A stretch of DNA of 64,000 nucleotides, from NCBI GenBank assembly GCA_018335755.1, contig JAGXRK010000032.1:1-64000 (forward strand). Direction: 5' to 3'. This document shows, piece by piece, positions 1 through 64,000 of the stretch (position 1 is the first letter of the stretch; each line of letters starts with the position of its first letter). The notes under the pieces were generated by a model that saw only the letters and a program-made list of their open reading frames with translations, had not been told where the DNA came from and ran no database searches. Made by a program: the position numbers and the translations under genes. The stretch is from Ignavibacterium sp. GTDB taxonomy: Bacteria > Bacteroidota > Ignavibacteria > Ignavibacteriales > Ignavibacteriaceae.

Positions 1-481
1 CACGAGCAGTCTCACTAATCTGACAATTTTTCACCAGTATCATTGGAAAGTTACTACTTATACTATAAATGCAAGTCCCAATACCATTTCCTTTACCATA
101 AATGTTAAAATTCTCAATGCTTCCATCAGTAGTAAAAATTATTGTTCTGTCTCCCTGTCCTATTCCATCAATTATTGTAGAATCCATAGACAACCCAATT
201 AAAGAAATTGGTGTGTTTATAACAAGGTTTTCAAAGTAGGTACCGTTGTCAACCAGTACGGTATCTCCCGGTTCACAGATGTTTATTGCATCCTGTATAA
301 CGTTAGCTGCATCTTCCCAGGTAAGGTATGGCGGTATGTTGCTGCCGGTTGGGGAGACGTAGCGGATTGTTGGGTTTATTTCGGTTGTGCTAGTTAGTGC
401 GATAATTATAATCGTAAGTAAATACGGCAAGTAGGCAGTCTTCAGTCGGCAGTCTGCAAGTTTTTTCTTACTCTTAATCAT
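1..481 (-). CDS. Secreted parallel beta-helix protein, N-terminal part (cut by window edge)
   Basis: The minus-strand frame is open from an ATG at 481 to base 1, giving about 160 codons; the C-terminus lies outside the window. The product starts with a basic stretch (MIKSKKKLADCR) and a hydrophobic segment around residues 18-32 that reads as a signal peptide. The mature region starts near TTEINPTIRYVSPTG and runs into a WEDAANVIQDAI element and a DTVLVDNGTYFENLVI element, typical of right-handed parallel beta-helix proteins. It is strongly similar over its mature N-terminus to the protein encoded at 56387-58312, so a T9SS C-terminal sorting domain is expected but not seen. AAAAGGAGT lies just upstream of the start. 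The upstream 166 bases match the leader of the paralogue. The first codons are built from hexanucleotide and heptanucleotide repeats. The ligand or substrate is unknown. Confidence 0.8.
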   Translation of the reverse strand, partial: MIKSKKKLADCRLKTAYLPYLLTIIIIALTSTTEINPTIRYVSPTGSNIPPYLTWEDAANVIQDAINICEPGDTVLVDNGTYFENLVINTPISLIGLSMDSTIIDGIGQGDRTIIFTTDGSIENFNIYGKGNGIGTCIYSISSNFPMILVKNCQISETAR

Positions 482-647
482 AATCTTACTCCTTTTTGTT
501 GGCATAATGATAGCACAGGCATAGCTTTGAGTTCGGTGGAAAGATGTTCAGGAAGTAATACGGCCTCATATGAAACTCCGCAGTAAATTGTGGTAAATTA
601 ACCAATCTTAACTTAAGAAGTGAAAGTGATAGATTCAAGAAAAAACG
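482..647 (-). repeat. 166-base conserved leader, copy A
   Basis: This stretch, read on the minus strand, aligns without gaps to 56221-56386 on the plus strand, with about 21 mismatches in 166 positions by hand count. The first 40 bases, beginning CGTTTTTTCTTGAATC, are identical in both copies. Similarity stops abruptly upstream of that point and runs downstream into the paralogous coding sequence. It ends with the AAAGGAGT ribosome binding site. A 60-codon frame crosses it, but the differences between copies fall mostly at amino-acid-changing positions, so I treat it as a non-coding leader. Function is unknown; a shared 5' untranslated or promoter element is the simplest reading. Confidence 0.75.
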
Positions 648-815
648 AACAAGAAAAGCAATTCGCACTGCTTCAAAACTAGAATCAATTAAATTTCATA
701 TTATTCAAAGTAATTGTCTAATTTCTTTATTTTTGGTCTAACTTTTGCAGAACTAAAGCAAAAAAACTAATGTTTATGAACATTCCCTTATAAAAATCTT
801 GAAAAAAGTATAATA
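648..815. other. Divergent intergenic region upstream of an ABC exporter
   Basis: This AT-rich gap separates the leader of the minus-strand beta-helix gene from the plus-strand ABC ATPase gene, so promoters for both should lie here. I see no clear operator, hairpin or RNA gene. It does not resemble the corresponding gap at 56101-56220 beside the paralogue. Confidence 0.4.
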
Positions 816-1535
816 ATGCTCAAGCTTATAAACCTTACAAAGAAATTCGGCAATTTTTTAGCGGTAAATAATATCAATATTGAAATTAATGCCGGCGATT
901 TTTTCGGTTTCCTCGGTCAGAATGGTGCAGGAAAAACCACTACAATTAAGATGATTACAGGGCTTTACGCTCCAACTGAAGGCAAAGTTTTAATAAACGG
1001 TTTAGATATACTCAAAGATCCTATTGAGGCAAAAAAACTCATTGGATACATTCCCGATCAGCCTTTTCTTTATGAAAAGCTAACCGGCAGAGAGTTCCTT
1101 TATTTCAGCGGCGGACTTTATCAGTTAGAAAAGAATTTACTTAAAAATAAGATTGATGAAACTATTGATGAACTGAAAATAAACCAGTGGGTAGATAAAC
1201 GAACTGAAGAATATTCGCAAGGTATGAGACAAAGAATTGCAATTGCGTCTGCCCTGCTCCATGATCCAAAACTTATTGTTGTGGATGAACCAATGGTAGG
1301 ACTTGATCCGCAAAGTGCTTTGGTAGTTAAAAATGTTCTCAAGCGTAAAGCATCAGAGGGAGTTGCAATTTTTATGTCAACTCACAGTCTGAACATTGCT
1401 GAAGAGATATGCACAATAATCGGAATTATAAAAGATGGCGTTATGATTTTCGAGGATAAAAAAGAAGTTATTGAACACATCAGGGGAACCGATCATCAGA
1501 ATCTTGAATCCTTATTCCTTGAGCTTACAAAGTAA
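816..1535 (+). CDS. ABC-2 type exporter, ATP-binding protein
   Basis: The 239-residue product is a complete single ABC ATPase domain. The Walker A motif GQNGAGKTT is at residues 34-42, the signature YSQGMRQR at about 133-140, Walker B LIVVDEP at about 153-159 followed by a GLDP D-loop, and the switch histidine in MSTHS near 190. The length fits single-domain ATPases that pair with separate membrane proteins. The next gene starts 6 bases downstream and encodes a large polytopic membrane protein, so the two probably form one exporter in the inner membrane. The CcmA/YhaQ-like subclass suggests export or membrane maintenance rather than import, but the substrate cannot be told from sequence. No strong Shine-Dalgarno sequence precedes the ATG. 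Confidence 0.88.
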   Translation: MLKLINLTKKFGNFLAVNNINIEINAGDFFGFLGQNGAGKTTTIKMITGLYAPTEGKVLINGLDILKDPIEAKKLIGYIPDQPFLYEKLTGREFLYFSGGLYQLEKNLLKNKIDETIDELKINQWVDKRTEEYSQGMRQRIAIASALLHDPKLIVVDEPMVGLDPQSALVVKNVLKRKASEGVAIFMSTHSLNIAEEICTIIGIIKDGVMIFEDKKEVIEHIRGTDHQNLESLFLELTK

Positions 1536-1541
1536 AACTGG

Positions 1542-3233
1542 ATGGCTGTTTTATTTCACATATTAAAGTTTAAGGTAGTTACTTTCTTTACACCGGAGCA
1601 GAGGTTAAAGTTTTCCTATATTTTAAAGAATATTGGAACATCTCTTGTTTATATACTTTTCGCTTACGGTACTTACCTGTTTACAACAAGTACCATTAAG
1701 TACCTTATGGAGGATGTAAAGATCGGTATGTTCCTTCTGCACAGGTTTATTTTTGTGGTGCTGTTCATTTTCTTTATGGCTGTTAATATCGGAAATATTG
1801 TGGTTTCATATTCAACTTTATTCAGGACTAAGGAAGTTGAATTCCTCATAACAAAACCGATTTCATTTACAAAACTGTTTTTAGTGAAGTTTTTAGATAA
1901 CTTCTTTTACAGTTCGTCAACTTTGCTTTTAGTTATCACTGCAGTGGTTTTCGGATATGCTGAGTATTTCAGTCTGCCTTGGTATTTTATTCCATTTGCA
2001 ATATTATTTATGGTTTTGCCGTTTATGTTTATTGCGGGTTCACTTGGTTCAATAATATTATTGATAATATTAAGGCTATCGGCAAAATTTGGCGTCAGGC
2101 AGGTTATTGCTTCAATTGCACTTATATACGGAAGTGCTATTCTTACATTTTATTACTTCAGCAGTCCTGTTCATCTTGTTAACAAAGTATTTGAATATTT
2201 TCCGAACATCAATAACTATTTTGGATTTCTGGAACATCCATTTGTAAAACTGCTTCCGAATAATTGGATCTCCGAAGCCCTTTTCTGGATTTCATCAGGT
2301 AAATTTTTAGCAGCCGGATGGTTTATATATCTTCTTGTAATTACATCGTTGTTAATTTTTCTTCTATCGCTTTTTCTTGCAAAAAAATGGTATTACAGAA
2401 CGTGGCTTGTTTCACTCGATCTTGCGGCAGACCTTGCAATTAAAAAGAACAATAAGAAAAAAATATTTGCTTTTGAAAATTCCACTTATTTTGCTCCACA
2501 GGAAGAAGCATTTCTTAAAAGGGAGTTTATACTATTTTTCAGAGAACCCAGCCAGTGGACTCATCTTGCAGTAATGTTGTTTTTGATAACAATATTCATT
2601 TCTTCAATAGGCAGTATTGATGCAATGATCCTTAAAGCTTATAATGTTTATTTAAAGACTCTAGTTTACCTGGTTATTTATCTGTTCAATGTTTTTTTAA
2701 TAGCTTCGCTTTCATTAAGATTTGTATTTCCAATTGTCAGTATGGAGGGTGAAACAATCTGGAAGGTAAGAAGCGCTCCCCTTAATTTTAAAAAAATTCT
2801 GATTACAAGGTTGTTCATTTATTTCGGATTTATATTTCTAATCGGACAAACACTTAACTTTTTTTCAAACTATCAGTTTTCCCTTCAACTTGCTTTAATA
2901 TCGCAGCTCAATACTGCATTAGTTACAATTACTTTGGTTGCATTTAATTTCGGAATGGGCGCAATTTTTGCAAATTACAAGGAAAGAAATCCAATCAGGA
3001 TAGCATCATCGCAAGGAGCTTCAATTACATTCCTGTTTACAATAGTTTACCTGATATTCTTAATAATAATTTTATTTGCACCAGTCAGTAATTATTTTGA
3101 TGCTATGGACAGGGGGAGGATAATAAGTATGAATCACCTGCTGCTTACAAGTACACTGCTTGCCGGACTTACTTTTATAATAGCCTATTTAATGATCTCG
3201 AACGGTATAAAATATTTCTTAAAGGATGTTTAA
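1542..3233 (+). CDS. ABC exporter membrane permease
   Basis: The 563-residue product is almost entirely membrane-embedded, with about a dozen hydrophobic segments and a soluble stretch in the middle (roughly residues 285-340) that would lie in the cytoplasm near the ATPase. The protein is longer than a simple six-helix ABC-2 permease and looks like a duplicated ABC-2 membrane unit in a single chain. The start lies 6 bases after the ATPase stop, which indicates one transcript and one complex. Its end is 14 bases from the convergent phosphatase gene. No signal peptide or extracytoplasmic domain is evident. The substrate is unknown. Confidence 0.78.
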   Translation: MAVLFHILKFKVVTFFTPEQRLKFSYILKNIGTSLVYILFAYGTYLFTTSTIKYLMEDVKIGMFLLHRFIFVVLFIFFMAVNIGNIVVSYSTLFRTKEVEFLITKPISFTKLFLVKFLDNFFYSSSTLLLVITAVVFGYAEYFSLPWYFIPFAILFMVLPFMFIAGSLGSIILLIILRLSAKFGVRQVIASIALIYGSAILTFYYFSSPVHLVNKVFEYFPNINNYFGFLEHPFVKLLPNNWISEALFWISSGKFLAAGWFIYLLVITSLLIFLLSLFLAKKWYYRTWLVSLDLAADLAIKKNNKKKIFAFENSTYFAPQEEAFLKREFILFFREPSQWTHLAVMLFLITIFISSIGSIDAMILKAYNVYLKTLVYLVIYLFNVFLIASLSLRFVFPIVSMEGETIWKVRSAPLNFKKILITRLFIYFGFIFLIGQTLNFFSNYQFSLQLALISQLNTALVTITLVAFNFGMGAIFANYKERNPIRIASSQGASITFLFTIVYLIFLIIILFAPVSNYFDAMDRGRIISMNHLLLTSTLLAGLTFIIAYLMISNGIKYFLKDV

Positions 3234-3247
3234 CAAATAGATACTTT

Positions 3248-3949
3248 TTAGAAACTTGTTTTAATCACGTCCATCTTATTTGTCGGTTCAGAAATAACTT
3301 CCACTAATTTTTGATTTTCAATAATGGCTGCTGATAGTTTATTGCTTGCGATTGCAGCAGTATCAATATACAGTGTGTTATTAAACTCATTCTGCTTAAC
3401 TTCAAACATTCTCGTGTGACCAACAACCTGCAGTCTGCCTAAATCAATTAAGTCATCACGATTCCACAAGATACCATGATCACTACCTAACTCATTTGTT
3501 ACCAATTCTTCAATTTTTTTTATATCATAGGGGCGGGTATCTCCAAGGAAAGAATGGAAGCAGTCTGAAATACCAGCATGAGAAATGAAACAATCCGTAT
3601 GATCAATAATTAGAGGAGCAGATTTTATCATATCAAGGTGATCATTCATTTTTTCCCATCTGCCCTGGTAGGATTTTAATGTTGGCTCACATCCGTTATA
3701 AATCCACGGTTTGCCTATCGGGTGCGATGGCTCTTTGATATGGTAGTAGAACATATAATCATGATTGCCTGGGGTAAAAGTAATATTATTCTCTCTTACA
3801 AATTCCAGTACTTCAAAGCTAAAATTTCCCCTGTCCACAAGATCACCAACACAAAAAAAATCGATATCCGGGTACTTAGTTTTGACCTGTTCAACTAATT
3901 TCACTAAAGTTAAGTAGCAGCCGTGTACATCACCAATTACAGCAATCAT
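3248..3949 (-). CDS. Metallophosphoesterase, PP2A/ApaH-like Ser/Thr phosphatase family
   Basis: The 233-residue protein carries the calcineurin-like metal-binding motifs in order: GDVHGC near residue 6, GDLVDRG near residue 36, and GNHDYM near residue 60. Histidine motifs SHAG (middle) and VGHTRM (C-terminal third) supply the remaining ligands of the two-metal site. This arrangement is typical of the lambda-phosphatase, PrpA/PrpE and ApaH group, which act on phosphoproteins or diadenosine polyphosphates. It is cytoplasmic, with no signal peptide. It ends opposite the exporter permease and is followed 9 bases downstream of the CoA-transferase gene, so it may be the last gene of that transcript. 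Which substrate it prefers cannot be decided here. Confidence 0.85.
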   Translation of the reverse strand: MIAVIGDVHGCYLTLVKLVEQVKTKYPDIDFFCVGDLVDRGNFSFEVLEFVRENNITFTPGNHDYMFYYHIKEPSHPIGKPWIYNGCEPTLKSYQGRWEKMNDHLDMIKSAPLIIDHTDCFISHAGISDCFHSFLGDTRPYDIKKIEELVTNELGSDHGILWNRDDLIDLGRLQVVGHTRMFEVKQNEFNNTLYIDTAAIASNKLSAAIIENQKLVEVISEPTNKMDVIKTSF

Positions 3950-3958
3950 AATTCCTGC

Positions 3959-5314
3959 TTAGATACGATAAACTTCTTTAGCATATTTTGTTAGTTCATC
4001 CCTGAAGTTTGGATGTGAAATTCCAATTAATGCCTTTACTCTTTCCTGAATAGTTTTTCCCCAAAGGTTAACTGCGCCGTATTCAGTAACAATATAATCA
4101 ACATCACCGCGGGATGTGACAACTCCTGCTCCCGGTTTCAGTGTCGGGACAATTCTGGAGATGGTGTCATTTTTCGTTGTAGAAGGTAAAGCAATAATTG
4201 GTTTTCCCCCTTCAGATCTTCCTGCGCCTCTTATAAAATCTACCTGACCACCAATTCCTGAATAAAACTTTGTTCCGATTGAATCGGCGCACACCTGTCC
4301 GGTAAGATCAACTTCAAGGGCAGAGTTTATCGCAACCATTTTATTGTTTTTAGCAATTACAAAAGGATCGTTTACATATTCCTGCGGGTGAAATTCAATA
4401 ATCGGATTATTGTGTATAAAATTGTAAACTCTTCTTGTACCAAGTACAAAGCCCGCTATGATTTTGCCCGGATGAAGCGTTTTTTTCTCACCGTTGATTA
4501 TTCCCTTTTCAACAAGCTCAATAATTCCATCTGAGAACATTTCAGTGTGAATCCCAAGATCTTTTTTATCACTTAAGTATTTCATAACAGAATCAGGAAT
4601 TGCACCAATGCCCATCTGAAGTGTAGCACCATCTTCAATTAGATCCGCAACATTTCTTCCTATCTTATCAAACACCGCAAGAATTTCAGGTGTTGAGTCA
4701 GGATCAACCTGAGGCAATTCTTTTATCTCTTCATCGTGTTCCACAATATGATGAATTTTATTTATATGAATAAAGGAATCGCCTAATGTTCTTGGCATAT
4801 ACTTATTTATCTGAGCAATGATTAATTTAGATTTTTCAGCCGGAGTTTTAATTGTACCAACATCAACACCGTAACTGCAGAATCCGTGTTCATCCGGCAG
4901 TGACACATTAAGTAAAGCAACATCTGTATTTATTCTGCCGAGTTTAAATAACATCGGAACTTCAGAAAGAAAAATAGGTATGAATTCAGCTCGTCCATCA
5001 TTAACCGCTTTTCTGGAATTAGCACCTATGAAAAATGCTTTATGTTTAAAGTGTTCTTCCATCCCTTCTTCAAGATAAGGTAGGCCGCCAACAATAAGAA
5101 TGTGATATAATGTTATATTTTCAAGACTATCTTTTCTTCTGACTAAAGCTCTGATTAATTCAAATGGTGCAGCACATCCCGGTTGCACAACAATATTGTC
5201 GCCCGATTTAATATGCTGTACCGCTTCGTCAGCAGTGGTTACTTTTTGACTATATAACTTTAAAATGTTAGTGGGTAATTTACTTTTTGTGGTTGTTTCT
5301 TCGGCTGTTATCAT
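3959..5314 (-). CDS. Acetyl-CoA hydrolase/CoA-transferase family (4-hydroxybutyrate CoA-transferase-like)
   Basis: The 451-residue protein spans the full family length, with an N-terminal CoA-transferase half (SGDNIVVQPGCAAP near residue 37) and a C-terminal half with GIGAIPDSVMKYL, HTEMFSDG (about residues 256-263) and the closing HPNFRDELTKYA block. The glutamate of HTEMFSDG corresponds to the catalytic residue that forms the glutamyl-CoA intermediate in the clostridial 4-hydroxybutyrate enzyme; this is recalled family knowledge. The enzyme moves CoA between acetate and another short acid. It sits just downstream of alanine dehydrogenase and a 2-hydroxyacid dehydrogenase, which suggests a role in fermentation or organic-acid exchange. 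The true acid partner (acetate, butyrate, 4-hydroxybutyrate or succinate) is not resolved. Confidence 0.85.
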   Translation of the reverse strand: MITAEETTTKSKLPTNILKLYSQKVTTADEAVQHIKSGDNIVVQPGCAAPFELIRALVRRKDSLENITLYHILIVGGLPYLEEGMEEHFKHKAFFIGANSRKAVNDGRAEFIPIFLSEVPMLFKLGRINTDVALLNVSLPDEHGFCSYGVDVGTIKTPAEKSKLIIAQINKYMPRTLGDSFIHINKIHHIVEHDEEIKELPQVDPDSTPEILAVFDKIGRNVADLIEDGATLQMGIGAIPDSVMKYLSDKKDLGIHTEMFSDGIIELVEKGIINGEKKTLHPGKIIAGFVLGTRRVYNFIHNNPIIEFHPQEYVNDPFVIAKNNKMVAINSALEVDLTGQVCADSIGTKFYSGIGGQVDFIRGAGRSEGGKPIIALPSTTKNDTISRIVPTLKPGAGVVTSRGDVDYIVTEYGAVNLWGKTIQERVKALIGISHPNFRDELTKYAKEVYRI

Positions 5315-5355
5315 AATAAATACTCAATTAGATTCATAAAAACATTAGATTAAGT

Positions 5356-6480
5356 TCAATTAGTAGAAAAAACATGAAGTCTTCTATACTCAATATTGAA
5401 TGTGTTGGACAGTGCCTCATTACAGCAGTAGCCGCTATGTGTGCAAACTCCCTTTGACAAACCAGGATCACCAATCAATGCATTGGATAAACCATTATCG
5501 GCAATGTCTAAGAGATATTCAACTGTAGCATTGTTGAGTCCGTAACTTGCAGTTCTTGCAACAATAGCCGGCATGTTAGGCACACAATAGTGAATAACAT
5601 TGTGAAGCTGGTAAACCGGATCTGAAAGCGTAGTGATCCTGCTTGTTTCAATACATCCTCCCTGGTCAATAGAAACATCAACTATAACTGCGCCTTTTTT
5701 CATTTGCATTACCATTTCCTCTGAAACCAGATGCGGAGCTTTTAGACCTTTAATCAATACAGCACCGATCAAAACATCAGCAAACTTAACTCCCCTGGAT
5801 ATAGTATAGGGATTTGCCATTACCGTTGTAACTTTTTTCTTAAAATGAGTATCTATTTTCCGCAGCCGGTTTAAATCTCTATCTAATACTATTACCTGAG
5901 CACCGCGTCCGAGTGCAGCGTGAGCTGCTGTAATACCTACTACACCAGCACCAAGAATAACTACTGCGGCAGGAGCAACACCGGTTATACCGCCAAGCAA
6001 TATTCCCCTGCTTCCGGGGCTAAAACTTTCAAGCTGTCTTTCTGCAACCTGTATTGAAAGTTGTCCGGCAATTTCACTCATTGAATGAAGTATTGGAAGC
6101 CGGTTTTCTTCATCTTCAATAAGTTCAAATCCAATAGCTGTTACTTTCTTTTTAAGCAATATTTCAATCACATTTTTTTTGCCTACAGCAAGATGAAGAA
6201 AGGAGAAAAGTATTTGATTTTCCTGAAGCAATTTCGCTTCCTCAAATGTGAGCGGGGCAACTTTAACCACCATTTCTGCTCTGCCAAAAACTTCTTCAAC
6301 ATTATAGACAACATTTGCGCCAATCTTTAAATAATCTTCATCGCTGAAATGACTTTCAAGTCCTGCACCAGTTTCAATATAAACCGTGTGCCCTGCTCTT
6401 ACTAATGCATCAACTCCGGCGGGAGTTAGTGCCACTCTTTTTTCTTCGTAAAGAGTTTCTTTTGGTATTCCAATTCTCAT
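5356..6480 (-). CDS. ald: Alanine dehydrogenase
   Basis: The 374-residue protein begins with the family motif MRIGIPKETLYEEKRVALTP, which includes the substrate-binding arginine. A lysine in KVAPL and a histidine in FSFLHLA match the other active-site positions. The NAD-binding glycine motif VILGAGVVG lies near residue 175, and VIVDVSIDQGG, bearing the catalytic aspartate, near residue 270. The enzyme interconverts L-alanine and pyruvate plus ammonia with NAD and is cytoplasmic. The C-terminal tail contains the unusual cysteine-rich stretch CTHSGYCCNEAL where most homologues read NTYKGHVT. It lies 41 bases upstream of the CoA-transferase gene in the same direction and may share its transcript. 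Confidence 0.92.
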   Translation of the reverse strand: MRIGIPKETLYEEKRVALTPAGVDALVRAGHTVYIETGAGLESHFSDEDYLKIGANVVYNVEEVFGRAEMVVKVAPLTFEEAKLLQENQILFSFLHLAVGKKNVIEILLKKKVTAIGFELIEDEENRLPILHSMSEIAGQLSIQVAERQLESFSPGSRGILLGGITGVAPAAVVILGAGVVGITAAHAALGRGAQVIVLDRDLNRLRKIDTHFKKKVTTVMANPYTISRGVKFADVLIGAVLIKGLKAPHLVSEEMVMQMKKGAVIVDVSIDQGGCIETSRITTLSDPVYQLHNVIHYCVPNMPAIVARTASYGLNNATVEYLLDIADNGLSNALIGDPGLSKGVCTHSGYCCNEALSNTFNIEYRRLHVFSTN

Positions 6481-6551
6481 TTAAATATTCACTTTATTTT
6501 TATTTGTAAAAATATCTATTAATGAAATGGTTATCAATTAAAATCGTTAAA

Positions 6552-7499
6552 TCAGACCGGAGTAATCGGAGTTTTACCGCTTAGAACAGCATCAATATTC
6601 TTTGCTGTTAGCAGCGACATAGCGTTTCTGGCATCATTTGTGGCACTTCCAACGTGAGGCAGAAGCACTGCGTTTTTCAGATTCAACAATGCAGGATTTA
6701 CATTTGGTTCATTATCAAAAACATCAAATCCGGCGGCAAATATTTTTCTAGATCGCAGCATTTTTATAAGGTGCTTTTCATCAACAATTTCACCTCTTGC
6801 TGTATTGATAAGGATTGATGATGGTTTAAGAAGTTCCAACTTATCCTTGCTCAAAAGTTGATTTGTTTTAATGTTTAGGGGTAAATGAATGGAAACGATA
6901 TCTGATATCTTTAGTAATGTATTTAACATAACCTTTTTTGCTCCGGTCTTTCTTTCCAGTCCTTCATTTCTTTTATTTGAATAGTAAAGAATCTTACATC
7001 CGAATGAGGCTGCCCGAATTGCAGTTGCAGAACCAATTCTTCCGGCACCAAGAATTCCAAAAAACTTGTTATTCAATTCCATACCCAAAAGTAATTTTGG
7101 ATGCCATCCTTTGAATTTATTTTTCCTCATCATTTGTTCTCCCTCAACAAATCTTCTTGCACAGGCAAGTGCGAGAGCGATTGCAAGATCTGCAGTTGAA
7201 TCGGTAAGAACATCAGGTGTGTTAGTTACAATTATACCCTTTGATTTGGCGTAATTCACATCGATATTGTTAAAACCGACAGCATAGTTAGCTATCACTT
7301 TACAATTTGGCATTGAGTCGATTACTTCTTTGTCTATTTTATCGGTGAGAAGTGAGATTATTCCATCACAGTGTTTTACTTCTTTGATAAGTTGCTTGCG
7401 GGAAATCGGACCAGGTTTATTATATACTTTTACATTGTATTTTTTTTGAAGAAGGCTTATTCCGATTTCAGGAATGCAGCTGGTGATAAAGATTTTCAT
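6552..7499 (-). CDS. D-isomer-specific 2-hydroxyacid dehydrogenase (glyoxylate/hydroxypyruvate reductase-like)
   Basis: The 315-residue protein has the two-domain layout of the family. The Rossmann motif GILGAGRIGSATA is in the middle. The catalytic arginine lies in INTARGEIVDEKHL, the glutamate in FDVFDNEP, and the histidine in LLPHVGSA. The enzyme reduces a 2-keto acid to a D-hydroxy acid with NAD(P)H in the cytoplasm. There is no C-terminal ACT or regulatory domain, so biosynthetic SerA of the long type is less likely than a glyoxylate or hydroxypyruvate reductase. It is 71 bases upstream of ald in the same orientation. Exact substrate is unassigned. Confidence 0.87.
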   Translation of the reverse strand: MKIFITSCIPEIGISLLQKKYNVKVYNKPGPISRKQLIKEVKHCDGIISLLTDKIDKEVIDSMPNCKVIANYAVGFNNIDVNYAKSKGIIVTNTPDVLTDSTADLAIALALACARRFVEGEQMMRKNKFKGWHPKLLLGMELNNKFFGILGAGRIGSATAIRAASFGCKILYYSNKRNEGLERKTGAKKVMLNTLLKISDIVSIHLPLNIKTNQLLSKDKLELLKPSSILINTARGEIVDEKHLIKMLRSRKIFAAGFDVFDNEPNVNPALLNLKNAVLLPHVGSATNDARNAMSLLTAKNIDAVLSGKTPITPV

Positions 7500-7554
7500 A
7501 GCTATTAGAAATGAGATGATAAGATTTTTAGTTTCATAATTAGCTTAATTTGTA

Positions 7555-8109
7555 TTAAAAACTTATACTAATCAGAGTTATACTAATATCCGGATTGGTC
7601 TGGGTTTTATTGCTAAATGTGCTCTCAATGAATTTATTAGAATTACTTAAATATGATGCAGCGTTTTTATTGTCTGTCTTAAATATGTAATAACTAACTA
7701 TTTCACAAGGGATTGCAATTAAAAGCGCAGTAAAAAATCCTCTGTACACTTTGCTATCATTATTTGTTGCAAAAAATATTGTACTTCCAGCTACACCTCC
7801 AAGCAGGGTTCCCCAATAACTGCTATACTGATCTCCTATATTTCCAACCAGAAATACTCCAAGTGATGAACCCGCCAACCAGGCAGCCGCAAAGTAAATA
7901 GGATGACTTCCGTGGAAGAGAAGCGCTAGTCCTGATCCGACAATCATTCCTCCAAAAGCCTGACCGCCAATCAGGATTGGGTTTAGCGAACCTGAAACAA
8001 TGTTAGAATCTGAAATTTTAAAATTATTACACTTCAGATAATCTACCTGTGCATTTAATTCTACAAGTAAAAAAAATGACATCATCAACAAATTGATTTT
8101 AAATTTCAT
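7555..8109 (-). CDS. Small membrane protein of unknown function
   Basis: The 184-residue product has an N-terminal hydrophobic stretch resembling a signal peptide (to about residue 20, ending LNAQ). Glycine- and alanine-rich hydrophobic segments follow at about residues 47-65, 70-90, 98-116 and 123-141. The polar C-terminus carries several asparagines and serines. I do not recognise the family. Glycine-rich paired helices of this sort occur in small envelope proteins. It lies between the 2-hydroxyacid dehydrogenase and the SpmA/SpmB-like gene, all on the minus strand, with gaps of about 55-60 bases, so co-transcription is possible but not shown. Confidence 0.6.
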   Translation of the reverse strand: MKFKINLLMMSFFLLVELNAQVDYLKCNNFKISDSNIVSGSLNPILIGGQAFGGMIVGSGLALLFHGSHPIYFAAAWLAGSSLGVFLVGNIGDQYSSYWGTLLGGVAGSTIFFATNNDSKVYRGFFTALLIAIPCEIVSYYIFKTDNKNAASYLSNSNKFIESTFSNKTQTNPDISITLISISF

Positions 8110-8168
8110 TTGCAGCTGCTTCTAAACTTTAAATCAAAAACTCAAACGAAGATCTTTATAGACCGTTT

Positions 8169-9800
8169 TTACCCAAACAACAACTTAACAATAAACAAAG
8201 CACCTAGTATTCCCGCTACATCGGCAAGTAAGCCGACAGGAAGGGCATGTCTTGTATTCTTAATGCTTACTGCACCGAAATAAACTGCTAAGACATAAAA
8301 TGTTGTTTCCGTGCTTCCAAAAAAAGTTGAAACGAGAATTCCGATAAATGAATCCGGTCCGTGAACCGCCATAGTTTCAGCCATTATACCAAGTGAACCG
8401 CTACCGGAGAGCGGACGCATTAATGCCATTGGTAATGCTTCAGCCGGAAATCCGATTGGATCGGTGATTATTCTAAGTAATGGTATAAGCCAGTTATCCA
8501 TCGCACCGCCGGCCCTGAAAATTCCTATCGCAACAAGCATTGCAACGAGATAAGGAATAATTCTTACTGCAATATTAAATCCTTCTTTTGCACCTTCAAC
8601 AAACTGCTCATAAACTTTTACTTTTTTAAGAGCACCATATCCTATAAAAACAAAAATCAGCAAAGGAATTGCTATAATGGAAATTACCTGAATAACTGAT
8701 TTGAAAACATCTGCAAAAGAATTTCCGAATACCGAGCCTAAATACTGACCAGCGCCTGTTAATATTAATGCTCCAACAATAGCGATTATTGAAAAAATAA
8801 AATAGAAGAACTTCCGGTTTTCTTTTAACCATTCGGAGAACTGACCCTTTGGAATTGGAAATCTTTCAAACAATTTAGCGGCTGTTAATCCGACCACTAC
8901 AGCACAAAAAGCACCGAATATGGAGGTTCCAATAATAACAGCGGGATTAGCACTGCCAGATGCTGCTCTTACAGCAATTGCCGTTGCAGGAATCAGTGTC
9001 ATTCCGGCTGTGTTAATGGCCAGAAAAGTCACCATTGAATTTGTTGCCGTTCCTTTATTAGTATTTAGTTTATCAAGCTCCTCCATTGCTTTAAGACCAA
9101 AAGGAGTGGCTGCATTTCCTAATCCCAGCATATTGGCAGAAATATTCATAACCATTGACCCAATTGCCGGATGATCAGCCGGAACTTCGGGAAACAATCT
9201 GCGCATAATCGGATTTAGGGCTCGTGCAATTATCTTAATTAGCCCGGCATCTTCAGCAACTTTCATTACACCAAGCCATAGTGCCATAATTCCTATAAGT
9301 CCCAGCGCTATCTCAACAGCAATCTGTGCTACTTTAATTGCATCGTTAGTTACTTTTTTCAGCCAGACAAAACTTATTTCTTCAAAGTACAGTTGAGTAG
9401 GGTAAACATTTTTTACTGTTGCTTTTGTCAATTTTAGTTTCCCGGCAATATCTGTGTCCTTACCTGATAATGGAGCTATTTCTTTCCATATTGCGGGTGA
9501 ATCTCCGGAAATGTTTATGAAGAATTGACGATTGCCGTCTTCATCGGCTGGTGATAATGTAATTTTTGTATCTACATCTGAAGTTATTTCAGCATTATAG
9601 AATTTTGATAAACGATCTGCACTTATTTTTATTGTTGCAGATTCCATTTCGGAATCAGTGAGAGAATCATCATCAAAATACAGAACTACAGCAAGCGGTT
9701 TATTGTTGTTGTATTTGTTTGATGTAAAATCAGATATGTCCAGATATGTAGCGGATACTATTCCCAAAAATAGAAGAGTAAGCCAGACGTAATTCAGCAA
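8169..9800 (-). CDS. Nucleoside recognition (Gate) domain membrane protein, SpmA-SpmB fusion
   Basis: The 543-residue polytopic protein joins two Gate-type modules. The first half holds an SpmA-like block (ISANMLGLGNAATPFGLKA, around residues 217-235); the second half ends with an SpmB-like block (STFFGSTETTFYVLAVYFGA). Bacillus encodes these as separate spore-maturation proteins, whereas Bacteroidota often have one fused chain; this is recalled knowledge. A hydrophilic beta-rich insert of about 120 residues (roughly 25-150) separates the first membrane helix from the next. It is an inner-membrane protein. No sporulation gene is seen nearby, so the role is probably transport or envelope related. 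The substrate is unknown. Confidence 0.82.
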   Translation of the reverse strand: MLNYVWLTLLFLGIVSATYLDISDFTSNKYNNNKPLAVVLYFDDDSLTDSEMESATIKISADRLSKFYNAEITSDVDTKITLSPADEDGNRQFFINISGDSPAIWKEIAPLSGKDTDIAGKLKLTKATVKNVYPTQLYFEEISFVWLKKVTNDAIKVAQIAVEIALGLIGIMALWLGVMKVAEDAGLIKIIARALNPIMRRLFPEVPADHPAIGSMVMNISANMLGLGNAATPFGLKAMEELDKLNTNKGTATNSMVTFLAINTAGMTLIPATAIAVRAASGSANPAVIIGTSIFGAFCAVVVGLTAAKLFERFPIPKGQFSEWLKENRKFFYFIFSIIAIVGALILTGAGQYLGSVFGNSFADVFKSVIQVISIIAIPLLIFVFIGYGALKKVKVYEQFVEGAKEGFNIAVRIIPYLVAMLVAIGIFRAGGAMDNWLIPLLRIITDPIGFPAEALPMALMRPLSGSGSLGIMAETMAVHGPDSFIGILVSTFFGSTETTFYVLAVYFGAVSIKNTRHALPVGLLADVAGILGALFIVKLLFG

Positions 9801-9841
9801 AACAGTACTCCGTAGTTTAAGTTGTTTGAAAGTTTATTATG

Positions 9842-10309
9842 TCAATTACCTTCCTCGGTAAATGCCAGCATTTCCTCTGTATCTATCATAATAGCTTTGA
9901 GCTTTTTTTCCTTCTTGTATTCTTTAAGGTCGGTATTTTGTGAATATTTTTTATGATATAGTTCAATAAGCTGATCGATAAGTTTTTTATCCTCCACTTC
10001 CCTCACTATACCGTTTATATTTATAGAGAATAATTTATAGGTTGCATCGGCAAACAAGTTCTGACCCTTAAACTTATTATCGTTTTTGTGAATTGTGAAA
10101 CTTCCCAAATGATCAAACCTGATCTGCTGATAAAAATCTTCATCAACCAGCAGAAACACATAAATATTTTTATCAAGATAAATATAATTAGTAGCTGTTT
10201 GATAGATTTTTTCATCATCAAGCTGAATTGCCAGTACACCATTAAGTTCTTTCGTTAGTTCTTTTTCAATCAGCTTAAGATCGCGAATATGTGATATAAC
10301 TTTTTTCAT
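9842..10309 (-). CDS. Unknown cytoplasmic protein, possibly flavin split-barrel-like
   Basis: The 155-residue product has no signal peptide or membrane helix. The central part alternates strands in the pattern GVLAIQLDDEKIYQTATNYIYLD, FLLVDEDFYQQIRF and LGSFTIHKNDNKFKGQNLF, faintly reminiscent of pyridoxamine-phosphate-oxidase-like split barrels. The C-terminus is a lysine-rich predicted helix (YHKKYSQNTDLKEYKKEKK). The similarity is weak and I do not assign a function. It starts 14 bases downstream of the AddA-like gene in the same direction, so it is probably the last gene of that cluster. Confidence 0.55.
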   Translation of the reverse strand: MKKVISHIRDLKLIEKELTKELNGVLAIQLDDEKIYQTATNYIYLDKNIYVFLLVDEDFYQQIRFDHLGSFTIHKNDNKFKGQNLFADATYKLFSININGIVREVEDKKLIDQLIELYHKKYSQNTDLKEYKKEKKLKAIMIDTEEMLAFTEEGN

Positions 10310-10323
10310 TATTAAACCAGTTT

Positions 10324-13300
10324 TTATTTCAGTATGCAGCTATTACTTGTATCAGAAAAGACACAGATACCGCAATGCTTATAATTTTTATAGAAGTTTT
10401 TTTGAATTATACCTTTAATAATATCCGAAATTTCCCTCTTTACCAAAAAAAACTCCTCAATGTTATACTTTTTTATTACCGGTTTTTCCGGATGCTTGAT
10501 AAAGATCAAAATTAAGCGGAATGAATTATATTCACTGAACAATTTTTGAGCAATATAAAGATAGAATTTGAGCTGAGTAAAGTAATTTTCCGCCCTTGAA
10601 TGTATTTCGTCTTCTGAGATGTTATCTGTTTTGTAGTCAACTATTATCAGTTCATCATCAGTAAAAATAATTTTATCCATTATACCGTATAAAAATATTC
10701 CCTCATCTTTTATGTATGCCTCGAACTCATTTTTAAACCTGGGAAAAGAAGAAATCTGCTTATAAATTTCCGATTTAAAGTATCCGGTAATATCAGAAAT
10801 AATGTTCTGTTTATTATCAATAAGTTGTTCACCTTCGATACCTTGGTTTACAAAAAACTTTGATATTTCATCATCCAATTGTTCAGTGGAAAATTCTTTT
10901 TCAAGCAATGAATGTACCAAAGTTCCTTTCAAATCGCTTCGTATATTTATTCCATATACTGAGTCATCCGAATAATCAATAGCCGGTTCACTTTCAGCCT
11001 CGTTTACAGAAGATCTTTTTTCGCCATTCTTATAAAACAAACTATTTATCTTTCCGAATCCATATTCATAAGTAAGCAGGTATTTTGTTGGACATTGCTT
11101 GAATACAGCCACCTTTGTTGCAGAGATTATATCTTTTTCTAAGGGAGGCTCTATTTCATCAATATTCACTACCGGACTTGCCAGTTTTTTCTTTAACGGA
11201 AGTTCAAAATTTTCATTAGCAGAAATAGATCTGCTGATTGGAATACGAATGTTAAGCTTCTTTGATTTATTATTGAACCCTGATTCATTCTGAATTAAAT
11301 AATTCAGTTCATCCTGTAATATAACTTCATTAGCTCCAGGATCTATATTTAATCCAGACATTACCAGATACAAAAACGAATCGTTTTTTAAATTGTGTTT
11401 TTCATTAACTTCGCCTGTTATTATGAGATGATCAATTGCCCTTGTAATTCCGACATATAGCAATCTCTTCAATTCAGCGATGCGTTTTTTCTCTTCAATA
11501 AAATTATATAGTCCGCCAATAGGTGCAGAGTGATAATCTGAAAGAAACTGATTATTTATGGGAAGCTTGGTAAGAATACCAAAATTTTTGCTTAATGAAA
11601 TTTGTTTGGATTTCACCTGAGTTTTTTGACTCGATTCGTGTGCGTTAAATAAAAATACTACAGGAAATTCGAGTCCTTTTGCCTGGTGAAGCGTCATTAG
11701 CTGGACAGCATTAGCATCTGTGGTTATTGCTGCCTGAGATTCATCCTCAATTCCAGTAATGGCATCATTTAGATAGTCCAGAAAATCATAAAGGTTTCTG
11801 AATCCCTTTAAACTAAAATTCCGTGATATTTCAATGAGTTTATCAATATTCGCAAGTTCCTGTTCACTGTCATTTCTTGCCGCAATAACTCCAAGGTATT
11901 CTGTATCAGTTAATATCTTCCTAAGGAGCACAGTTAATTCTATTGATGATGCAAGCTGCAGATTTTCTTCAAGAATACTTTTTACAGAAGAAATTTCAGG
12001 ATTATTTTCAGAAAAATTTTTTAATTTTTCCCAGAAGTTTGAACCCCGGCATAATGATATTTCAAATAAAACAGAATCACTTATTGTAAAAAAAGGAGAT
12101 CTTAAAATTCCCGCTAAAGCAGTGCTGTTACTGCTGTTTGACAGAAATGAAAGATAATTGTAAACATCGCTTATAGTTTGCCTTTGATAAAAGCCCCTAC
12201 CGCCTATAATGGAAAAAGGTATACCGTATTTTAAAAATACAGTTTCAAGTTCTGAAAAAGATTTTCTTTTTCTGACAAGTATTGCGATATCATTAAATTG
12301 AGCAGAGCATATATTTAACTCAATAATTTTACCGGCAACCAGCTCAGCTTCAGTAATCTTGTTTTCAGAATTGTTATCAGATAAAAGAAACTCAACCATA
12401 CCCTGCTTATCATCTCTTCTGGCGCAAACAATATCTGTATTCCGGACCTCGTTATAAAGTGTGTTATGATTTGCAAAAAGATTTGAGAATAATTTATTTG
12501 TAAATAAGCAAAGGGACGGTGCCATTCTGAAACTGTCAGGTAAATCCAGTAAAGCGCCCTTACCAGCCGCAGAACTTATATCATCCTTCGTTTTGTTGAA
12601 TATTTCAAGTTCAGCATCGCGAAACATATAAATGCTTTGTTTTTCATCACCTACAATAAAAAGATTACCGGATTTAAGATGATCTAGTATCGGCAGAAAA
12701 ATTTCATATTGAATTTCATTAGTATCCTGATATTCATCAACAAGAATGAATTTGAATTTTTCATTTAATGTTTTTTGTACACTTTCTTTTTTCAATATTT
12801 CTTTTGTGTATAATAAAATATCCTCATAGTCTAAAAAACCCTCTAAAGATTTTTTATTCTCATACTGCTCTAAAGTGTTTTCAAAAACATTGATAAGAAC
12901 GAGTGCAAACTTAGTAAGTTCTTTGATGAGTGCATCTGATTCAGGTATGTATTCTATTTTGGATAATTCATTCAGGGAAGATTCAATATAATTGATCTCA
13001 TCAGCTAATTCTTCGCGCAAGTAGTTAATAAGATATCCCCTTACTCTCACTGTACCGCTGTTTGTCAACATTATAGATCTAATTTCGGAAATAAAACCAA
13101 GTATCTGCTCAGGAATTTTAAGAGTGCTAAATGTATTTATCAGAGTTTGAATACTAGCAGCAATTTCATTATTCTTATTTTTAGTAATTACTGCATTATT
13201 TATTCGAGTTATACCGCTTAATAATTTATCTTTATATTCCTCCCATATTTTAGAAAAATAAAGGTCAAACTGATCTTTAAAGTATTTGATTATATCCTTT

Positions 13301-13884
13301 TCGTTTTTTTGATAGATAGTTTCCTTAATAATTAAAAGGGTTTTTCTTTGTTTTATTAATCCAAAGAGCTCTTTTTCAAGTCCGATTTTGGAACCAAGGA
13401 TTCTGATAATGTATTTTATATTATCTGAGGATGATCCGTCTTCGAACAGATTCTTAACAACTTCTTCAATAGATAACTCAATTAATTCATCAGATAATTG
13501 CTCATCAATGGGAATAAAACGTGCATCGAGTCCGGCTTCAACCGGGAACTCCCTTAGTATATTAATACAAAAAGAATGTATAGTTGAAATATTAGCAGAA
13601 ATAAGCTGCTGTCGGATACGTTCAAGTTTATTCTTACGAGAATCAAGATTGGAGGATGAAAGTTGTTCATTCACAAGTTTTACAATTTTGGTATACAACT
13701 CACCTGCTGCTTTGTCAGTAAAAGTTATAGCGGCAATGTTAGACAAGTTAACACCTTCAATAAGAGCAGCATTTAAATATCTTCTGGCAAGAACAAAAGT
13801 TTTTCCGGAACCGGCATTAGCAGTTAATGAAAGATGATCTGCAAATTCCAGCGCCGACTTTTGATGTGGAGTTAACCGGGTCAT
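10324..13884 (-). CDS. AddA-like UvrD-family helicase with C-terminal PD-(D/E)XK nuclease
   Basis: The 1186-residue protein has all superfamily 1A helicase motifs: the Walker A TANAGSGKTF near residue 17, ISTIHSFCINIL, Walker B FILVDEYQDTNE near 385, GDEKQSIYMFRDAE, LMTLHQAKGLEFPVVF, and YVGITRAIDHLIITG. The C-terminal nuclease domain has GIMDKIIF and VDYKTDN, the usual RecB-family catalytic core. Cysteines in KQCPTKYLL before the core and in KHCGICVFSDTSNSC at the extreme C-terminus could bind an iron-sulfur cluster, as in AddB, Cas4 and Dna2. The expected role is resection of double-strand breaks during recombination. No AddB-like gene is adjacent. It starts 3 bases after the upstream kinase stops, so it is translated from the same message. 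Confidence 0.87.
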   Translation of the reverse strand: MTRLTPHQKSALEFADHLSLTANAGSGKTFVLARRYLNAALIEGVNLSNIAAITFTDKAAGELYTKIVKLVNEQLSSSNLDSRKNKLERIRQQLISANISTIHSFCINILREFPVEAGLDARFIPIDEQLSDELIELSIEEVVKNLFEDGSSSDNIKYIIRILGSKIGLEKELFGLIKQRKTLLIIKETIYQKNEKDIIKYFKDQFDLYFSKIWEEYKDKLLSGITRINNAVITKNKNNEIAASIQTLINTFSTLKIPEQILGFISEIRSIMLTNSGTVRVRGYLINYLREELADEINYIESSLNELSKIEYIPESDALIKELTKFALVLINVFENTLEQYENKKSLEGFLDYEDILLYTKEILKKESVQKTLNEKFKFILVDEYQDTNEIQYEIFLPILDHLKSGNLFIVGDEKQSIYMFRDAELEIFNKTKDDISSAAGKGALLDLPDSFRMAPSLCLFTNKLFSNLFANHNTLYNEVRNTDIVCARRDDKQGMVEFLLSDNNSENKITEAELVAGKIIELNICSAQFNDIAILVRKRKSFSELETVFLKYGIPFSIIGGRGFYQRQTISDVYNYLSFLSNSSNSTALAGILRSPFFTISDSVLFEISLCRGSNFWEKLKNFSENNPEISSVKSILEENLQLASSIELTVLLRKILTDTEYLGVIAARNDSEQELANIDKLIEISRNFSLKGFRNLYDFLDYLNDAITGIEDESQAAITTDANAVQLMTLHQAKGLEFPVVFLFNAHESSQKTQVKSKQISLSKNFGILTKLPINNQFLSDYHSAPIGGLYNFIEEKKRIAELKRLLYVGITRAIDHLIITGEVNEKHNLKNDSFLYLVMSGLNIDPGANEVILQDELNYLIQNESGFNNKSKKLNIRIPISRSISANENFELPLKKKLASPVVNIDEIEPPLEKDIISATKVAVFKQCPTKYLLTYEYGFGKINSLFYKNGEKRSSVNEAESEPAIDYSDDSVYGINIRSDLKGTLVHSLLEKEFSTEQLDDEISKFFVNQGIEGEQLIDNKQNIISDITGYFKSEIYKQISSFPRFKNEFEAYIKDEGIFLYGIMDKIIFTDDELIIVDYKTDNISEDEIHSRAENYFTQLKFYLYIAQKLFSEYNSFRLILIFIKHPEKPVIKKYNIEEFFLVKREISDIIKGIIQKNFYKNYKHCGICVFSDTSNSCILK

Positions 13885-13887
13885 TTG

Positions 13888-16800
13888 TTAAGACTTATTT
13901 TCTTTTTCAAATGCAGGAATTATTACTTCAAAGATGGTTTCACCAAATGCAGATGAAACCAGTTTTATACTTCCGTTAATGCTTTCTAAAAATCTGCGTG
14001 AGATTACTAATCCCAGCCCCATTCCCTGCTTTTTCGTAGTGAAGCTCTGATCGAATATTTTACTTATATCATCAGCATTTATACCCTGTCCGTTATCTTT
14101 TACAAGTATAGAGTAATTTTCTGAGATTTTTTTCAGGGAAATATCAATAAGATTTGCATCAGCCTGAATTGAATTTCTTATCAAATTTATGAATACCCTT
14201 CTAAGGTGGCTTTTATCTGCTTCAACTTCTGCAGATATAATATCACTCTTGAACTCAATTTTAATTTTTTCATCCTGATAAAGATTGAGAGTATCTTTAA
14301 TTACGCTAACAAGATCGATAATTTCAAGGTTAAGACTTGGCATCTTAGCAAACCTTGAAAATTCTGATGCTATCTGACTTAGGTTTTCAATTTGATTTAA
14401 AACTGTTTTTGATACCTTATCAAACAACGAATTAAAATCTTTATTCTTATCTTTATTAGCAATAATAAGCTGTTGAAGTGCCAATTTCATTGGTGTTAAT
14501 GGATTTTTTATTTCGTGTGCAACTTGTTTTGCCATTTCTTTCCAGGCGGCTTCACGCTCAAGTTCAGCAAGCTCTACCTGATTTTTTTGCAACTCGGAGG
14601 TCATTGCATTGAATCCATCAAGCAGATCTTTAAGTTCGCCTCGTTCATTATGATCGATTTTAACATTTAAGTCGCCTTGTCCAACAGAATCTGCAGCTTT
14701 TGTCAATCTACGGATAGGATATGAAATCTGGTTGGCAAATAATGTGCTAACAATTATGATCAGTATTACAGCAAATGAATAAATACCGAATATAACAACA
14801 TCTATTTCTATTGTTGAAAGCGAAACCCTGATCTTATTAAATGCATCATTAACAGCTAATATGTATTCCTCATCATTTAAAATTATTGTTCTATAAAGAA
14901 CATTAAAATTATAATTTTCAATCTTTTCGGTTGTAAGGAATTCTTTAAATCTTAAATAGTTTATAAAATAATGTGCTTCTGAATTTAGTTTTGAATCAAA
15001 CATACCTATTCGTTTAAATATATCCTTCGAATTGTAAATCTCATCTGTGGATTTATAAATAGAATAAGCAATATTTAATTCCCTGGCTGCATTTTCAAAA
15101 ATCTGGTTAAGATCCCGCTTTGGATTTTTACTTATCTGGTATTGAGTATGATTTTCTATATATAGAGATCTTTCCCTTAACTCAGAAATAATAGCGTCCT
15201 CGCCCCTGCTGCTAACAACCTGTCTGTTATAAATTGCAAGTGAGATTACTGGTATAATCGAAACAATTAAAAAGGCAATCAATAATTTTGATTTAAAGCT
15301 GTAATTTATTTTTTTTATGCGGGTAACAAACAAAACAACAATCAGGATGAGTACGAAGAAGGAATGGATTATAAATATTTTAAAGAAGTTAAAAAGATTC
15401 CAAGAGAACTGTTTTTCGGCAACAAGAACTGCTGTTAGTTTTTCCTGATTATTTTTGATTGTCTGTAATAAAAATGTAGTATGGTTTTCACCTTCAAAAT
15501 TTAGTGTGATCCATCCATCGTCATAATCTGAAAGTCTGGCAGTTAATATTTCCTTTATATGCTCGCGTGAGGGATACCTATCACCGTAAACCTGTGCAAG
15601 ATTATTATTTGTAAATTCGAATATCTTTAGCTGCCTAATATCTACCACTTTATTTAGTATTGATGTTGATGATTCAAGAAAATCCGGAAAATTTACAGCA
15701 CCAATACTTTGCAGATCAAATGAAACAGCAACAGATAAATAGCCCTGCAATATCTCCCTTTCATAAAACGGATATAAACCAAGGAATGTTTTTGATCCCG
15801 GATTTTTGTCCTGAATTATTTCCCTGATAATTGGTTCATCAGTCTTTAAAGGTTTTATGTATGAAAACGGATTTATACTCTCGTCAAAGCCGATAGTAAA
15901 TCTTCCTATTACATTCCTGTTCCTGTCATAGAGAGCAACAAATGAGTTTAATGATTCTCTTTGAATCGGACTGGCGCTCCATATCTTATAAGCTATTGCG
16001 TCATAATTAACATATCTTGTGCTAAAGGCTGATTTAACCTCTTCATTTAAAGTAGAATTTCTTAAAGTTTCATCAAGAAGAAACTGCAGAAGGCTTTCGT
16101 TTGCCCTGTTAATTTCGAAGGCAGTGGTTTTTAAAGATTCTCTTTCCAGCTTAACATTAAAAAAGTTGAGAAGTGAAACCGAAATTATTGAAGCAGTAAG
16201 CGTTATGAAAACATAATTAAAAACCGATTTGGCATTTTTGAACCTGATATATAAAAACAGGATCACGATCATCATGGTAAACAGAACAGTCATAAATAAA
16301 CTTACTAACGGATCTCTCTGCAGATAAAAATATAAAACAGAGAGAGTAATCATTAGTATGCTGAACAATAATACTTTTCTATCTGGCCTCTCAGAGATTC
16401 CCACACCCCAGGCTTTTATAACTAAGTACAATATCCCAAGCATTATCAACAAAATGGAAACCGTTAATAATAGGATATTAAGATTCATTAAGAGAGATGC
16501 CAGATTTGGTATAATATCAGCTTCCCTGAAATAGCGGATAGTAGAATCGAATATAACACTTTTAGCTGATGCGCTTATAGAGCGAAGAAGCAGTAAAAAT
16601 AATATCAGCAGCGGAATCGAAAATACTTTTAAAGTGTATTTAAATCTTATAGATGCAATTGAAACAAAATAATTCCGTGTATAGCGGTGAATCTGAACCG
16701 CTAATATCAATAAAAAAATGTTAGTTATAAAAAATTCAACCGGAGATTTGACAATTCCCCATCCGAAAACAGATGAAAAATTTGAAGGATCGGCCAGAGG

Positions 16801-17733
16801 TCCGGACATAAACACTGAAGGGAATCCAATCAGGAATATTACAGTTCTACCAATTGACAGGAATAAAAACAAAAATAAAATTTTTACCAACCGGCTTTTT
16901 ATCATTTTGTAATCGATCCTCATACCTAAGCCGGAAAAAAGTATGATCAACAAAACTAATACGGATTGTATATTGGATGACTTTTCTTTAATCTTGTTAA
17001 TCTCACTGACTAATGAAGGCTTGAGAAAAGTAATTAACCCAATTTTACTACCTGAATTATTTAATAAATCAAATGAATATTTCATCCCATCTTTAGTTTT
17101 GGGAAGAAAAGGATTGTAAGAGACTTCAAATTCAATTTCGTTTTCATTAATAAGTTCCTGAACAAAACTGACCTCCTTATAAAACTTATTGTTCAGGCGG
17201 TATTTTTTCTCAATTGGTTTGCTTATCGTTAAGTAAAAAATGTCATTATCTATTGCTACAGTATCAGTCTGGCTTAAGTAAACTATAAGTTCTTTTTCCA
17301 GGAAGTAAAATTCGCCAAGCGGATTAGTAAGCGGGAAAAGTTCGTTTTGATTTATGATAACCGGATTGTTCCATGCAATCATTCTTCCGTTGGGTGCAAA
17401 AATACCAATTGAGTAATCCTCAAAGGTTTTCTGGTTCAGAACTCTGATAATTTCTCTGTAAGCTTCATCACCCAGAACAAAAATATTTCTCAAATTACTT
17501 TTTAACTGATTTGTTAATTGCAACTGGGAATACATCTTAGTCTCAAAACGGCGGCTTACAGATTGCTCTATCGAATTAATCTGTTTTGTTAATTCATCAT
17601 TCCAGTTTTCTTTATTACTTTCAATTATGCGGGGCGTATAAACAGCAGAGATCAGTATGAGGATTAAAATAAAAAAGACGATAGTAAAATATTTTCTATC
17701 GCCTTGAAATTTATGAATTGTTTTTTTTAGCAT
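13888..17733 (-). CDS. Very large NtrY-like membrane sensor histidine kinase
   Basis: The 1281-residue protein has an N-terminal membrane helix near residues 18-36 and an extracytoplasmic domain to about 250. A block of about seven helices follows to roughly 520, then a second extracytoplasmic region, two more helices flanking a third sensor region, and a HAMP segment (YPIRRLTKAADSVGQGDLNV). The H-box is AWKEMAKQVAHEIKNPLTP, typical of NtrY. The ATPase core shows NLIRNSIQAD, KDNGQGI and KKQGMGLGLVISRR. This is far longer than the usual 700-residue NtrY. No response regulator gene is beside it. Its start overlaps the stop of the DUF4783 gene by one base (TAATG), indicating coupled translation, and the AddA-like gene follows 3 bases later. 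Confidence 0.88.
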   Translation of the reverse strand: MLKKTIHKFQGDRKYFTIVFFILILILISAVYTPRIIESNKENWNDELTKQINSIEQSVSRRFETKMYSQLQLTNQLKSNLRNIFVLGDEAYREIIRVLNQKTFEDYSIGIFAPNGRMIAWNNPVIINQNELFPLTNPLGEFYFLEKELIVYLSQTDTVAIDNDIFYLTISKPIEKKYRLNNKFYKEVSFVQELINENEIEFEVSYNPFLPKTKDGMKYSFDLLNNSGSKIGLITFLKPSLVSEINKIKEKSSNIQSVLVLLIILFSGLGMRIDYKMIKSRLVKILFLFLFLSIGRTVIFLIGFPSVFMSGPLADPSNFSSVFGWGIVKSPVEFFITNIFLLILAVQIHRYTRNYFVSIASIRFKYTLKVFSIPLLILFLLLLRSISASAKSVIFDSTIRYFREADIIPNLASLLMNLNILLLTVSILLIMLGILYLVIKAWGVGISERPDRKVLLFSILMITLSVLYFYLQRDPLVSLFMTVLFTMMIVILFLYIRFKNAKSVFNYVFITLTASIISVSLLNFFNVKLERESLKTTAFEINRANESLLQFLLDETLRNSTLNEEVKSAFSTRYVNYDAIAYKIWSASPIQRESLNSFVALYDRNRNVIGRFTIGFDESINPFSYIKPLKTDEPIIREIIQDKNPGSKTFLGLYPFYEREILQGYLSVAVSFDLQSIGAVNFPDFLESSTSILNKVVDIRQLKIFEFTNNNLAQVYGDRYPSREHIKEILTARLSDYDDGWITLNFEGENHTTFLLQTIKNNQEKLTAVLVAEKQFSWNLFNFFKIFIIHSFFVLILIVVLFVTRIKKINYSFKSKLLIAFLIVSIIPVISLAIYNRQVVSSRGEDAIISELRERSLYIENHTQYQISKNPKRDLNQIFENAARELNIAYSIYKSTDEIYNSKDIFKRIGMFDSKLNSEAHYFINYLRFKEFLTTEKIENYNFNVLYRTIILNDEEYILAVNDAFNKIRVSLSTIEIDVVIFGIYSFAVILIIIVSTLFANQISYPIRRLTKAADSVGQGDLNVKIDHNERGELKDLLDGFNAMTSELQKNQVELAELEREAAWKEMAKQVAHEIKNPLTPMKLALQQLIIANKDKNKDFNSLFDKVSKTVLNQIENLSQIASEFSRFAKMPSLNLEIIDLVSVIKDTLNLYQDEKIKIEFKSDIISAEVEADKSHLRRVFINLIRNSIQADANLIDISLKKISENYSILVKDNGQGINADDISKIFDQSFTTKKQGMGLGLVISRRFLESINGSIKLVSSAFGETIFEVIIPAFEKENKS

Positions 17734-18182
17734 TAATTAATTGTAAGCTGACTTATGTTCCAATTATTACCTGAACGAGTAAGGGAAACATATACCTGCG
17801 CAGATCCCCTTCTTCCTCTGTAATCATAAAAATATGTGCCTGTTGCGTAAGGGTTTGAAATATCTGTTTTGATAATATTCATTTTAAATTTTGTCACTCT
17901 GTAAAGCTTAAAGAATTCCTCTAAGACATAGTATGCCTGGTTAGTGCTGTAATAACCATTTATTCCGTTCGTCAGGCTGAAATATGTTTGGGAACCCAAA
18001 TACTTTGAAATCTTTGAAACATCACCTGCGCTGATTGCATTTTCAATTTCATCAAATATTACAGAATCAACAACTACCTGTTTTTTCACATCCGTTTTTT
18101 GGATGAGGTTTTTCTGTTGAGGATAAATTGATGAAATGAAAATCACTAATAATAAAGCTGATATTTTAAAGTATTTTTTCAT
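17733..18182 (-). CDS. DUF4783 family secreted protein (NTF2-like)
   Basis: The 149-residue protein has a signal peptide of about 21 residues (ISALLLVIFISSIYPQ). A compact domain follows in which a helical part (FDEIENAISAGDVSKISKYLG) leads into strands TYFSLTNGINGYYS and YATGTYFYDYRGRRGSAQVYVSL. This pattern matches DUF4783, a Bacteroidota family with an NTF2-like fold, found in the periplasm; function is not known. The stop codon shares one base with the start of the large sensor kinase (TAATG). That tight coupling suggests a partner or accessory for sensing, but this is inference. Confidence 0.78.
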   Translation of the reverse strand: MKKYFKISALLLVIFISSIYPQQKNLIQKTDVKKQVVVDSVIFDEIENAISAGDVSKISKYLGSQTYFSLTNGINGYYSTNQAYYVLEEFFKLYRVTKFKMNIIKTDISNPYATGTYFYDYRGRRGSAQVYVSLTRSGNNWNISQLTIN

Positions 18183-18216
18183 TTCAAACCGCTCGTCAAA
18201 TTTAAATAATAAAAAA

Positions 18217-18258
18217 GTGTAAATCTATATAATCGTTTGGGACTATATAGATTTACAC
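18217..18258 (-). terminator. Rho-independent terminator after the FnIII lipoprotein gene
   Basis: A perfect 15-base inverted repeat (18217-18231 and 18244-18258) encloses a 12-base loop. On the minus strand it is followed directly by a run of six T residues, as expected for termination of the lipoprotein gene at 18284-19093. The stem is AT-rich but long. Confidence 0.8.
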
Positions 18259-18283
18259 AACCATAGCAACCTTTGTTATTGAA

Positions 18284-19093
18284 TCAGAAACTTCTTTCCT
18301 TAATTTTTATATCACGTACACTTCCTGGAACCACCGGCTTTAACTGAGGGTCACCGACTGCCGTCTGGTAAGCCCAATCAAAAACTATTCTATCCGAAGT
18401 TATTGATTTAATTCTAACTTTTGCAAAGTGATTGTCATAAGTCCAGATTACATAAGTATGTCCCACTCTGGCAATTTCTTCCTTGTTAGGTGCCCAGCCG
18501 TTTTCCGGAGCAAAGTCAATATCCCAAATATCCATTGTGGGACCCATATCGATTATATCCGTATCATCATAAACAACCAGGTAGTTAGTTCCCTGGAAAA
18601 TTTCAAAGTAGAAATCTGTATCCAGATGATTGTAAGGCTTTACAGAATAGTTAGAAAAAGAATAACCTGAGTTATTTGGGAATCTCCTGAAATCGAATAT
18701 TGATTGATTGAATCCCTCTGGTCTTGGACGTGCATAAACAACTTCAAGACTCAGTTCACTTTCATTATTGTTATAATCAAATGCTGTAACTGCATAGTAA
18801 TAACGTGTTCCGTTCGATACATCATAGTCAACGAAATAATTGTTTTGTGTTGTTCCAATCAGAGTGTATCTGCCTTCATAAGTATAACTGTAATAAACAT
18901 TATAACCGGCAAGATCACTTTCACGGTTATGATTCCACGAAATATCTACTCTGCCATCACCATTCAACACGGTTACTTCGTTAGGAATTCTTGGCGGAGT
19001 GTAATCATATTCGTAGTTGGTATCATTTACGTTACAAGCTGCAAATAAAAAGCTTGTTAGTAAAACTGCGAGTATTAAATTTATCTTTTTCAT
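18284..19093 (-). CDS. Lipoprotein with a fibronectin type III domain
   Basis: The 269-residue protein has a lipoprotein signal with the lipobox LFAAC, so Cys20 should be lipidated. A fibronectin type III domain follows at about residues 36-125, with the expected VDISWNHNRESDLAGYNVYY and TRYYYAVTAFDYNNNESEL strands. The C-terminal half (about residues 130-260) is rich in aromatic residues and forms an unassigned beta domain. It probably faces the periplasm or the cell surface. It is followed by a strong terminator and stands alone on its transcript. Function is unknown; adhesion or complex assembly would be a guess. Confidence 0.75.
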   Translation of the reverse strand: MKKINLILAVLLTSFLFAACNVNDTNYEYDYTPPRIPNEVTVLNGDGRVDISWNHNRESDLAGYNVYYSYTYEGRYTLIGTTQNNYFVDYDVSNGTRYYYAVTAFDYNNNESELSLEVVYARPRPEGFNQSIFDFRRFPNNSGYSFSNYSVKPYNHLDTDFYFEIFQGTNYLVVYDDTDIIDMGPTMDIWDIDFAPENGWAPNKEEIARVGHTYVIWTYDNHFAKVRIKSITSDRIVFDWAYQTAVGDPQLKPVVPGSVRDIKIKERSF

Positions 19094-19179
19094 GGCTTTA
19101 TCCTTTATAGCTTTAGTTCTGACTTTTTAAGCCAATCAAAGTGCCACAAAAAAGCTTAGTTTTTTATTAAATTTCGCAG

Positions 19180-19218
19180 AAAATAAAAAGCCGATGTCTA
19201 TTTAATTAAACACCGGCT
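19180..19218 (-). terminator. Probable terminator of the pyr operon
   Basis: On the minus strand AGCCGGTGT pairs with ACATCGGCT across one mismatch (19210-19218 with 19089+100 to 19197, that is 19189-19197), and TTTTTATTTT follows. It lies 27 bases after the pyrC stop, where the pyrR-pyrB-pyrC transcript should end. Confidence 0.7.
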
Positions 19219-19244
19219 GGATATAAAAATTATATAATTAGTAA

Positions 19245-20537
19245 TCAAATATTTTGAAATTTTCCATCGAAAAACATTTGCTGTTTGTTAATCACTCCTA
19301 CAGATTTTCCGGTTAGTAATTTCTTATCAAAAGGAGTATTAATTGATTTACTGAAACTATTGAACTTATCTACTGTCCAAACGATGTTAAGATCCAGTAT
19401 TGTGAGATTTGCAGATTCAGCTTTTTTAATCTGTGGAACAGGTATGTTAAGAATTTTCCTGGGATTTACACTCAACTTTTCTATTAGTTGTTCAATAGTT
19501 AATATTTTTTTGTGATATAACTCTGTCAATGCCAATCCAATCTGAGTTTCCAAACCAATAATACCATTAGGTGCATATTCAAACTCAACCTCTTTCTCTT
19601 CTATAGTATGGGGTGCATGATCGGAGGCAATACAATCGAGTGTCCCATCTTTTAGTCCTTTAATAATTGCATCAACATCCTCCTTTGTTCTCAGCGGTGG
19701 ATTCATTTTAACATTAGTATCATAAGTTTTAACAGCATCATCTGTTAGCGTAAAGTGATGCGGAGTGACTTCTGCCGTTACTCTTATTCCTTTCACTTTA
19801 GCTTCTCTAACCATTTCAACAGATTTTTTTGTACTAATGTGAGCAATATGAATTTTAGCACCGGTATATTCTGCAACTAAAATATCTCGCATTACGATAA
19901 GATCTTCGGCAAGAGATGGAATTGGAGGCAAGCCAAGTATGGTTGAATTAATGCTCTCATTCATAGCTCCGCCTGCAAGTGAATCATCTTCACAATGCTC
20001 TATTATCGGAAGATCATACATTTTTGAATATTCCATCGCACGCTTTAAGATTGAAGCTGTTTTAATTGCTGAGCCATCATCCGAAAATCCTACTGCACCA
20101 GCTTCAAAAAGTTCAGCCATTGGAGAAAGAACTTCTCCTTTTCTTCCTAGAGTAGCTGCAGCAACCGGATATACTTCAACTAAATGATTTGCAGCCTGTT
20201 TTTTGATAAAGGAAATTACTTCTGCTGAATCAATAGCAGGATCTGTGTTCGGCATACAGGCAATGCCAGTAAATCCGCCGCTCGCTGCACAGTTGCATCC
20301 GGAAACAACAGTTTCTTTATCCTCCCTCCCAGGTTCTCTTAGATGAACATGCATATCAAAAAAGCCAGGTACAACTAATTTGCCGTTTAACTCAAACTTC
20401 TTTACATGCTCAATGTCTTTCTCATTCAGTTTTCCAATTTCAGTTATTATGCCATTTTCAATCAGTATGTCAATATGATCTTCTTTAAAGTTTTGAGCCG
20501 GACTATTAACAGCAGCATCTTTTAATAAAATCTTCAT
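19245..20537 (-). CDS. pyrC: Dihydroorotase
   Basis: The 430-residue length fits type I dihydroorotase. The metal-binding motif DMHVHLREPGREDKE lies near residue 61. Further metal ligands are in EHCEDD and IAHISTKKS, and the C-terminal catalytic motif IASDHAPHT lies near residue 303. The enzyme closes carbamoyl aspartate to dihydroorotate in de novo pyrimidine synthesis and acts in the cytoplasm. It is the last gene of the pyrR-pyrB-pyrC operon, 13 bases after pyrB, and is followed by a terminator. All key residues appear present, so it should be an active enzyme rather than a structural pseudo-dihydroorotase. Confidence 0.94.
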   Translation of the reverse strand: MKILLKDAAVNSPAQNFKEDHIDILIENGIITEIGKLNEKDIEHVKKFELNGKLVVPGFFDMHVHLREPGREDKETVVSGCNCAASGGFTGIACMPNTDPAIDSAEVISFIKKQAANHLVEVYPVAAATLGRKGEVLSPMAELFEAGAVGFSDDGSAIKTASILKRAMEYSKMYDLPIIEHCEDDSLAGGAMNESINSTILGLPPIPSLAEDLIVMRDILVAEYTGAKIHIAHISTKKSVEMVREAKVKGIRVTAEVTPHHFTLTDDAVKTYDTNVKMNPPLRTKEDVDAIIKGLKDGTLDCIASDHAPHTIEEKEVEFEYAPNGIIGLETQIGLALTELYHKKILTIEQLIEKLSVNPRKILNIPVPQIKKAESANLTILDLNIVWTVDKFNSFSKSINTPFDKKLLTGKSVGVINKQQMFFDGKFQNI

Positions 20538-20550
20538 TACACAATTCCGT

Positions 20551-21471
20551 TTAGTTTAAAGTTCCGAGTAAATATAAAACAGCCATTCTGACTGCCACAC
20601 CGTTAGTAACCTGATTAAGAATTATCTGCTGCTGTCCGTCAGCAACATCAGATGATATTTCCACACCTCTGTTAATAGGGCCAGGATGAAGTATAACAAT
20701 ATCTTTACCACTTTTTTCAAGGCGGTCTCTGGTAATTCCAAAGTATTTTGAATATTCCCTTATTGACGGAAAATATTCTCTAGCTTTTCTTTCAAGCTGG
20801 ATTCTTAAAATATTCAACACATCATTTTCGTGAATAGCTTCATCAATATTTGTTATGACATCAACTCCAAGATCTTCAATAAATCTGGGTATCATAGTGG
20901 AAGGTCCGCAAAGTGAAACTTTTGCGCCCATTGTTTTAAGTCCATAAATATTTGAAAGAGCAACCCGGCTATGAGCAATATCACCAACAATACAGACTTT
21001 TAATCCATCAAGTCTTCCAAGTTTCTCCCTTATTGAATACATATCCAGCAAAGCTTGGGTAGGATGTTCATGTATTCCATCGCCGGCATTTATAATATTT
21101 GAATCACAAACTTTTGTAAGAAACAGTGGAGTACCAGCAGCAGCATGTCTGACGACAACCATATCAACTTTCATCGCTTCTATATTTTTAATTGTATCTT
21201 TAAGAGTTTCACCCTTACTGACACTGCTGGTCGAAACTGAAAAATTTATTGAATCGGCAGATAATCTTTTTTCAGCAAGTTCAAATGATATTCTAGTTCT
21301 TGTTGAGTTTTCATAAAAAAGATTTACTACTGTTTTTCCCTGAAGTGTTGGAACTTTTTTAATTGGCCTTTCAAGAACTTCTCTGAAAGTTAAAGCTGTA
21401 TCAAGAATTAGCTGAATATCTTCTCTTGGAACTCCCTGTAAGCCCAGTAAATGTCTGCTGGATAACGGCAT
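20551..21471 (-). CDS. pyrB: Aspartate carbamoyltransferase catalytic subunit
   Basis: The 306-residue protein shows the carbamoyl-phosphate motif FYENSTRTRISFELA near residue 52, then GDGIHEHPTQALLD, VGDIAHSRVA and HPGPINRGVE in the usual order. It forms carbamoyl aspartate from carbamoyl phosphate and aspartate, the committed step of pyrimidine synthesis. No pyrI-like regulatory subunit gene is next to it, so control probably lies at expression through PyrR. It is 17 bases downstream of pyrR and 13 bases upstream of pyrC in one operon. Confidence 0.95.
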   Translation of the reverse strand: MPLSSRHLLGLQGVPREDIQLILDTALTFREVLERPIKKVPTLQGKTVVNLFYENSTRTRISFELAEKRLSADSINFSVSTSSVSKGETLKDTIKNIEAMKVDMVVVRHAAAGTPLFLTKVCDSNIINAGDGIHEHPTQALLDMYSIREKLGRLDGLKVCIVGDIAHSRVALSNIYGLKTMGAKVSLCGPSTMIPRFIEDLGVDVITNIDEAIHENDVLNILRIQLERKAREYFPSIREYSKYFGITRDRLEKSGKDIVILHPGPINRGVEISSDVADGQQQIILNQVTNGVAVRMAVLYLLGTLN

Positions 21472-21488
21472 TTAATTATTCTCTCAAT

Positions 21489-22034
21489 TTATTTTTTTTC
21501 TGCTTCAACGAGATAGATAGCATCCTCACCGTCGAATTCTTCCATTTTAACTTTAATTTCTTCGTTAAGTGATGTCGGAACATTTTTTCCGACATAATCT
21601 GCTCTGATAGGCAATTCACGATGACCTCTGTCAATAAGAATACAAAGCTGGATTGATCTGGGTCTTCCGAGATCCATTAATGCATTTAATGCAGATCTTA
21701 CTGTTCTTCCGGTATAAAGAACGTCATCAATAAGTATAATATCTTTTTCATTAATATCGAATGTTATATCCGAAACTGAGACCTCAGGCTGTTTCATTCT
21801 TGTTCTGAAATCATCGCGATAAAGAGTAACATCAAGAACACCAAATGGCAGATCAACACCATCGATTTCTTTTATTTTTTCTTTTATTCTTTTAGCAATA
21901 AATTCGCCCCGGGTACGCATTCCGATAAGCACTAAATTGTTCGAGCCCTTGTTTTGTTCAAGAATTTCGTGAGAAATTCGGGTTATAATTCTACTAAACC
22001 CTTCTTTGTCAATTATGTTTGATTTTGTTTTCAT
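21489..22034 (-). CDS. pyrR: PyrR, pyrimidine operon regulator / uracil phosphoribosyltransferase
   Basis: The 181-residue protein has the PRPP-binding motif IILIDDVLYTGRTVRSAL near residue 98, and the RGHRELPIRADYVGKNVPT segment specific to PyrR. PyrR binds pyr leader RNA when UMP is high and lowers expression; many members also make UMP from uracil. It is the first gene of the pyrR-pyrB-pyrC operon. The bases just before its start form a candidate PyrR-binding hairpin over the ribosome binding site (22046-22059), which implies autoregulation. The start at 22034 fits the N-terminus of known PyrR proteins. Confidence 0.94.
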   Translation of the reverse strand: MKTKSNIIDKEGFSRIITRISHEILEQNKGSNNLVLIGMRTRGEFIAKRIKEKIKEIDGVDLPFGVLDVTLYRDDFRTRMKQPEVSVSDITFDINEKDIILIDDVLYTGRTVRSALNALMDLGRPRSIQLCILIDRGHRELPIRADYVGKNVPTSLNEEIKVKMEEFDGEDAIYLVEAEKK

Positions 22035-22075
22035 AGGTACAAAAAAGCCTCCTTGGACTTTTGTCCGCAGAGGTT
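22035..22075 (-). promoter_or_regulatory. Candidate PyrR-binding hairpin covering the pyrR ribosome binding site
   Basis: On the minus strand 22059-22046 reads AGTCCAAGGAGGCT. This matches 13 of 14 positions of the PyrR binding-loop consensus ARUCCNGNGAGGYU as I recall it. AGUC can pair with GGCU around a CAAGGA loop, and flanking GGACAAA can pair with UUUGUACC. The GGAGG in the loop is the Shine-Dalgarno sequence of pyrR. An alternative fold pairs CCTC and GGAC upstream with GTCC and GAGG, followed by six T residues, which could act as a terminator. Either fold would couple PyrR and pyrimidine level to expression. Confidence 0.65.
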
Positions 22076-22378
22076 ACATTTTATTTTTAATATTTGAGTT
22101 AAGTTCCTTTTCCATCTCTCCGGATAGATTTAAAGGTTAATAAATAAGTTTTCCAAACTTAAGTGATTGGATAATTAAAGTAAAGAAACTGAAAAAAATA
22201 CTTTATGCCTTACTCTTTAGAATTGCGACCTCAAATCTTAAATTATCATAAAAAACTCTGCAAAACACCGCGGTCTTTACTATGAAAAAAGAAGTTACAG
22301 TATACAATCCTGCATATTTCATTAAAATCAACTCTATAATCATTATTACAATACAAAGCAGTTTATTAATAAAAGCAG
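22076..22378. other. Intergenic region upstream of pyrR
   Basis: This region should carry the promoter of the pyr operon on the minus strand and the 3' end of the upstream minus-strand gene. A short plus-strand frame at 22282-22527 runs into the neighbouring gene and looks spurious. I see no tRNA, further hairpin with a T-run, or repeat. Confidence 0.4.
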
Positions 22379-23161
22379 TTATATCTGTATTTTCGAGGCA
22401 TCAAATCTTTTCCATTCCTGATGAATGTGCATCCATTTCTCAGTATATGATCCAATATTTTCCCCCGATTTTGGATGATAGAGCGGTAGCAGTTTATACA
22501 TTTTATTATTTATCTCTATGTTATTAACAGCTCCATATTTAACAAATGCAGAAAGATTTACTTTACTGCTGTCGAACAATCTTATAAAGTGATGTAATGG
22601 CAAATCCCCAAGTGTGATGATTACCTCTGCTTTTGATTCTTCCAGTTCATTAAGTATTTCCTTTATTCGCTGTTCGGTTATTAGTGACGATTTAATATTG
22701 GAAGGTAGGATACTTGACTCAGGAAGTTTAAATTGCCCACAAATCCGTTTATAACGGTTTAAGGATTTTCGCTGCCCCTTGTTTGCCACTGTAAATGGAA
22801 TCAGTAAAGTAAACCAAACATCGGAACGTAAGATGTTTAAGGGTTTTAATATTTCAACAGAAAAAAGTCTTCCAACACCACCGTTCATTATTTTTCCCGG
22901 ATCGGATAACCTTCCTGCATCAGGCGGACAGCTAACCCTGTTAATTATAGACATAGCTTCGAATGAATTACCTGTCCATAATATTTCAGGTTCGTTTGCA
23001 ACTGCTAATGCTCTGGAAATCATTTTACCGCTCATATCAAACCAGCTTGCATGCACGGCAGAAGCATAACTGCCGATAACGAAGTACTCTTTTGGTGTGC
23101 TATCCTTTTGTGTTAAAACTCTAACATCTTCGCCAAACGGAAATTTTCCAGGGTTTTCCAT
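22379..23161 (-). CDS. Uracil-DNA-glycosylase-superfamily-like protein
   Basis: The 260-residue product is cytoplasmic. Near the start EYFVIGSYASAVHASW resembles the first strand and active-site loop of the superfamily. The middle contains VIITLGDLPLHHFIR, a strand-loop seen before the last catalytic motif. LLPLYHPKSG supplies the histidine-proline pair that is the second active-site motif in this group. These three elements come in the right order, but the usual G-D-P-Y or G-E-x-P sequence is not clear. It may act on uracil or another base lesion, or be a divergent member without that activity. It stands alone on the minus strand upstream of pyrR. Confidence 0.5.
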   Translation of the reverse strand: MENPGKFPFGEDVRVLTQKDSTPKEYFVIGSYASAVHASWFDMSGKMISRALAVANEPEILWTGNSFEAMSIINRVSCPPDAGRLSDPGKIMNGGVGRLFSVEILKPLNILRSDVWFTLLIPFTVANKGQRKSLNRYKRICGQFKLPESSILPSNIKSSLITEQRIKEILNELEESKAEVIITLGDLPLHHFIRLFDSSKVNLSAFVKYGAVNNIEINNKMYKLLPLYHPKSGENIGSYTEKWMHIHQEWKRFDASKIQI

Positions 23162-23522
23162 AATTCCCCACGATAAATATTAAATTGGTGTTTTACAATA
23201 ATTATAGCCGAAATATTATCTCTATCGGAAAACTGGAAATATTTTTTAAGCTCTTATTGAATATTTCCTAAAACCTTGCAATTTCAATTTAATCTGAATG
23301 ATGATTCTGTTTGTTTTGTATTAAACTTTGGTAAAATTTTCTACTTTTTTGAATTATTATTATTGCGTATATTTTAATACACATTCCAATATTAATTATT
23401 AAACTAAGTACTAAAGTAAACTGAAAATCTTAATAGTTAAGTAACTATTTTATGGCATTTGCTTTGTCAAGAGATGGAATTGTCATTAAAGTCAATCAAT
23501 AAATAAAAGGAAAAAAGGCACT
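23162..23522. other. Divergent intergenic region
   Basis: This AT-rich gap separates the minus-strand glycosylase-like gene from the plus-strand lipoprotein genes. It must contain the start signals for both directions. AAAAGGAAAAAAGG precedes the plus-strand ATG at 23523. I see no RNA gene, inverted repeat or operator. Confidence 0.4.
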
Positions 23523-24017
23523 ATGAACTCATTATTCAAGCAATTATTGATATTAACGATTGCTATATTTCTTTTAGCATTCATTGGGTGCGAAAAGAAA
23601 ACTGAGACTCCCGAAGGAACTCAGGAAACAACCGTTGAATCAAAATCCGCACCGGTAGAAGAAACTCCGGAAGAAATAACAGAGCCCGAGGTTGAGGAGC
23701 CAGTTGTTCAAATTCCTGATCTTAAAGGTCAGTGGACAGGTAAATTTGATGCGAGAAACACTGTGCTGAATATTACAGAACAAACTGACAGCACTTTTAA
23801 AGGAAGAATCACAATCAGTTACCGCGAAGTCATAAATCAGGATGTTGCAGGAACCATTAGTCCTTCTACAATGAGGATTACAATGAGAGATTTGCTACAC
23901 AGCAGATATAAGGGCAGATACTCCGGAAAGTTGTCTGAAGACGGTAAGAACTATTCGGGAACATTTACCATGGATGTAGATAAAACCCAATTATCTTTTA
24001 ACTTAAACAAGAAATAA
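23523..24017 (+). CDS. Lipoprotein with acidic linker and small beta domain
   Basis: The 164-residue protein has a lipoprotein signal ending at FIGC, so Cys23 should be lipidated. Residues 24-65 are rich in Glu, Thr and Pro and look like an extended linker. The C-terminal 100 residues form a beta-rich domain beginning LKGQWTGKFDARNTVLNI, of a type seen in lipocalin-like or copper-resistance-like small barrels; I do not assign a family. It is 23 bases upstream of a second lipoprotein gene, and both end at a shared terminator. Function is unknown. Confidence 0.7.
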   Translation: MNSLFKQLLILTIAIFLLAFIGCEKKTETPEGTQETTVESKSAPVEETPEEITEPEVEEPVVQIPDLKGQWTGKFDARNTVLNITEQTDSTFKGRITISYREVINQDVAGTISPSTMRITMRDLLHSRYKGRYSGKLSEDGKNYSGTFTMDVDKTQLSFNLNKK

Positions 24018-24040
24018 CAACTAATTAAGGAAACAATAAA

Positions 24041-24808
24041 ATGAAAAAACTAATTTATTTAACACTCTTCTTAATTGTAGGATTAACACTCGTTTCCTGC
24101 GATTCAACTGATGATCCAATAACTCCAACCCCTGATCCAAAAGGTAATATTTTCGTATCATCAGTGCCGTCCGGTGCTCAGATTTGGATCAACGGAGTAA
24201 ACTCTAACAAAGTGACACCTGATACTGTTTTAAATCTCGATCCTGCTGTTTATAATGTTACATTAAAACTTCAGGATTATAATGACACAACTTTTGCAGT
24301 CAGTGTTTCAGGTAACCAAACATCTGTGGTTACTAATGTTCAGTTGGTATCCAATATTATATTAGACTCCTTCGGTCCGGTAAGATTGTGGGAAACAACT
24401 GGCACGTCAGCCGCTCAACCTAGTGGCCTTGATCTTTCTACAGGAAATGCTTACGGAATTTCGGGATCAGACAGAGATAAAGTTGACTTATACTATTTTT
24501 CAAATTCTGATGGAACGATCTTTCTTGTTCAGAGTGCAAACACTGGTTCCGGTATGACAAGGGTAACCAAATTCAGTGTTGGTTCGTCCAGCATTCTTAA
24601 TGATGGTGTGGATTCACCATTACAAACAGCAGGCACCTGGACAAATAATATGGGTGATAGAGAAACAAATTATGTTTTTCTATATGATGATGATGGGCAT
24701 TACTCAAAGCTAAAGATTGTAACATTTGGTGGAGGATTCACTGGTAATCCAGCATGGATTGAAGTAGAGTGGATATACAATAAAACTACTAATGACAATC
24801 GTTTCTAA
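24041..24808 (+). CDS. PEGA-domain lipoprotein
   Basis: The 255-residue protein has a lipobox at LVSC, with Cys20 as the lipidation site and an aspartate at +2. A short proline-rich spacer leads into a PEGA domain at about residues 36-105 (FVSSVPSGAQIWINGV and PAVYNVTLKLQDYND). The C-terminal 150 residues are a beta-rich domain of unknown family with aromatic strands such as YYFSNSDGTIFLV. It resembles in style the C-terminal half of the FnIII lipoprotein at 18284. It is likely exposed in the periplasm or on the surface. It follows the other lipoprotein by 23 bases and ends before a clear terminator. Confidence 0.75.
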   Translation: MKKLIYLTLFLIVGLTLVSCDSTDDPITPTPDPKGNIFVSSVPSGAQIWINGVNSNKVTPDTVLNLDPAVYNVTLKLQDYNDTTFAVSVSGNQTSVVTNVQLVSNIILDSFGPVRLWETTGTSAAQPSGLDLSTGNAYGISGSDRDKVDLYYFSNSDGTIFLVQSANTGSGMTRVTKFSVGSSSILNDGVDSPLQTAGTWTNNMGDRETNYVFLYDDDGHYSKLKIVTFGGGFTGNPAWIEVEWIYNKTTNDNRF

Positions 24809-24831
24809 CCTAATAGTTTAACAACTAATTA

Positions 24832-24855
24832 AGCCGCAACAATGCGGCTTTTTTT
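24832..24855 (+). terminator. Rho-independent terminator
   Basis: AGCCGCA (24832-24838) pairs with TGCGGCT (24843-24849) around a four-base loop, followed by seven T residues. It closes the two-lipoprotein transcript. Confidence 0.9.
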
Positions 24856-24983
24856 ATGCCCTTTTACAAAAGCTTGTTATTATCAGTAAAACAGATTTAT
24901 TTCACTAGTTTTTACTCTGGAATTTTGAACGCTTTTATATAATTTTAACCAATTATAAAATCTTTATTTCTTAAGGTGCGAAT

Positions 24984-26192
24984 ATGAAAATGTCCGGCGG
25001 TCCTGCTTCCGTAAATGTAAAACTTCTGCTGCTTTTTTTAGCACTGATTATTGCCGGAGGTACACTTTATTACACCCAGTCCCTTGTAACAAAATTACAG
25101 GAAAAAGAAAGACAAATTGTAGATCTTTATGCTAAGGGTTTTGAATATATTGCTAATACAACCAACCCCGAAGTTGATCTTACTTTCTTGTTTGAAAATA
25201 TCATAAAGCCAATTGACTTTCCAATGATAATTACAGGCGGAGAAGATGATTTCATTGTGAGAAATAAATCCGATGTCAGGAATGTTAAATATGATACCAC
25301 ACTAAGCGATGCTGAACTGCAAATATTTTTCCAGAACCTTGTAAAGGAAATGGATGCAACTCACCCGCCAATTATTGTTGCTTATGAAGACACAATAATA
25401 CTTTCGAAGATTCATTATGGTGACTCTGAGTTGATTAAACAACTCAAATATTATCCTTACCTGCAAATAATTATTGCAGCCCTTTTTATAATTATTGGAT
25501 ACATTGGCTTCAGTCATATAAAGAAAAGCGAACAGAGTAATATATGGGTTGGGATGGCCAAAGAAACAGCTCATCAGTTTGGAACGCCAATATCAAGTGT
25601 TATGGGATGGCTGGAGATGCTGAAACTAAATTATAGTGATCCTGATAAAGTGAAAGACATAACAGAAGAAATCAATGATGATGTTGAAAAACTGAACAGG
25701 ATCACTAACAGATTTTCAAAAATAGGTTCAAAACCTGAAATGAAAAGTCATATTATTTTTGAGGAAGCTAATAAAGTTATTAATTATTTTAACAGACGTC
25801 TGCCCCAAACAGGTAAATCAGTTGAGTTAGCAGTTCAGGGAAATCAGGAAGCCAAAGCTAATCTGAATGCTGAACTGTTTGAATGGGTTCTCGAGAACCT
25901 TATTAAAAATGCACTTGATGCAATTGACGGCAAACAGGGAAAAATTGAAATAAAAATTGAAGAAACTAAAAAAACTGTTGAAATTGAAGTTTCGGATAAC
26001 GGAAAAGGAATTGACCTAAAACGGAGGAAAGACGTTTTCAGACCGGGATATAGCACAAAACGAAGAGGGTGGGGTTTGGGATTAAGTCTTTCCAAACGAA
26101 TAATTGAAGGTTACCACGGAGGAAAGATCTTCGTAAAAAGTTCTATTCAGGGTGAAGGAACTACTTTTAAGATTGTTCTTAAAAAATCATAA
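24984..26192 (+). CDS. Membrane sensor histidine kinase
   Basis: The 402-residue protein has two membrane helices at about residues 11-30 and 157-176, which enclose an extracytoplasmic sensor region. The H-box is WVGMAKETAHQFGTPISS, with the phosphorylatable histidine before QFGTP, a variant common in Bacteroidota. The ATPase domain shows NLIKNALDAIDG, VSDNGKGID and GWGLGLSLSKRI. No response regulator gene is adjacent, so its partner is encoded elsewhere. It lies alone on the plus strand and ends at a strong hairpin convergent with aroB. The stimulus is unknown. Confidence 0.88.
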   Translation: MKMSGGPASVNVKLLLLFLALIIAGGTLYYTQSLVTKLQEKERQIVDLYAKGFEYIANTTNPEVDLTFLFENIIKPIDFPMIITGGEDDFIVRNKSDVRNVKYDTTLSDAELQIFFQNLVKEMDATHPPIIVAYEDTIILSKIHYGDSELIKQLKYYPYLQIIIAALFIIIGYIGFSHIKKSEQSNIWVGMAKETAHQFGTPISSVMGWLEMLKLNYSDPDKVKDITEEINDDVEKLNRITNRFSKIGSKPEMKSHIIFEEANKVINYFNRRLPQTGKSVELAVQGNQEAKANLNAELFEWVLENLIKNALDAIDGKQGKIEIKIEETKKTVEIEVSDNGKGIDLKRRKDVFRPGYSTKRRGWGLGLSLSKRIIEGYHGGKIFVKSSIQGEGTTFKIVLKKS

Positions 26193-26401
26193 ATTAAATA
26201 AAAAGACTGAATGGGCTGTGTTCTGAGGAAAAAATACTACTCCCGATTGACTTTATTACAGGTAATTATTTCCATTGCTTTGATTTTCGCTTAAAAAAGG
26301 GATGTTTTGCCCCGAAAGAAGTCATGTTAAGTGTGGCATTTACTTTGTTTATTAAGGGCTGAAATAGTTTAAGCATAGCATCCCTCCAAAAATGACACAC
26401 G

Positions 26402-26444
26402 AACTGTCGAGAGTAAGCCCTCACTTCTCGACAGTTTCTTTTTT
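26402..26444 (+). terminator. Terminator overlapping the 3' end of aroB
   Basis: A perfect 11-base inverted repeat (26402-26412 and 26426-26436) is followed by TCTTTTTT on the plus strand. The T-rich tail codes for the last lysines of aroB on the other strand, so the terminator of the kinase gene and the aroB tail share DNA. Confidence 0.8.
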
Positions 26445-27554
26445 AAACATTCCTGACGATTCTTTTACCCAAACTTTCATATCAATTAAAGATTTGATTA
26501 TGCCATTTTTGTTACCGGAATAATTAACAAGAATTTCGTTTGACTGATTAATCAAAACTAAACTGATTCCGGAGGAATTGTTTTTTTTATCCCCAAGCAT
26601 ACTCTTGAATACGATTTCAGGATTAATCAGTTTATAATACTTCTTAAACGGAACAACTGCCGGCTGAATGTCTAACAAATTTTCGAATAGATATTCAGCG
26701 GTAATTAGTTTTTCACGATAGGAATAAAATAAAGAAGTTATTATTCCAAAGACAACAGCTTCCCCATGTTTAATCTTATGATCAGAAGCAGATTCAATTC
26801 CGTGAGCAAATGTGTGCCCAAAGTTTAACACTTTTCTTGACCCGGTTACTTCCCTTTCATCATTTTCAACCAATGCCGATTTTATTTTTACGCATTTGGA
26901 AATAATTTTAATAAAGTTATTATAGTTTTTATTTATTATAATATTAAAACTTCTGTGAAAAAAAGTTTTTTCTTTCTCAGGTGCGATAAAAGAATATTTA
27001 ATAACTTCACCTAAACCAGATTGTAATTCCCTCTCCGGTAAAGTATATAGAAAAGAAATGTCCGTAAATACAGCCTTTGGTTGATAAAATGTACCAACAA
27101 GGTTCTTTCCGGAATTAAAATTAATACCGGTTTTACCTCCAACCGAACTGTCAACTATAGAAAGTAAGGTAGTAGGAATATTGATGTAATCAATGCCCCG
27201 CATAAAAATACTTGCAGCCATAGCAGAGATGTCCCCTGTAATTCCTCCGCCAATTGAAACTAATAGAGTATCCCTTCTGCATCTGTTGTCAAACATTGAT
27301 TTTAGAATTTTAATCAATTCGGTGTGAGATTTATTTTTTTCTTTTGCTGAAAATTTATAAACATTGAGAATACTGGATTCGCGATTGAGATCTTCATATA
27401 GCTTTTTCCAGTGTAGCTTGTAAACATTTGAATCAATAACTACAAACAGGTTTTTAGTTTTCAGTAATTTTGACTTTTTGAGGTGCTGAGCTAATTGATC
27501 TTCAAAAACAAAAACGGAATAACTACCATGACTGTGCTTAACATTAATTTTCAT
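26421..27554 (-). CDS. aroB: 3-dehydroquinate synthase
   Basis: The 377-residue protein carries VSIGGGITGDISAMAASIF, then YINIPTTLLSIVDSSVGGK and INFNSGKNLVGTFYQP, all hallmarks of the family. The zinc ligands are a glutamate in GLGEVIKYSF and histidines in NFGHTFAHGIE and IKHGEAV. It converts DAHP to 3-dehydroquinate with NAD, the second step of the shikimate pathway. The first 11 bases overlap the end of aroK, so the two are translated from one message. The last codons form one arm of a terminator hairpin. Confidence 0.94.
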   Translation of the reverse strand: MKINVKHSHGSYSVFVFEDQLAQHLKKSKLLKTKNLFVVIDSNVYKLHWKKLYEDLNRESSILNVYKFSAKEKNKSHTELIKILKSMFDNRCRRDTLLVSIGGGITGDISAMAASIFMRGIDYINIPTTLLSIVDSSVGGKTGINFNSGKNLVGTFYQPKAVFTDISFLYTLPERELQSGLGEVIKYSFIAPEKEKTFFHRSFNIIINKNYNNFIKIISKCVKIKSALVENDEREVTGSRKVLNFGHTFAHGIESASDHKIKHGEAVVFGIITSLFYSYREKLITAEYLFENLLDIQPAVVPFKKYYKLINPEIVFKSMLGDKKNNSSGISLVLINQSNEILVNYSGNKNGIIKSLIDMKVWVKESSGMFKKETVEK

Positions 27555-28098
27555 TTTTTATAATATCTTTTTTTATAATAGATGCAATTTTATCAATTGT
27601 TCTGCCAACAGGGTTTAGGTCAGTATCAATAATATAGTCCGATTTTTCATAATACTTCCTCCGTTCCTGAAGTAGTCTGTCTATACGTTGAATAAACTCT
27701 TCTCTGGTCGGTTCTTCATCGCCCTGAAATAATAATGCCGGGCGGTCCCGCTTAAATCTTAATCGTTTATAAGCAGTTTCGGGTGAGGATTTAAGATAAA
27801 TAAGCAAACCGGTTTCTTTAATTATCTTCAGATTTTCATCATTGGCAATAGTACCCCCGCCAAGTGCTATAATATAATTACGCAGAAGGGATAATTCTTT
27901 TAGAGTTGTATTTTCCAATAATCGGAAATGCTCTTCACCCTGATCAGAGAATATGTCAGTAATCTTTTTACCTGTTTTTTTTTCAATTACCCTGTCTATA
28001 TCCAGAAAATCCCAACCGATAGTATTTGCCAGTATCGGACCAACTGTGCTTTTGCCGGCAGCCATGAATCCTGTTAGATAAATAATTGACTTTTTCAT
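27544..28098 (-). CDS. aroK: Shikimate kinase
   Basis: The 184-residue protein has the P-loop GFMAAGKSTVGPILA near residue 11, the substrate-binding DIDRVIEKKTGK segment, ALGGGTI near residue 78, and the lid region RLRFKRDRPAL. It phosphorylates shikimate with ATP. The end of the gene overlaps the start of aroB by 11 bases. The arrangement aroK-aroB is widespread and supports the assignment. Confidence 0.93.
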   Translation of the reverse strand: MKKSIIYLTGFMAAGKSTVGPILANTIGWDFLDIDRVIEKKTGKKITDIFSDQGEEHFRLLENTTLKELSLLRNYIIALGGGTIANDENLKIIKETGLLIYLKSSPETAYKRLRFKRDRPALLFQGDEEPTREEFIQRIDRLLQERRKYYEKSDYIIDTDLNPVGRTIDKIASIIKKDIIKNEN

Positions 28099-28155
28099 AA
28101 TTAGGTATTAATTACAGAATGAATTTAAATGAATGGAATTGAAAAACAAACTATG

Positions 28156-28869
28156 TTAGAAATAGTATGCAGCACCGAACAAAAAAGTTACACCATTTAC
28201 ATTTACTTTTGTATCAAAAGTATCGCTTAGAATGATGACCTGGGTATCCTCATAGTTTACAATGTTCTTTTCATATTTATTTTTATTCTTAAACTCAGGG
28301 TCACGGAATTTCATTTCCAGTTTTATGCCAAGGTTTTCAAACACAATATACTCCATTGAAACGGATACATGAATTCCGAATGCTGTTTGACTATTTAAGG
28401 TTAAAACATCTGTATCACCAAAAGTGCGAGAGAATTTTCCGAAATAAATTCCTGCACCGGCACCCATTAAGAACTTAAAATTCAGAGTTGAGAAAGGCAT
28501 GAGGTAATAAAGTGAAGCTTCCAATGGTATCATTGTAAATCCATCTTCGGTTTCAAGTCGCTGTTCATTGCTTCCCTCAAAAGCAATTAAATTTCTGCCT
28601 GTTTGGTTTGCAGTCATAAATTCAGAACTAAGGCCTATTATTAGCGGATCTGATATCCTATAGCGAAAATCAAATGAAGGATTCAATAAATCGTTTACAG
28701 GAAAAGATCTGTTACGAAGTATTGGATCAGTGGAATTAGGATTCAGAAAAATTTCAGCTGAAGTTGTATAAACTAATGATGAGCTTATACTAAATGTTTT
28801 TCCGTCATACTGCGCGAGTACTGCTGAACTTAATATTATTACAAAAGATAAAATCCGTAAAGAAAACAT
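28156..28869 (-). CDS. Outer-membrane beta-barrel protein
   Basis: The 237-residue protein has a signal peptide of about 19 residues ending VLAQ. Alternating aromatic and polar strands follow (SLYYLMPFSTLNFKFLMGAGAGIYFG, AFGIHVSVSMEYIVFENLGIKLEMKF), and the chain ends in a hydrophobic strand with terminal phenylalanine (FLFGAAYYF). This C-terminal signature and the size fit an eight-strand OmpA/OmpX-type barrel. Function is unknown. It lies 57 bases upstream of aroK in the same direction but has no metabolic link to it. Confidence 0.75.
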   Translation of the reverse strand: MFSLRILSFVIILSSAVLAQYDGKTFSISSSLVYTTSAEIFLNPNSTDPILRNRSFPVNDLLNPSFDFRYRISDPLIIGLSSEFMTANQTGRNLIAFEGSNEQRLETEDGFTMIPLEASLYYLMPFSTLNFKFLMGAGAGIYFGKFSRTFGDTDVLTLNSQTAFGIHVSVSMEYIVFENLGIKLEMKFRDPEFKNKNKYEKNIVNYEDTQVIILSDTFDTKVNVNGVTFLFGAAYYF

Positions 28870-28910
28870 ATCAATTAATTTATTATTGATGCTTTAAAAT
28901 TACATGAAAC

Positions 28911-28954
28911 TTTAAAAAAGAAAACCCCCAAATCCGTACTCAATTTGGGGGTTT
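28911..28954 (-). terminator. Rho-independent terminator of the PpiD-like gene
   Basis: A perfect 12-base inverted repeat (28922-28933 and 28943-28954, with a CCCCC core) lies just after the PpiD-like stop. On the minus strand it is followed by TTTCTTTTTT. Confidence 0.9.
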
Positions 28955-28972
28955 ACTAAAACATTAATAGAT

Positions 28973-31057
28973 TTACTGACCAAGGAAGATATGTCTGTTA
29001 TCAACAATATTTGCATTCTCTTTTAGTTTTTCAACCCACTGACTTGCATAGCGACTCCGTTTTTCCTGAAGAATAGTATTTCTTATTATGGCACTCTGGC
29101 TATCGTAAAGATTTTCATCAAAGGGTGTTCTGTTTAACACTTTAATAATGTAATAACCTCTTTGCCCTTTGAATGGTTCGGATACTTTATTCGGTTCAAG
29201 GTTAAGTGCTTTGTCAACAAAAGCATAATCTCTTCCAATGCCTGGAATATTTCCTGATGGTAAAAAGCTTCCTGTCTGCTGCAATTTAACATTTTCTAAA
29301 ATCTCTGGAATTTTTTCAAATTCACCGTTAATTTTTTTGAAAACATCCTGAGCTTTAGCTTTAAGTTTTTCAAATTTCTTCTCACGTAAAACAGAAGGAC
29401 GAATCTGTTCTTTTACTTCTTCAAACGGCTTGAAGTGCTCGCCAACAACCTCCATTATCTGAACAACTACATAGCCATTTGGCATTTTATAAGGATCACT
29501 AATAGTATTAACTCCGTTTTCAAATGCAAAATCTATTAATCTTTTATTAGCACCAAGTCCGGGTATTGTTGTTGTTTTGACGAACAAAGGAGTCTCCTGA
29601 ACATTATACTCAAGGAGCTCTGCTTCTTTAATAAAGTTATTTTTCTTTGCCAGAAAAGCAAAATCAATTGCGGAAGTAAACATTCTATCGCGGGTTGTAG
29701 CTGACTGTTTAACCTGATTAACTATCCTCTCAACAACAAATTTTCTGGAAACTCTATCCGTAACTTTTATTATATGATAACCGAAAGAAGTTTTAACCGG
29801 TTTTTGAACTTCGCCAACTTTTCCGCTGAAGACGGCATTTTCAAATTCAGGAACCATCATTCCTTTACCAAAATAGCCGAGGTCACCTCCACGCTGAGCA
29901 CTTCCCGGATCCTGAGATAATTCTGTGGCTGCTTGAGCAAAATCTGCTCCATCTTTCAAGCGGTTATAAAGTTTATTTGCTTCTTCTAAATTTTTATCAT
30001 CATCGCCAAACTGATTGATTAAAATATGAGATGCTCTGGCCATAACTTCATCTGTCGGTACCGAGCCGTAATATTTAATAAGTTCGTAGCCTTGATTTGT
30101 TAAATATGGTCCTACAACATCTTCAGCCCTTGCTTTATTCAAAGCATCTACAACTTCCGGTGTAAGAAGTGAAACCGAAAGAGTATCTTTTGAGTAAGGG
30201 AAGTCTGAATAAATCTCAACAAGTTCTTTAAAGTCAATAGTATCGCCTTCCATTCTGTTTAGGATACTTTGTAAACTTCGCTGAACCATAGATGAATCTT
30301 CTGCCGATGGAGAATTAGGAAAAAGTACATAACGCAGTTTTCTTTGCGGCTGCACTTTAAACTGATTTTTATTTCTTTCGTAATAAGATTTTAAATCACT
30401 TTCTTCAACATTTATTTCAGCGTCCGGAATTAGGTTGAGATCAAAAAAAGCATAATCAACATCAAGATTGATATTCTGATCAATGAACTTTCTCTTTACT
30501 TCATCCTCGCCAACAGTTACGGAAGCAAAAATAAGGCTTTGAAGCTTTGCAGTAAGCTGGTTTTGTCTTACAAATTCTTCAGCCTGGATAAGCGGCTCCC
30601 GGTTTCTTGGATCAAATAAAGCTTCTTCATAAAGCTGCCTGTTGAAACTACCCAGCGAATCTATAAAATTCTGCTTCAGAAAGTCTGGAGGATTATCGCC
30701 TAAAATAATATCCCTAACTTCATCATCTGAAACAGTTAAACCATAACTATCAATCATCTGTTGAAAAAGAATATTAGTTACAAGCGCATCCCATACCTGG
30801 TCGCGCAAACGGTCTATCTGGTCTTCGGCAAGATCCTGACCTGTTTGCTGCTGCTGAGCTTCTCTCTGGCGTTCAAAAGCTTCCTGAAATTCAAAGTAGC
30901 TTATTTCTCTGCCGTTAACAACACCCACATTATTTGTTCGTCCGCCTAATGCTTCAAGAACATTGGAATCTGAAATTACCATAAAAAGAACGAACAAACC
31001 ACCTACCGTTAAAATAAAAGCTGGTGCTAAACTTCTCATTTTGGCCATCATAGCCAT
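28973..31057 (-). CDS. PpiD/SurA-like periplasmic peptidyl-prolyl isomerase
   Basis: The 694-residue protein has one N-terminal membrane helix (about residues 11-30) and no cleavage site, so it is anchored to the inner membrane facing the periplasm. A SurA-N-like chaperone region follows (NGREISYFEFQEAFERQ). A complete parvulin domain lies near residues 340-440, with ASHILI, SQDPGSAQRGGDLGYFGKG and FGYHIIKVTD. A second parvulin-like segment nearer the C-terminus is degenerate. The layout is that of PpiD, which helps fold outer-membrane and secreted proteins at the translocon. It is probably important here because the cell secretes T9SS cargo and many barrels. Confidence 0.88.
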   Translation of the reverse strand: MAMMAKMRSLAPAFILTVGGLFVLFMVISDSNVLEALGGRTNNVGVVNGREISYFEFQEAFERQREAQQQQTGQDLAEDQIDRLRDQVWDALVTNILFQQMIDSYGLTVSDDEVRDIILGDNPPDFLKQNFIDSLGSFNRQLYEEALFDPRNREPLIQAEEFVRQNQLTAKLQSLIFASVTVGEDEVKRKFIDQNINLDVDYAFFDLNLIPDAEINVEESDLKSYYERNKNQFKVQPQRKLRYVLFPNSPSAEDSSMVQRSLQSILNRMEGDTIDFKELVEIYSDFPYSKDTLSVSLLTPEVVDALNKARAEDVVGPYLTNQGYELIKYYGSVPTDEVMARASHILINQFGDDDKNLEEANKLYNRLKDGADFAQAATELSQDPGSAQRGGDLGYFGKGMMVPEFENAVFSGKVGEVQKPVKTSFGYHIIKVTDRVSRKFVVERIVNQVKQSATTRDRMFTSAIDFAFLAKKNNFIKEAELLEYNVQETPLFVKTTTIPGLGANKRLIDFAFENGVNTISDPYKMPNGYVVVQIMEVVGEHFKPFEEVKEQIRPSVLREKKFEKLKAKAQDVFKKINGEFEKIPEILENVKLQQTGSFLPSGNIPGIGRDYAFVDKALNLEPNKVSEPFKGQRGYYIIKVLNRTPFDENLYDSQSAIIRNTILQEKRSRYASQWVEKLKENANIVDNRHIFLGQ

Positions 31058-31268
31058 AATTATTTTATCTCCGGAATTTAGTTTTTTGAAAATTTAAGAT
31101 AATAAAAATAGACATGACCGCCGTAAAAAGCAATGTTTTTAACGAACCTCATATCTCACATTTTGCATAAAAATATTCTATAAGAATGATGCCGTATGTA
31201 ACTTGAATAGTTGACTTTAGATAGTTATCAGCCTATATTTTTGATCAATTATTTTTAAAGGTAATAAA

Positions 31269-31952
31269 TTGTCGAATTATATAGATTTTTTAAAGCAGGT
31301 ACCAATATTTTCAGATTTAGATGAAGAATCCTTAAATATTGTAGCAAATTCCGGATTTCTTCAATCCTATAAAAAAGATTCACTTATCCTTTCGGAAGAA
31401 GATGCTGGTAACGCATTATTTGTTATTTCCGGCGGAAAAGTAAAAGTTGTTAGATCGGACAGTGGTGAAAAAGAGGTTATTTTAGCCATACTAAATGAAT
31501 CTGATTTTTTTGGTGAAATGGCGTTGCTGGATGGTTTAAATCGATCTGCAAATGTAATTGCGATGGAAGACTCAAAACTCTTTATCATTCAGCGTAGTGA
31601 ATTCCTGGAATTATTAAGAAAATATCCGGACGTATCAATAGCTTTGCTTCAGGAATTATCAACCAGGCTCCGTGCATCTTCAATGAAAATTAAAGCACTT
31701 TCGTTAAAAGATGCTGAAGGTAAAGTTGCTACTGTTCTACTGCAGCTTGCTGAAGATATTGGGAAAATAAAGCAAGGTATTGTTGAAATTGAAAAACTTC
31801 CCTTCCAGCACGAACTTGCTAATATGGCAGGTACATCGAGAGAAACAATTTCCAGAACTCTTCATTCGTTTGCAAAAAAAGGACTTGTTGAACTTGATGG
31901 TTCTAGGTTAAGAATAATTGATTACGAAAAATTTCAAGAAATGTTTAAATAA
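31269..31952 (+). CDS. Crp/Fnr family transcription regulator
   Basis: The 227-residue protein starts at TTG (31269), preceded by AAAGG; no in-frame ATG fits the domain better. The N-terminal cyclic-nucleotide-binding fold includes ESDFFGEMALLDGLNRSANV. The helix-turn-helix is in HELANMAGTSRETISRTLHSF, with a C-terminal winged segment. There is no cysteine cluster at the N-terminus, so it is not an oxygen-sensing FNR with an iron-sulfur cluster. The phosphate-binding arginine-serine of true cAMP sites is present as RSA, so a nucleotide ligand is possible. It lies 6 bases upstream of a PHP-domain gene. Targets are unknown. Confidence 0.9.
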   Translation: MSNYIDFLKQVPIFSDLDEESLNIVANSGFLQSYKKDSLILSEEDAGNALFVISGGKVKVVRSDSGEKEVILAILNESDFFGEMALLDGLNRSANVIAMEDSKLFIIQRSEFLELLRKYPDVSIALLQELSTRLRASSMKIKALSLKDAEGKVATVLLQLAEDIGKIKQGIVEIEKLPFQHELANMAGTSRETISRTLHSFAKKGLVELDGSRLRIIDYEKFQEMFK

Positions 31953-31958
31953 ATAAAA

Positions 31959-32789
31959 ATGAAACGAAAAGTCGATTTACATATGCACAGCCACCATTCC
32001 GATGGTTTTTATTCACCGGAAGATGTAGTTAAGAAAGCTAAAGAAAAAGGTCTGGACGTAATAAGCTTTACTGATCACGATAGTATTAACAGTCTTAAGG
32101 AGGCTATTGAAGCCGGAAAAAAATACGGAGTTGAGATAATTCCCGGTGTTGAGATAAGCACAGATATTAGCGACCGTGAAATTCATATACTTGGTTATTT
32201 TATCGATCCAAAAAATCCGGAACTTGAACATTATCTGAGTTTCTTTAGAGAGGAAAGGTTAAAACGTGCTGTAAGAATTGTTAATAAATTAAATTCACTG
32301 GGAATAAATATAACTATTGACGATGTTATTGAAAAAGCTGGCAGTGGTGCTGTGGGAAGACCTCATATAGCACACGCAATGAAGGAAAAAGGAGCAATCA
32401 ACAGTTATTTTGAGGCTTTCAATAAGTACATAGGCAACGGCGGACCAGCATACGAAAGGAAAGTACACGTTTCTCCTCAAAGTTCCTTTAAAATCATTAG
32501 TGATGCAGGTGGGCTTTCTTTTATTGCACACCCGGGTAATCTTCCGGAGTATATTATTAAAGAGCTTATTGATGCCGGAGTTGATGGTATTGAAGTAGTT
32601 CATCCATCTCACGTGCCTCATAAAGTTAAATACTACCGCGGCATTGTTAATGAATATTTTCTTCTTGAGAGCGGTGGTTCTGATTTTCACGGCGGCGATA
32701 GAAATGATGATGACAACCTTGGAAAATACTACGTAAATCCAAATGCTGTTGATGCAATGAGAACCAGATTATTAAGAAATTCAGCCTAA
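31959..32789 (+). CDS. PHP-domain phosphoesterase
   Basis: The 276-residue protein has the PHP metal-binding motifs in order: [12 protein letters not shown] at the start, SFTDHDSI near residue 38, PGVEIS near residue 65, GRPHIA in the middle, FIAHPGN near residue 188, and GSDFHGG near the C-terminus. This length and motif set match the RNase AM / 3',5'-nucleotide bisphosphatase group (YciV/TrpH), which strips 5' ends of short RNAs and degrades pAp. The family also contains phosphatases of other substrates. It follows the Crp/Fnr gene by 6 bases and precedes ribH by 16 bases, so it is in a three-gene run. Cytoplasmic. Confidence 0.88.
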
Positions 32790-32805
32790 TAACGGAGTCT
32801 ACTTT

Positions 32806-33267
32806 ATGAACATTATAGAAGGATCTCTTTCAGCCGCCAACTTTAAGTTTGCAATCATAATCAGCAGGTTCAATGAAGCTATTAGTTCTAAATTGCTTGA
32901 AGGTGCAGTGGACTGTTTAAAGAGACATAATTGCAGACCAGAAAATATTGACGTAATTAAGGTTCCAGGTGCTTTTGAAATTCCTGTAACCGCTGATAAA
33001 GCGGCTTCATCAAAAAAATATGAGGCTGTGATTTGTTTAGGGGCTGTAATTAAAGGAGCAACTCCGCATTTTGAATATGTTGCATCCTCCACTAGTAATG
33101 GAATAATGCAGGCATCTTTTAAGAACAGTGTGCCTGTTATTTTCGGTGTGCTTACTACAGATAACATTGAACAGGCTATTGAGCGAGCTGGTACAAAATC
33201 CGGCAATAAAGGATGGGATGCTGCCCTTACAGCAATAGAAATGGCAGATTTATTCAAAAGACTTTAG
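32806..33267 (+). CDS. ribH: 6,7-dimethyl-8-ribityllumazine synthase
   Basis: The 153-residue protein fits the family length. [20 protein letters not shown] is the N-terminal ligand loop, VPGAFEIPV is the binding strand, [14 protein letters not shown] carries the catalytic histidine, and [17 protein letters not shown] is the C-terminal motif. It joins 5-amino-6-ribitylamino-uracil with dihydroxybutanone phosphate in riboflavin synthesis and normally assembles to a 60-mer. It stands apart from other rib genes in this window. A long open frame on the opposite strand over the same bases is a shadow. Confidence 0.95.
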
Positions 33268-33393
33268 GATTTATTTTTCTGCTTTCAACTTTCAGGAAAT
33301 ATCTTATTTTTGATCATCTTCTAAATCAATATTTTATGAAAGGGATGCGATAAAGGTATCTTTTTACTTCTTTAATAACAATCAGGTTTAATT

Positions 33394-35619
33394 ATGAAGA
33401 CGATCGTATCTCTTATTCTGTTTTTTTCCACTCTCACTTTCTCGCAGCAGTTTACAAACTGGCTCAATTTTACCGACATGAAAACCGTTAACTCTGTTTT
33501 TTCCGGTGATGATTATTTTTGGGCGGCAAGCAGCGGAGGCGGTTATAAATACAGCTTTGAACAGGGTTCAATTAAAAACTTAAATAAAGCTGATGGTCTC
33601 AGTGGAATTGAATTAACTTCCGTAACTGTTGACCAATATGGTAAAGCCTGGTTTGGAAGTAATTCCGGTATAATTGATGTTTATAATCCAGAAACTGGTT
33701 TTGTTAAATCTTTATTAGATATTGCCAACTCAGATAAAATCACAAAAAAAATAAATTTCCTTTTTGCAAGCGGTGATACAATTTATGCTGCATCTGATTT
33801 TGGAATCTCACTTATAAATGCAAAAACATTAGTATTTATTGATACATATTTTAAGTTCGGAACCTTACCTTCAAATATTAAAGTTAACAGCATTACAAAA
33901 TCTGAATTACTTTATGCAGCCACTGAGTCAGGTATTGCAATACAAAAACCGGGAACAACTAATCTTTCCGCACCGGAATCCTGGGATGTTTATCCGCAGC
34001 TCGCCCCTGGTCTTTCTTCTAATTCTAATAAGTTGGTTTTCTTTGATAATAAAGTAGTTGTTGCATCTCAGAGGGGTATTTCTGCATTTGACGGAAACAA
34101 CTGGCAAGCCCTTCTGAGCGAATTTAACAACACTAACGTAAATGATCTGCTTGTTAAAAACGATACCCTGTATATATTAACAGATTTTGCAATTCATAGT
34201 TTCAGCAACGGTAATCTTACACTTAATTACGATTCTCCAACCAGATTAAAATCAATTTCATATTCCCCGGTTAATGGATTTCTAGCTTCCTCAAATAATG
34301 GTGTAGTAAGCGTTTATGATGAAAGTTTCATATTTCCCGATGGTCCTGCTGCAAATCAATTTCCAAATATGACTATAGATGCAGAAGGAAGATTTTGGTC
34401 TGCAAGCGGCATAAATAATGCAGGCAAAGGTCTTTATTTATATGATGGTCTGAATTGGAAAAATTTTAACTCTCAAGCCTATCCTGAGATGATAACCAAT
34501 GATTATTTTTCAATTTTTTCGGCACCCGATAATACAATATATGCCGGAAATTGGGGACAAGGTTTTATTCGGTTAAGGGGTGATGATATCGTTCGTTTTG
34601 ATGTTAATAATACTAATCTATTAGGGTTTCCCGGAGATCCAAGCTTTTTATTGATCGGCGGTTTCGGACTTGATTCAAGAAGTAATCTCTGGGTACTTAA
34701 TGTTGAACCGGCAGACAGAAATACCCTTGCTATGTTAACACCTGACAGTACCTGGTATTTCTTTACCATTCCTGCAGAGCAAAATCGTGTATTAAAGTTT
34801 CATGATAATCTTATTGTCGATCAATATGATACAAAATGGTTCAGCAGTGAAGATCCAAGTCGTACCGGCTTATTTTATTTCAATGAAAACAAAACATTTG
34901 ATAATACTGAAGATGACCGTTCCGGTTATATAAATACGCAGAATGGATTAAACAATAACACAATAAATGCTATTGCTTTAGACAGAAGGGGCGATATCTG
35001 GGTTGGAACAGGATTGGGTATCAACATTATTTCTAATACAAGTACTGTTTTAACTTCAACTCCCCAATTGAGAATCAGCTCGGTTTTTTCTGTGCGTCAG
35101 CAAACAATAAATGCCATAGCTGTTGATCCGCTTAATCAGAAGTGGGTTGGAACTAATCAGGGTTTAATATTACTAAACAGCGATGGTTCAAGATTACTTT
35201 CTGCTTTCGATACTAAGAACAGTCCTTTGCTTTCTGATAAAATAGTCAGTATTACAATCGATGATCGAACAGGCAAGGTGTTTGTCGGTACTGAAGCTGG
35301 TTTGAGTGTATTTGAAACCCCGGCTATAAGACCTGCTGAAAGTTTTGATGAAATATTTGCTTTCCCTAATCCTTTTATCTTAACTGGTTCATCTCAACTT
35401 CTAACAATTGATGGTTTGGTAAGAGACAGTGACATCAAAATTCTTTCTGCTTCAGGAAAACTTGTTAGTGAATTTTCATCACCCGGAGGCCGTGTAGGAT
35501 ACTGGGATGGACGAGATGATAACGCAGATCTTGTAAACAGCGGTATTTATTTAATTATTGCTTTCGATAAAGATGGAAATAGTGTTGCAACCGGTAAAGT
35601 AGCAGTACTAAGAAAATAA
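33394..35619 (+). CDS. porZ: PorZ-like T9SS beta-propeller protein
   Basis: The 741-residue protein has a signal peptide of about 18 residues (ending TFSQQ). Two beta-propeller regions follow, with many two-component-regulator-type propeller blades (GKAWFGSNSGIIDVY, GDIWVGTGLGINII, NQKWVGTNQGLILL). A C-terminal T9SS sorting-like domain contains FAFPNPFI and ends GKVAVLRK. This is the build of PorZ, a surface protein of the T9SS attachment complex in Porphyromonas, which delivers anionic lipopolysaccharide for cargo anchoring. The size is close to the Porphyromonas protein. Its presence agrees with T9SS cargo at both ends of the window. It could instead be a different propeller cargo protein, as assignment is by architecture. 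Confidence 0.7.
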   Translation: MKTIVSLILFFSTLTFSQQFTNWLNFTDMKTVNSVFSGDDYFWAASSGGGYKYSFEQGSIKNLNKADGLSGIELTSVTVDQYGKAWFGSNSGIIDVYNPETGFVKSLLDIANSDKITKKINFLFASGDTIYAASDFGISLINAKTLVFIDTYFKFGTLPSNIKVNSITKSELLYAATESGIAIQKPGTTNLSAPESWDVYPQLAPGLSSNSNKLVFFDNKVVVASQRGISAFDGNNWQALLSEFNNTNVNDLLVKNDTLYILTDFAIHSFSNGNLTLNYDSPTRLKSISYSPVNGFLASSNNGVVSVYDESFIFPDGPAANQFPNMTIDAEGRFWSASGINNAGKGLYLYDGLNWKNFNSQAYPEMITNDYFSIFSAPDNTIYAGNWGQGFIRLRGDDIVRFDVNNTNLLGFPGDPSFLLIGGFGLDSRSNLWVLNVEPADRNTLAMLTPDSTWYFFTIPAEQNRVLKFHDNLIVDQYDTKWFSSEDPSRTGLFYFNENKTFDNTEDDRSGYINTQNGLNNNTINAIALDRRGDIWVGTGLGINIISNTSTVLTSTPQLRISSVFSVRQQTINAIAVDPLNQKWVGTNQGLILLNSDGSRLLSAFDTKNSPLLSDKIVSITIDDRTGKVFVGTEAGLSVFETPAIRPAESFDEIFAFPNPFILTGSSQLLTIDGLVRDSDIKILSASGKLVSEFSSPGGRVGYWDGRDDNADLVNSGIYLIIAFDKDGNSVATGKVAVLRK

Positions 35620-35627
35620 TGCTTTAA

Positions 35628-37574
35628 ATGATCGATCTTGTTAATATCTCGCTGCAGTTTAATGGTAAATATCTATTCAGAGATATAAATTATAGAATCA
35701 GTTCCGGTGACAGGATATCACTTGTTGGGGCTAATGGCACAGGCAAAACATCAATTCTCAGGATAATTAATGGCGAAATTGAAACTGAATCCGGTAATCT
35801 TTATAAGCAAAAAAATATTTCCATTGGTTATTTACCTCAAGATCAGGTAACACATTCAGGCAGAACCTTGATTACTGAGGCTGAATCAGCTCTGTCTGAT
35901 ATTGTGCAGCTCCAGGAAAAGGAGAAATACCTTTCTCAAGCTCTTTCCAATTCAAAACTTACCGATGAAGAAAGGAATGATCTTATAAATCAGCTTGGCG
36001 AGGTTCATCACCGGTTGGAAGAGTTAGATTCGTTCAGTGCATCTTCTAAAGTTGAAAAAATACTTCTCGGACTCGGTTTCGAGGAAAGTGATTTTGAAAA
36101 ACTTACAAATCATTTTTCGGGCGGTTGGCAGATGAGAATTGCTTTGGCAAAAATTCTTATCCGTCAGAATGATTTGCTTTTAATGGATGAACCGACAAAT
36201 CATCTTGACCTTGATTCACTTGAATGGCTTATGGATTTTCTTAAAAACTTCAAAGGCGCTCTTGTCATAGTATCTCATGATAAAAATTTTATAAACCAGT
36301 TAACAAATAAAACTTTAGAAATCTTTAATAATAATTTTTTTTCATACACTGGTGATTATGATTCTTATATCAGGTACAAACAAGAGAGGGACGAACAAAC
36401 AATCCAACTTTATGAACAGCAGCAGCGGAAACTTAAAGATACACAGCGGTTTATTGAGCGCTTCAGATATAAAAATACAAAAGCCAAACAGGTTCAAAGC
36501 AGAATAAAGCAGCTTGAAAAGATTGAGATGATTGAACTGCCGGAGGATAAAGCTGAAATAAATATCAGGTTTCCTGAACCACAGCAGAGCGGAAGAGTAA
36601 ATATCGAGCTTAAGAATATTTCGAAATCCTATGGAAGCAATAGAGTTTTTGAGAGTGCTGAATTTAAGGTTGATCGTGGTGAGAAAATTGCTTTTGTTGG
36701 ACCGAATGGTGCAGGCAAAACAACACTGGCTAAGATTATTGCCGGAGTTATTGATTTTGATAAAGGAGATAGAGTAATTGGTCACAACACTCTGATTTCT
36801 TACTACGCACAGGATGTGGCTGATAACCTGAAACCTGAACTTGATATACTTGAAACATTAGATGGAATTGCACCTGATAAAACTTTAGGTCAGCTTCGTT
36901 CATTACTTGGTTCTTTTCTTTTCATAGGAGATGATGTGTTCAAGAAAGCAGGTGTTCTTTCTGGTGGTGAAAAAAGTCGAGTTGCACTGTGTAAAATACT
37001 TCTTACCAAATCCAATTTAATAATTCTTGACGAACCGACAAACCATCTCGATTATTCTTCAAAAAAAATTCTGCAAAATGCTTTAATTAATTTTAACGGC
37101 TCACTTATTCTTGTATCTCACGATGTAGATTTTTTAAGACCTGTGGTAAACCGGGTAGTTGATATCAGAAAAGGAATTATAAAAAATTATCCGGGCAATA
37201 TTGATTATTACCTTTCAAAGCGGGAAGAATTAAAACTATCGGAAATCGTAAATAATAAAAAAATAACAAGGGATGATACGCTGTCGCGGAAGGAATTGAA
37301 ACGAATTGAAGCTGAACAAAGACAACAAAAATATCTGGCTACAAAAGACTTATTAAAAAGAATTTCAGAAGCTGAAAGTAAAATCAGCGAGCTGGAGCGG
37401 CTTACGAAACAATTAGAACTAAATCTTACCGACCCGAAGACTTATTCTAATCCGGAACTGGCAAAAGAAACGACTAAAAAGTTCAACTCTGCCAAAACAG
37501 ATCTCGAGGATATTCTCTTTCAATGGGAAATGATGAATGAGAAACTTGCAGAAATTGAATCGCAATTTTCTTAA
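35628..37574 (+). CDS. ABC-F family ATPase
   Basis: The 648-residue protein has two ABC domains and no membrane segments. The first has GANGTGKTSI, SGGWQMRIALAKIL and LLLMDEPTNHLD; the second has GPNGAGKTTLAKII, LSGGEKSRVALCKIL and LIILDEPTNHLD. The linker between them is the charged helical P-site region typical of ABC-F proteins (residues about 240-310, with FRYKNTKAKQVQSR). The C-terminal 100 residues form a coiled coil as in Uup/YdiF. Members act on the ribosome to rescue stalled translation or give antibiotic resistance. It begins 8 bases after the PorZ-like gene. Subclass (Uup, YbiT or other) is not settled. Confidence 0.9.
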   Translation: MIDLVNISLQFNGKYLFRDINYRISSGDRISLVGANGTGKTSILRIINGEIETESGNLYKQKNISIGYLPQDQVTHSGRTLITEAESALSDIVQLQEKEKYLSQALSNSKLTDEERNDLINQLGEVHHRLEELDSFSASSKVEKILLGLGFEESDFEKLTNHFSGGWQMRIALAKILIRQNDLLLMDEPTNHLDLDSLEWLMDFLKNFKGALVIVSHDKNFINQLTNKTLEIFNNNFFSYTGDYDSYIRYKQERDEQTIQLYEQQQRKLKDTQRFIERFRYKNTKAKQVQSRIKQLEKIEMIELPEDKAEINIRFPEPQQSGRVNIELKNISKSYGSNRVFESAEFKVDRGEKIAFVGPNGAGKTTLAKIIAGVIDFDKGDRVIGHNTLISYYAQDVADNLKPELDILETLDGIAPDKTLGQLRSLLGSFLFIGDDVFKKAGVLSGGEKSRVALCKILLTKSNLIILDEPTNHLDYSSKKILQNALINFNGSLILVSHDVDFLRPVVNRVVDIRKGIIKNYPGNIDYYLSKREELKLSEIVNNKKITRDDTLSRKELKRIEAEQRQQKYLATKDLLKRISEAESKISELERLTKQLELNLTDPKTYSNPELAKETTKKFNSAKTDLEDILFQWEMMNEKLAEIESQFS

Positions 37575-38545
37575 ATCTTTATTCCAAGATATTCTTCAGT
37601 TAGAGCAATACCGCCATAAATTGCCGCATCATCAGCAAGTTTTGATGGCAGAATTTTTAATCCATTAGCAGAATCTTTCAGTACGTGTTTATTGAACGAA
37701 CTTTTTATAACCGGTAACATAAAGTTGTCCGCCGCCTCAATTAATCCTCCCGCAAGAACAATCATATCAAAGTTCAAAAAGTTTGTCAGACCTGCAAGTA
37801 CCTGTCCAATTGTTTCACTGGCTTCGGTTATTCGTTTCAGAACAACTTTATCTTTTTTAGCTATTGCATTTTTCAGTGCACCGCTTTTTATTTTTTTCCC
37901 GGATTTTACGTAATCCTTTAAAACACATCTTCTGCCGGCTTTAATATCTGCAAATATTCGGTTCACTATAGCAGTTCGGCTTGCAACAGACTCAAAACAC
38001 CCTTTCCTGCCGCATCCGCAGACAGGCCCATTTTTTTCAACCGGGATGTGACCAATTTCACCGGCTACAAACTTAGAACCTCTGTACAATTTTTCATTCA
38101 ATATTATGCCGCCGCCGATTCCGGTTCCGACTGAAACCACTAAAATATTTTTTGCTTTTTTACCAACACCAAAGTGCTTTATGCCCAGCGCAGCAAGGTT
38201 CACATCGTTTTCTATAAGTACCGGATGATTAATTCTCTTTTGTAGTGCTTTTTTAATGTTATAATTTTTCAATCCAAGGTTTGGAGCCAGACCGATAATT
38301 CCTGTAAGAGGATTAACTGAGCCGGGAACCCCAAGCGATACAGAAACTATCTGGCTCGATTTAACACCTGACTTTTCAATTACAGAACTGATCAACTGTA
38401 TAATGTCATTTATGTAAGTTGAAGTTCCTGCCTCAACGTTTGTGGGTTTTTTATCCCTTGCAATTATTCCTTCTTTAGTGTTCAATACGGAAGCAAGTAT
38501 TTTTGTCCCGCCCATATCAACACTTACAGTATATTTAGAAGCCAA
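37571..38545 (-). CDS. ROK family sugar kinase (glucokinase-like)
   Basis: The 324-residue protein has the ATP-binding DMGGTKILASV motif at the N-terminus and the active-site block LIENDVNLAALG. The ROK zinc motif runs GHIPVEKNGPVCGCGRKGC, with CGCGRKGC donating cysteines and the leading histidine, and is followed by an ATP-site glycine motif VLAGGLIE. These proteins phosphorylate glucose or N-acetyl sugars in the cytoplasm. No DNA-binding domain precedes the kinase, so it is an enzyme rather than a repressor. Its end overlaps the convergent ABC-F gene by 4 bases. Glucokinase is likely, but sugar preference is not proven. Confidence 0.88.
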   Translation of the reverse strand: MASKYTVSVDMGGTKILASVLNTKEGIIARDKKPTNVEAGTSTYINDIIQLISSVIEKSGVKSSQIVSVSLGVPGSVNPLTGIIGLAPNLGLKNYNIKKALQKRINHPVLIENDVNLAALGIKHFGVGKKAKNILVVSVGTGIGGGIILNEKLYRGSKFVAGEIGHIPVEKNGPVCGCGRKGCFESVASRTAIVNRIFADIKAGRRCVLKDYVKSGKKIKSGALKNAIAKKDKVVLKRITEASETIGQVLAGLTNFLNFDMIVLAGGLIEAADNFMLPVIKSSFNKHVLKDSANGLKILPSKLADDAAIYGGIALTEEYLGIKI

Positions 38546-38686
38546 ACTGCTCTCCTTTGTGAATGAAAATTAAATTGAACAGTAAAAAACTATTCATTTT
38601 TATTCAGCTAAACAACAAGAAATTAAAATATTATAACTATGCTTTCAAAATGATTAGCTATTTTATGCATATAAAAACAACCATTT

Positions 38687-39472
38687 ATGAATTCAGTACG
38701 TCCACTAAAAAAATTCGGTCAGAATTATCTTAAAGATAAAAACATCTTAAAAAAGATAGTTGATGAAATTAATCCTCTTGAACAGGACAATTTACTCGAA
38801 ATTGGTCCTGGTATGGGTTCACTCACTGAAGTGCTTGTAGAAAAAGGAATTTCATTTACAGCAGTTGAAATTGATAAGCGGGTTATAGATGATTTACGAA
38901 CCAGGTATCAATCTGTAAATATTATCCAAAATGATATTCTTGAACTTAATTTGAATAAACTGTTAAGAACTGAAACAGACAAGCTCAGAATTGCAGGTAA
39001 TATTCCTTACAATTTAACTTCACCTATCTTGTTTAAGATGATTGAAAACTCTGTAATTATTAAAGATGCTGTTCTAATGGTTCAATATGAAGTAGCCAAA
39101 AGAATTACAGCAAAGCAGGGAATGAAAGACTATGGAATATTAGCGGTAGTGCTTTCCTATTTTGCAGATGTCAAACTGGCATTTAAAGTTTCAGCTAACG
39201 TGTTCTATCCAAAACCAAAAGTTGAATCTGCTGTTGTACATTTATTCTTTAAAAATATTGAGCAAAACCAAGCCTTTCAGAAGACCTTCATAAAAGCAGT
39301 TAAAGCCGCTTTCGGAAATAGAAGAAAAATGCTTAGAAATTCTTTAAGTAATAGTATATTTGCCGAAATAAATTTTTCAGAATCCGGCATTGATCTTTCC
39401 AAACGGGCAGAGCAGCTAAGTCTGGATGATTTTTTATTACTTACTGAATTTATTTTGAAAAAGCAGATTTAG
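38687..39472 (+). CDS. rsmA: 16S rRNA (adenine1518-N6/adenine1519-N6)-dimethyltransferase
   Basis: The 261-residue protein begins with PLKKFGQNYLKDKNI, the N-terminal signature of RsmA/KsgA. The SAM-binding motif LLEIGPGMGSLTEVL follows near residue 37, then AVEIDK and the catalytic AGNIPYNLTSPILFK motif. The C-terminal region with YPKPKVESAVV completes the family. It dimethylates two adjacent adenines in helix 45 of 16S rRNA late in small-subunit assembly. It stands in a plus-strand run with the PAP2 and menG genes. Confidence 0.95.
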   Translation: MNSVRPLKKFGQNYLKDKNILKKIVDEINPLEQDNLLEIGPGMGSLTEVLVEKGISFTAVEIDKRVIDDLRTRYQSVNIIQNDILELNLNKLLRTETDKLRIAGNIPYNLTSPILFKMIENSVIIKDAVLMVQYEVAKRITAKQGMKDYGILAVVLSYFADVKLAFKVSANVFYPKPKVESAVVHLFFKNIEQNQAFQKTFIKAVKAAFGNRRKMLRNSLSNSIFAEINFSESGIDLSKRAEQLSLDDFLLLTEFILKKQI

Positions 39473-39504
39473 TCACTGAATTATACAGATAACAAGCAAT
39501 TTAA

Positions 39505-40458
39505 ATGGATAGAATAAAATCATTTATAAAAAACCTTAAAGCTTTCGATGTTGTACTGATAGCATTTTATATCTTCCTCTCTTTGCTGCACATAATTTTT
39601 TATGACAGAATTGAAGAACCATTATACTGGATAGCAGTAAACATTTTTGTTATTGCTTTCACTTTTATGCTTGCATATATGGAGTCAAAAGGTGAAAGTA
39701 AATTCTGGGTAATATTACATTACTGGTACATAGCACCTGTAATACTCCTTACTTTCAGACAGCTTCATTTCATGATAAAACCAATACGCCCTTATGATTA
39801 TGATGAATTATTTATTCAAATAGACCGTTGGATGTTTTTCGGTTATGATCCTACTCATGTTCTTTATCAGATTGCTAACCCAGTACTCACGGAGATATTA
39901 CAAATTGTTTATGGAATATTTTATTTGCTGCCAATAATACTCTGCTTAGCTCTTCTTAAAGACAAGCGATATGTTGCAGTTGATTACGCTTTATTCTCAG
40001 TTATTTATGGCTTCTATCTTTCCTATCTGGGCTATTTTCTTCTTCCGGGAATCGGACCAAGATTTTATCTTCACGATTTTGCAACATTAAATGATGCATT
40101 ACCGGGTTTATGGCTTACAAATTTTTTACGTGAAGTTGTCAACACAGGGGAGGGAATTCCGTCAGGAACTTTAAATCCTGCTGAAGTTGTTCAGAGAGAT
40201 ATTTTCCCGAGCGGACATACAATGATAACCCTTATTGTTATGTATTTATCTGTTAAACTTAAAAGCAGGAGCAGGTATTTCTTTATTCCGGTTGGGTCAC
40301 TATTGATCTTTTCTACTGTTTATTTATGGTATCATTATGTAATAGATTTAATCGGTGGTGCTGCTTTTATGATATTCTCTATCTGGTCAGGTAAACATAT
40401 TTTCAACTGGTGGAGAGGTAAAGTCGGCAAGGAACAATTTTCATTTGATAAGCATTGA
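39505..40458 (+). CDS. PAP2-superfamily membrane protein (inositolphosphotransferase-like)
   Basis: The 317-residue protein has about seven hydrophobic helices. The C-terminal third carries the PAP2 motifs: DIFPSGHTM and, further on, LWYHYVIDLIGG, whose histidines form the catalytic pair. The first PAP2 motif (K-x6-RP) is absent in classical form; GIGPRFYL takes its place, as in the PAP2_3 group that includes inositol phosphorylceramide synthase-like enzymes. It should act at the membrane on lipid phosphates or headgroup transfer. It starts 32 bases after rsmA and ends 14 bases before menG. Substrate is unknown. Confidence 0.82.
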   Translation: MDRIKSFIKNLKAFDVVLIAFYIFLSLLHIIFYDRIEEPLYWIAVNIFVIAFTFMLAYMESKGESKFWVILHYWYIAPVILLTFRQLHFMIKPIRPYDYDELFIQIDRWMFFGYDPTHVLYQIANPVLTEILQIVYGIFYLLPIILCLALLKDKRYVAVDYALFSVIYGFYLSYLGYFLLPGIGPRFYLHDFATLNDALPGLWLTNFLREVVNTGEGIPSGTLNPAEVVQRDIFPSGHTMITLIVMYLSVKLKSRSRYFFIPVGSLLIFSTVYLWYHYVIDLIGGAAFMIFSIWSGKHIFNWWRGKVGKEQFSFDKH

Positions 40459-40472
40459 TTTTGTAGCATTTT

Positions 40473-41156
40473 ATGAGTGATAAGAAAAGACAGGTTAAAA
40501 GAATTTTTGATTCGATTGCGTTCAGATATGATTTTCTAAATCATTTTCTGAGCTTTGGAATTGATCATTACTGGAGAAAAAAGGCATTAAAACTTTCCGG
40601 AATTAATTCAGATTCTATTTTGCTGGATGTTGCCTGCGGAACTGGCGATGTTGCAATACGGGCAAACAAAATGGGTGCGACTAAAATATACGGCGCTGAT
40701 TTCTCACATAATATGCTGAAACTGTTCAATAAAAAAAGTAACTGGATAGTCGGCAGAAATGTACAAATGGTAGCGGAGTCTATTCCATTCAAGGATAAAA
40801 GTGTTACTAATATCACGGTCGCATTTGGAGTGAGAAACTTTTATAACATTCAACAGGGATTTGATTCTTTCTTCAGAGTGTTAAAGAAAAACGGCAAGGC
40901 TACAGTTATTGAATTCCGTATGCCGGAAAACAGATTCTTTAAAGCTCTATATAAGTTTTACTTCAAAAAGATATTACCAAAAGTGGGCGGATTGATTTCC
41001 GGTGATAAAGAAGCATATACCTACCTGCCGGAATCAGTAGAAGAGTTTGATGAGAAAGTTGATCTGGTTAAGCTTCTGAAAAATTCAGGATTCATAAATA
41101 TTAAAAAGCACAGTATGACGTTCGGAATTGTTCAGGTAATTATTGCTGAAAAATAA
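40473..41156 (+). CDS. menG: Demethylmenaquinone methyltransferase
   Basis: The 227-residue protein matches the UbiE/MenG family in length. It shows FDSIAFRYDFLNHFLSFGID at the N-terminus, the SAM motif LLDVACGTGDVAIRA near residue 50, VAFGVRNFYN, and PKVGGLISGDKEAYTYLPES near residue 165. It methylates demethylmenaquinone to menaquinone in the respiratory quinone pathway. No other men genes are nearby, so it is an isolated member of the pathway. The stop codon directly abuts that of the convergent lipoprotein gene with no gap. Confidence 0.92.
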   Translation: MSDKKRQVKRIFDSIAFRYDFLNHFLSFGIDHYWRKKALKLSGINSDSILLDVACGTGDVAIRANKMGATKIYGADFSHNMLKLFNKKSNWIVGRNVQMVAESIPFKDKSVTNITVAFGVRNFYNIQQGFDSFFRVLKKNGKATVIEFRMPENRFFKALYKFYFKKILPKVGGLISGDKEAYTYLPESVEEFDEKVDLVKLLKNSGFINIKKHSMTFGIVQVIIAEK

Positions 41157-41930
41157 TCAGGGAATATTAGACCCTGACAACTGTTCAACCACAACAGTGC
41201 CTTCCGGATAAGCAATATTTCCCCAAAAGAAACTCAACAGTTCTGCATCACCTTCCCACTTATAAAAGCCGGTATCTTCAGCTATCCACGCAAATGCTTT
41301 GAATGTTTCGGTTGTGAGGTCTAATCCGGTTATGATAGTCATGTCATACTGTATTTTAAATACTTCTTTGGTTATTGATGTACTTCTAAAAGTAATAGTG
41401 ATTGAATCTTTCTCAATTACAACTGCGGAAATTTTTACAACATCAATGCGGGATACACCAAGATCAATTGATACGTTGTAAACAGGCCAGGTTTGATTTA
41501 TGCTAAAAGGAAAATAAAGCAGCCGGTATTCATTGCTTATTGTAAGTAAACTACGCAGTGAGTCGGGTACTATTGCTGCTACTCCCGTGGTATCAAAATA
41601 AGCAAATACGCCATTTGTACTTTTTCTGAAATAAGAATTTGACACATCAAGATTTCCGTTCAATTCTAGCGAATCAATTCTTACCTGGTAAGGAGTCTGC
41701 TGTAAATTAGCCTCACCTTGCAGGTAGCTTTTTCTTGTACCGGACTGGATTTGTCCGGTGCTGTCAAAGACGGCAACATTATAGAAGAAATAACTTCCGT
41801 CAGTATTTGGGAAAAAATTTCGCTTATCCTCTACAGCAGGCGGTTCAGTAATTGCTTCCTTACAGCCTGAGACAAATAGTAGGGTTACTATCAGGAATAT
41901 TGTTTTTGTTAGAGTACGTTTATTCATCAT
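41157..41930 (-). CDS. Lipoprotein of unknown function
   Basis: The 257-residue protein has a lipoprotein signal with VSGC, so the cysteine near residue 23 should be lipidated. The remainder is beta-rich with aromatic strands (GSYFFYNVAVFDSTG, EYRLLYFPFSINQTWPVYNV) and no recognised domain. It probably lies at the outer membrane or in the periplasm. The ATG overlaps the rdgB stop by 4 bases (ATGA), so it is translated from the rdgB message. Why a surface lipoprotein should be coupled with nucleotide-pool enzymes is not clear. Confidence 0.7.
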   Translation of the reverse strand: MMNKRTLTKTIFLIVTLLFVSGCKEAITEPPAVEDKRNFFPNTDGSYFFYNVAVFDSTGQIQSGTRKSYLQGEANLQQTPYQVRIDSLELNGNLDVSNSYFRKSTNGVFAYFDTTGVAAIVPDSLRSLLTISNEYRLLYFPFSINQTWPVYNVSIDLGVSRIDVVKISAVVIEKDSITITFRSTSITKEVFKIQYDMTIITGLDLTTETFKAFAWIAEDTGFYKWEGDAELLSFFWGNIAYPEGTVVVEQLSGSNIP

Positions 41931-42517
41931 AAATTTATTAAAATCTCTTTCAATTGTTCAAATGCTTTTAATCTGTGACTTATCTTATTCTTTTCTTGTA
42001 AACTCAATTCACCCATAGTAAGTTCATAACCATCGGGAATAAAATACGGATCATAACCGAATCCGTTTGTACCTCTTCCCTGTCTGATTATTCTGCCTTT
42101 ACAATCGCCATTTACAATCTTAAGATTATTACCATCGTAATAAACTGCAATACAAATATATTTCGCTAAATAAGGTTCTGAAAATTTTTCCAGTTCCGCA
42201 ATTAGTTTTTTGTTATTCTGTTCATCAGTGGCATTTTCACCAGTATATCTTGCAGAAATTACCCCAGGCGCACCATCTAATTGCTCAACTGATAAACCGG
42301 AATCGTCTGCTATTACCGGTAATTTAAATAAATCATAAGCAGCTTTGGCTTTTTTGATTGCATTGGCTTCAAATGTACCCGCGTCTTCAATCACCTCAGG
42401 ATAATTATCAAAATCAAGTAAAGAAAGTATTTTAAGATTTAAGTCTTTAAATATCTCGCGGATGTCCTCCATTTTCCCTTTATTGGTTGTGGCGATCAAA
42501 ATCCTTTTTTGTGTCAT
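41927..42517 (-). CDS. rdgB: XTP/dITP diphosphatase (HAM1 family)
   Basis: The 196-residue protein has the family motifs in order: ILIATTNKGKMEDI at the start, VIADDSGLSVEQLDGAPGV, SARYTGENATD, and near the end RQGRGTNGFGYDPYFIP and SHRLKAFEQL. It hydrolyses XTP, ITP and dITP to the monophosphates and so keeps deaminated purines out of DNA and RNA. It overlaps both neighbours by 4 bases (ATGA), the deaminase upstream and the lipoprotein downstream, so three proteins are translationally coupled. Confidence 0.94.
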   Translation of the reverse strand: MTQKRILIATTNKGKMEDIREIFKDLNLKILSLLDFDNYPEVIEDAGTFEANAIKKAKAAYDLFKLPVIADDSGLSVEQLDGAPGVISARYTGENATDEQNNKKLIAELEKFSEPYLAKYICIAVYYDGNNLKIVNGDCKGRIIRQGRGTNGFGYDPYFIPDGYELTMGELSLQEKNKISHRLKAFEQLKEILINL

Positions 42518-43866
42518 ACTCGTTTTAACAAATTATTGAGTTCAGTTTTTGCATTACTAACAACTTCCTTACTGTCGTAATTTTTGGAAACTCTATCGTT
42601 AACAACCCATTTTCCTTCGATCATAACCGAATGAACATTATGCGCTGATGCTGAGTAAACAATTTTAGAATAAACATCATGTTCGTTATCCGTATAGGGT
42701 ATTTCAACTCCGTTCAAATCCAGGAGAACAAGATCAGCTTTTTTTCCGACTTCAATACTTCCGGTTTCGCCGTCGATATGCAATGCACGTGCACCTTCGA
42801 TTGTTGCAAGTCTGAATACTGTTTGCGCATCCATAACCTTTGGTCCGTGAAGTGGTTTTTGAATAAGCGAAGCCAGCCGCATTTCAATAAACACGCTAAG
42901 ATTATTATTGCACGGAGCACCATCCGCACCAAGTGATACTGAAATGCCCTCTTTCAGGTAACGGGGAATATTTGCAATGCCGGATCCAAGCTTAAGGTTG
43001 GAAGATGGACAGTGTGAAATTCTCACATCATTTTTCTTTAAAGTATTTATTTCATTTTCATTCACGTGAATACCATGGGCAAGCACTGTATGATCACTCA
43101 ATATTCCGATTGAATTAAAATGTTCTATGTTTTCCTGTCCGTATCTTTTTCTTACTTCGGCAATTTCATTTTTATTTTCTGAAGAGTGAGTGTGATAAAT
43201 GCTTCCCGGAAAGTCCTTCTGCATTTCTGATGTTTCCCTGAGCAGTTCATCTGAACAAGTTAAAATGAATCTTGGTGCAAAACCGTATTTAATCATTCCA
43301 TTGGATTCATTATGAAAATCCTTTGCAAGCTGGTAACTGCTCTTTAGCTCATCTTTTGTTGTGGATTTGAATTCAGGAAATATATCATTCTGATCTACCA
43401 TACATTTTCCGGCAAAAGCACGCATACCGGAATAGATAAGTTCTTCAAAAATAATTTCCTGGAGACTAAGGGTTCCCATATCAAGGATTGTTGTAGTTCC
43501 TCCCAATTGCAATTCAAGTATCCCGGCTCTAACAGAAGAACGAAGTGAATCTTTGTTATGAGCATTTTCATAAGGAAATATTTTCAACTGAAGCCAGTCA
43601 AGCAATTCAAGATCATCTGCAAGTCCACGAAACAACGTTTGGCAAAGATGAATATGCGTTTGAATGAATCCTGGTATTAAAGTAAGTTGAGGGTAATTAA
43701 AAACCTCTCCATCGAACTTCTCAATCGGGTAGCTACCTAAATCATGAATGGCAGAAATTTTATTATCAATTATTTCAACAGCCTGGTTTTTCAAAATTCG
43801 ATTCTGATCATCAACTGTGACTATTTCCTTAGGAATTATCAGCCATCTATTCTTACTCTCACTCAT
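42514..43866 (-). CDS. Amidohydrolase, 5'-methylthioadenosine/S-adenosylhomocysteine deaminase-like
   Basis: The protein has the amidohydrolase metal motif PGFIQTHIHLCQTLFRGLADD, YHTHSSEN, LAHGIHVNE and SLGADGAPCNNN in the right order, followed by the C-terminal EVGKKADLVLLDL segment. The motif set fits the MtaD/TrzN-like group that deaminates adenosine-type compounds (MTA, SAH, 5'-deoxyadenosine). I set the start at ATG 43866, which gives 450 residues and begins MSESKNRWLI. An ATG at 43899 would add 11 residues but overlap the preceding gene by 29 bases. The start codon sits inside a hexanucleotide array. It overlaps rdgB by 4 bases, which fits a purine-salvage context. Confidence 0.85.
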   Translation of the reverse strand: MSESKNRWLIIPKEIVTVDDQNRILKNQAVEIIDNKISAIHDLGSYPIEKFDGEVFNYPQLTLIPGFIQTHIHLCQTLFRGLADDLELLDWLQLKIFPYENAHNKDSLRSSVRAGILELQLGGTTTILDMGTLSLQEIIFEELIYSGMRAFAGKCMVDQNDIFPEFKSTTKDELKSSYQLAKDFHNESNGMIKYGFAPRFILTCSDELLRETSEMQKDFPGSIYHTHSSENKNEIAEVRKRYGQENIEHFNSIGILSDHTVLAHGIHVNENEINTLKKNDVRISHCPSSNLKLGSGIANIPRYLKEGISVSLGADGAPCNNNLSVFIEMRLASLIQKPLHGPKVMDAQTVFRLATIEGARALHIDGETGSIEVGKKADLVLLDLNGVEIPYTDNEHDVYSKIVYSASAHNVHSVMIEGKWVVNDRVSKNYDSKEVVSNAKTELNNLLKRV

Positions 43867-43888
43867 AATCTTACTCTTGCTCTTTCTC
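43847..43888 (-). repeat. Hexanucleotide array containing the deaminase start codon
   Basis: On the minus strand the array reads GAGAAA, GAGCAA, GAGTAA, GATTAT, GAGTGA, GAGTAA, GAATAG. The stop codon of the AhpD-like gene and the ATG of the deaminase gene both fall within it. The units are multiples of three, so a length change would not shift the frame. Confidence 0.6.
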
Positions 43889-44227
43889 CCTAAAAACATC
43901 CTCCATCACATCAAATGCATAACGGAGATGAGGGATTACAATTGAGCCGCCTACAATAAGAGCAACATTAAAAGTTTCATAAAGTTCTTCTTTTGTAGCG
44001 CCTTCCTGGATTGAACGATCGATATGATAAAAAATACAATCATTGCATCTTAACACCATTGAAGATGCTAATCCCATAAGCTCTTTAGTTTTGGCGTTCA
44101 ATGCCCCGTCAACATAGGCCTTATTATCAAGTGCAAAGAATTTATTAAAGTCCCTGAAACCTGAGTTGAGGATTTTCTCATTCATTTCAGCTCTGTATAA
44201 TCTTGTTTCTGAGGTGTTTTTTTTCAT
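43871..44227 (-). CDS. Carboxymuconolactone decarboxylase family protein (AhpD-like)
   Basis: The 118-residue protein has the AhpD-like motif LRCNDCIFYHIDRSIQEGA, with a CxxC pair and a following histidine, and the helix-rich frame of the family (FNVALIVGGSIVIPHLRYAFD). Members act as thiol-dependent peroxidase partners or as decarboxylases. The short single-domain length and CxxC-x3-H arrangement favour a redox role. It sits 4 bases upstream of the deaminase gene, head of an apparent four-gene operon with rdgB and the lipoprotein. The redox partner is unknown. Confidence 0.85.
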   Translation of the reverse strand: MKKNTSETRLYRAEMNEKILNSGFRDFNKFFALDNKAYVDGALNAKTKELMGLASSMVLRCNDCIFYHIDRSIQEGATKEELYETFNVALIVGGSIVIPHLRYAFDVMEDVFREKEQE

Positions 44228-44282
44228 ATTGGTCCTGAAATTAATAACTAGTTATTTAGCTTATTGATATGAACAAATAAAC

Positions 44283-44327
44283 TTAATCATCTTATTCTTA
44301 TTCTTACTCATACTCTTTATCTTAATC
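44283..44327 (-). repeat. Hexanucleotide GANTAA array
   Basis: On the minus strand this reads as about seven consecutive degenerate hexamers: GATTAA, GATAAA, GAGTAT, GAGTAA, GAATAA, GAATAA, then GATGATTAA. It lies between the rhomboid stop and the AhpD-like start. Related arrays overlap the start codons at 43866, 481 and 56387. Confidence 0.65.
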
Positions 44328-44328
44328 T

Positions 44329-44973
44329 TCAAAAATCATTCTTATCCGCATCGTAAGATATTTCAAGTTTTTCTTTAGGTACGGAATCTTCCTCATCCTC
44401 CCAGTCATATTTTTTAGGAGGATCAATTTTTCTGAAAATGAATGCTGCAATTAAACCCATTACCGCACCAAAGAAATGAGATTCCCAGGAAATTCCTTTC
44501 ATACCTGGCAAGACTCCCCAAACCAATCCTCCGTACATAAAAACAACAAGCAATGAAAGTGCAATTGACTTATTATCTTTTCTGAAAAGACCGTTAAAAA
44601 ATAAGAATGAAACATATCCATAAACCACACCGCTTGCACCAATATGATAAACTTCTCTTCCAAAGAGCCAGACTAATAATCCGGTACCAATATAAATTAC
44701 CAGGAATGACGCATATGCCTGTCTTGGATAAAAATAGAATAGACTGATTCCCAGAATTATCAGCGGAGCAGTATTTGATAAAAGATGCGGAAAACTTCCG
44801 TGAATTAATGGTGCACTTATTATGCCTGTTAATCCGGAAAAATTTCTTGGAAGAACTCCAAACTGACTAAGGCTGATATTAAACAAATACGCTACTAAGT
44901 GTATCCCCCATATAACCAAAGGGAATGTAAGCGGAATGATCAGTCGTCTAAATAAATCTTTATCTGGTTGCAA
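44329..44973 (-). CDS. Rhomboid family intramembrane serine protease
   Basis: The 214-residue protein has about six membrane helices. The catalytic serine is in YHIGASGVVYGY (about residue 113) and the catalytic histidine in WESHFFGAVMGL (about residue 165). HGSFPHLLSNTAPL is the conserved helix-2 block. The C-terminal tail is acidic and cytoplasmic. It cleaves membrane-anchored proteins within the bilayer. It stands 101 bases upstream of the AhpD-like gene in the same direction, with a hexanucleotide array between. The substrate is unknown. Confidence 0.9.
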   Translation of the reverse strand: MQPDKDLFRRLIIPLTFPLVIWGIHLVAYLFNISLSQFGVLPRNFSGLTGIISAPLIHGSFPHLLSNTAPLIILGISLFYFYPRQAYASFLVIYIGTGLLVWLFGREVYHIGASGVVYGYVSFLFFNGLFRKDNKSIALSLLVVFMYGGLVWGVLPGMKGISWESHFFGAVMGLIAAFIFRKIDPPKKYDWEDEEDSVPKEKLEISYDADKNDF

Positions 44974-45181
44974 ATAATTACTCTATACTTTTATACAAAT
45001 ATAAAGTTATAATGCTTGCAGGGTCAAATTATTAGTAAATCATTTTAATTAATGAATTAACCTGATTTTTTACCGATTCAGTTTGTAAAGCAGTTAAATC
45101 TGGTTTGCTTATTTATGCTGCTCAGACTAATTTTAGTAACCAAAAAGGCATTTTTTCTTAATAAAATTAATGGAAAGTATT

Positions 45182-46402
45182 ATGTTGTCAAAAGATTATA
45201 TTGAACTTGAAAACAAGTATGGTGCTCACAATTATCATCCACTTGAGGTTGTTATTGCAAAAGGCAAAGGTGTCTGGGTCTGGGATGTTGAAGATAAAAA
45301 ATACCTCGACTTCCTTTCAGCATATTCGGCTGTTAACCAGGGTCATTGTCATCCTAAAATAGTAAATGCAATGGCTGAACAGGCGCAGACTTTAACACTC
45401 ACATCCCGTGCGTTTTATAATAATGTACTTGGCGAATATGAAAAATACATAACTGAATTATTTGGTTACGATAAAGTTCTTCCAATGAATACCGGTGTAG
45501 AGGGTGGTGAAACAGCAGTAAAACTCGCAAGAAGATGGGGTTATGATGTTAAAGGTATTAAGAAGAACGAAGCAAAAATCATTGTTGCAAATGAAAATTT
45601 TCACGGCAGAACTATGATGGCTGTTTCTGCATCAACTGACCCGGATTCTTATGAAGGATACGGCCCATTTTTACCCGGATTTATCAAAATACCTTTTAAT
45701 GATATTCCTGCATTAGAAAAAGCTTTGGAAGATCCTAATGTTTGTGCGTTTATGGTAGAGCCAATTCAGGGTGAAGCTGGTGTTTTTGTTCCAGATGAAG
45801 GATATCTTAAAAGAGCTCAGCAGCTTTGCAAAGCTAAAAATGTTCTGCTGGTTTGCGATGAAGTTCAAACAGGCCTTGCAAGAACAGGAAAAATGCTTGC
45901 ATCCGATCATGAAGATGTTAAACCGGATATTTTAGTTCTTGGTAAAGCGCTATCAGGCGGAACAATGCCAGTTTCTGCTATACTTGCAAATGATGAAATT
46001 ATGCTAACAATAAAACCTGGTCAGCACGGATCAACATTTGGCGGAAATCCCCTTGCTTGTAAAGTTGCCCTCGCTTCTCTTCAGGTTTTGGTTGACGAAA
46101 AGCTTGCTGATAATGCGGATGCAATGGGAAAGCACTTCCGCAGTAAAATGCAGAAAATGGTTGAGGAGTTTGATCATCTCGTCCTTATTCGCGGAAAAGG
46201 TTTACTCAATGCCATTGTTATAAAACCCTCAAAAGATGGTAAAACCGCTTATGATGTTTGCGTTGAATTAAAGAATAATGGATTGCTTGCCAAGCCAACT
46301 CACGGTGATATTATAAGATTTGCACCTCCGCTGGTTATAACCAAAGAAGAAATTGATTTTGCAATAGAAGTTATAAGAAAGGTATTAGCCGGCTTTAATT
46401 AA
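45182..46402 (+). CDS. rocD: Ornithine aminotransferase
   Basis: The protein has [17 protein letters not shown] at the N-terminus, typical of ornithine--oxo-acid transaminases. [19 protein letters not shown] follows. The PLP lysine lies in [11 protein letters not shown], and the binding aspartate in [14 protein letters not shown]. It converts ornithine and 2-oxoglutarate to glutamate semialdehyde and glutamate. I place the start at ATG 45182, which is preceded by GGAAAG and gives 406 residues; the ATG at 45170 would add four residues and lacks a Shine-Dalgarno sequence. It ends before a clear terminator and stands alone. Confidence 0.93.
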
Positions 46403-46423
46403 AATGTAAAAAAACTTTAACAC

Positions 46424-46463
46424 AGCGATCTTTGAACAGAAATAATTTGAAGATCGCTTTTTT
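46424..46463 (+). terminator. Terminator between rocD and a convergent kinase gene
   Basis: AGCGATCTT (46424-46432) pairs with AAGATCGCT (46450-46458) and a T-run follows on the plus strand. On the minus strand a T-run also follows the stem after several bases, so it may work in both directions. Confidence 0.8.
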
Positions 46464-49119
46464 ATTTACCGCCGTTCAGATATTTATTAATTTCAATTTC
46501 AGTTTTTTCAATTGAAACCCGGAGTTTAACTACTCGGTCGCTGCAGCTTTCATAATCATTACTTTTGGCCGATAATTCTATTCCAAGAGATTCATCTCCA
46601 ACAGCCGAAGCACCGACGGTGTAGCTTGAACCCTTTAATGTGTGGGCGATTTCACTTAGTTTTTTAAGGTTTTTCTGCTTCAGTACATCAGTAATTTGAT
46701 CATACTTGCTTCGTGTGTCTACCATATAATCCTTTAACAAATCTTTTTCAAAATCTTTATCACCAAGACTGACCTTTTCCAATCGTTTCAGGTCTAACGC
46801 TAGGTTATTAGTTTCACTCACTTTTTTATCATTCACCGTATTTTCCTCTTCATCTTCACTAATAGAGTTTACTTTTAGTAGTTTGTCAATTAATGCAAGC
46901 AATTCAGTACTTCTGATCGGTTTGGAAATATATTCATTCATCCCTGCTCTGATACATTTTTCTCTGTCACCAATAAGTGCGTGCGCAGTAATTGCAATAA
47001 TTGGAACACTTCTCTTAGGTTCATCTAATTTTCTTATCTTCGAGGTAACTTCAAGTCCATCCATTTCTGGCATTTGAACATCCATAAGCAATAGATCATA
47101 ATGATTATTTTTATACGCCTCAAGAGCTTCACTTCCATTTACTACTGAATCGGAATTAAATCCTGCAGAAGATAATATTTTAAGAATAACCTTTTGATTT
47201 ATAACGTTATCTTCAGCAAGTAATAACTTGAACTTTTTCCTTTTATTGAAATTGCCTTTAATAATTGAGTTGTCATCTCCATCGGAATTTTCTTTAACAT
47301 AAGTAGATTTTTGAGAAGCATCAAATGAAAATTCTGGAGTATCAATGGATTTATATACATGTATTTCAAAGGAGAATCTGCTGCCGTGTCCTTCAACACT
47401 TTCACATCTAATGTCGCCATCCATCATAGTAACAAATTCTTTGCAAATAACTAATCCAAGACCTGTACCTCCGAATTTACCGCTTTCGGATCCATCCACC
47501 TGAGAAAAAGGTTTAAACAATTCATTTATTTTGTGAGCAGGAATTCCAATTCCCGAATCAATAATTGAGGCAAGAACTTTTACTCTGTTCAGGCTTGCAG
47601 ATTCTGTTTTTACCTCAATAGTAATTTCACCTTCCGGTGTAAACTTAACTGCATTACTTAAAAGGTTTATAAAAATCTGTCTTATCCTTGTGGGATCACC
47701 GATAAAATTCAATTCTTTATCAGACGGAAGACGGGTTACAATATTCAGCCCTTTTTCACTTACTTTTGCCTGAACAACTGAAATAGATTGCTCAACAATT
47801 TTCCTGAAATTAAAACTCAACCGTTCAAGTTCCACCCTGCCGGACTCTATCTTGCTGAGGTCCAGAATAGAATTAATTATTTCGAGCAGTGATTCTGCAG
47901 ATTGTTTTGCAGTACCAACATATTGTCTTAGCTCTTCTTTATTTTCATAAATATCATTTTCAATTAAAGATAAAAACCCTATAATACCGTTCATCGGTGT
48001 TCTGATCTCGTGACTCATATTAGCAAGAAACTTCGTTTTTAGTCCGCTTAACTTTAATGCTTCCTGGGCAAGTCTATCGGATCTTTCTTTTTCCTTCCTA
48101 AGGTTTGCTTCAGCAAGCTTTCTTTCATGTTCAATTTCAAGCTGTTTAGAAACATCTGTTACATTTGCTTCAAAATAGTATCTTTTTGTGTTGTCATCAA
48201 AAAGTTTGAAAACGTTCATACGGGTAACTACTTCACCACCATCCTTCTTGATGAACGTGAGTCTGAAATCTGTTGCTGTACCCCGCTCATTCAAAATATT
48301 CACCAACTTATCTCTTTCAACAAGATTGGCTACAACATGTTTCATATTCTTATTCATCAGGTCCGGAATATGACTGTAACCAAGCATCCTTGCAAAAGCA
48401 GGATTTATTGTAAGAAATTTACCGTCAGGAGTAACCTGAAAAATACCCTCCGAAATATTATTGAATATTAAGCGTAACTTTTGTTCCGACTGCTCAATTT
48501 GATAAGATTTTTCTGCCAGCATTAATCTCAATCTGAAATTTATTGCACTTCCTATAACAGAAATAAGACTTAGGAATAAAACGAACAGAACCGACTCAAA
48601 CATATTCGGAAGGAAATAAATCCTTTGGTCGTTAAACAGGATGGCAACCGCAAAAACTATGTTGTAATAAATTACTACCAGTATCTGATTTTTAACTTCC
48701 CAGTTAAGGAACATTGCAGAAGTGAAAATCATTAATCCAACTATATGCGAATTGAACACCAATGTTGCCGGAAGCAGCAGAATCATTATTCCGGATGAGA
48801 TGATTATTGTTAATAACAATATATGAACAAAAAGTATTGATGCTCTTGATGCCAGTTTGGTGTACATCATTACCAGAATAATGAATGCGATAAGGGTTGC
48901 TGTTAATCTTGTAGTATAGACCTCGAGAGCATAACTCTGATAATAACGTACCTCAAACAGCATTGCGAAAAGCCCGGAGATGATTACAAGAAATGCAATT
49001 ACTTTAAGAGGTGTTATCAGATGTAAATTGGATTCTTTAACTATTTCATCATATCTCTCCCCGTTAAAGGGCAAAGTTTGTTTAAACAGAAAGTCCAGTA
49101 TTGAATTATTTTCATTCAT
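46462..49119 (-). CDS. Hybrid sensor histidine kinase with PAS, receiver and Hpt domains
   Basis: The 885-residue protein starts with about six membrane helices (residues 35-215), then a PAS domain (about 222-330, IFNNISEGIFQVTPDG). The H-box NMSHEIRTPMNGIIGF follows. The ATPase domain shows NLLSNAVKFT, IIDSGIGIP and GGTGLGLVICKE. The receiver domain contains LLLMDVQMPEMDG with the phosphoacceptor aspartate, and the C-terminal Hpt domain has IAHTLKGSSYTVG. All four phosphorelay residues are present. No DNA-binding partner gene is adjacent. The membrane part is not a known sensor type that I recognise, so the stimulus is open. It is monocistronic on the minus strand. Confidence 0.92.
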   Translation of the reverse strand: MNENNSILDFLFKQTLPFNGERYDEIVKESNLHLITPLKVIAFLVIISGLFAMLFEVRYYQSYALEVYTTRLTATLIAFIILVMMYTKLASRASILFVHILLLTIIISSGIMILLLPATLVFNSHIVGLMIFTSAMFLNWEVKNQILVVIYYNIVFAVAILFNDQRIYFLPNMFESVLFVLFLSLISVIGSAINFRLRLMLAEKSYQIEQSEQKLRLIFNNISEGIFQVTPDGKFLTINPAFARMLGYSHIPDLMNKNMKHVVANLVERDKLVNILNERGTATDFRLTFIKKDGGEVVTRMNVFKLFDDNTKRYYFEANVTDVSKQLEIEHERKLAEANLRKEKERSDRLAQEALKLSGLKTKFLANMSHEIRTPMNGIIGFLSLIENDIYENKEELRQYVGTAKQSAESLLEIINSILDLSKIESGRVELERLSFNFRKIVEQSISVVQAKVSEKGLNIVTRLPSDKELNFIGDPTRIRQIFINLLSNAVKFTPEGEITIEVKTESASLNRVKVLASIIDSGIGIPAHKINELFKPFSQVDGSESGKFGGTGLGLVICKEFVTMMDGDIRCESVEGHGSRFSFEIHVYKSIDTPEFSFDASQKSTYVKENSDGDDNSIIKGNFNKRKKFKLLLAEDNVINQKVILKILSSAGFNSDSVVNGSEALEAYKNNHYDLLLMDVQMPEMDGLEVTSKIRKLDEPKRSVPIIAITAHALIGDREKCIRAGMNEYISKPIRSTELLALIDKLLKVNSISEDEEENTVNDKKVSETNNLALDLKRLEKVSLGDKDFEKDLLKDYMVDTRSKYDQITDVLKQKNLKKLSEIAHTLKGSSYTVGASAVGDESLGIELSAKSNDYESCSDRVVKLRVSIEKTEIEINKYLNGGK

Positions 49120-49236
49120 TGCATTTAATACTCAGGTATTGCAAAAGCAAAAATCCGAAAAAAAATGATTAAATAATAGTGTTACAATTACTCTTTTTAT
49201 ATAGATTAGCAATAAGTAATTAAGTGTAATATTTAA

Positions 49237-49836
49237 ATGACAGACTTTCTATACTCTTCAGACTTATCCGTACTCTATTTTTTTAATCACACTATTTCCA
49301 CAGGTTTTTTAGATAGATTTTTCTCAACAATCACAAATGTTAATAACTGGTATATAGCTTATATAATTTTAATCGGAATCAGCTGGACAAAAGGCGGTAG
49401 GATAGGAAAAATAGCTGTTATTGGCGTGATTTTGCTTATTTTGACTGGTGATCAGTTGGGCCACAAAGTACTGAAGGAGATCTTCCAGCGAATAAGACCT
49501 TGTAATGCTCTAACAGATATACTCACTCCTCTTGGATGTACAGGCAGTTACTCATTTCCATCTAATCACGCAATCAATAATTTTGCGGCAGCTATGTTTT
49601 TTTACCGGCTGTTTCCTAACTTAAAATGGGTGCTGTTTATAACTGCTTTTTTTGTCGCTCTTTCAAGAGTTTATCTTGGCCTTCACTATCCCTCAGACAT
49701 GATCGGCGGCGCTTTAATTGGATTGTTTCTGGGCTACATATCTGCTGAAGGTGCAATTAGGTTGGATGCCTGGTTTGAAACAAGAAAAAATCTAAAATTG
49801 AAATCTCAAAATTCATCGGAGAAAGCAGATGAGTAA
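49237..49836 (+). CDS. PAP2 family membrane phosphatase
   Basis: The 199-residue protein has about five membrane helices and all three PAP2 motifs: KEIFQRIRPC (the K-x6-RP form), SYSFPSNHAINN (PSxH), and SRVYLGLHYPSDMIGG (S-R-x5-H). It should remove phosphate from undecaprenyl or phosphatidyl substrates on the outer side of the inner membrane, recycling lipid carriers. The C-terminal tail is basic and cytoplasmic. Its end overlaps the start of the next gene by 8 bases, so the two are on one message. Confidence 0.9.
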   Translation: MTDFLYSSDLSVLYFFNHTISTGFLDRFFSTITNVNNWYIAYIILIGISWTKGGRIGKIAVIGVILLILTGDQLGHKVLKEIFQRIRPCNALTDILTPLGCTGSYSFPSNHAINNFAAAMFFYRLFPNLKWVLFITAFFVALSRVYLGLHYPSDMIGGALIGLFLGYISAEGAIRLDAWFETRKNLKLKSQNSSEKADE

Positions 49837-50575
49837 TTTATTATTATCAGCAATTTTATCATTGCTTTGTCTTTCGAGTATTTTTGGTAAGAATTTTTAC
49901 ATAGCATTATCTGATGCTGATTCTATTTATATACGTGCGCTGGATTATTATGATGAATCAGAAGATAGCTCTACCATTATTGAAATCACTTACCCGAAAA
50001 TTCACGGACTCAGAAACGAAGCAGCCGAAGAAAAAATAAATTCATACTTAGAGGAAGAATTCTTTAAATCAATTGAATGGTTCGATGAATTTATAGCAAT
50101 TCTTGATTCGTTTCCTACGCTTGAATATGAGCGCGGAATGTTTTTCAGTTTTGAAACAGGTTTTGATATTAAGCTTCTCAATCAAAAAGTTTTGAGTTTA
50201 GCCCTCAACCATTACGAGTTTACCGGTGGTGCACACGGTAACTTTTATGCAATCGGTTACACCTTCGATTTAAACGACGGTGAGTTATTAACCCTTGATA
50301 AAATAATAATATTAGACTCGCTGCCTTCTTTAACAAAAATTTGTGAGCAAAGAATTCTAGAGATGTTTGAAGCCGAATCACTTTCCGATGCCGGAATATT
50401 TGAGGATTATATTGATTTGACTTTTGACCAGGATTTTTTTCTAACCTCCGATGCAGTGGTTTTTCAATTTGATCCTTATGAAATTGCACCTTACTCAATG
50501 GGTAATATAGAAGTTGTAATTCCCTTTGATGAAATTAAAGATCATTTACTTATTTATTTGAATAAAAAAGAATAG
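49829..50575 (+). CDS. DUF3298-domain secreted protein (RsiV-like)
   Basis: The 248-residue protein has an N-terminal signal peptide (about residues 1-20, ending FG). An N-terminal DUF4163-like part runs from residue 50 (ITYPKIHGLRNEAAEEKINSYLEEEF). The C-terminal DUF3298 part contains TGGAHGNFYAIGYTFDLNDG and FQFDPYEIAPYSMGNIEVVIPF. These two domains together occur in RsiV, an anti-sigma factor that binds lysozyme, but here no transmembrane or sigma-binding segment is present. It may bind or sense an envelope ligand. It overlaps the PAP2 gene by 8 bases. Confidence 0.82.
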   Translation: MSNLLLSAILSLLCLSSIFGKNFYIALSDADSIYIRALDYYDESEDSSTIIEITYPKIHGLRNEAAEEKINSYLEEEFFKSIEWFDEFIAILDSFPTLEYERGMFFSFETGFDIKLLNQKVLSLALNHYEFTGGAHGNFYAIGYTFDLNDGELLTLDKIIILDSLPSLTKICEQRILEMFEAESLSDAGIFEDYIDLTFDQDFFLTSDAVVFQFDPYEIAPYSMGNIEVVIPFDEIKDHLLIYLNKKE

Positions 50576-50580
50576 TCTAA

Positions 50581-51048
50581 TTGGATCATAAAATTAAAAT
50601 CAGGAAAGCCGTTCCAGAAGATGTACATATCATACATCAGTTTATAAAGGAACTGGCCGAGTTTGAAAAACTTTTTGACCAGGTAAAAACTTCAAGGCAG
50701 GATCTGCAGAAAGTGCTTTTCGGGGAAAAATCATTTGTTGAAGTTTTAATAGCTGAATATGATAAATTACCTGCCGGATATGCTCTTTTCTTTCCAAACT
50801 TTTCTACTTTTATTGGCAAACCGGGTATATATCTTGAAGACCTTTTTGTAAAAACGGAATACCGTAGTAAAGGTATAGGGAAGGCTCTTATGGAAGCGGT
50901 TATTTCTCTGGCAAAAGATAGGAACTGCGGCAGAGTTGAGTGGAGCGTGCTAAATTGGAATAAATCTGCTATTGACTTTTATATTGCCCGCGGTGCACAA
51001 CATCTTGAAGACTGGCAAATATTTAGACTTACAAAAGATAAATTTTAA
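50581..51048 (+). CDS. GNAT acetyltransferase, diamine acetyltransferase-like
   Basis: The 155-residue protein begins at TTG (50581), 5 bases after the upstream stop. The GNAT core shows GIYLEDLFVKTEYRSKGIG, with the acetyl-CoA binding R-x2-G-x-G pattern, and WSVLNWNKSAIDFYIARGA near the end. This pattern and the FEKLFDQVKTS segment resemble spermidine/spermine and thialysine acetyltransferases. It probably acetylates a polyamine or amino acid in the cytoplasm. A later start codon is possible, but RKAVPEDV at residues 7-14 belongs to the fold, so a later start would truncate it. Confidence 0.86.
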   Translation: MDHKIKIRKAVPEDVHIIHQFIKELAEFEKLFDQVKTSRQDLQKVLFGEKSFVEVLIAEYDKLPAGYALFFPNFSTFIGKPGIYLEDLFVKTEYRSKGIGKALMEAVISLAKDRNCGRVEWSVLNWNKSAIDFYIARGAQHLEDWQIFRLTKDKF

Positions 51049-51175
51049 CCATAAAAACATTTGATAACCGCAATCAACCGCACAGAAACTCTTATTAAAA
51101 TCTTACAGATTTAATTATCTTTATCACAATATTTTTATATTTTCCGTATAACAGCAAACAGCGAGAAAGGCTAAT

Positions 51176-52435
51176 ATGGCTTTAGAAAACAGACGTGTGG
51201 TTGTAACAGGTATAGGTGCTTTAACTCCTATTGGATTAAGCGTTTATGAATTCTGGAACTCAATGATGGATGGGAAAAGCGGAGCAGCCCCTATTAAAAG
51301 TTTTGATACATCAAAAGTAGAAACCAAATTTGCGTGCGAACTTAAAGGTTTTGATGTTGGTGAATATCTGGATAAAAAAACAGCCCGCCGGCTTGATCCT
51401 TTTGCACAATATGCACTGGCTGCAACTCAACAGGCTATCAATGACAGCGGATTAAATCCAGAAAGCCTTTCAGATGATGAAAGAGCTAAAATTGGTGTAA
51501 TTTATGGAAGTGGAATTGGCGGTATACAAACCTTTTATCAGCAATCTGTTACTAATTACACTCAGGGTCCGGAACGGATTTCTCCTTTTTTTATTCCAAT
51601 GTTAATACCCGATATTGCAGCAGGACACATCTCAATGCGGTATGGTTTCCGTGGCCCCAACTACTGTACTGTATCGGCTTGTGCTACAGGAAATAATAAT
51701 ATGATTGACAGTTACCTTTTAATTAAAAATGGAATTGCCGATGTTATGGTTGCCGGTGGAAGCGAGGCATCAATAAACGAAATTGGAATGGGCGGCTTTA
51801 ATGCAAACCGCGCACTTTCAACAAGAAATGATTCCCCGGAAACTGCCAGCAGGCCTTTTGATGCTACAAGAGACGGATTTGTTATGGGTGAGGGCGGCGG
51901 TACTTTAATACTTGAAGAATACGAACGCGCTGTAAAAAGAGGAGCTAAAATTTATGCCGAACTTGTCGGTATCGGTTTATCTGCAGATGCTCATCATATA
52001 ACTGCACCTCATCCAGATGGAGCAGGAGCAATTTTATCGATGGAAATGGCTATAAAAATGGCGGAAATTAATCCCGGCGAAATAAACTATGTTAATATGC
52101 ACGGAACTTCTACTCCTCTTGGCGATATTGGTGAAACAAAAGCAATTAAAAAAGTGTTCGGTGAACATGCATATAAAATGAACCTTTCATCCACAAAAAG
52201 CATGACGGGTCATTTACTTGGCGCTGCCGGTGCTGTTGAAGCAATAGCTACAATCCTTGCTGTTGTAAATGACAAAATTCCGCCTACAATTAATTTCGAA
52301 TATCCTGATCCTGAATGCGATCTTAATTATACATTCAATAAGCCTCAGGATAGAAAGGTTACTTATGCTTTGAGTAATGCCTTTGGATTCGGTGGTCATA
52401 ATACATCTGTAATATTTAAAAAATTTATTCTATAA
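51176..52435 (+). CDS. fabF: 3-oxoacyl-[acyl-carrier-protein] synthase II
   Basis: The 419-residue protein matches FabF closely. It begins RRVVVTGIGALTPIG. The catalytic cysteine is in TVSACATGNNNM (about residue 164), and the catalytic histidines are in NMHGTSTPLGD and STKSMTGHLLGAAGA. The C-terminal gating loop NAFGFGGHN is intact. It condenses malonyl-ACP with acyl-ACP in fatty-acid elongation. No acpP or fabD/fabG genes are adjacent on either side, unlike in many bacteria. AGCGAGAAAGGC precedes the start. Confidence 0.96.
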   Translation: MALENRRVVVTGIGALTPIGLSVYEFWNSMMDGKSGAAPIKSFDTSKVETKFACELKGFDVGEYLDKKTARRLDPFAQYALAATQQAINDSGLNPESLSDDERAKIGVIYGSGIGGIQTFYQQSVTNYTQGPERISPFFIPMLIPDIAAGHISMRYGFRGPNYCTVSACATGNNNMIDSYLLIKNGIADVMVAGGSEASINEIGMGGFNANRALSTRNDSPETASRPFDATRDGFVMGEGGGTLILEEYERAVKRGAKIYAELVGIGLSADAHHITAPHPDGAGAILSMEMAIKMAEINPGEINYVNMHGTSTPLGDIGETKAIKKVFGEHAYKMNLSSTKSMTGHLLGAAGAVEAIATILAVVNDKIPPTINFEYPDPECDLNYTFNKPQDRKVTYALSNAFGFGGHNTSVIFKKFIL

Positions 52436-52437
52436 GA

Positions 52438-52881
52438 ATGCTTATTTATTTTTTCTTAATATCAGTTGTTTTTTCTTTCAATTCTTTAGCAATTGATGTT
52501 GATCAAACAAACAATGAAAAAGGAACTTTAATAGTTAAGTTCCTGGGATTGAAATCGAGTGAAGGAAATATAAAAGTCGCTTTGGCAAATTCTAAGAGTA
52601 ATTATAGCGACCATAAAAATCCATATATAGGAATTACAGCAGAAATTAAAAATAATATTTCCATTGCTGTTATTGAGAATATTCCTTTTGGTGAATATGC
52701 TGTAAAGGCATTTCACGATGAAGATGCTAATGACAAACTGAATACTAATTTTTTAGGAATCCCAATGGAGGATTATGGTTTTTCAAACAATGCCAGAGGA
52801 ACTTTTGGCCCGCCAAGCTGGGAAGATGCAAAATTTCAATTTGCAAAAGACACACTAAATGTTGAAATAATAATTAGATGA
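52438..52881 (+). CDS. DUF2141 family secreted protein
   Basis: The 147-residue protein has an N-terminal signal peptide to about residue 19. The DUF2141 domain covers the rest: LIVKFLGLKSSEGNIKVALA, then IENIPFGEYAVKAFHDEDANDKLNTNF and GIPMEDYGFSNNARGTFGP, in which an aspartate-rich segment resembles a calcium-binding loop. The family is common in Bacteroidota, and its role is not known. It starts 2 bases after fabF and overlaps the next lipoprotein gene by 4 bases, so the three probably share a transcript. Confidence 0.85.
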   Translation: MLIYFFLISVVFSFNSLAIDVDQTNNEKGTLIVKFLGLKSSEGNIKVALANSKSNYSDHKNPYIGITAEIKNNISIAVIENIPFGEYAVKAFHDEDANDKLNTNFLGIPMEDYGFSNNARGTFGPPSWEDAKFQFAKDTLNVEIIIR

Positions 52882-53468
52882 AAAGTGTTTTTATTTTCTT
52901 TTTCCTTCTTACAATACATTTTTTTAGCTGTACTGATAACACAAATAATAATCTGTTTGGTAATCTGCCATCAATTGCTGAAAAATATAAACTAAAAATT
53001 GAAAAGGTTCAGAAAGAGTTATCGCAAACTACGGACCTCCCAAAAGGAAGAGAGTTTTCTCTTGAACTGCTAAATATTAAAGATGAGGCAGATTCAGAAT
53101 TGAGATCATATTTTAAATCAAATCTTTTAAATTCCTCAATTCCATTCTTACACGAAAATGAAAATGAATTATTTAGTGTTAAATCTATTAAAATAGTTAG
53201 TGTCTCTTTTAACCAAATCGAAATAGAGGCTGAATTTATAGCCAAAACTGACAGCCGAAATTCTGTTTTTGCCTACCTGAAATTTTTAGATATAAACGGT
53301 AAAGAAATTCCTGGCTGGATAGTTGCTCTTTCCAATAAGGGGTTAAAAAAGGATTTTGTTTTTACATTTACCGGCTCATTTACAGGAATTGATAAACTGT
53401 TTAATGCAGAAAAGATTTTGGTAAAAAGCAGAGAAGACTATGAAAGTAGTTCTTCTTTTAATAATTGA
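52878..53468 (+). CDS. Putative lipoprotein of unknown function
   Basis: The 196-residue protein has a hydrophobic N-terminus ending HFFSC, consistent with a lipoprotein signal (Cys18). A helical region follows at about residues 33-75 (KYKLKIEKVQKELSQTTDLP), then beta strands (VKSIKIVSVSFNQIEIEAEF, DFVFTFTGSFTGI). No family is recognised. Its ATG overlaps the DUF2141 stop by 4 bases (ATGA), so it is translated with it. It ends 165 bases before a convergent gene; the gap holds only a weak five-base-pair hairpin. Confidence 0.62.
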   Translation: MKSVFIFFFLLTIHFFSCTDNTNNNLFGNLPSIAEKYKLKIEKVQKELSQTTDLPKGREFSLELLNIKDEADSELRSYFKSNLLNSSIPFLHENENELFSVKSIKIVSVSFNQIEIEAEFIAKTDSRNSVFAYLKFLDINGKEIPGWIVALSNKGLKKDFVFTFTGSFTGIDKLFNAEKILVKSREDYESSSSFNN

Positions 53469-53633
53469 TTTTTATATCACTTATTTACCCCTGAAATTTA
53501 ACTGACTTTATTTTTTCTTTGAACCACCTTACCATTGATAAGTAAAAAAATCGTTTTCAGCCGAAGCTGATGTTAGTGCCTCCAATAAAAATGACAGCAG
53601 TTCTCTCCTGTTAAAAGTTTTGGCTGACTTTTA

Positions 53634-54335
53634 CTAAGGATTTTCCTCTTCAAAAACAGAATCCGAAATGCCTTTATTTACTTTATAGTCTGAATAGCTA
53701 ACATATACCTTGCCTTTTGTTAATGTATCACCGTGCATTTTACTTCTTTTCTTTCTGGTATCCGTTTCACCAATCATAGCGGATGGAAAATTCATTTTAT
53801 CAACATTAAAAGAAAATATCATTTGGGATGGTAAAGCAAAATTCAGTTTATCATCATACTCTAAGTCAATTGTAAATGTACCGCTCATTTTAGTTGTTGA
53901 TTCAACTTTTCTTATAACTTTTTTTCCTTCATCAATCCACAAAGTAGATAAAATAACATCAGATGAAGTTCCTAGCGGAATAACTTTAATGAGAGTAAGA
54001 ACTCTGCCATCAATTTTCTCTTCTTTTTCATAAAGTGCTGTATAATCACCTTTCAGTAATGAATTAGGTGAAAAATCGAATCCATTTCTGGGCAGCATAG
54101 CAAAACCATCACTCTTTAATGAAATCTTATCGGGCTGTTTGAAGAATATTTTAGCACTAGACTCAGGAACTTTGAGAAACTCTACATCCACTTTTATAAT
54201 TAAGTCAACCTCATAGTCTTTTACTTTATTAAATTTGTTAATAACATCCTTTAGTATCTTATCCGGTTCTTTATTCTGCGGATAAAGAGATGCTGCAAAA
54301 AATATCATCAATAAAATTATCTTCTTCATATTCAT
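53634..54335 (-). CDS. LolA/LppX-like outer-membrane lipoprotein-sorting protein
   Basis: The 233-residue protein has a signal peptide ending LYPQ (about residue 20). The rest matches the LolA-like half-barrel: LKDVINKFNKVKDYEVDLIIKV, AKIFFKQPDKISLKSDGF, LWIDEGKKVIRKVES. The family binds lipids or lipoproteins in the periplasm. It lies 5 bases downstream of an ABC-2 permease gene, so it may be the periplasmic component of that exporter. The true LolA of this organism could be elsewhere. The stop TAG is followed directly by TAA. Confidence 0.78.
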   Translation of the reverse strand: MNMKKIILLMIFFAASLYPQNKEPDKILKDVINKFNKVKDYEVDLIIKVDVEFLKVPESSAKIFFKQPDKISLKSDGFAMLPRNGFDFSPNSLLKGDYTALYEKEEKIDGRVLTLIKVIPLGTSSDVILSTLWIDEGKKVIRKVESTTKMSGTFTIDLEYDDKLNFALPSQMIFSFNVDKMNFPSAMIGETDTRKKRSKMHGDTLTKGKVYVSYSDYKVNKGISDSVFEEENP

Positions 54336-54340
54336 ACCAC

Positions 54341-55180
54341 TTAAGTTAAAATATCTTTTCGGTTAAATATTATTAATGCTGAAGTAAAGAAAACAGCAAT
54401 ATGACCAATTAACACTCCCGTAGCTTTTATAACCTCAGCAGCATCAATCGGATCATCAAAAAATAGTCGCCAGCTCATTATATAATTTGTAAATAAATAC
54501 GGTTTTATCCCTGCGAAAAATTCAATATTAAGAGCAGATATAACCAGAAAAACAATTATAACCGCCATTGTGCTTATTATAGGACCAATTGCGTTTTCCA
54601 CCAAAGAGGAAAATAAAAATGCAAGCGATGCAACAACTGACATACCGAGAGAAGCAAATCCGTAACCAAGTGTAAATCGCCATAAAACATCTGTCTGCTT
54701 AAATATTATAATAGTTTCTGAACTAATTACAATCAATTCTCCAACGCCAAAAAGTATAATTCCAAGACCGAGACTTACAACAGCGAGCCATAAAACCAGC
54801 AAATTAGTGTAAATTATTCCAGCAAGAAATTTAGAAATAATAATTTGAGTCCGTGTTACCGGTCTGGTTACCAGCAGCCTGTAAGTACCAGAGGTCGCTT
54901 CTCCCGCAAGAAGATCTCCGGCAACCAGAGTAATTAGAAAAGGAATATGAACCGCAAGACTTGCGAGTGTAATATGTGAAACAAGATATCCGTTTAACAA
55001 ATTACCGACAAATACAAAAGACTGCTGAATATTCTGTGTCATAAAGTTAAGAGTTCTCTCCCCTTCCACCAGCATTGCGATATGAATCAGCGGGACGAGC
55101 AGTCCGATAGCAATAAAACCAATGTATGTTCTCCACTTCTTGAAAATTTTATAAAGTTCTATTCTGATAAGTGTAAGCAT
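54341..55180 (-). CDS. ABC-2 type permease
   Basis: The 279-residue protein has six hydrophobic helices at about residues 20-40, 58-80, 95-120, 135-155, 180-205 and 245-270, the arrangement of ABC-2 membrane subunits. GEATSGTYRLLVTRPVTRTQ is the conserved cytoplasmic loop seen in NosY-like and bacitracin-exporter permeases. It shares one base with the stop of the ATPase gene (TGATG), so it is translationally coupled to it. With the LolA-like protein it may move a lipid or peptide. Substrate is unknown. Confidence 0.85.
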   Translation of the reverse strand: MLTLIRIELYKIFKKWRTYIGFIAIGLLVPLIHIAMLVEGERTLNFMTQNIQQSFVFVGNLLNGYLVSHITLASLAVHIPFLITLVAGDLLAGEATSGTYRLLVTRPVTRTQIIISKFLAGIIYTNLLVLWLAVVSLGLGIILFGVGELIVISSETIIIFKQTDVLWRFTLGYGFASLGMSVVASLAFLFSSLVENAIGPIISTMAVIIVFLVISALNIEFFAGIKPYLFTNYIMSWRLFFDDPIDAAEVIKATGVLIGHIAVFFTSALIIFNRKDILT

Positions 55181-56100
55181 CAGGCAGCCTCATCTGTAAT
55201 TTTGAGGAAGTAATCTTCAAGAGATCTGGTGGGTATGACTGCGTTTACTTTTATATTATTTTCAACAAGAATTTTATTCAGAAGATGAACTTCTTCATTA
55301 TCCAGGTTAAAGATCAGTTTTCCTTCTGCAGATGATTCCAGTTTACTCCTCCAGGTTGTTTCTTTTATTATCTCAAGGGATAAGTTTACATCATCAACTT
55401 CAAAAATAACTTTAAGCAAATTGGATTTCAGCAAGTCCTGAACATAACCTTCAACCTTAGTCATTCCTTTGTTAATTATTATCATTCTATTTGCAACAAG
55501 TTCAACTTCGTAAAGGATGTGAGAAGAAAGAAAAATTGTTTTATTCTCATCCTTGCTCAGCTTTAGAATAAGATCGCGGATTTCCTTCATTCCCTGCGGA
55601 TCTAAACCGGTTGTCGGTTCATCAAGAATTATCAGTTCGGGGTCGTGCAATAGTGCCTGAGCAATTCCAAGACGCTGTTTCATTCCGTGTGAATATGTTT
55701 TAACTTTACTCTGGGCACGCTTTTCCAATCCAACAATTTCCAGCATTTCCATAATTCGTTTTTTTGATATTTCCTTGCCCGAAATTCTGCCTAAGATTTC
55801 AAGGTTCTTAAAAGCACTTAAATTGCGATAAAAATCGGGTTTTTCAACAATTGCACCGATATTTTTTAGTATATCAATCCTGTGTTCCGTTAGCGATTTA
55901 CCAAATATCTTTATTGTACCCTGGTTTGGACGAATAAGTGAAAGCAGCATTCTGATTGTTGTACTTTTCCCCGCTCCGTTTGGACCAAGAAAACCAAATA
56001 CATCTCCGCGGTAAACATTAAGATTAAGATTATCAACAGCTTTTATTTCTTTAAACTGTTTACTAAGATCTTTCACCTCAATTATTTTCTCTGATGTCAA
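55180..56100 (-). CDS. ABC transporter ATP-binding protein
   Basis: The 306-residue protein has Walker A FLGPNGAGKSTT near residue 37, signature YSHGMKQRLGIAQ near residue 138, Walker B LIILDEPTTGLDP near residue 158 and switch SSHILYEVE near residue 193. A C-terminal domain of about 85 residues (VHLLNKILVENNIKVNAVIP) resembles the tail of multidrug and bacitracin-type ATPases. It is the first gene of the minus-strand run ATPase-permease-LolA-like. It is divergent from the beta-helix gene at 56387, matching the arrangement at 1-816. Confidence 0.9.
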   Translation of the reverse strand: MTSEKIIEVKDLSKQFKEIKAVDNLNLNVYRGDVFGFLGPNGAGKSTTIRMLLSLIRPNQGTIKIFGKSLTEHRIDILKNIGAIVEKPDFYRNLSAFKNLEILGRISGKEISKKRIMEMLEIVGLEKRAQSKVKTYSHGMKQRLGIAQALLHDPELIILDEPTTGLDPQGMKEIRDLILKLSKDENKTIFLSSHILYEVELVANRMIIINKGMTKVEGYVQDLLKSNLLKVIFEVDDVNLSLEIIKETTWRSKLESSAEGKLIFNLDNEEVHLLNKILVENNIKVNAVIPTRSLEDYFLKITDEAA

Positions 56101-56220
56101 TCTGTAATCCTTTTAATTGAAAACATAATAATACTTTAACTAAAATAAACTAAATAAAGTTGCTTTTTAGGATAAAAATTATCGGTGGTGTTTATTGTAA
56201 ATATAAAACTTTTTAAAGAA
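56101..56220. other. Divergent intergenic region beside leader copy B
   Basis: This AT-rich gap should carry promoters for the ABC operon on the minus strand and the beta-helix gene on the plus strand. I see no hairpin or repeat in it, and no similarity to the gap beside leader copy A. Confidence 0.4.
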
Positions 56221-56386
56221 CGTTTTTTCTTGAATCTATCACTTTCACTTCTTAAGTTAACATTAGTTAAAAACTCACAATTCATTGCGGAGTTTCATAT
56301 GAAGCCGTATTACTTCCTGAACGTTTTTCTACCAAACCCAAAGCTATGCCTGCGCTATTATTACGCCAACCAAAAGGAGTGCGATT
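56221..56386 (+). repeat. 166-base conserved leader, copy B
   Basis: This is the plus-strand counterpart of 482-647: ungapped, 166 bases, about 21 differences, identical in its first 40 bases. It ends with AAAAGGAGT, followed 8 bases later by the ATG of the beta-helix gene. A short frame at 56185-56400 crosses it and is not thought to be coding. Confidence 0.75.
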
Positions 56387-58312
56387 ATGTTTACGAGTAA
56401 GAGTAAGAACAAGAGCAAGAAAAAACTTGCCGACTGCAGACTGAAGACTGAAGACACCCGGCATTCACCACATTTTGCCTACTGCCTATCGAAGCTTGCG
56501 AAGATCCCGCTTGCGGGACTGCCTACTGCCTACTTATTTCGCCTACTGCTTACCGCCTATTGCCTGCTTGTATTCACAACCGAAATAAACCCAACAATAC
56601 GCTACGTAAGCCCAACCGGCAACAACATACCGCCATACCTAAGCTGGGAAGATGCGGCTAACTCAATACAGGATGCAATTGATGTTTGTGAAGCAGGCGA
56701 TACTGTACTTGTTGACAACGGCACCTACTATGAAAACCTGGTTATAAATACACAGATTTCTTTAATGGGGTTATCAATAGATTCTACAATAATTGATGGA
56801 ACTGGGCTTGGAGATTACACCATAGTTTTCAATGCAACTGGTAGTATTGAGAATTTTGATATTTATGGAAAGGGGTTGGGCACTTCAGGAACAAGAGTTA
56901 TTCGTTCAAACAAATTGTTTACCAAGGTTAAAGTAAATAATTGTCGACTTTCGAATGCAGGAGTTGGTATTAGTATGGTTGGTGGAGATGTAATGGCTGA
57001 AGAGCTTGTGATCAAAAATACAGTAAGGGGATTTAATCTTTTTGGAGAAAATGAAAACTATGTTTCAAACTGTATAATAATTCTAGAGAATTCAAGCGCA
57101 AGAGGTATAAGTATAGGAGTTGCTTCAAATATAAATCATGTTATTTCCGATAATATAATCTTAAATACAGGTATTGAAAATTCTTCTGGTAGAGGTATTG
57201 ATTTACTCTGGCCAAGGAGGGTCTATATTTTTAGTAATATAATAGGCGGCTTTGGATTAACCATAAGAGTTGATGCAATTACTGATACCGTTTTTATAAT
57301 TAATAACCTACTACTATATAAAGGAAACAGAGGACTAACAAATGATGGAAGCATACATACAGAAAATGATAATGCGGTAATCAAAAATAATATTCTGGCA
57401 AATAATGCAAACAATGCAGTTCGTGGATTTCCGCCCTACGTTGATATGGATTACAATATTTTCTGGAATAATGAAAATGATCTTTATGGATTAACCTACG
57501 GCGACAGTGACAGGGTAGCGGATCCGATGTTTGTAAAAGACACTCTGCCAAATCCCGATTTAGATTTTGATTACCGTTTACAGGCATACTCACCAGGAAT
57601 AAACGCAGGCGATCCTGACATTCTTGATGTTGACGGCAGCAGATCAGACATAGGCTTATACATTGGCGGAACTTATAGATACAAGGACTTACCACCGAGA
57701 GCACCAGTAAACCTTTCTGCAATAGTAGATTCAAACGGTATTTTCCTTAACTGGAACAGGAACAGCGAGGCTGATACATCACATTATAATGTTTACAGGG
57801 ATACGGTAAGTAACTTTACAATAGATTCAACAAAACTTATATCATCACAGACAGATACATTCTTTATCCAGCCGCCGCCATATCAAAACAGCCGGTATGT
57901 TTACAAGATAACCTGTGCCGATAACCAGGGAAATGAATCACTGCCATCCGAAGAAATAATTATTGATGTTACATCATTGACAACAAATGACTATCCAATG
58001 ACAATTAATGACTATTTGCTTTACCAGAACTATCCAAATCCATTTAATCCATCTACAAAGATAGGATATAAACTAAAAGACAGAGGATACGTAAAGCTGA
58101 TGGTATATGATATAAGAGGATCGCTTGTGAGTGTGTTAGTAAATAAAGAACAGGAAGCAGGATATTATGAAATAGAATTCAACGTAGGGAACGGACTCCC
58201 GTCCGTTCCGGATAACCTGGCAAGCGGTATCTACCTATACAGAATCGAAGTAATAGGCGAAGGAAGAATTCCAAAATTTTCTGATATGAAGAAGATGGTA
58301 TTTATAAAGTAA
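56387..58312 (+). CDS. T9SS-sorted secreted beta-helix protein with FnIII domain
   Basis: The 641-residue protein starts with a lysine-rich stretch coded by hexanucleotide repeats. An unusually long signal region coded by heptanucleotide repeats follows, ending LLTAYCLLVF near residue 64. The mature protein begins TTEINPTIRYVSPTG. Residues about 80-420 form a parallel beta-helix, with repeated N-x-I and N-N-I turns. A fibronectin type III domain follows (about 430-520, PRAPVNLSAIVDSNGIFLNW). The C-terminus is a T9SS sorting domain with YQNYPNPFNPSTKIGY and a final basic tail. The protein should be secreted and anchored or released by the T9SS. It is a paralogue of the protein at 1-481. Binding target is unknown. 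Confidence 0.88.
   Translation: MFTSKSKNKSKKKLADCRLKTEDTRHSPHFAYCLSKLAKIPLAGLPTAYLFRLLLTAYCLLVFTTEINPTIRYVSPTGNNIPPYLSWEDAANSIQDAIDVCEAGDTVLVDNGTYYENLVINTQISLMGLSIDSTIIDGTGLGDYTIVFNATGSIENFDIYGKGLGTSGTRVIRSNKLFTKVKVNNCRLSNAGVGISMVGGDVMAEELVIKNTVRGFNLFGENENYVSNCIIILENSSARGISIGVASNINHVISDNIILNTGIENSSGRGIDLLWPRRVYIFSNIIGGFGLTIRVDAITDTVFIINNLLLYKGNRGLTNDGSIHTENDNAVIKNNILANNANNAVRGFPPYVDMDYNIFWNNENDLYGLTYGDSDRVADPMFVKDTLPNPDLDFDYRLQAYSPGINAGDPDILDVDGSRSDIGLYIGGTYRYKDLPPRAPVNLSAIVDSNGIFLNWNRNSEADTSHYNVYRDTVSNFTIDSTKLISSQTDTFFIQPPPYQNSRYVYKITCADNQGNESLPSEEIIIDVTSLTTNDYPMTINDYLLYQNYPNPFNPSTKIGYKLKDRGYVKLMVYDIRGSLVSVLVNKEQEAGYYEIEFNVGNGLPSVPDNLASGIYLYRIEVIGEGRIPKFSDMKKMVFIK
56428..56575 (+). repeat. 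Degenerate heptanucleotide repeats in signal-peptide code
   Basis: The stretch is composed largely of seven-base units such as GCCGACT, GCAGACT, GAAGACT and GCCTACT, with several tandem copies at 56428-56456 and 56519-56572. A CCCGC-TT-GCGGG palindrome lies at about 56505-56516. Seven is not a multiple of three, so gain or loss of one unit would shift the frame. The paralogue at 1-481 has a shorter set of the same units at about 420-460. Confidence 0.65.
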
Positions 58313-58319
58313 TATTATT

Positions 58320-58360
58320 ATGCTGAACCTGCCTGTCGGTAGACAGGCTTGTTTCAGCAT
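58320..58360. repeat. REP-like hairpin 1
   Basis: ATGCTGAA (58320-58327) pairs with TTCAGCAT (58353-58360), and inside it CCTGTC pairs with GACAGG around a GGTA loop (58332-58347). It follows the beta-helix gene by 7 bases. Confidence 0.7.
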
Positions 58361-58379
58361 CTTTATAACAAAGTAAAAT

Positions 58380-58421
58380 ATCCCAAAACAAGACTTGCCT
58401 GACGGCAGTCAGGTTCGGGAT
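58380..58421. repeat. REP-like hairpin 2
   Basis: ATCCC pairs with GGGAT (58380-58384 and 58417-58421), with an inner CCTGAC-GGCA-GTCAGG palindrome (58398-58413). It shares the CCTGNC core with hairpin 1, 20 bases upstream, but has a different outer stem. Confidence 0.7.
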
Positions 58422-58513
58422 GAAAACAGAAAGGAGATGAGACAATGAATGTTTGATAGGAGTTTGGTTCGTTTTAATTAAAATTAATTTTTAACATTAT
58501 TACTGGAGGAATA

Positions 58514-59806
58514 ATGAAAAACCTATTATTGGTTTGTTTGGTTCACATTGCATTTACATTGACTGCAATAGCGCAGGAACAGCTACCGCCTGACTGGATA
58601 CGTCAGCACGAAGGTATTCCGATTGAGGCGGGTTTGCATTGGGATTGGGTTACACTTAATCCTGGAGCAGTTGACAGTATGAGAATGGCTGGTGTGGATA
58701 TAGTTCATTTAAGTATTGATAATTTAAGTCAAATGGATACTCTTAAAAACTGGGATTCAACAGGATTTCAGACGTTAATCTTCCGATCACTTGAGCATAA
58801 CTGGATACAGTATTACACCGATGCAAAATACACTGTGTGGGAAGCAGAGGAGACACAAACTGGAGTGGGAGATGCAACATTAGAACGCGATATAGAAAAA
58901 ACAGATAATCTTGGTTCGTATATAAGACGCAAAAGCAATTTACTAAACTCTGTTGATACACTGATAAGAGGACCTTATTACCGGCAGGATGTAAGATATT
59001 ATACTGGCAATTGTGACACTGTCGAATACAGAGTAGATTTCAGGATGATGCTTGAGCAAACTCCGCCAAGTTCCCCGCCTGTAGAAAGTAATCCTGAAGA
59101 TACTATCTGCATAATTCAGGTTACACAAAGTGATATATCTGATTTTTCAACAAGCCCCTGGACAATCGGCGACACATATATAATTAACCAGCGTGTAGTA
59201 AGGCTTGAAGTTTTCACAGAGCTTAGCCAGTTTGATACATTATCATTGATTTACACGTTGGAAAATGACTCCGCCCAGTTAGACTTACCTTCCGATATTG
59301 AATCATATCGTACTATTATATCCGGTTCACCCTGTGATGGTTTAATAAGGTCGAGAACTTATATCCAGTTTAAAGTAATCTGGGCGGGTAAATCAGATAA
59401 TCAGGGTTATCCTGCATACCTGCTTTCTGTTGATAATATTACTGTTTATGATGAAAGAGGTGATGAACTTATGGATCCTGAATCTGACGCGATAGATAGA
59501 ATAATAGCACAAGACAATTCTCTTCAAGACTACCACGAATATGTAACCGGCTGGGTAGGCATAGACGAGCCCCGTTCAATTGACTTGTATGAGCCAATAA
59601 GGGTAGTAACAGAAATACTGGAAAACAATACTGAAGGAGGTAAACGCCCGCTCTGGTTTCCAATGGCAGGCACCTGGGATGGAGCCTGGAACAACAGTAA
59701 TCCAAACAACTTAGGTGCAATGAAATTAAACCCTATAGTTGAACTTAAAAAGCGAGTTGGCAAAGCTAATATAATTCATAACTCATATTTATTTGATATA
59801 CCTTGA
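58514..59806 (+). CDS. Secreted protein, N-terminal part of a gene split by an in-frame TGA
   Basis: The 430-residue product has a signal peptide ending AIAQ (about residue 21), preceded by a TGGAGG ribosome binding site. The rest has no domain that I recognise; the PDWIRQHEGIPIEAGLHWDW start and MAGVDIVHLSID segment suggest an enzyme-like alpha/beta fold. It ends at a TGA (59804-59806) after YLFDIP. The same frame then stays open for 540 codons to a T9SS sorting domain, so the intact protein would be about 970 residues. As it stands this part lacks a sorting signal and would stay in the periplasm. Nonsense mutation, readthrough or sequencing error are all possible. Confidence 0.72.
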   Translation: MKNLLLVCLVHIAFTLTAIAQEQLPPDWIRQHEGIPIEAGLHWDWVTLNPGAVDSMRMAGVDIVHLSIDNLSQMDTLKNWDSTGFQTLIFRSLEHNWIQYYTDAKYTVWEAEETQTGVGDATLERDIEKTDNLGSYIRRKSNLLNSVDTLIRGPYYRQDVRYYTGNCDTVEYRVDFRMMLEQTPPSSPPVESNPEDTICIIQVTQSDISDFSTSPWTIGDTYIINQRVVRLEVFTELSQFDTLSLIYTLENDSAQLDLPSDIESYRTIISGSPCDGLIRSRTYIQFKVIWAGKSDNQGYPAYLLSVDNITVYDERGDELMDPESDAIDRIIAQDNSLQDYHEYVTGWVGIDEPRSIDLYEPIRVVTEILENNTEGGKRPLWFPMAGTWDGAWNNSNPNNLGAMKLNPIVELKKRVGKANIIHNSYLFDIP

Positions 59807-60031
59807 TCTGAAAATAGCCCACCCGAGAATACGGCTTGCTGGACGGGAGAGGATCAAAGATCAATTAACATCTGGCGGCATGCAAAAAATAATTATAAAT
59901 ATATTTATGAACTTGATCCATACTGGGGACATAGCATACAATGCGGGGCAATACAACCACCTCACGGGATAACTTCCTGGCAAAGGAATATTAACAAGTA
60001 TGAGTTTCTGTACAGTGCAAACTTAGCATTA

Positions 60032-61426
60032 ATGTACGGAGCTAAATTCTTTTCACTTTATACTTATTTTGCGCAAAGGGATTCAAGCAATATATCATCT
60101 GGTTTAACATATCATGGTATAGTTGATCATTATCCAAATATATTCCCGGGTAATGAAATTTACACAGATAAGTATGAAATGCTTCGTGATACTCTAAGTC
60201 CAAGACTAAAAGGCTTGTTTGGTAAAACCATAAAACATTTAGTTCCGGCATCATTAAAGTTTCTTGGAAAAGATATTTTAGTTAACCCGGATTATTCAAG
60301 TTTTTACAGTTATATAGATTACATTGAAGCAACAGGTGGTCAGGCAGATACCTGTGTTGTTGATCTCGGGTTGTTCACTGATCCTGCTGATAATCTTGCA
60401 AAACACTTTATGATAATAAACAGATATTACAGCACAGTTAGCAATATGACAATTGGACTAAAGGAACTGAGCGATTACAAGAACTGGCAAATAACAGACC
60501 TTATGGACACATCAGGTCTATCTCTTGTAGCACATAATAACAGCGTTGAGTTTGATGATACTATAATTCGTGGAGATGCAAAGTTTTACAGCGTTTTGCC
60601 GGTAATAAGAGCAGGTGGTATTCTGGCTACCGATGATACTGTTTTTACAAGTACTACATTAACAGATAATATGACAATAAACGACTCAGTTACGCTGACA
60701 GTCAATTCAAATTATATAATAAAGGACACCGTAACACTTACTGGCTCAGGCTTAATAGATGGGACAGGATATATAGACCTTCAGAGTAATGGCAAAATAA
60801 TCATAAGCAATTGGGACAGAAGCCTGTTCAAGGGAAGATCAGGAAATCACCCGAAACTGATATGGGCAGAACATCCAACAATTGGTAATGTTGAGCAATA
60901 TAAAATATACCGTAAGAAAGAAACACCCGGATTTAATCTGATAAAGACAATATCTGATACACTTGCTAAAGAATTTATTGACACAACAGTAATAATTCTT
61001 GATAATCCGCACTCAAATGAAACAGTGGCAGAATATTACATAACAGCGGTGTATTATGAGGAAGAGAGCTATGCGGAAACAAATCCATCAAACACTATAA
61101 GATATCAAAGGGTGCAGGGATCAGGACTAGATAAAAAGGGCACAGGTGAAATAGTTCAGAATTTTGAATATAAGCTTGAGCAGAACTATCCAAATCCATT
61201 TAATCCGTCAACAGTAATAAAATACTCGGTAAAAGAAGCAGGAATGGTAGAGCTTGAAATACTGAACATACTAGGAGAAAGAGTAAAGACACTTGTAAAC
61301 GATATACAACCTGAAGGCAGTTATGAAATTGAATTTAATGCAGCTTCTCTTGCCAGCGGGATATATTTGTATAGGTTAAAAGTGAATGACTATCTCGCAG
61401 TGAAGAAGATGATTCTGATGAAGTGA
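60032..61426 (+). CDS. C-terminal part of the split T9SS cargo protein
   Basis: This 464-codon frame starts at the first ATG after the TGA at 59804, but the same frame is open from 59807, and no ribosome binding site precedes this ATG. It is therefore probably the rest of the upstream gene and not a gene of its own. A large unassigned domain is followed by a fibronectin-like domain (about residues 285-370, GNVEQYKIYRKKETPGF). The end is a T9SS sorting domain (YKLEQNYPNPFNPSTVIKYS and GIYLYRLKVND). There are no further stops or frameshifts. If the TGA were read as tryptophan, the joined protein would be complete. Confidence 0.7.
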   Translation: MYGAKFFSLYTYFAQRDSSNISSGLTYHGIVDHYPNIFPGNEIYTDKYEMLRDTLSPRLKGLFGKTIKHLVPASLKFLGKDILVNPDYSSFYSYIDYIEATGGQADTCVVDLGLFTDPADNLAKHFMIINRYYSTVSNMTIGLKELSDYKNWQITDLMDTSGLSLVAHNNSVEFDDTIIRGDAKFYSVLPVIRAGGILATDDTVFTSTTLTDNMTINDSVTLTVNSNYIIKDTVTLTGSGLIDGTGYIDLQSNGKIIISNWDRSLFKGRSGNHPKLIWAEHPTIGNVEQYKIYRKKETPGFNLIKTISDTLAKEFIDTTVIILDNPHSNETVAEYYITAVYYEEESYAETNPSNTIRYQRVQGSGLDKKGTGEIVQNFEYKLEQNYPNPFNPSTVIKYSVKEAGMVELEILNILGERVKTLVNDIQPEGSYEIEFNAASLASGIYLYRLKVNDYLAVKKMILMK

Positions 61427-61447
61427 TATTGAGCAAAATAACCTAAT

Positions 61448-61482
61448 AAACCTCCGGAGTTCAGCAAACTTCGGAGGTTTCA
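61448..61482 (+). terminator. Probable terminator after the split cargo gene
   Basis: AAACCTCCG pairs with CGGAGGTTT (61448-61456 and 61472-61480), and the stem extends to 14 bases with one wobble around a CAGCA loop. The tail after it is AT-rich but has only three T residues. Confidence 0.7.
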
Positions 61483-61853
61483 ATAAAATAAAACCGTATT
61501 CAGAGTAGTTTTACTATAAATCATTTTTATTTAACTAATAATTCAAGTAAAAAAATTCTGATTGAATGTATCATAAAATATCATTAAATAATTTTACTCT
61601 TTATTGTTAGAATTAATTTTGAATTTTGATCTTTTACCTTTAAAATTGCGCTCACTTTTCTGAAGAAAAAAATTTTTTTTACTTACGTGCTCACTTTCTA
61701 TTTCAATTATAAAAATTTTTTTTTAGTTTGAACTTGGAATTAATATCAAGGCTGCACGCCTTAACATTTTTTGGCCAACATTTTTTAATTTCGAGCAAAC
61801 ATTTCTTAAATAAATTTTTCATCAAATATTAGTTATGCTTTTAGGAGAGATGA
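61483..61853 (+). promoter_or_regulatory. Upstream region of the ribonucleotide reductase gene
   Basis: This AT-rich region should hold the nrdJ promoter. Three direct repeats of AACATTTTTT or AACATTTCTT occur at 61763, 61777 and 61798, at unequal spacing. I found no cobalamin riboswitch consensus. TAGGAGAG at about 61842-61849 serves as the ribosome binding site. No small gene is evident. Confidence 0.45.
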
Positions 61854-64000
61854 ATGAAAATAACTAGACTATTTACACAGCCGGGAACAGACCCTTTCGC
61901 TTCATTTGAATTTGTAAAACGCACATCAGAAATAAGAAACCCCGACGGTTCAATAGTCTTTAAAATGGAAGACGTTTCAGTACCAAAACAATGGTCGCAG
62001 GTTGCAACAGATATAATAGCACAAAAGTATTTCAGAAAAGCAGGAATACCTAAACTGCTGAAGAAAGTTAAAGAGAAAGGCGTACCGGCATGGCTTCAGC
62101 CATCTGCTGCAGATACTGAAAGTTTAAGCCAGCTTCCCGAATCAGACAGAACAACTTCTGAAACTGATGCAAAGCAGGTTTTTCATCGATTAGCAGGAAC
62201 ATGGACATATTGGGGCTGGAAAGCTAACTATTTTGACACTGAAGAAGATGCCAAAGCTTTTTACGATGAATTAGCGTATATGCTCTCTAATCAAATGTGC
62301 GCTCCGAATAGTCCCCAGTGGTTCAATACAGGTTTAAACTGGGCATACGGCATTACAGGACCCTCACAGGGACATTATTATGTTGATTACCAGACTGGTG
62401 AACTAGTAACCTCAAATGACGCTTATACACACCCTCAGCCGCACGCTTGCTTTATTCAGTCAGTTAGCGATGATCTTGTTAACGAAGGCGGAATAATGGA
62501 CCTCTGGGTTCGCGAAGCCCGTTTGTTTAAATATGGATCAGGAACCGGCTCAAATTTCTCAGAATTACGCGGCTCAAATGAACCTTTAAGCGGCGGCGGT
62601 AAATCTTCGGGATTGATGTCTTTTCTTAAAATCGGCGACAGATCTGCCGGTGCAATAAAATCAGGCGGAACAACACGGCGTGCTGCTAAAATGGTAACAC
62701 TTGATATGGATCATCCTGATATTGAAGAATATATTAACTGGAAAGTTGTTGAGGAACAGAAGGTTGCTGCACTTGTAGCCGGTTCAAAACTTACCAGCAA
62801 ACACCTAAGCGCAATTATGAAAGCCTGTTATGATGAGCATCCGGAAAATGACCGCTTCAATAAGCAGTTAAATAAAAAATTAAAACAGGCAGTACTCGAA
62901 GCCAGAAGAGTAGAAATCCCGAACAATTATATTGAGCGTGTCATTCAGTTAGCAAAAATGGGATTTAAATCTATTGAATTCCCTGTTTATGATACAGATT
63001 GGAATTCAGAAGCTTATGCAACGGTATCAGGTCAGAATTCTAATAACTCAATCAGAGTAACAAACGAATTTATGACTGCCGTTATCAACGACGGTGAGTG
63101 GAATCTCGTTTGGAGAATCGAAAAAAGAAAAGCTAAGAAAGAAGGCAGAAAACCAAAAGCCTGTAAATCAATAAAGGCAAGAAGTCTGTGGAGTGATGTT
63201 GCAAATTCCGCCTGGGCTTGTGCAGATCCCGGACTGCAGTTTCATACAACAATAAATGAATGGCATACCTGCCCTGCTGGCGGAGAAATTCGTGCTTCAA
63301 ACCCGTGCAGTGAATATATGTTTCTTGATGACACTGCCTGTAATCTTGCTTCTATGAATCTTGTAAAATTTTACGATACTAAGAAGCGTACATTTGATAT
63401 TAAAGGATACCGCCATACAACTAAATTATGGACAATCGTTCTTGAAATCAGCGTCTTAATGGCTCAATTCCCAAGTAAAGAAATAGCTCAACTTAGCTAT
63501 GAATACAGAACTTTAGGTTTAGGATATGCAAACTTAGGTTCTTTGCTGATGCTTCAGGGAATTCCGTACGACAGTAAAGAAGCATTTGCAATAGCCGGTT
63601 CATTAACTTCTATTATGCATATGACATCCTATGCAGCCTCTGCAGAAATTGCAAAAGAAATAGGACCTTTTCCACGCTATGAAGAAAATAAAGAAAATAT
63701 GCTCCGGGTGATACGTAATCATAGAAGAGCTGCTTACAATGTTCCTAATGAAGAGTATGAAGGTCTTTCAATTTATCCAACCGGCATAAATCCGCAATTT
63801 TGTCCTTCAGACCTCTTAAAAGCAGCAAGGGAAGATTCTGATAGAGCAGTTGAATTAGGAGAAAAATACGGATTCAGAAATGCTCAGGTAACAGTAATTG
63901 CTCCAACTGGAACAATAGGACTTGTAATGGACTGCGACACTACAGGTGTTGAGCCGGACTTTGCTCTAGTTAAATTTAAGAAACTTGCCGGGGGCGGATA
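61854..64000 (+). CDS. nrdJ: Adenosylcobalamin-dependent ribonucleotide reductase, N-terminal 715 codons
   Basis: The frame is open from ATG 61854 to the window end. It shows CAPNSPQWFNTG and ACFIQSVSDD near the start, KYGSGTGSNFSEL, then ASNPCSEYMFLDDTACNL and VIAPTGTIGLVMDCDTTG near the break. This order matches the large B12-dependent (class II) enzymes rather than class I NrdA. It reduces ribonucleotides to deoxyribonucleotides with adenosylcobalamin as radical source and works with or without oxygen. The start is chosen because TAGGAGAG precedes it; the ATG 4 bases earlier runs into a stop. The C-terminal cysteine pair lies beyond the window. Confidence 0.94.
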   Translation, partial: MKITRLFTQPGTDPFASFEFVKRTSEIRNPDGSIVFKMEDVSVPKQWSQVATDIIAQKYFRKAGIPKLLKKVKEKGVPAWLQPSAADTESLSQLPESDRTTSETDAKQVFHRLAGTWTYWGWKANYFDTEEDAKAFYDELAYMLSNQMCAPNSPQWFNTGLNWAYGITGPSQGHYYVDYQTGELVTSNDAYTHPQPHACFIQSVSDDLVNEGGIMDLWVREARLFKYGSGTGSNFSELRGSNEPLSGGGKSSGLMSFLKIGDRSAGAIKSGGTTRRAAKMVTLDMDHPDIEEYINWKVVEEQKVAALVAGSKLTSKHLSAIMKACYDEHPENDRFNKQLNKKLKQAVLEARRVEIPNNYIERVIQLAKMGFKSIEFPVYDTDWNSEAYATVSGQNSNNSIRVTNEFMTAVINDGEWNLVWRIEKRKAKKEGRKPKACKSIKARSLWSDVANSAWACADPGLQFHTTINEWHTCPAGGEIRASNPCSEYMFLDDTACNLASMNLVKFYDTKKRTFDIKGYRHTTKLWTIVLEISVLMAQFPSKEIAQLSYEYRTLGLGYANLGSLLMLQGIPYDSKEAFAIAGSLTSIMHMTSYAASAEIAKEIGPFPRYEENKENMLRVIRNHRRAAYNVPNEEYEGLSIYPTGINPQFCPSDLLKAAREDSDRAVELGEKYGFRNAQVTVIAPTGTIGLVMDCDTTGVEPDFALVKFKKLAGGG

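What the first reader, a model, noticed from the sequence alone, without database searches (positions are those of the whole stretch)
482..647. Same 166-base leader precedes two paralogous T9SS-type cargo genes
Bases 482-647 (minus) and 56221-56386 (plus) align without gaps at about 87% identity, with a 40-base block that is identical. Upstream similarity stops sharply and downstream it continues into paralogous coding sequence. Mutations in the crossing short frame are mostly non-synonymous, so selection on a peptide is unlikely. A conserved 5' leader RNA or shared promoter controlling a family of secreted proteins is a good candidate for an undescribed element.
Basis: partly seen in the sequence, partly recalled or inferred. 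Interest (0 to 1): 0.65.

Follow-up and report, generated by a model that had tools for sequence, protein, structure and literature searches.

The report
Shared promoter of shuffled surface-protein genes
The repeated 166-base stretch is the promoter and untranslated start of a small family of secreted-protein genes whose front ends are kept alike within each genome by recombination while the middle of the protein varies freely; it is not a new regulatory RNA, but it exposed a conserved-ends, variable-middle design in many Ignavibacteria.

Summary
Bases 482-647 (-) and 56221-56386 (+) match over 166 bases without gaps at 87%, and upstream similarity stops abruptly.

The own genome (4.27 Mb, 73 contigs) has four copies. 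They lie before exactly the four genes sharing one N-terminal beta-helix domain, not before the roughly 150 other T9SS-tail genes.

Most likely the segment is an ordinary promoter (the 40-base identical block spans TTGAAT-N17-TAAGTT), a 5' UTR, and a relic of the ancestral start codon that now opens a 27-33-codon upstream ORF. No RNA-structure signal, Rfam match or peptide selection was found.

It is not a simple flank of gene duplication. All 47 informative leader sites group the four copies one way and all 27 coding sites another. Relatives, including near-closed genomes, repeat the pattern: promoter, signal peptide and first ~65-75 beta-helix codons are alike within a genome, the next ~100-200 codons are synonymously saturated, and fibronectin/T9SS tails are often alike again. 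The leader is thus the outer edge of a recombining 5' frame of conserved-ends, variable-middle secreted proteins. No silent donor cassettes were found for the two cassettes searched, so programmed antigenic variation is unproven.

The parts
482..647 (-). leader copy C32a (type A): promoter, 5' UTR, relic start/uORF, ribosome-binding site
   Evidence: 87% identical to 56221-56386 without gaps
610..638 (-). putative promoter TTGAAT-N17-TAAGTT, inside the 40-base identical block (608-647)
   Evidence: same layout upstream of homologues in 10 of 29 genomes, 1/63 control genes; position
486..569 (-). upstream ORF of 27 codons (MRPYYFLN...KKE), relic of the ancestral start region
   Evidence: start aligns with the true start MKPKYFL of Ignavibacterium sp. 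Gw_Inlet_bin_290 homologues
1..481 (-). 5' part of T9SS-type beta-helix gene C32a, truncated by the contig end; bases 1-253 identical to C61:35-287
56221..56386 (+). leader copy C32b (type A)
56230..56258 (+). putative promoter TTGAAT-N17-TAAGTT
56299..56400 (+). upstream ORF of 33 codons (MKPYYFLN...YVYE), overlapping the main start
56387..58312 (+). secreted beta-helix protein gene, 641 aa, fibronectin-III-like domain and T9SS C-terminal tail
56591..56785 (+). homogenised first 65 codons of the beta-helix (from TIRYVS)
   Evidence: within-genome pS median 0.39 against 0.67 between genomes
56816..57415 (+). approximate variable cassette (beta-helix coils), synonymously saturated between paralogues; end placed by analogy with near-closed genomes
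57704..58309 (+). fibronectin-III-like domain and T9SS tail

Best explanation
The 166-base segment is the native promoter plus 5' untranslated region of a four-member family of T9SS-exported beta-helix proteins. Shown by sequence: the identical 40-base block contains TTGAAT-N17-TAAGTT; a second ribosome-binding site and ATG follow 86-88 nt after an older start site whose codon now opens a short upstream ORF ending at the new start; leader and gene body have been reassorted; front ends are homogenised within genomes while the beta-helix middle is not. Inferred: homologous recombination (gene conversion) uses the promoter, signal peptide and first coils as one conserved arm and the fibronectin/tail region as the other, so new middles are expressed from a constant promoter and export frame; selection favours variety in the exposed beta-helix.
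For: Four leaders sit exactly at the four family genes. The leader supports C32a+C32b against C61+C66 at 47/47 informative sites and the coding part C32a+C61 against C32b+C66 at 27/27, with one switch (Fisher 8.5e-21). Within-genome pS is 0.39 in codons 1-65 and 0.63 in 66-130; between genomes about 0.67 in both, so codon constraint is not the reason. The same pattern occurs in the one-contig genomes G019 and G008 and the 6-contig genome G010: flanks pS mostly 0-0.4, middle 0.5-1.0. Within-genome leader sharing in G066, G068, G060, G019. Promoter layout T[TC]G-N20-TAAGTT in 21/54 family upstreams from 10 genomes, 1/63 controls, and before secA and other genes.
Against: No transcription data, so the promoter is inferred. 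Three of four own copies lie at contig ends of a MAG with 7.5% contamination. In the own genome the promoter pattern is not enriched genome-wide (70 against 257 for the reversed pattern). Strong purifying selection on the N-terminal protein contributes to its similarity. G010 paralogues carry an extra ~330-aa N-terminal region, so there the homogenised 5' part is largely coding. No donor copies beyond the family members themselves were found.
Confidence: 0.78

Rival explanations
1. An undescribed structured leader RNA (riboswitch-like or protein-binding) controls the family.
For: About 130 nt between promoter and main start; a 5-bp hairpin at the relic start keeps two pairs through double changes.
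Against: Folding no better than shuffles in five leaders; consensus energy only -2.5 kcal/mol; no Rfam match; leaders of other genomes are not similar and most lack the second half altogether.
Confidence: 0.05
2. Plain whole-gene duplication: the leader is simply the copied flank, diverging neutrally.
For: Leader is found only with the family genes; family clearly arose by duplication (tandem pairs in G019, G034, G013, G049).
Against: Leader and coding sequence have incompatible groupings; synonymous divergence jumps from 0.2-0.4 to saturation inside the gene and falls back near the tail in near-closed genomes.
Confidence: 0.1
3. The upstream ORF is a translated leader peptide that couples or attenuates translation of the main gene.
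For: In all six two-start leaders (own four, two in RBG_16_34_14) it is open for 27-33 codons and stops between -4 and +14 of the main ATG.
Against: Peptide not under selection (pooled pS about 0.11, pN about 0.12); an overlapping ATGA stop arises by chance in one frame; most relatives start the protein at the upstream site and have no uORF.
Confidence: 0.12
4. Assembly artefact: contig ends in a repeat join wrong leaders to bodies.
For: C32, C61 and C66 all begin inside such genes and C32:1-253 equals C61:35-287.
Against: Identity between C32a and C61 decays gradually upstream of base 253 rather than at one join; the same mosaic is seen in one-contig and 6-contig assemblies; the window copy 56221-58312 is internal and complete.
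Confidence: 0.04

Closest known systems
Porphyromonas gingivalis T9SS surface proteins diversified by domain rearrangement and allelic exchange (PMC5266723)
   Same: T9SS-exported surface proteins diversified by recombination between homologous stretches
   Different: Gingipain/adhesin domains, between strains; here a paralogous beta-helix family with homogenised promoter and N-terminus inside one genome, in Ignavibacteria
Campylobacter fetus sapA/sapB S-layer gene family (PMC4943207 for copy number and sapAB recombinants; the conserved 5' region and promoter inversion are from my own knowledge)
   Same: Several copies, conserved 5' end, divergent remainder, recombination
   Different: There a single expression site with an invertible promoter; here each copy has its own promoter and no inversion region was seen
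Bacteroidota sigma-A promoters with -7 box TAnnTTTG (PMC9723704)
   Same: TAnnTT core of the downstream box
   Different: Here TAAGTTA/C without the final G in most copies, with T[TC]G 20 bases upstream

Membership tests
Vegetative (sigma-A type) promoter | -35-like and -10-like boxes with fixed spacing upstream of unrelated genes | tested here: met
   TYGCNTYNC-N14-TAAGTT before secA (3 genomes), lepB, cas3-like and YCF48-type genes; 24 matches against 9 for the reversed pattern in 14 genomes
Vegetative (sigma-A type) promoter | mapped transcription start | not testable with these tools
   no RNA-seq
Structured cis-regulatory RNA | stable conserved fold with covariation | tested here: not met
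T9SS cargo | signal peptide and C-terminal sorting domain | tested here: inconclusive
   tail matched below curated cut-offs (24 of 27 bits; 20.2 of 23) but homologous tails and beta-sandwich model agree; only for the complete copy
Antigenic-variation family with silent archive | silent, promoterless donor cassettes | tested here: not met
   cassette searches in G010, G019, G008 and the own genome find only family members
Antigenic-variation family with silent archive | switching within a clone | not testable with these tools
   needs reads or cultures
Gene family under concerted evolution | paralogues more alike within than between genomes at synonymous sites | tested here: met
   pS 0.39 within, 0.55 same genus, 0.67 between, codons 1-65

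The most novel reading that the evidence does not exclude
Ignavibacteria carry a T9SS-exported beta-helix protein family in which promoter, signal and first coils act as a constant 5' cassette, the last domains as a constant 3' cassette, and recombination swaps the 200-codon middle often enough to vary the cell surface within populations.
Probability: 0.2. Interest if true: 0.65.

Novelty: new variant of a known kind. Interest (0 to 1): 0.4.

Why it matters
It turns a supposed regulatory element into evidence for recombination at the front of secreted-protein genes, and points to a conserved-ends, variable-middle surface or secreted protein family across many uncultured Ignavibacteria. The sharp synonymous break gives a direct way to find such families, which break assemblies and are easily missed.

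Tried and rejected
Leader elsewhere in the own genome: only low-complexity or chance matches outside the four genes. Leader DNA in 58 relatives: one chance 27-base match inside an unrelated gene. RNA fold, Rfam and covariation: nothing beyond a 5-bp hairpin. Selected leader peptide: rejected. Family-specific sigma factor: rejected as unnecessary, because the same promoter pattern precedes secA and others. Silent donor cassettes: none found. Fold search: best matches are fibronectin-III domains of no functional help. Literature searches for gene conversion in Ignavibacteria T9SS genes gave nothing; the library is incomplete.

Full report
1. Observation. The two segments align over 166 bases without gaps at 87.3%, with the first 40 bases identical; similarity upstream is at background. 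The window is bases 1-64000 of contig C32 (125 kb) of a 4.27 Mb genome in 73 contigs (completeness 99.98%, contamination 7.47%). Two more copies lie at C61 and C66; those two are 98% alike and about 62% like the window copies. Three of the four copies sit at the very start of a contig, so those genes are incomplete.

2. Which genes. A search with the N-terminal beta-helix segment finds exactly four strong matches in the genome, the same four loci. The leader therefore marks one small paralogous family and not T9SS cargo at large. Upstream neighbours differ: two ABC-transporter ATPase genes, both divergently oriented (window 816-1535 and 55180-56100), malate dehydrogenase (C66) and a ClpC-like ATPase (C61) (the last two named from the translated sequence by inspection).

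3. Anatomy. The 40-base identical block contains TTGAAT, 17 bases, TAAGTT; the C61/C66 copies have TTGCAA-N17-TAAGTT. In 54 upstream regions of homologues from 29 genomes, T[TC]G-N20-TAAGTT occurs in 21 (10 genomes), against 1 of 63 other genes on the same loci and 0.7% of shuffled sequences. These 54 are not independent, since copies within a genome share leaders, and the pattern was chosen after seeing the sequences. A stricter form scanned over 14 genomes gives 24 matches against 9 for the reversed control; besides family members it precedes secA in three genomes, lepB, a cas3-like gene and YCF48-type secreted-protein genes. I read it as an ordinary vegetative promoter.

4. Relic start. In most relatives the protein starts about 40-46 bases after TAAGTT, for example MKPKYFLFFF... 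(Gw_Inlet_bin_290) or VKLKYFLVLL... (UR.bin72). In the window the same place carries ATGAAGCCGTATTACTTCCTG (MKPYYFL), but that frame is now a 27-33-codon upstream ORF, and the main gene starts 86-88 bases further on behind its own AAGGAG. The two copies in Ignavibacteria bacterium RBG_16_34_14 have the same two-start layout. The upstream peptide shows no purifying selection (5.5 synonymous differences in 52 sites against 24.5 non-synonymous in 197, pooled over three pairs).

5. No RNA element. None of five leaders folds better than shuffles, the alignment supports only a 5-bp hairpin, and Rfam has no match.

6. Reassortment. Among the four own copies, all 47 informative leader sites group C32a with C32b and C61 with C66. 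All 27 informative sites from RYVSP on group C32a with C61 and C32b with C66 (one switch in 79 sites; Fisher 8.5e-21). C32a and C61 are identical over 253 bases of body while their leaders differ by 38%. Leader and body thus have separate histories.

7. A general pattern. In relatives (36 of 116 genomes have the family at E <= 1e-12) paralogues of one genome share leader and 5' coding sequence that are mostly not shared between genomes. Synonymous differences per site in the first 65 codons have a median of 0.39 within genomes, 0.55 within a genus and 0.67 (saturated) between genomes; in codons 66-130 they are 0.63-0.66 everywhere. This excludes codon-level constraint as the cause and indicates homogenisation of the 5' part. 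In better assemblies the tail is often alike too. In G010 (6 contigs) three genes are about 93-97% identical before codon 75, 35-60% over codons 75-275, and 90-97% afterwards. In G008 (1 contig) one pair is about 93% identical at the start, 48-69% over codons 25-175, and 96-100% after; one member of that pair is truncated. G019 (1 contig) behaves alike. G010 genes carry an extra ~330-aa N-terminal region, so there the homogenised 5' part is mostly coding.

8. Protein. The AlphaFold2 model (mean pLDDT 76.7, 19 sequences) is a beta-helix of about residues 70-410 followed by a fibronectin-like domain and a C-terminal beta-sandwich. The variable segment is the run of middle coils. Database matches are uninformative about function.

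9. Mechanism. Shown: reassortment, within-genome homogenisation of front ends, saturated middles. Inferred: homologous recombination between paralogues with constant ends as arms, and selection for variety in the exposed helix. Not shown: switching within a clone. Cassette searches (one from G010, searched in three genomes, and one from the own genome) find no silent archive, which argues against a programmed Neisseria- or Campylobacter-like system and for slow recombination.

10. Verdict. The regulatory-RNA idea is not supported; the shared-promoter idea is supported in an ordinary sense. The more interesting result is the recombining family behind it.

Noticed in passing
L299, L298, L301 (G010) and L304/L305 (G008), codons ~75-275 and ~25-175 after the RYVS motif: Paralogues 90-98% identical at both ends with a synonymously saturated central beta-helix segment: a conserved-ends, variable-middle family in near-closed genomes.
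   Followed up: yes
C66:~1170-1330 and C61:~700-850 (L031, L032): The two type-B leaders share a further ~150 bases upstream, including a terminator hairpin (AACCCGGTTCAATTTGAATCGGGTT) and a REP-like palindrome (TCATTTCGAATCCGGCTTCAGCCGGATGAGAAATCT), although they follow unrelated genes.
   Followed up: partly
window 56405-56590; L031 850-1000: Signal-peptide coding is made of short imperfect repeats (AAGAGTAAG; CTGCCTA heptamers read as LPTAYCL) with palindromes inserted in frame; copies differ by large indels here, a possible slippage-prone region.
   Followed up: no
L304 (G008:C1:2356500-2360000): One family member is interrupted after 321 codons although its DNA stays about 98% identical to its intact paralogue beyond that point.
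   Followed up: no
G010:C1:499897-500489: A family member split into two reading frames (233 and 433 aa), a likely frameshifted copy.
   Followed up: no
window 816-1535 (+) and 55180-56100 (-): Both type-A leaders lie divergently next to ABC-transporter ATPase genes that are related to each other only as general family members; the intergenic DNA is not similar.
   Followed up: partly
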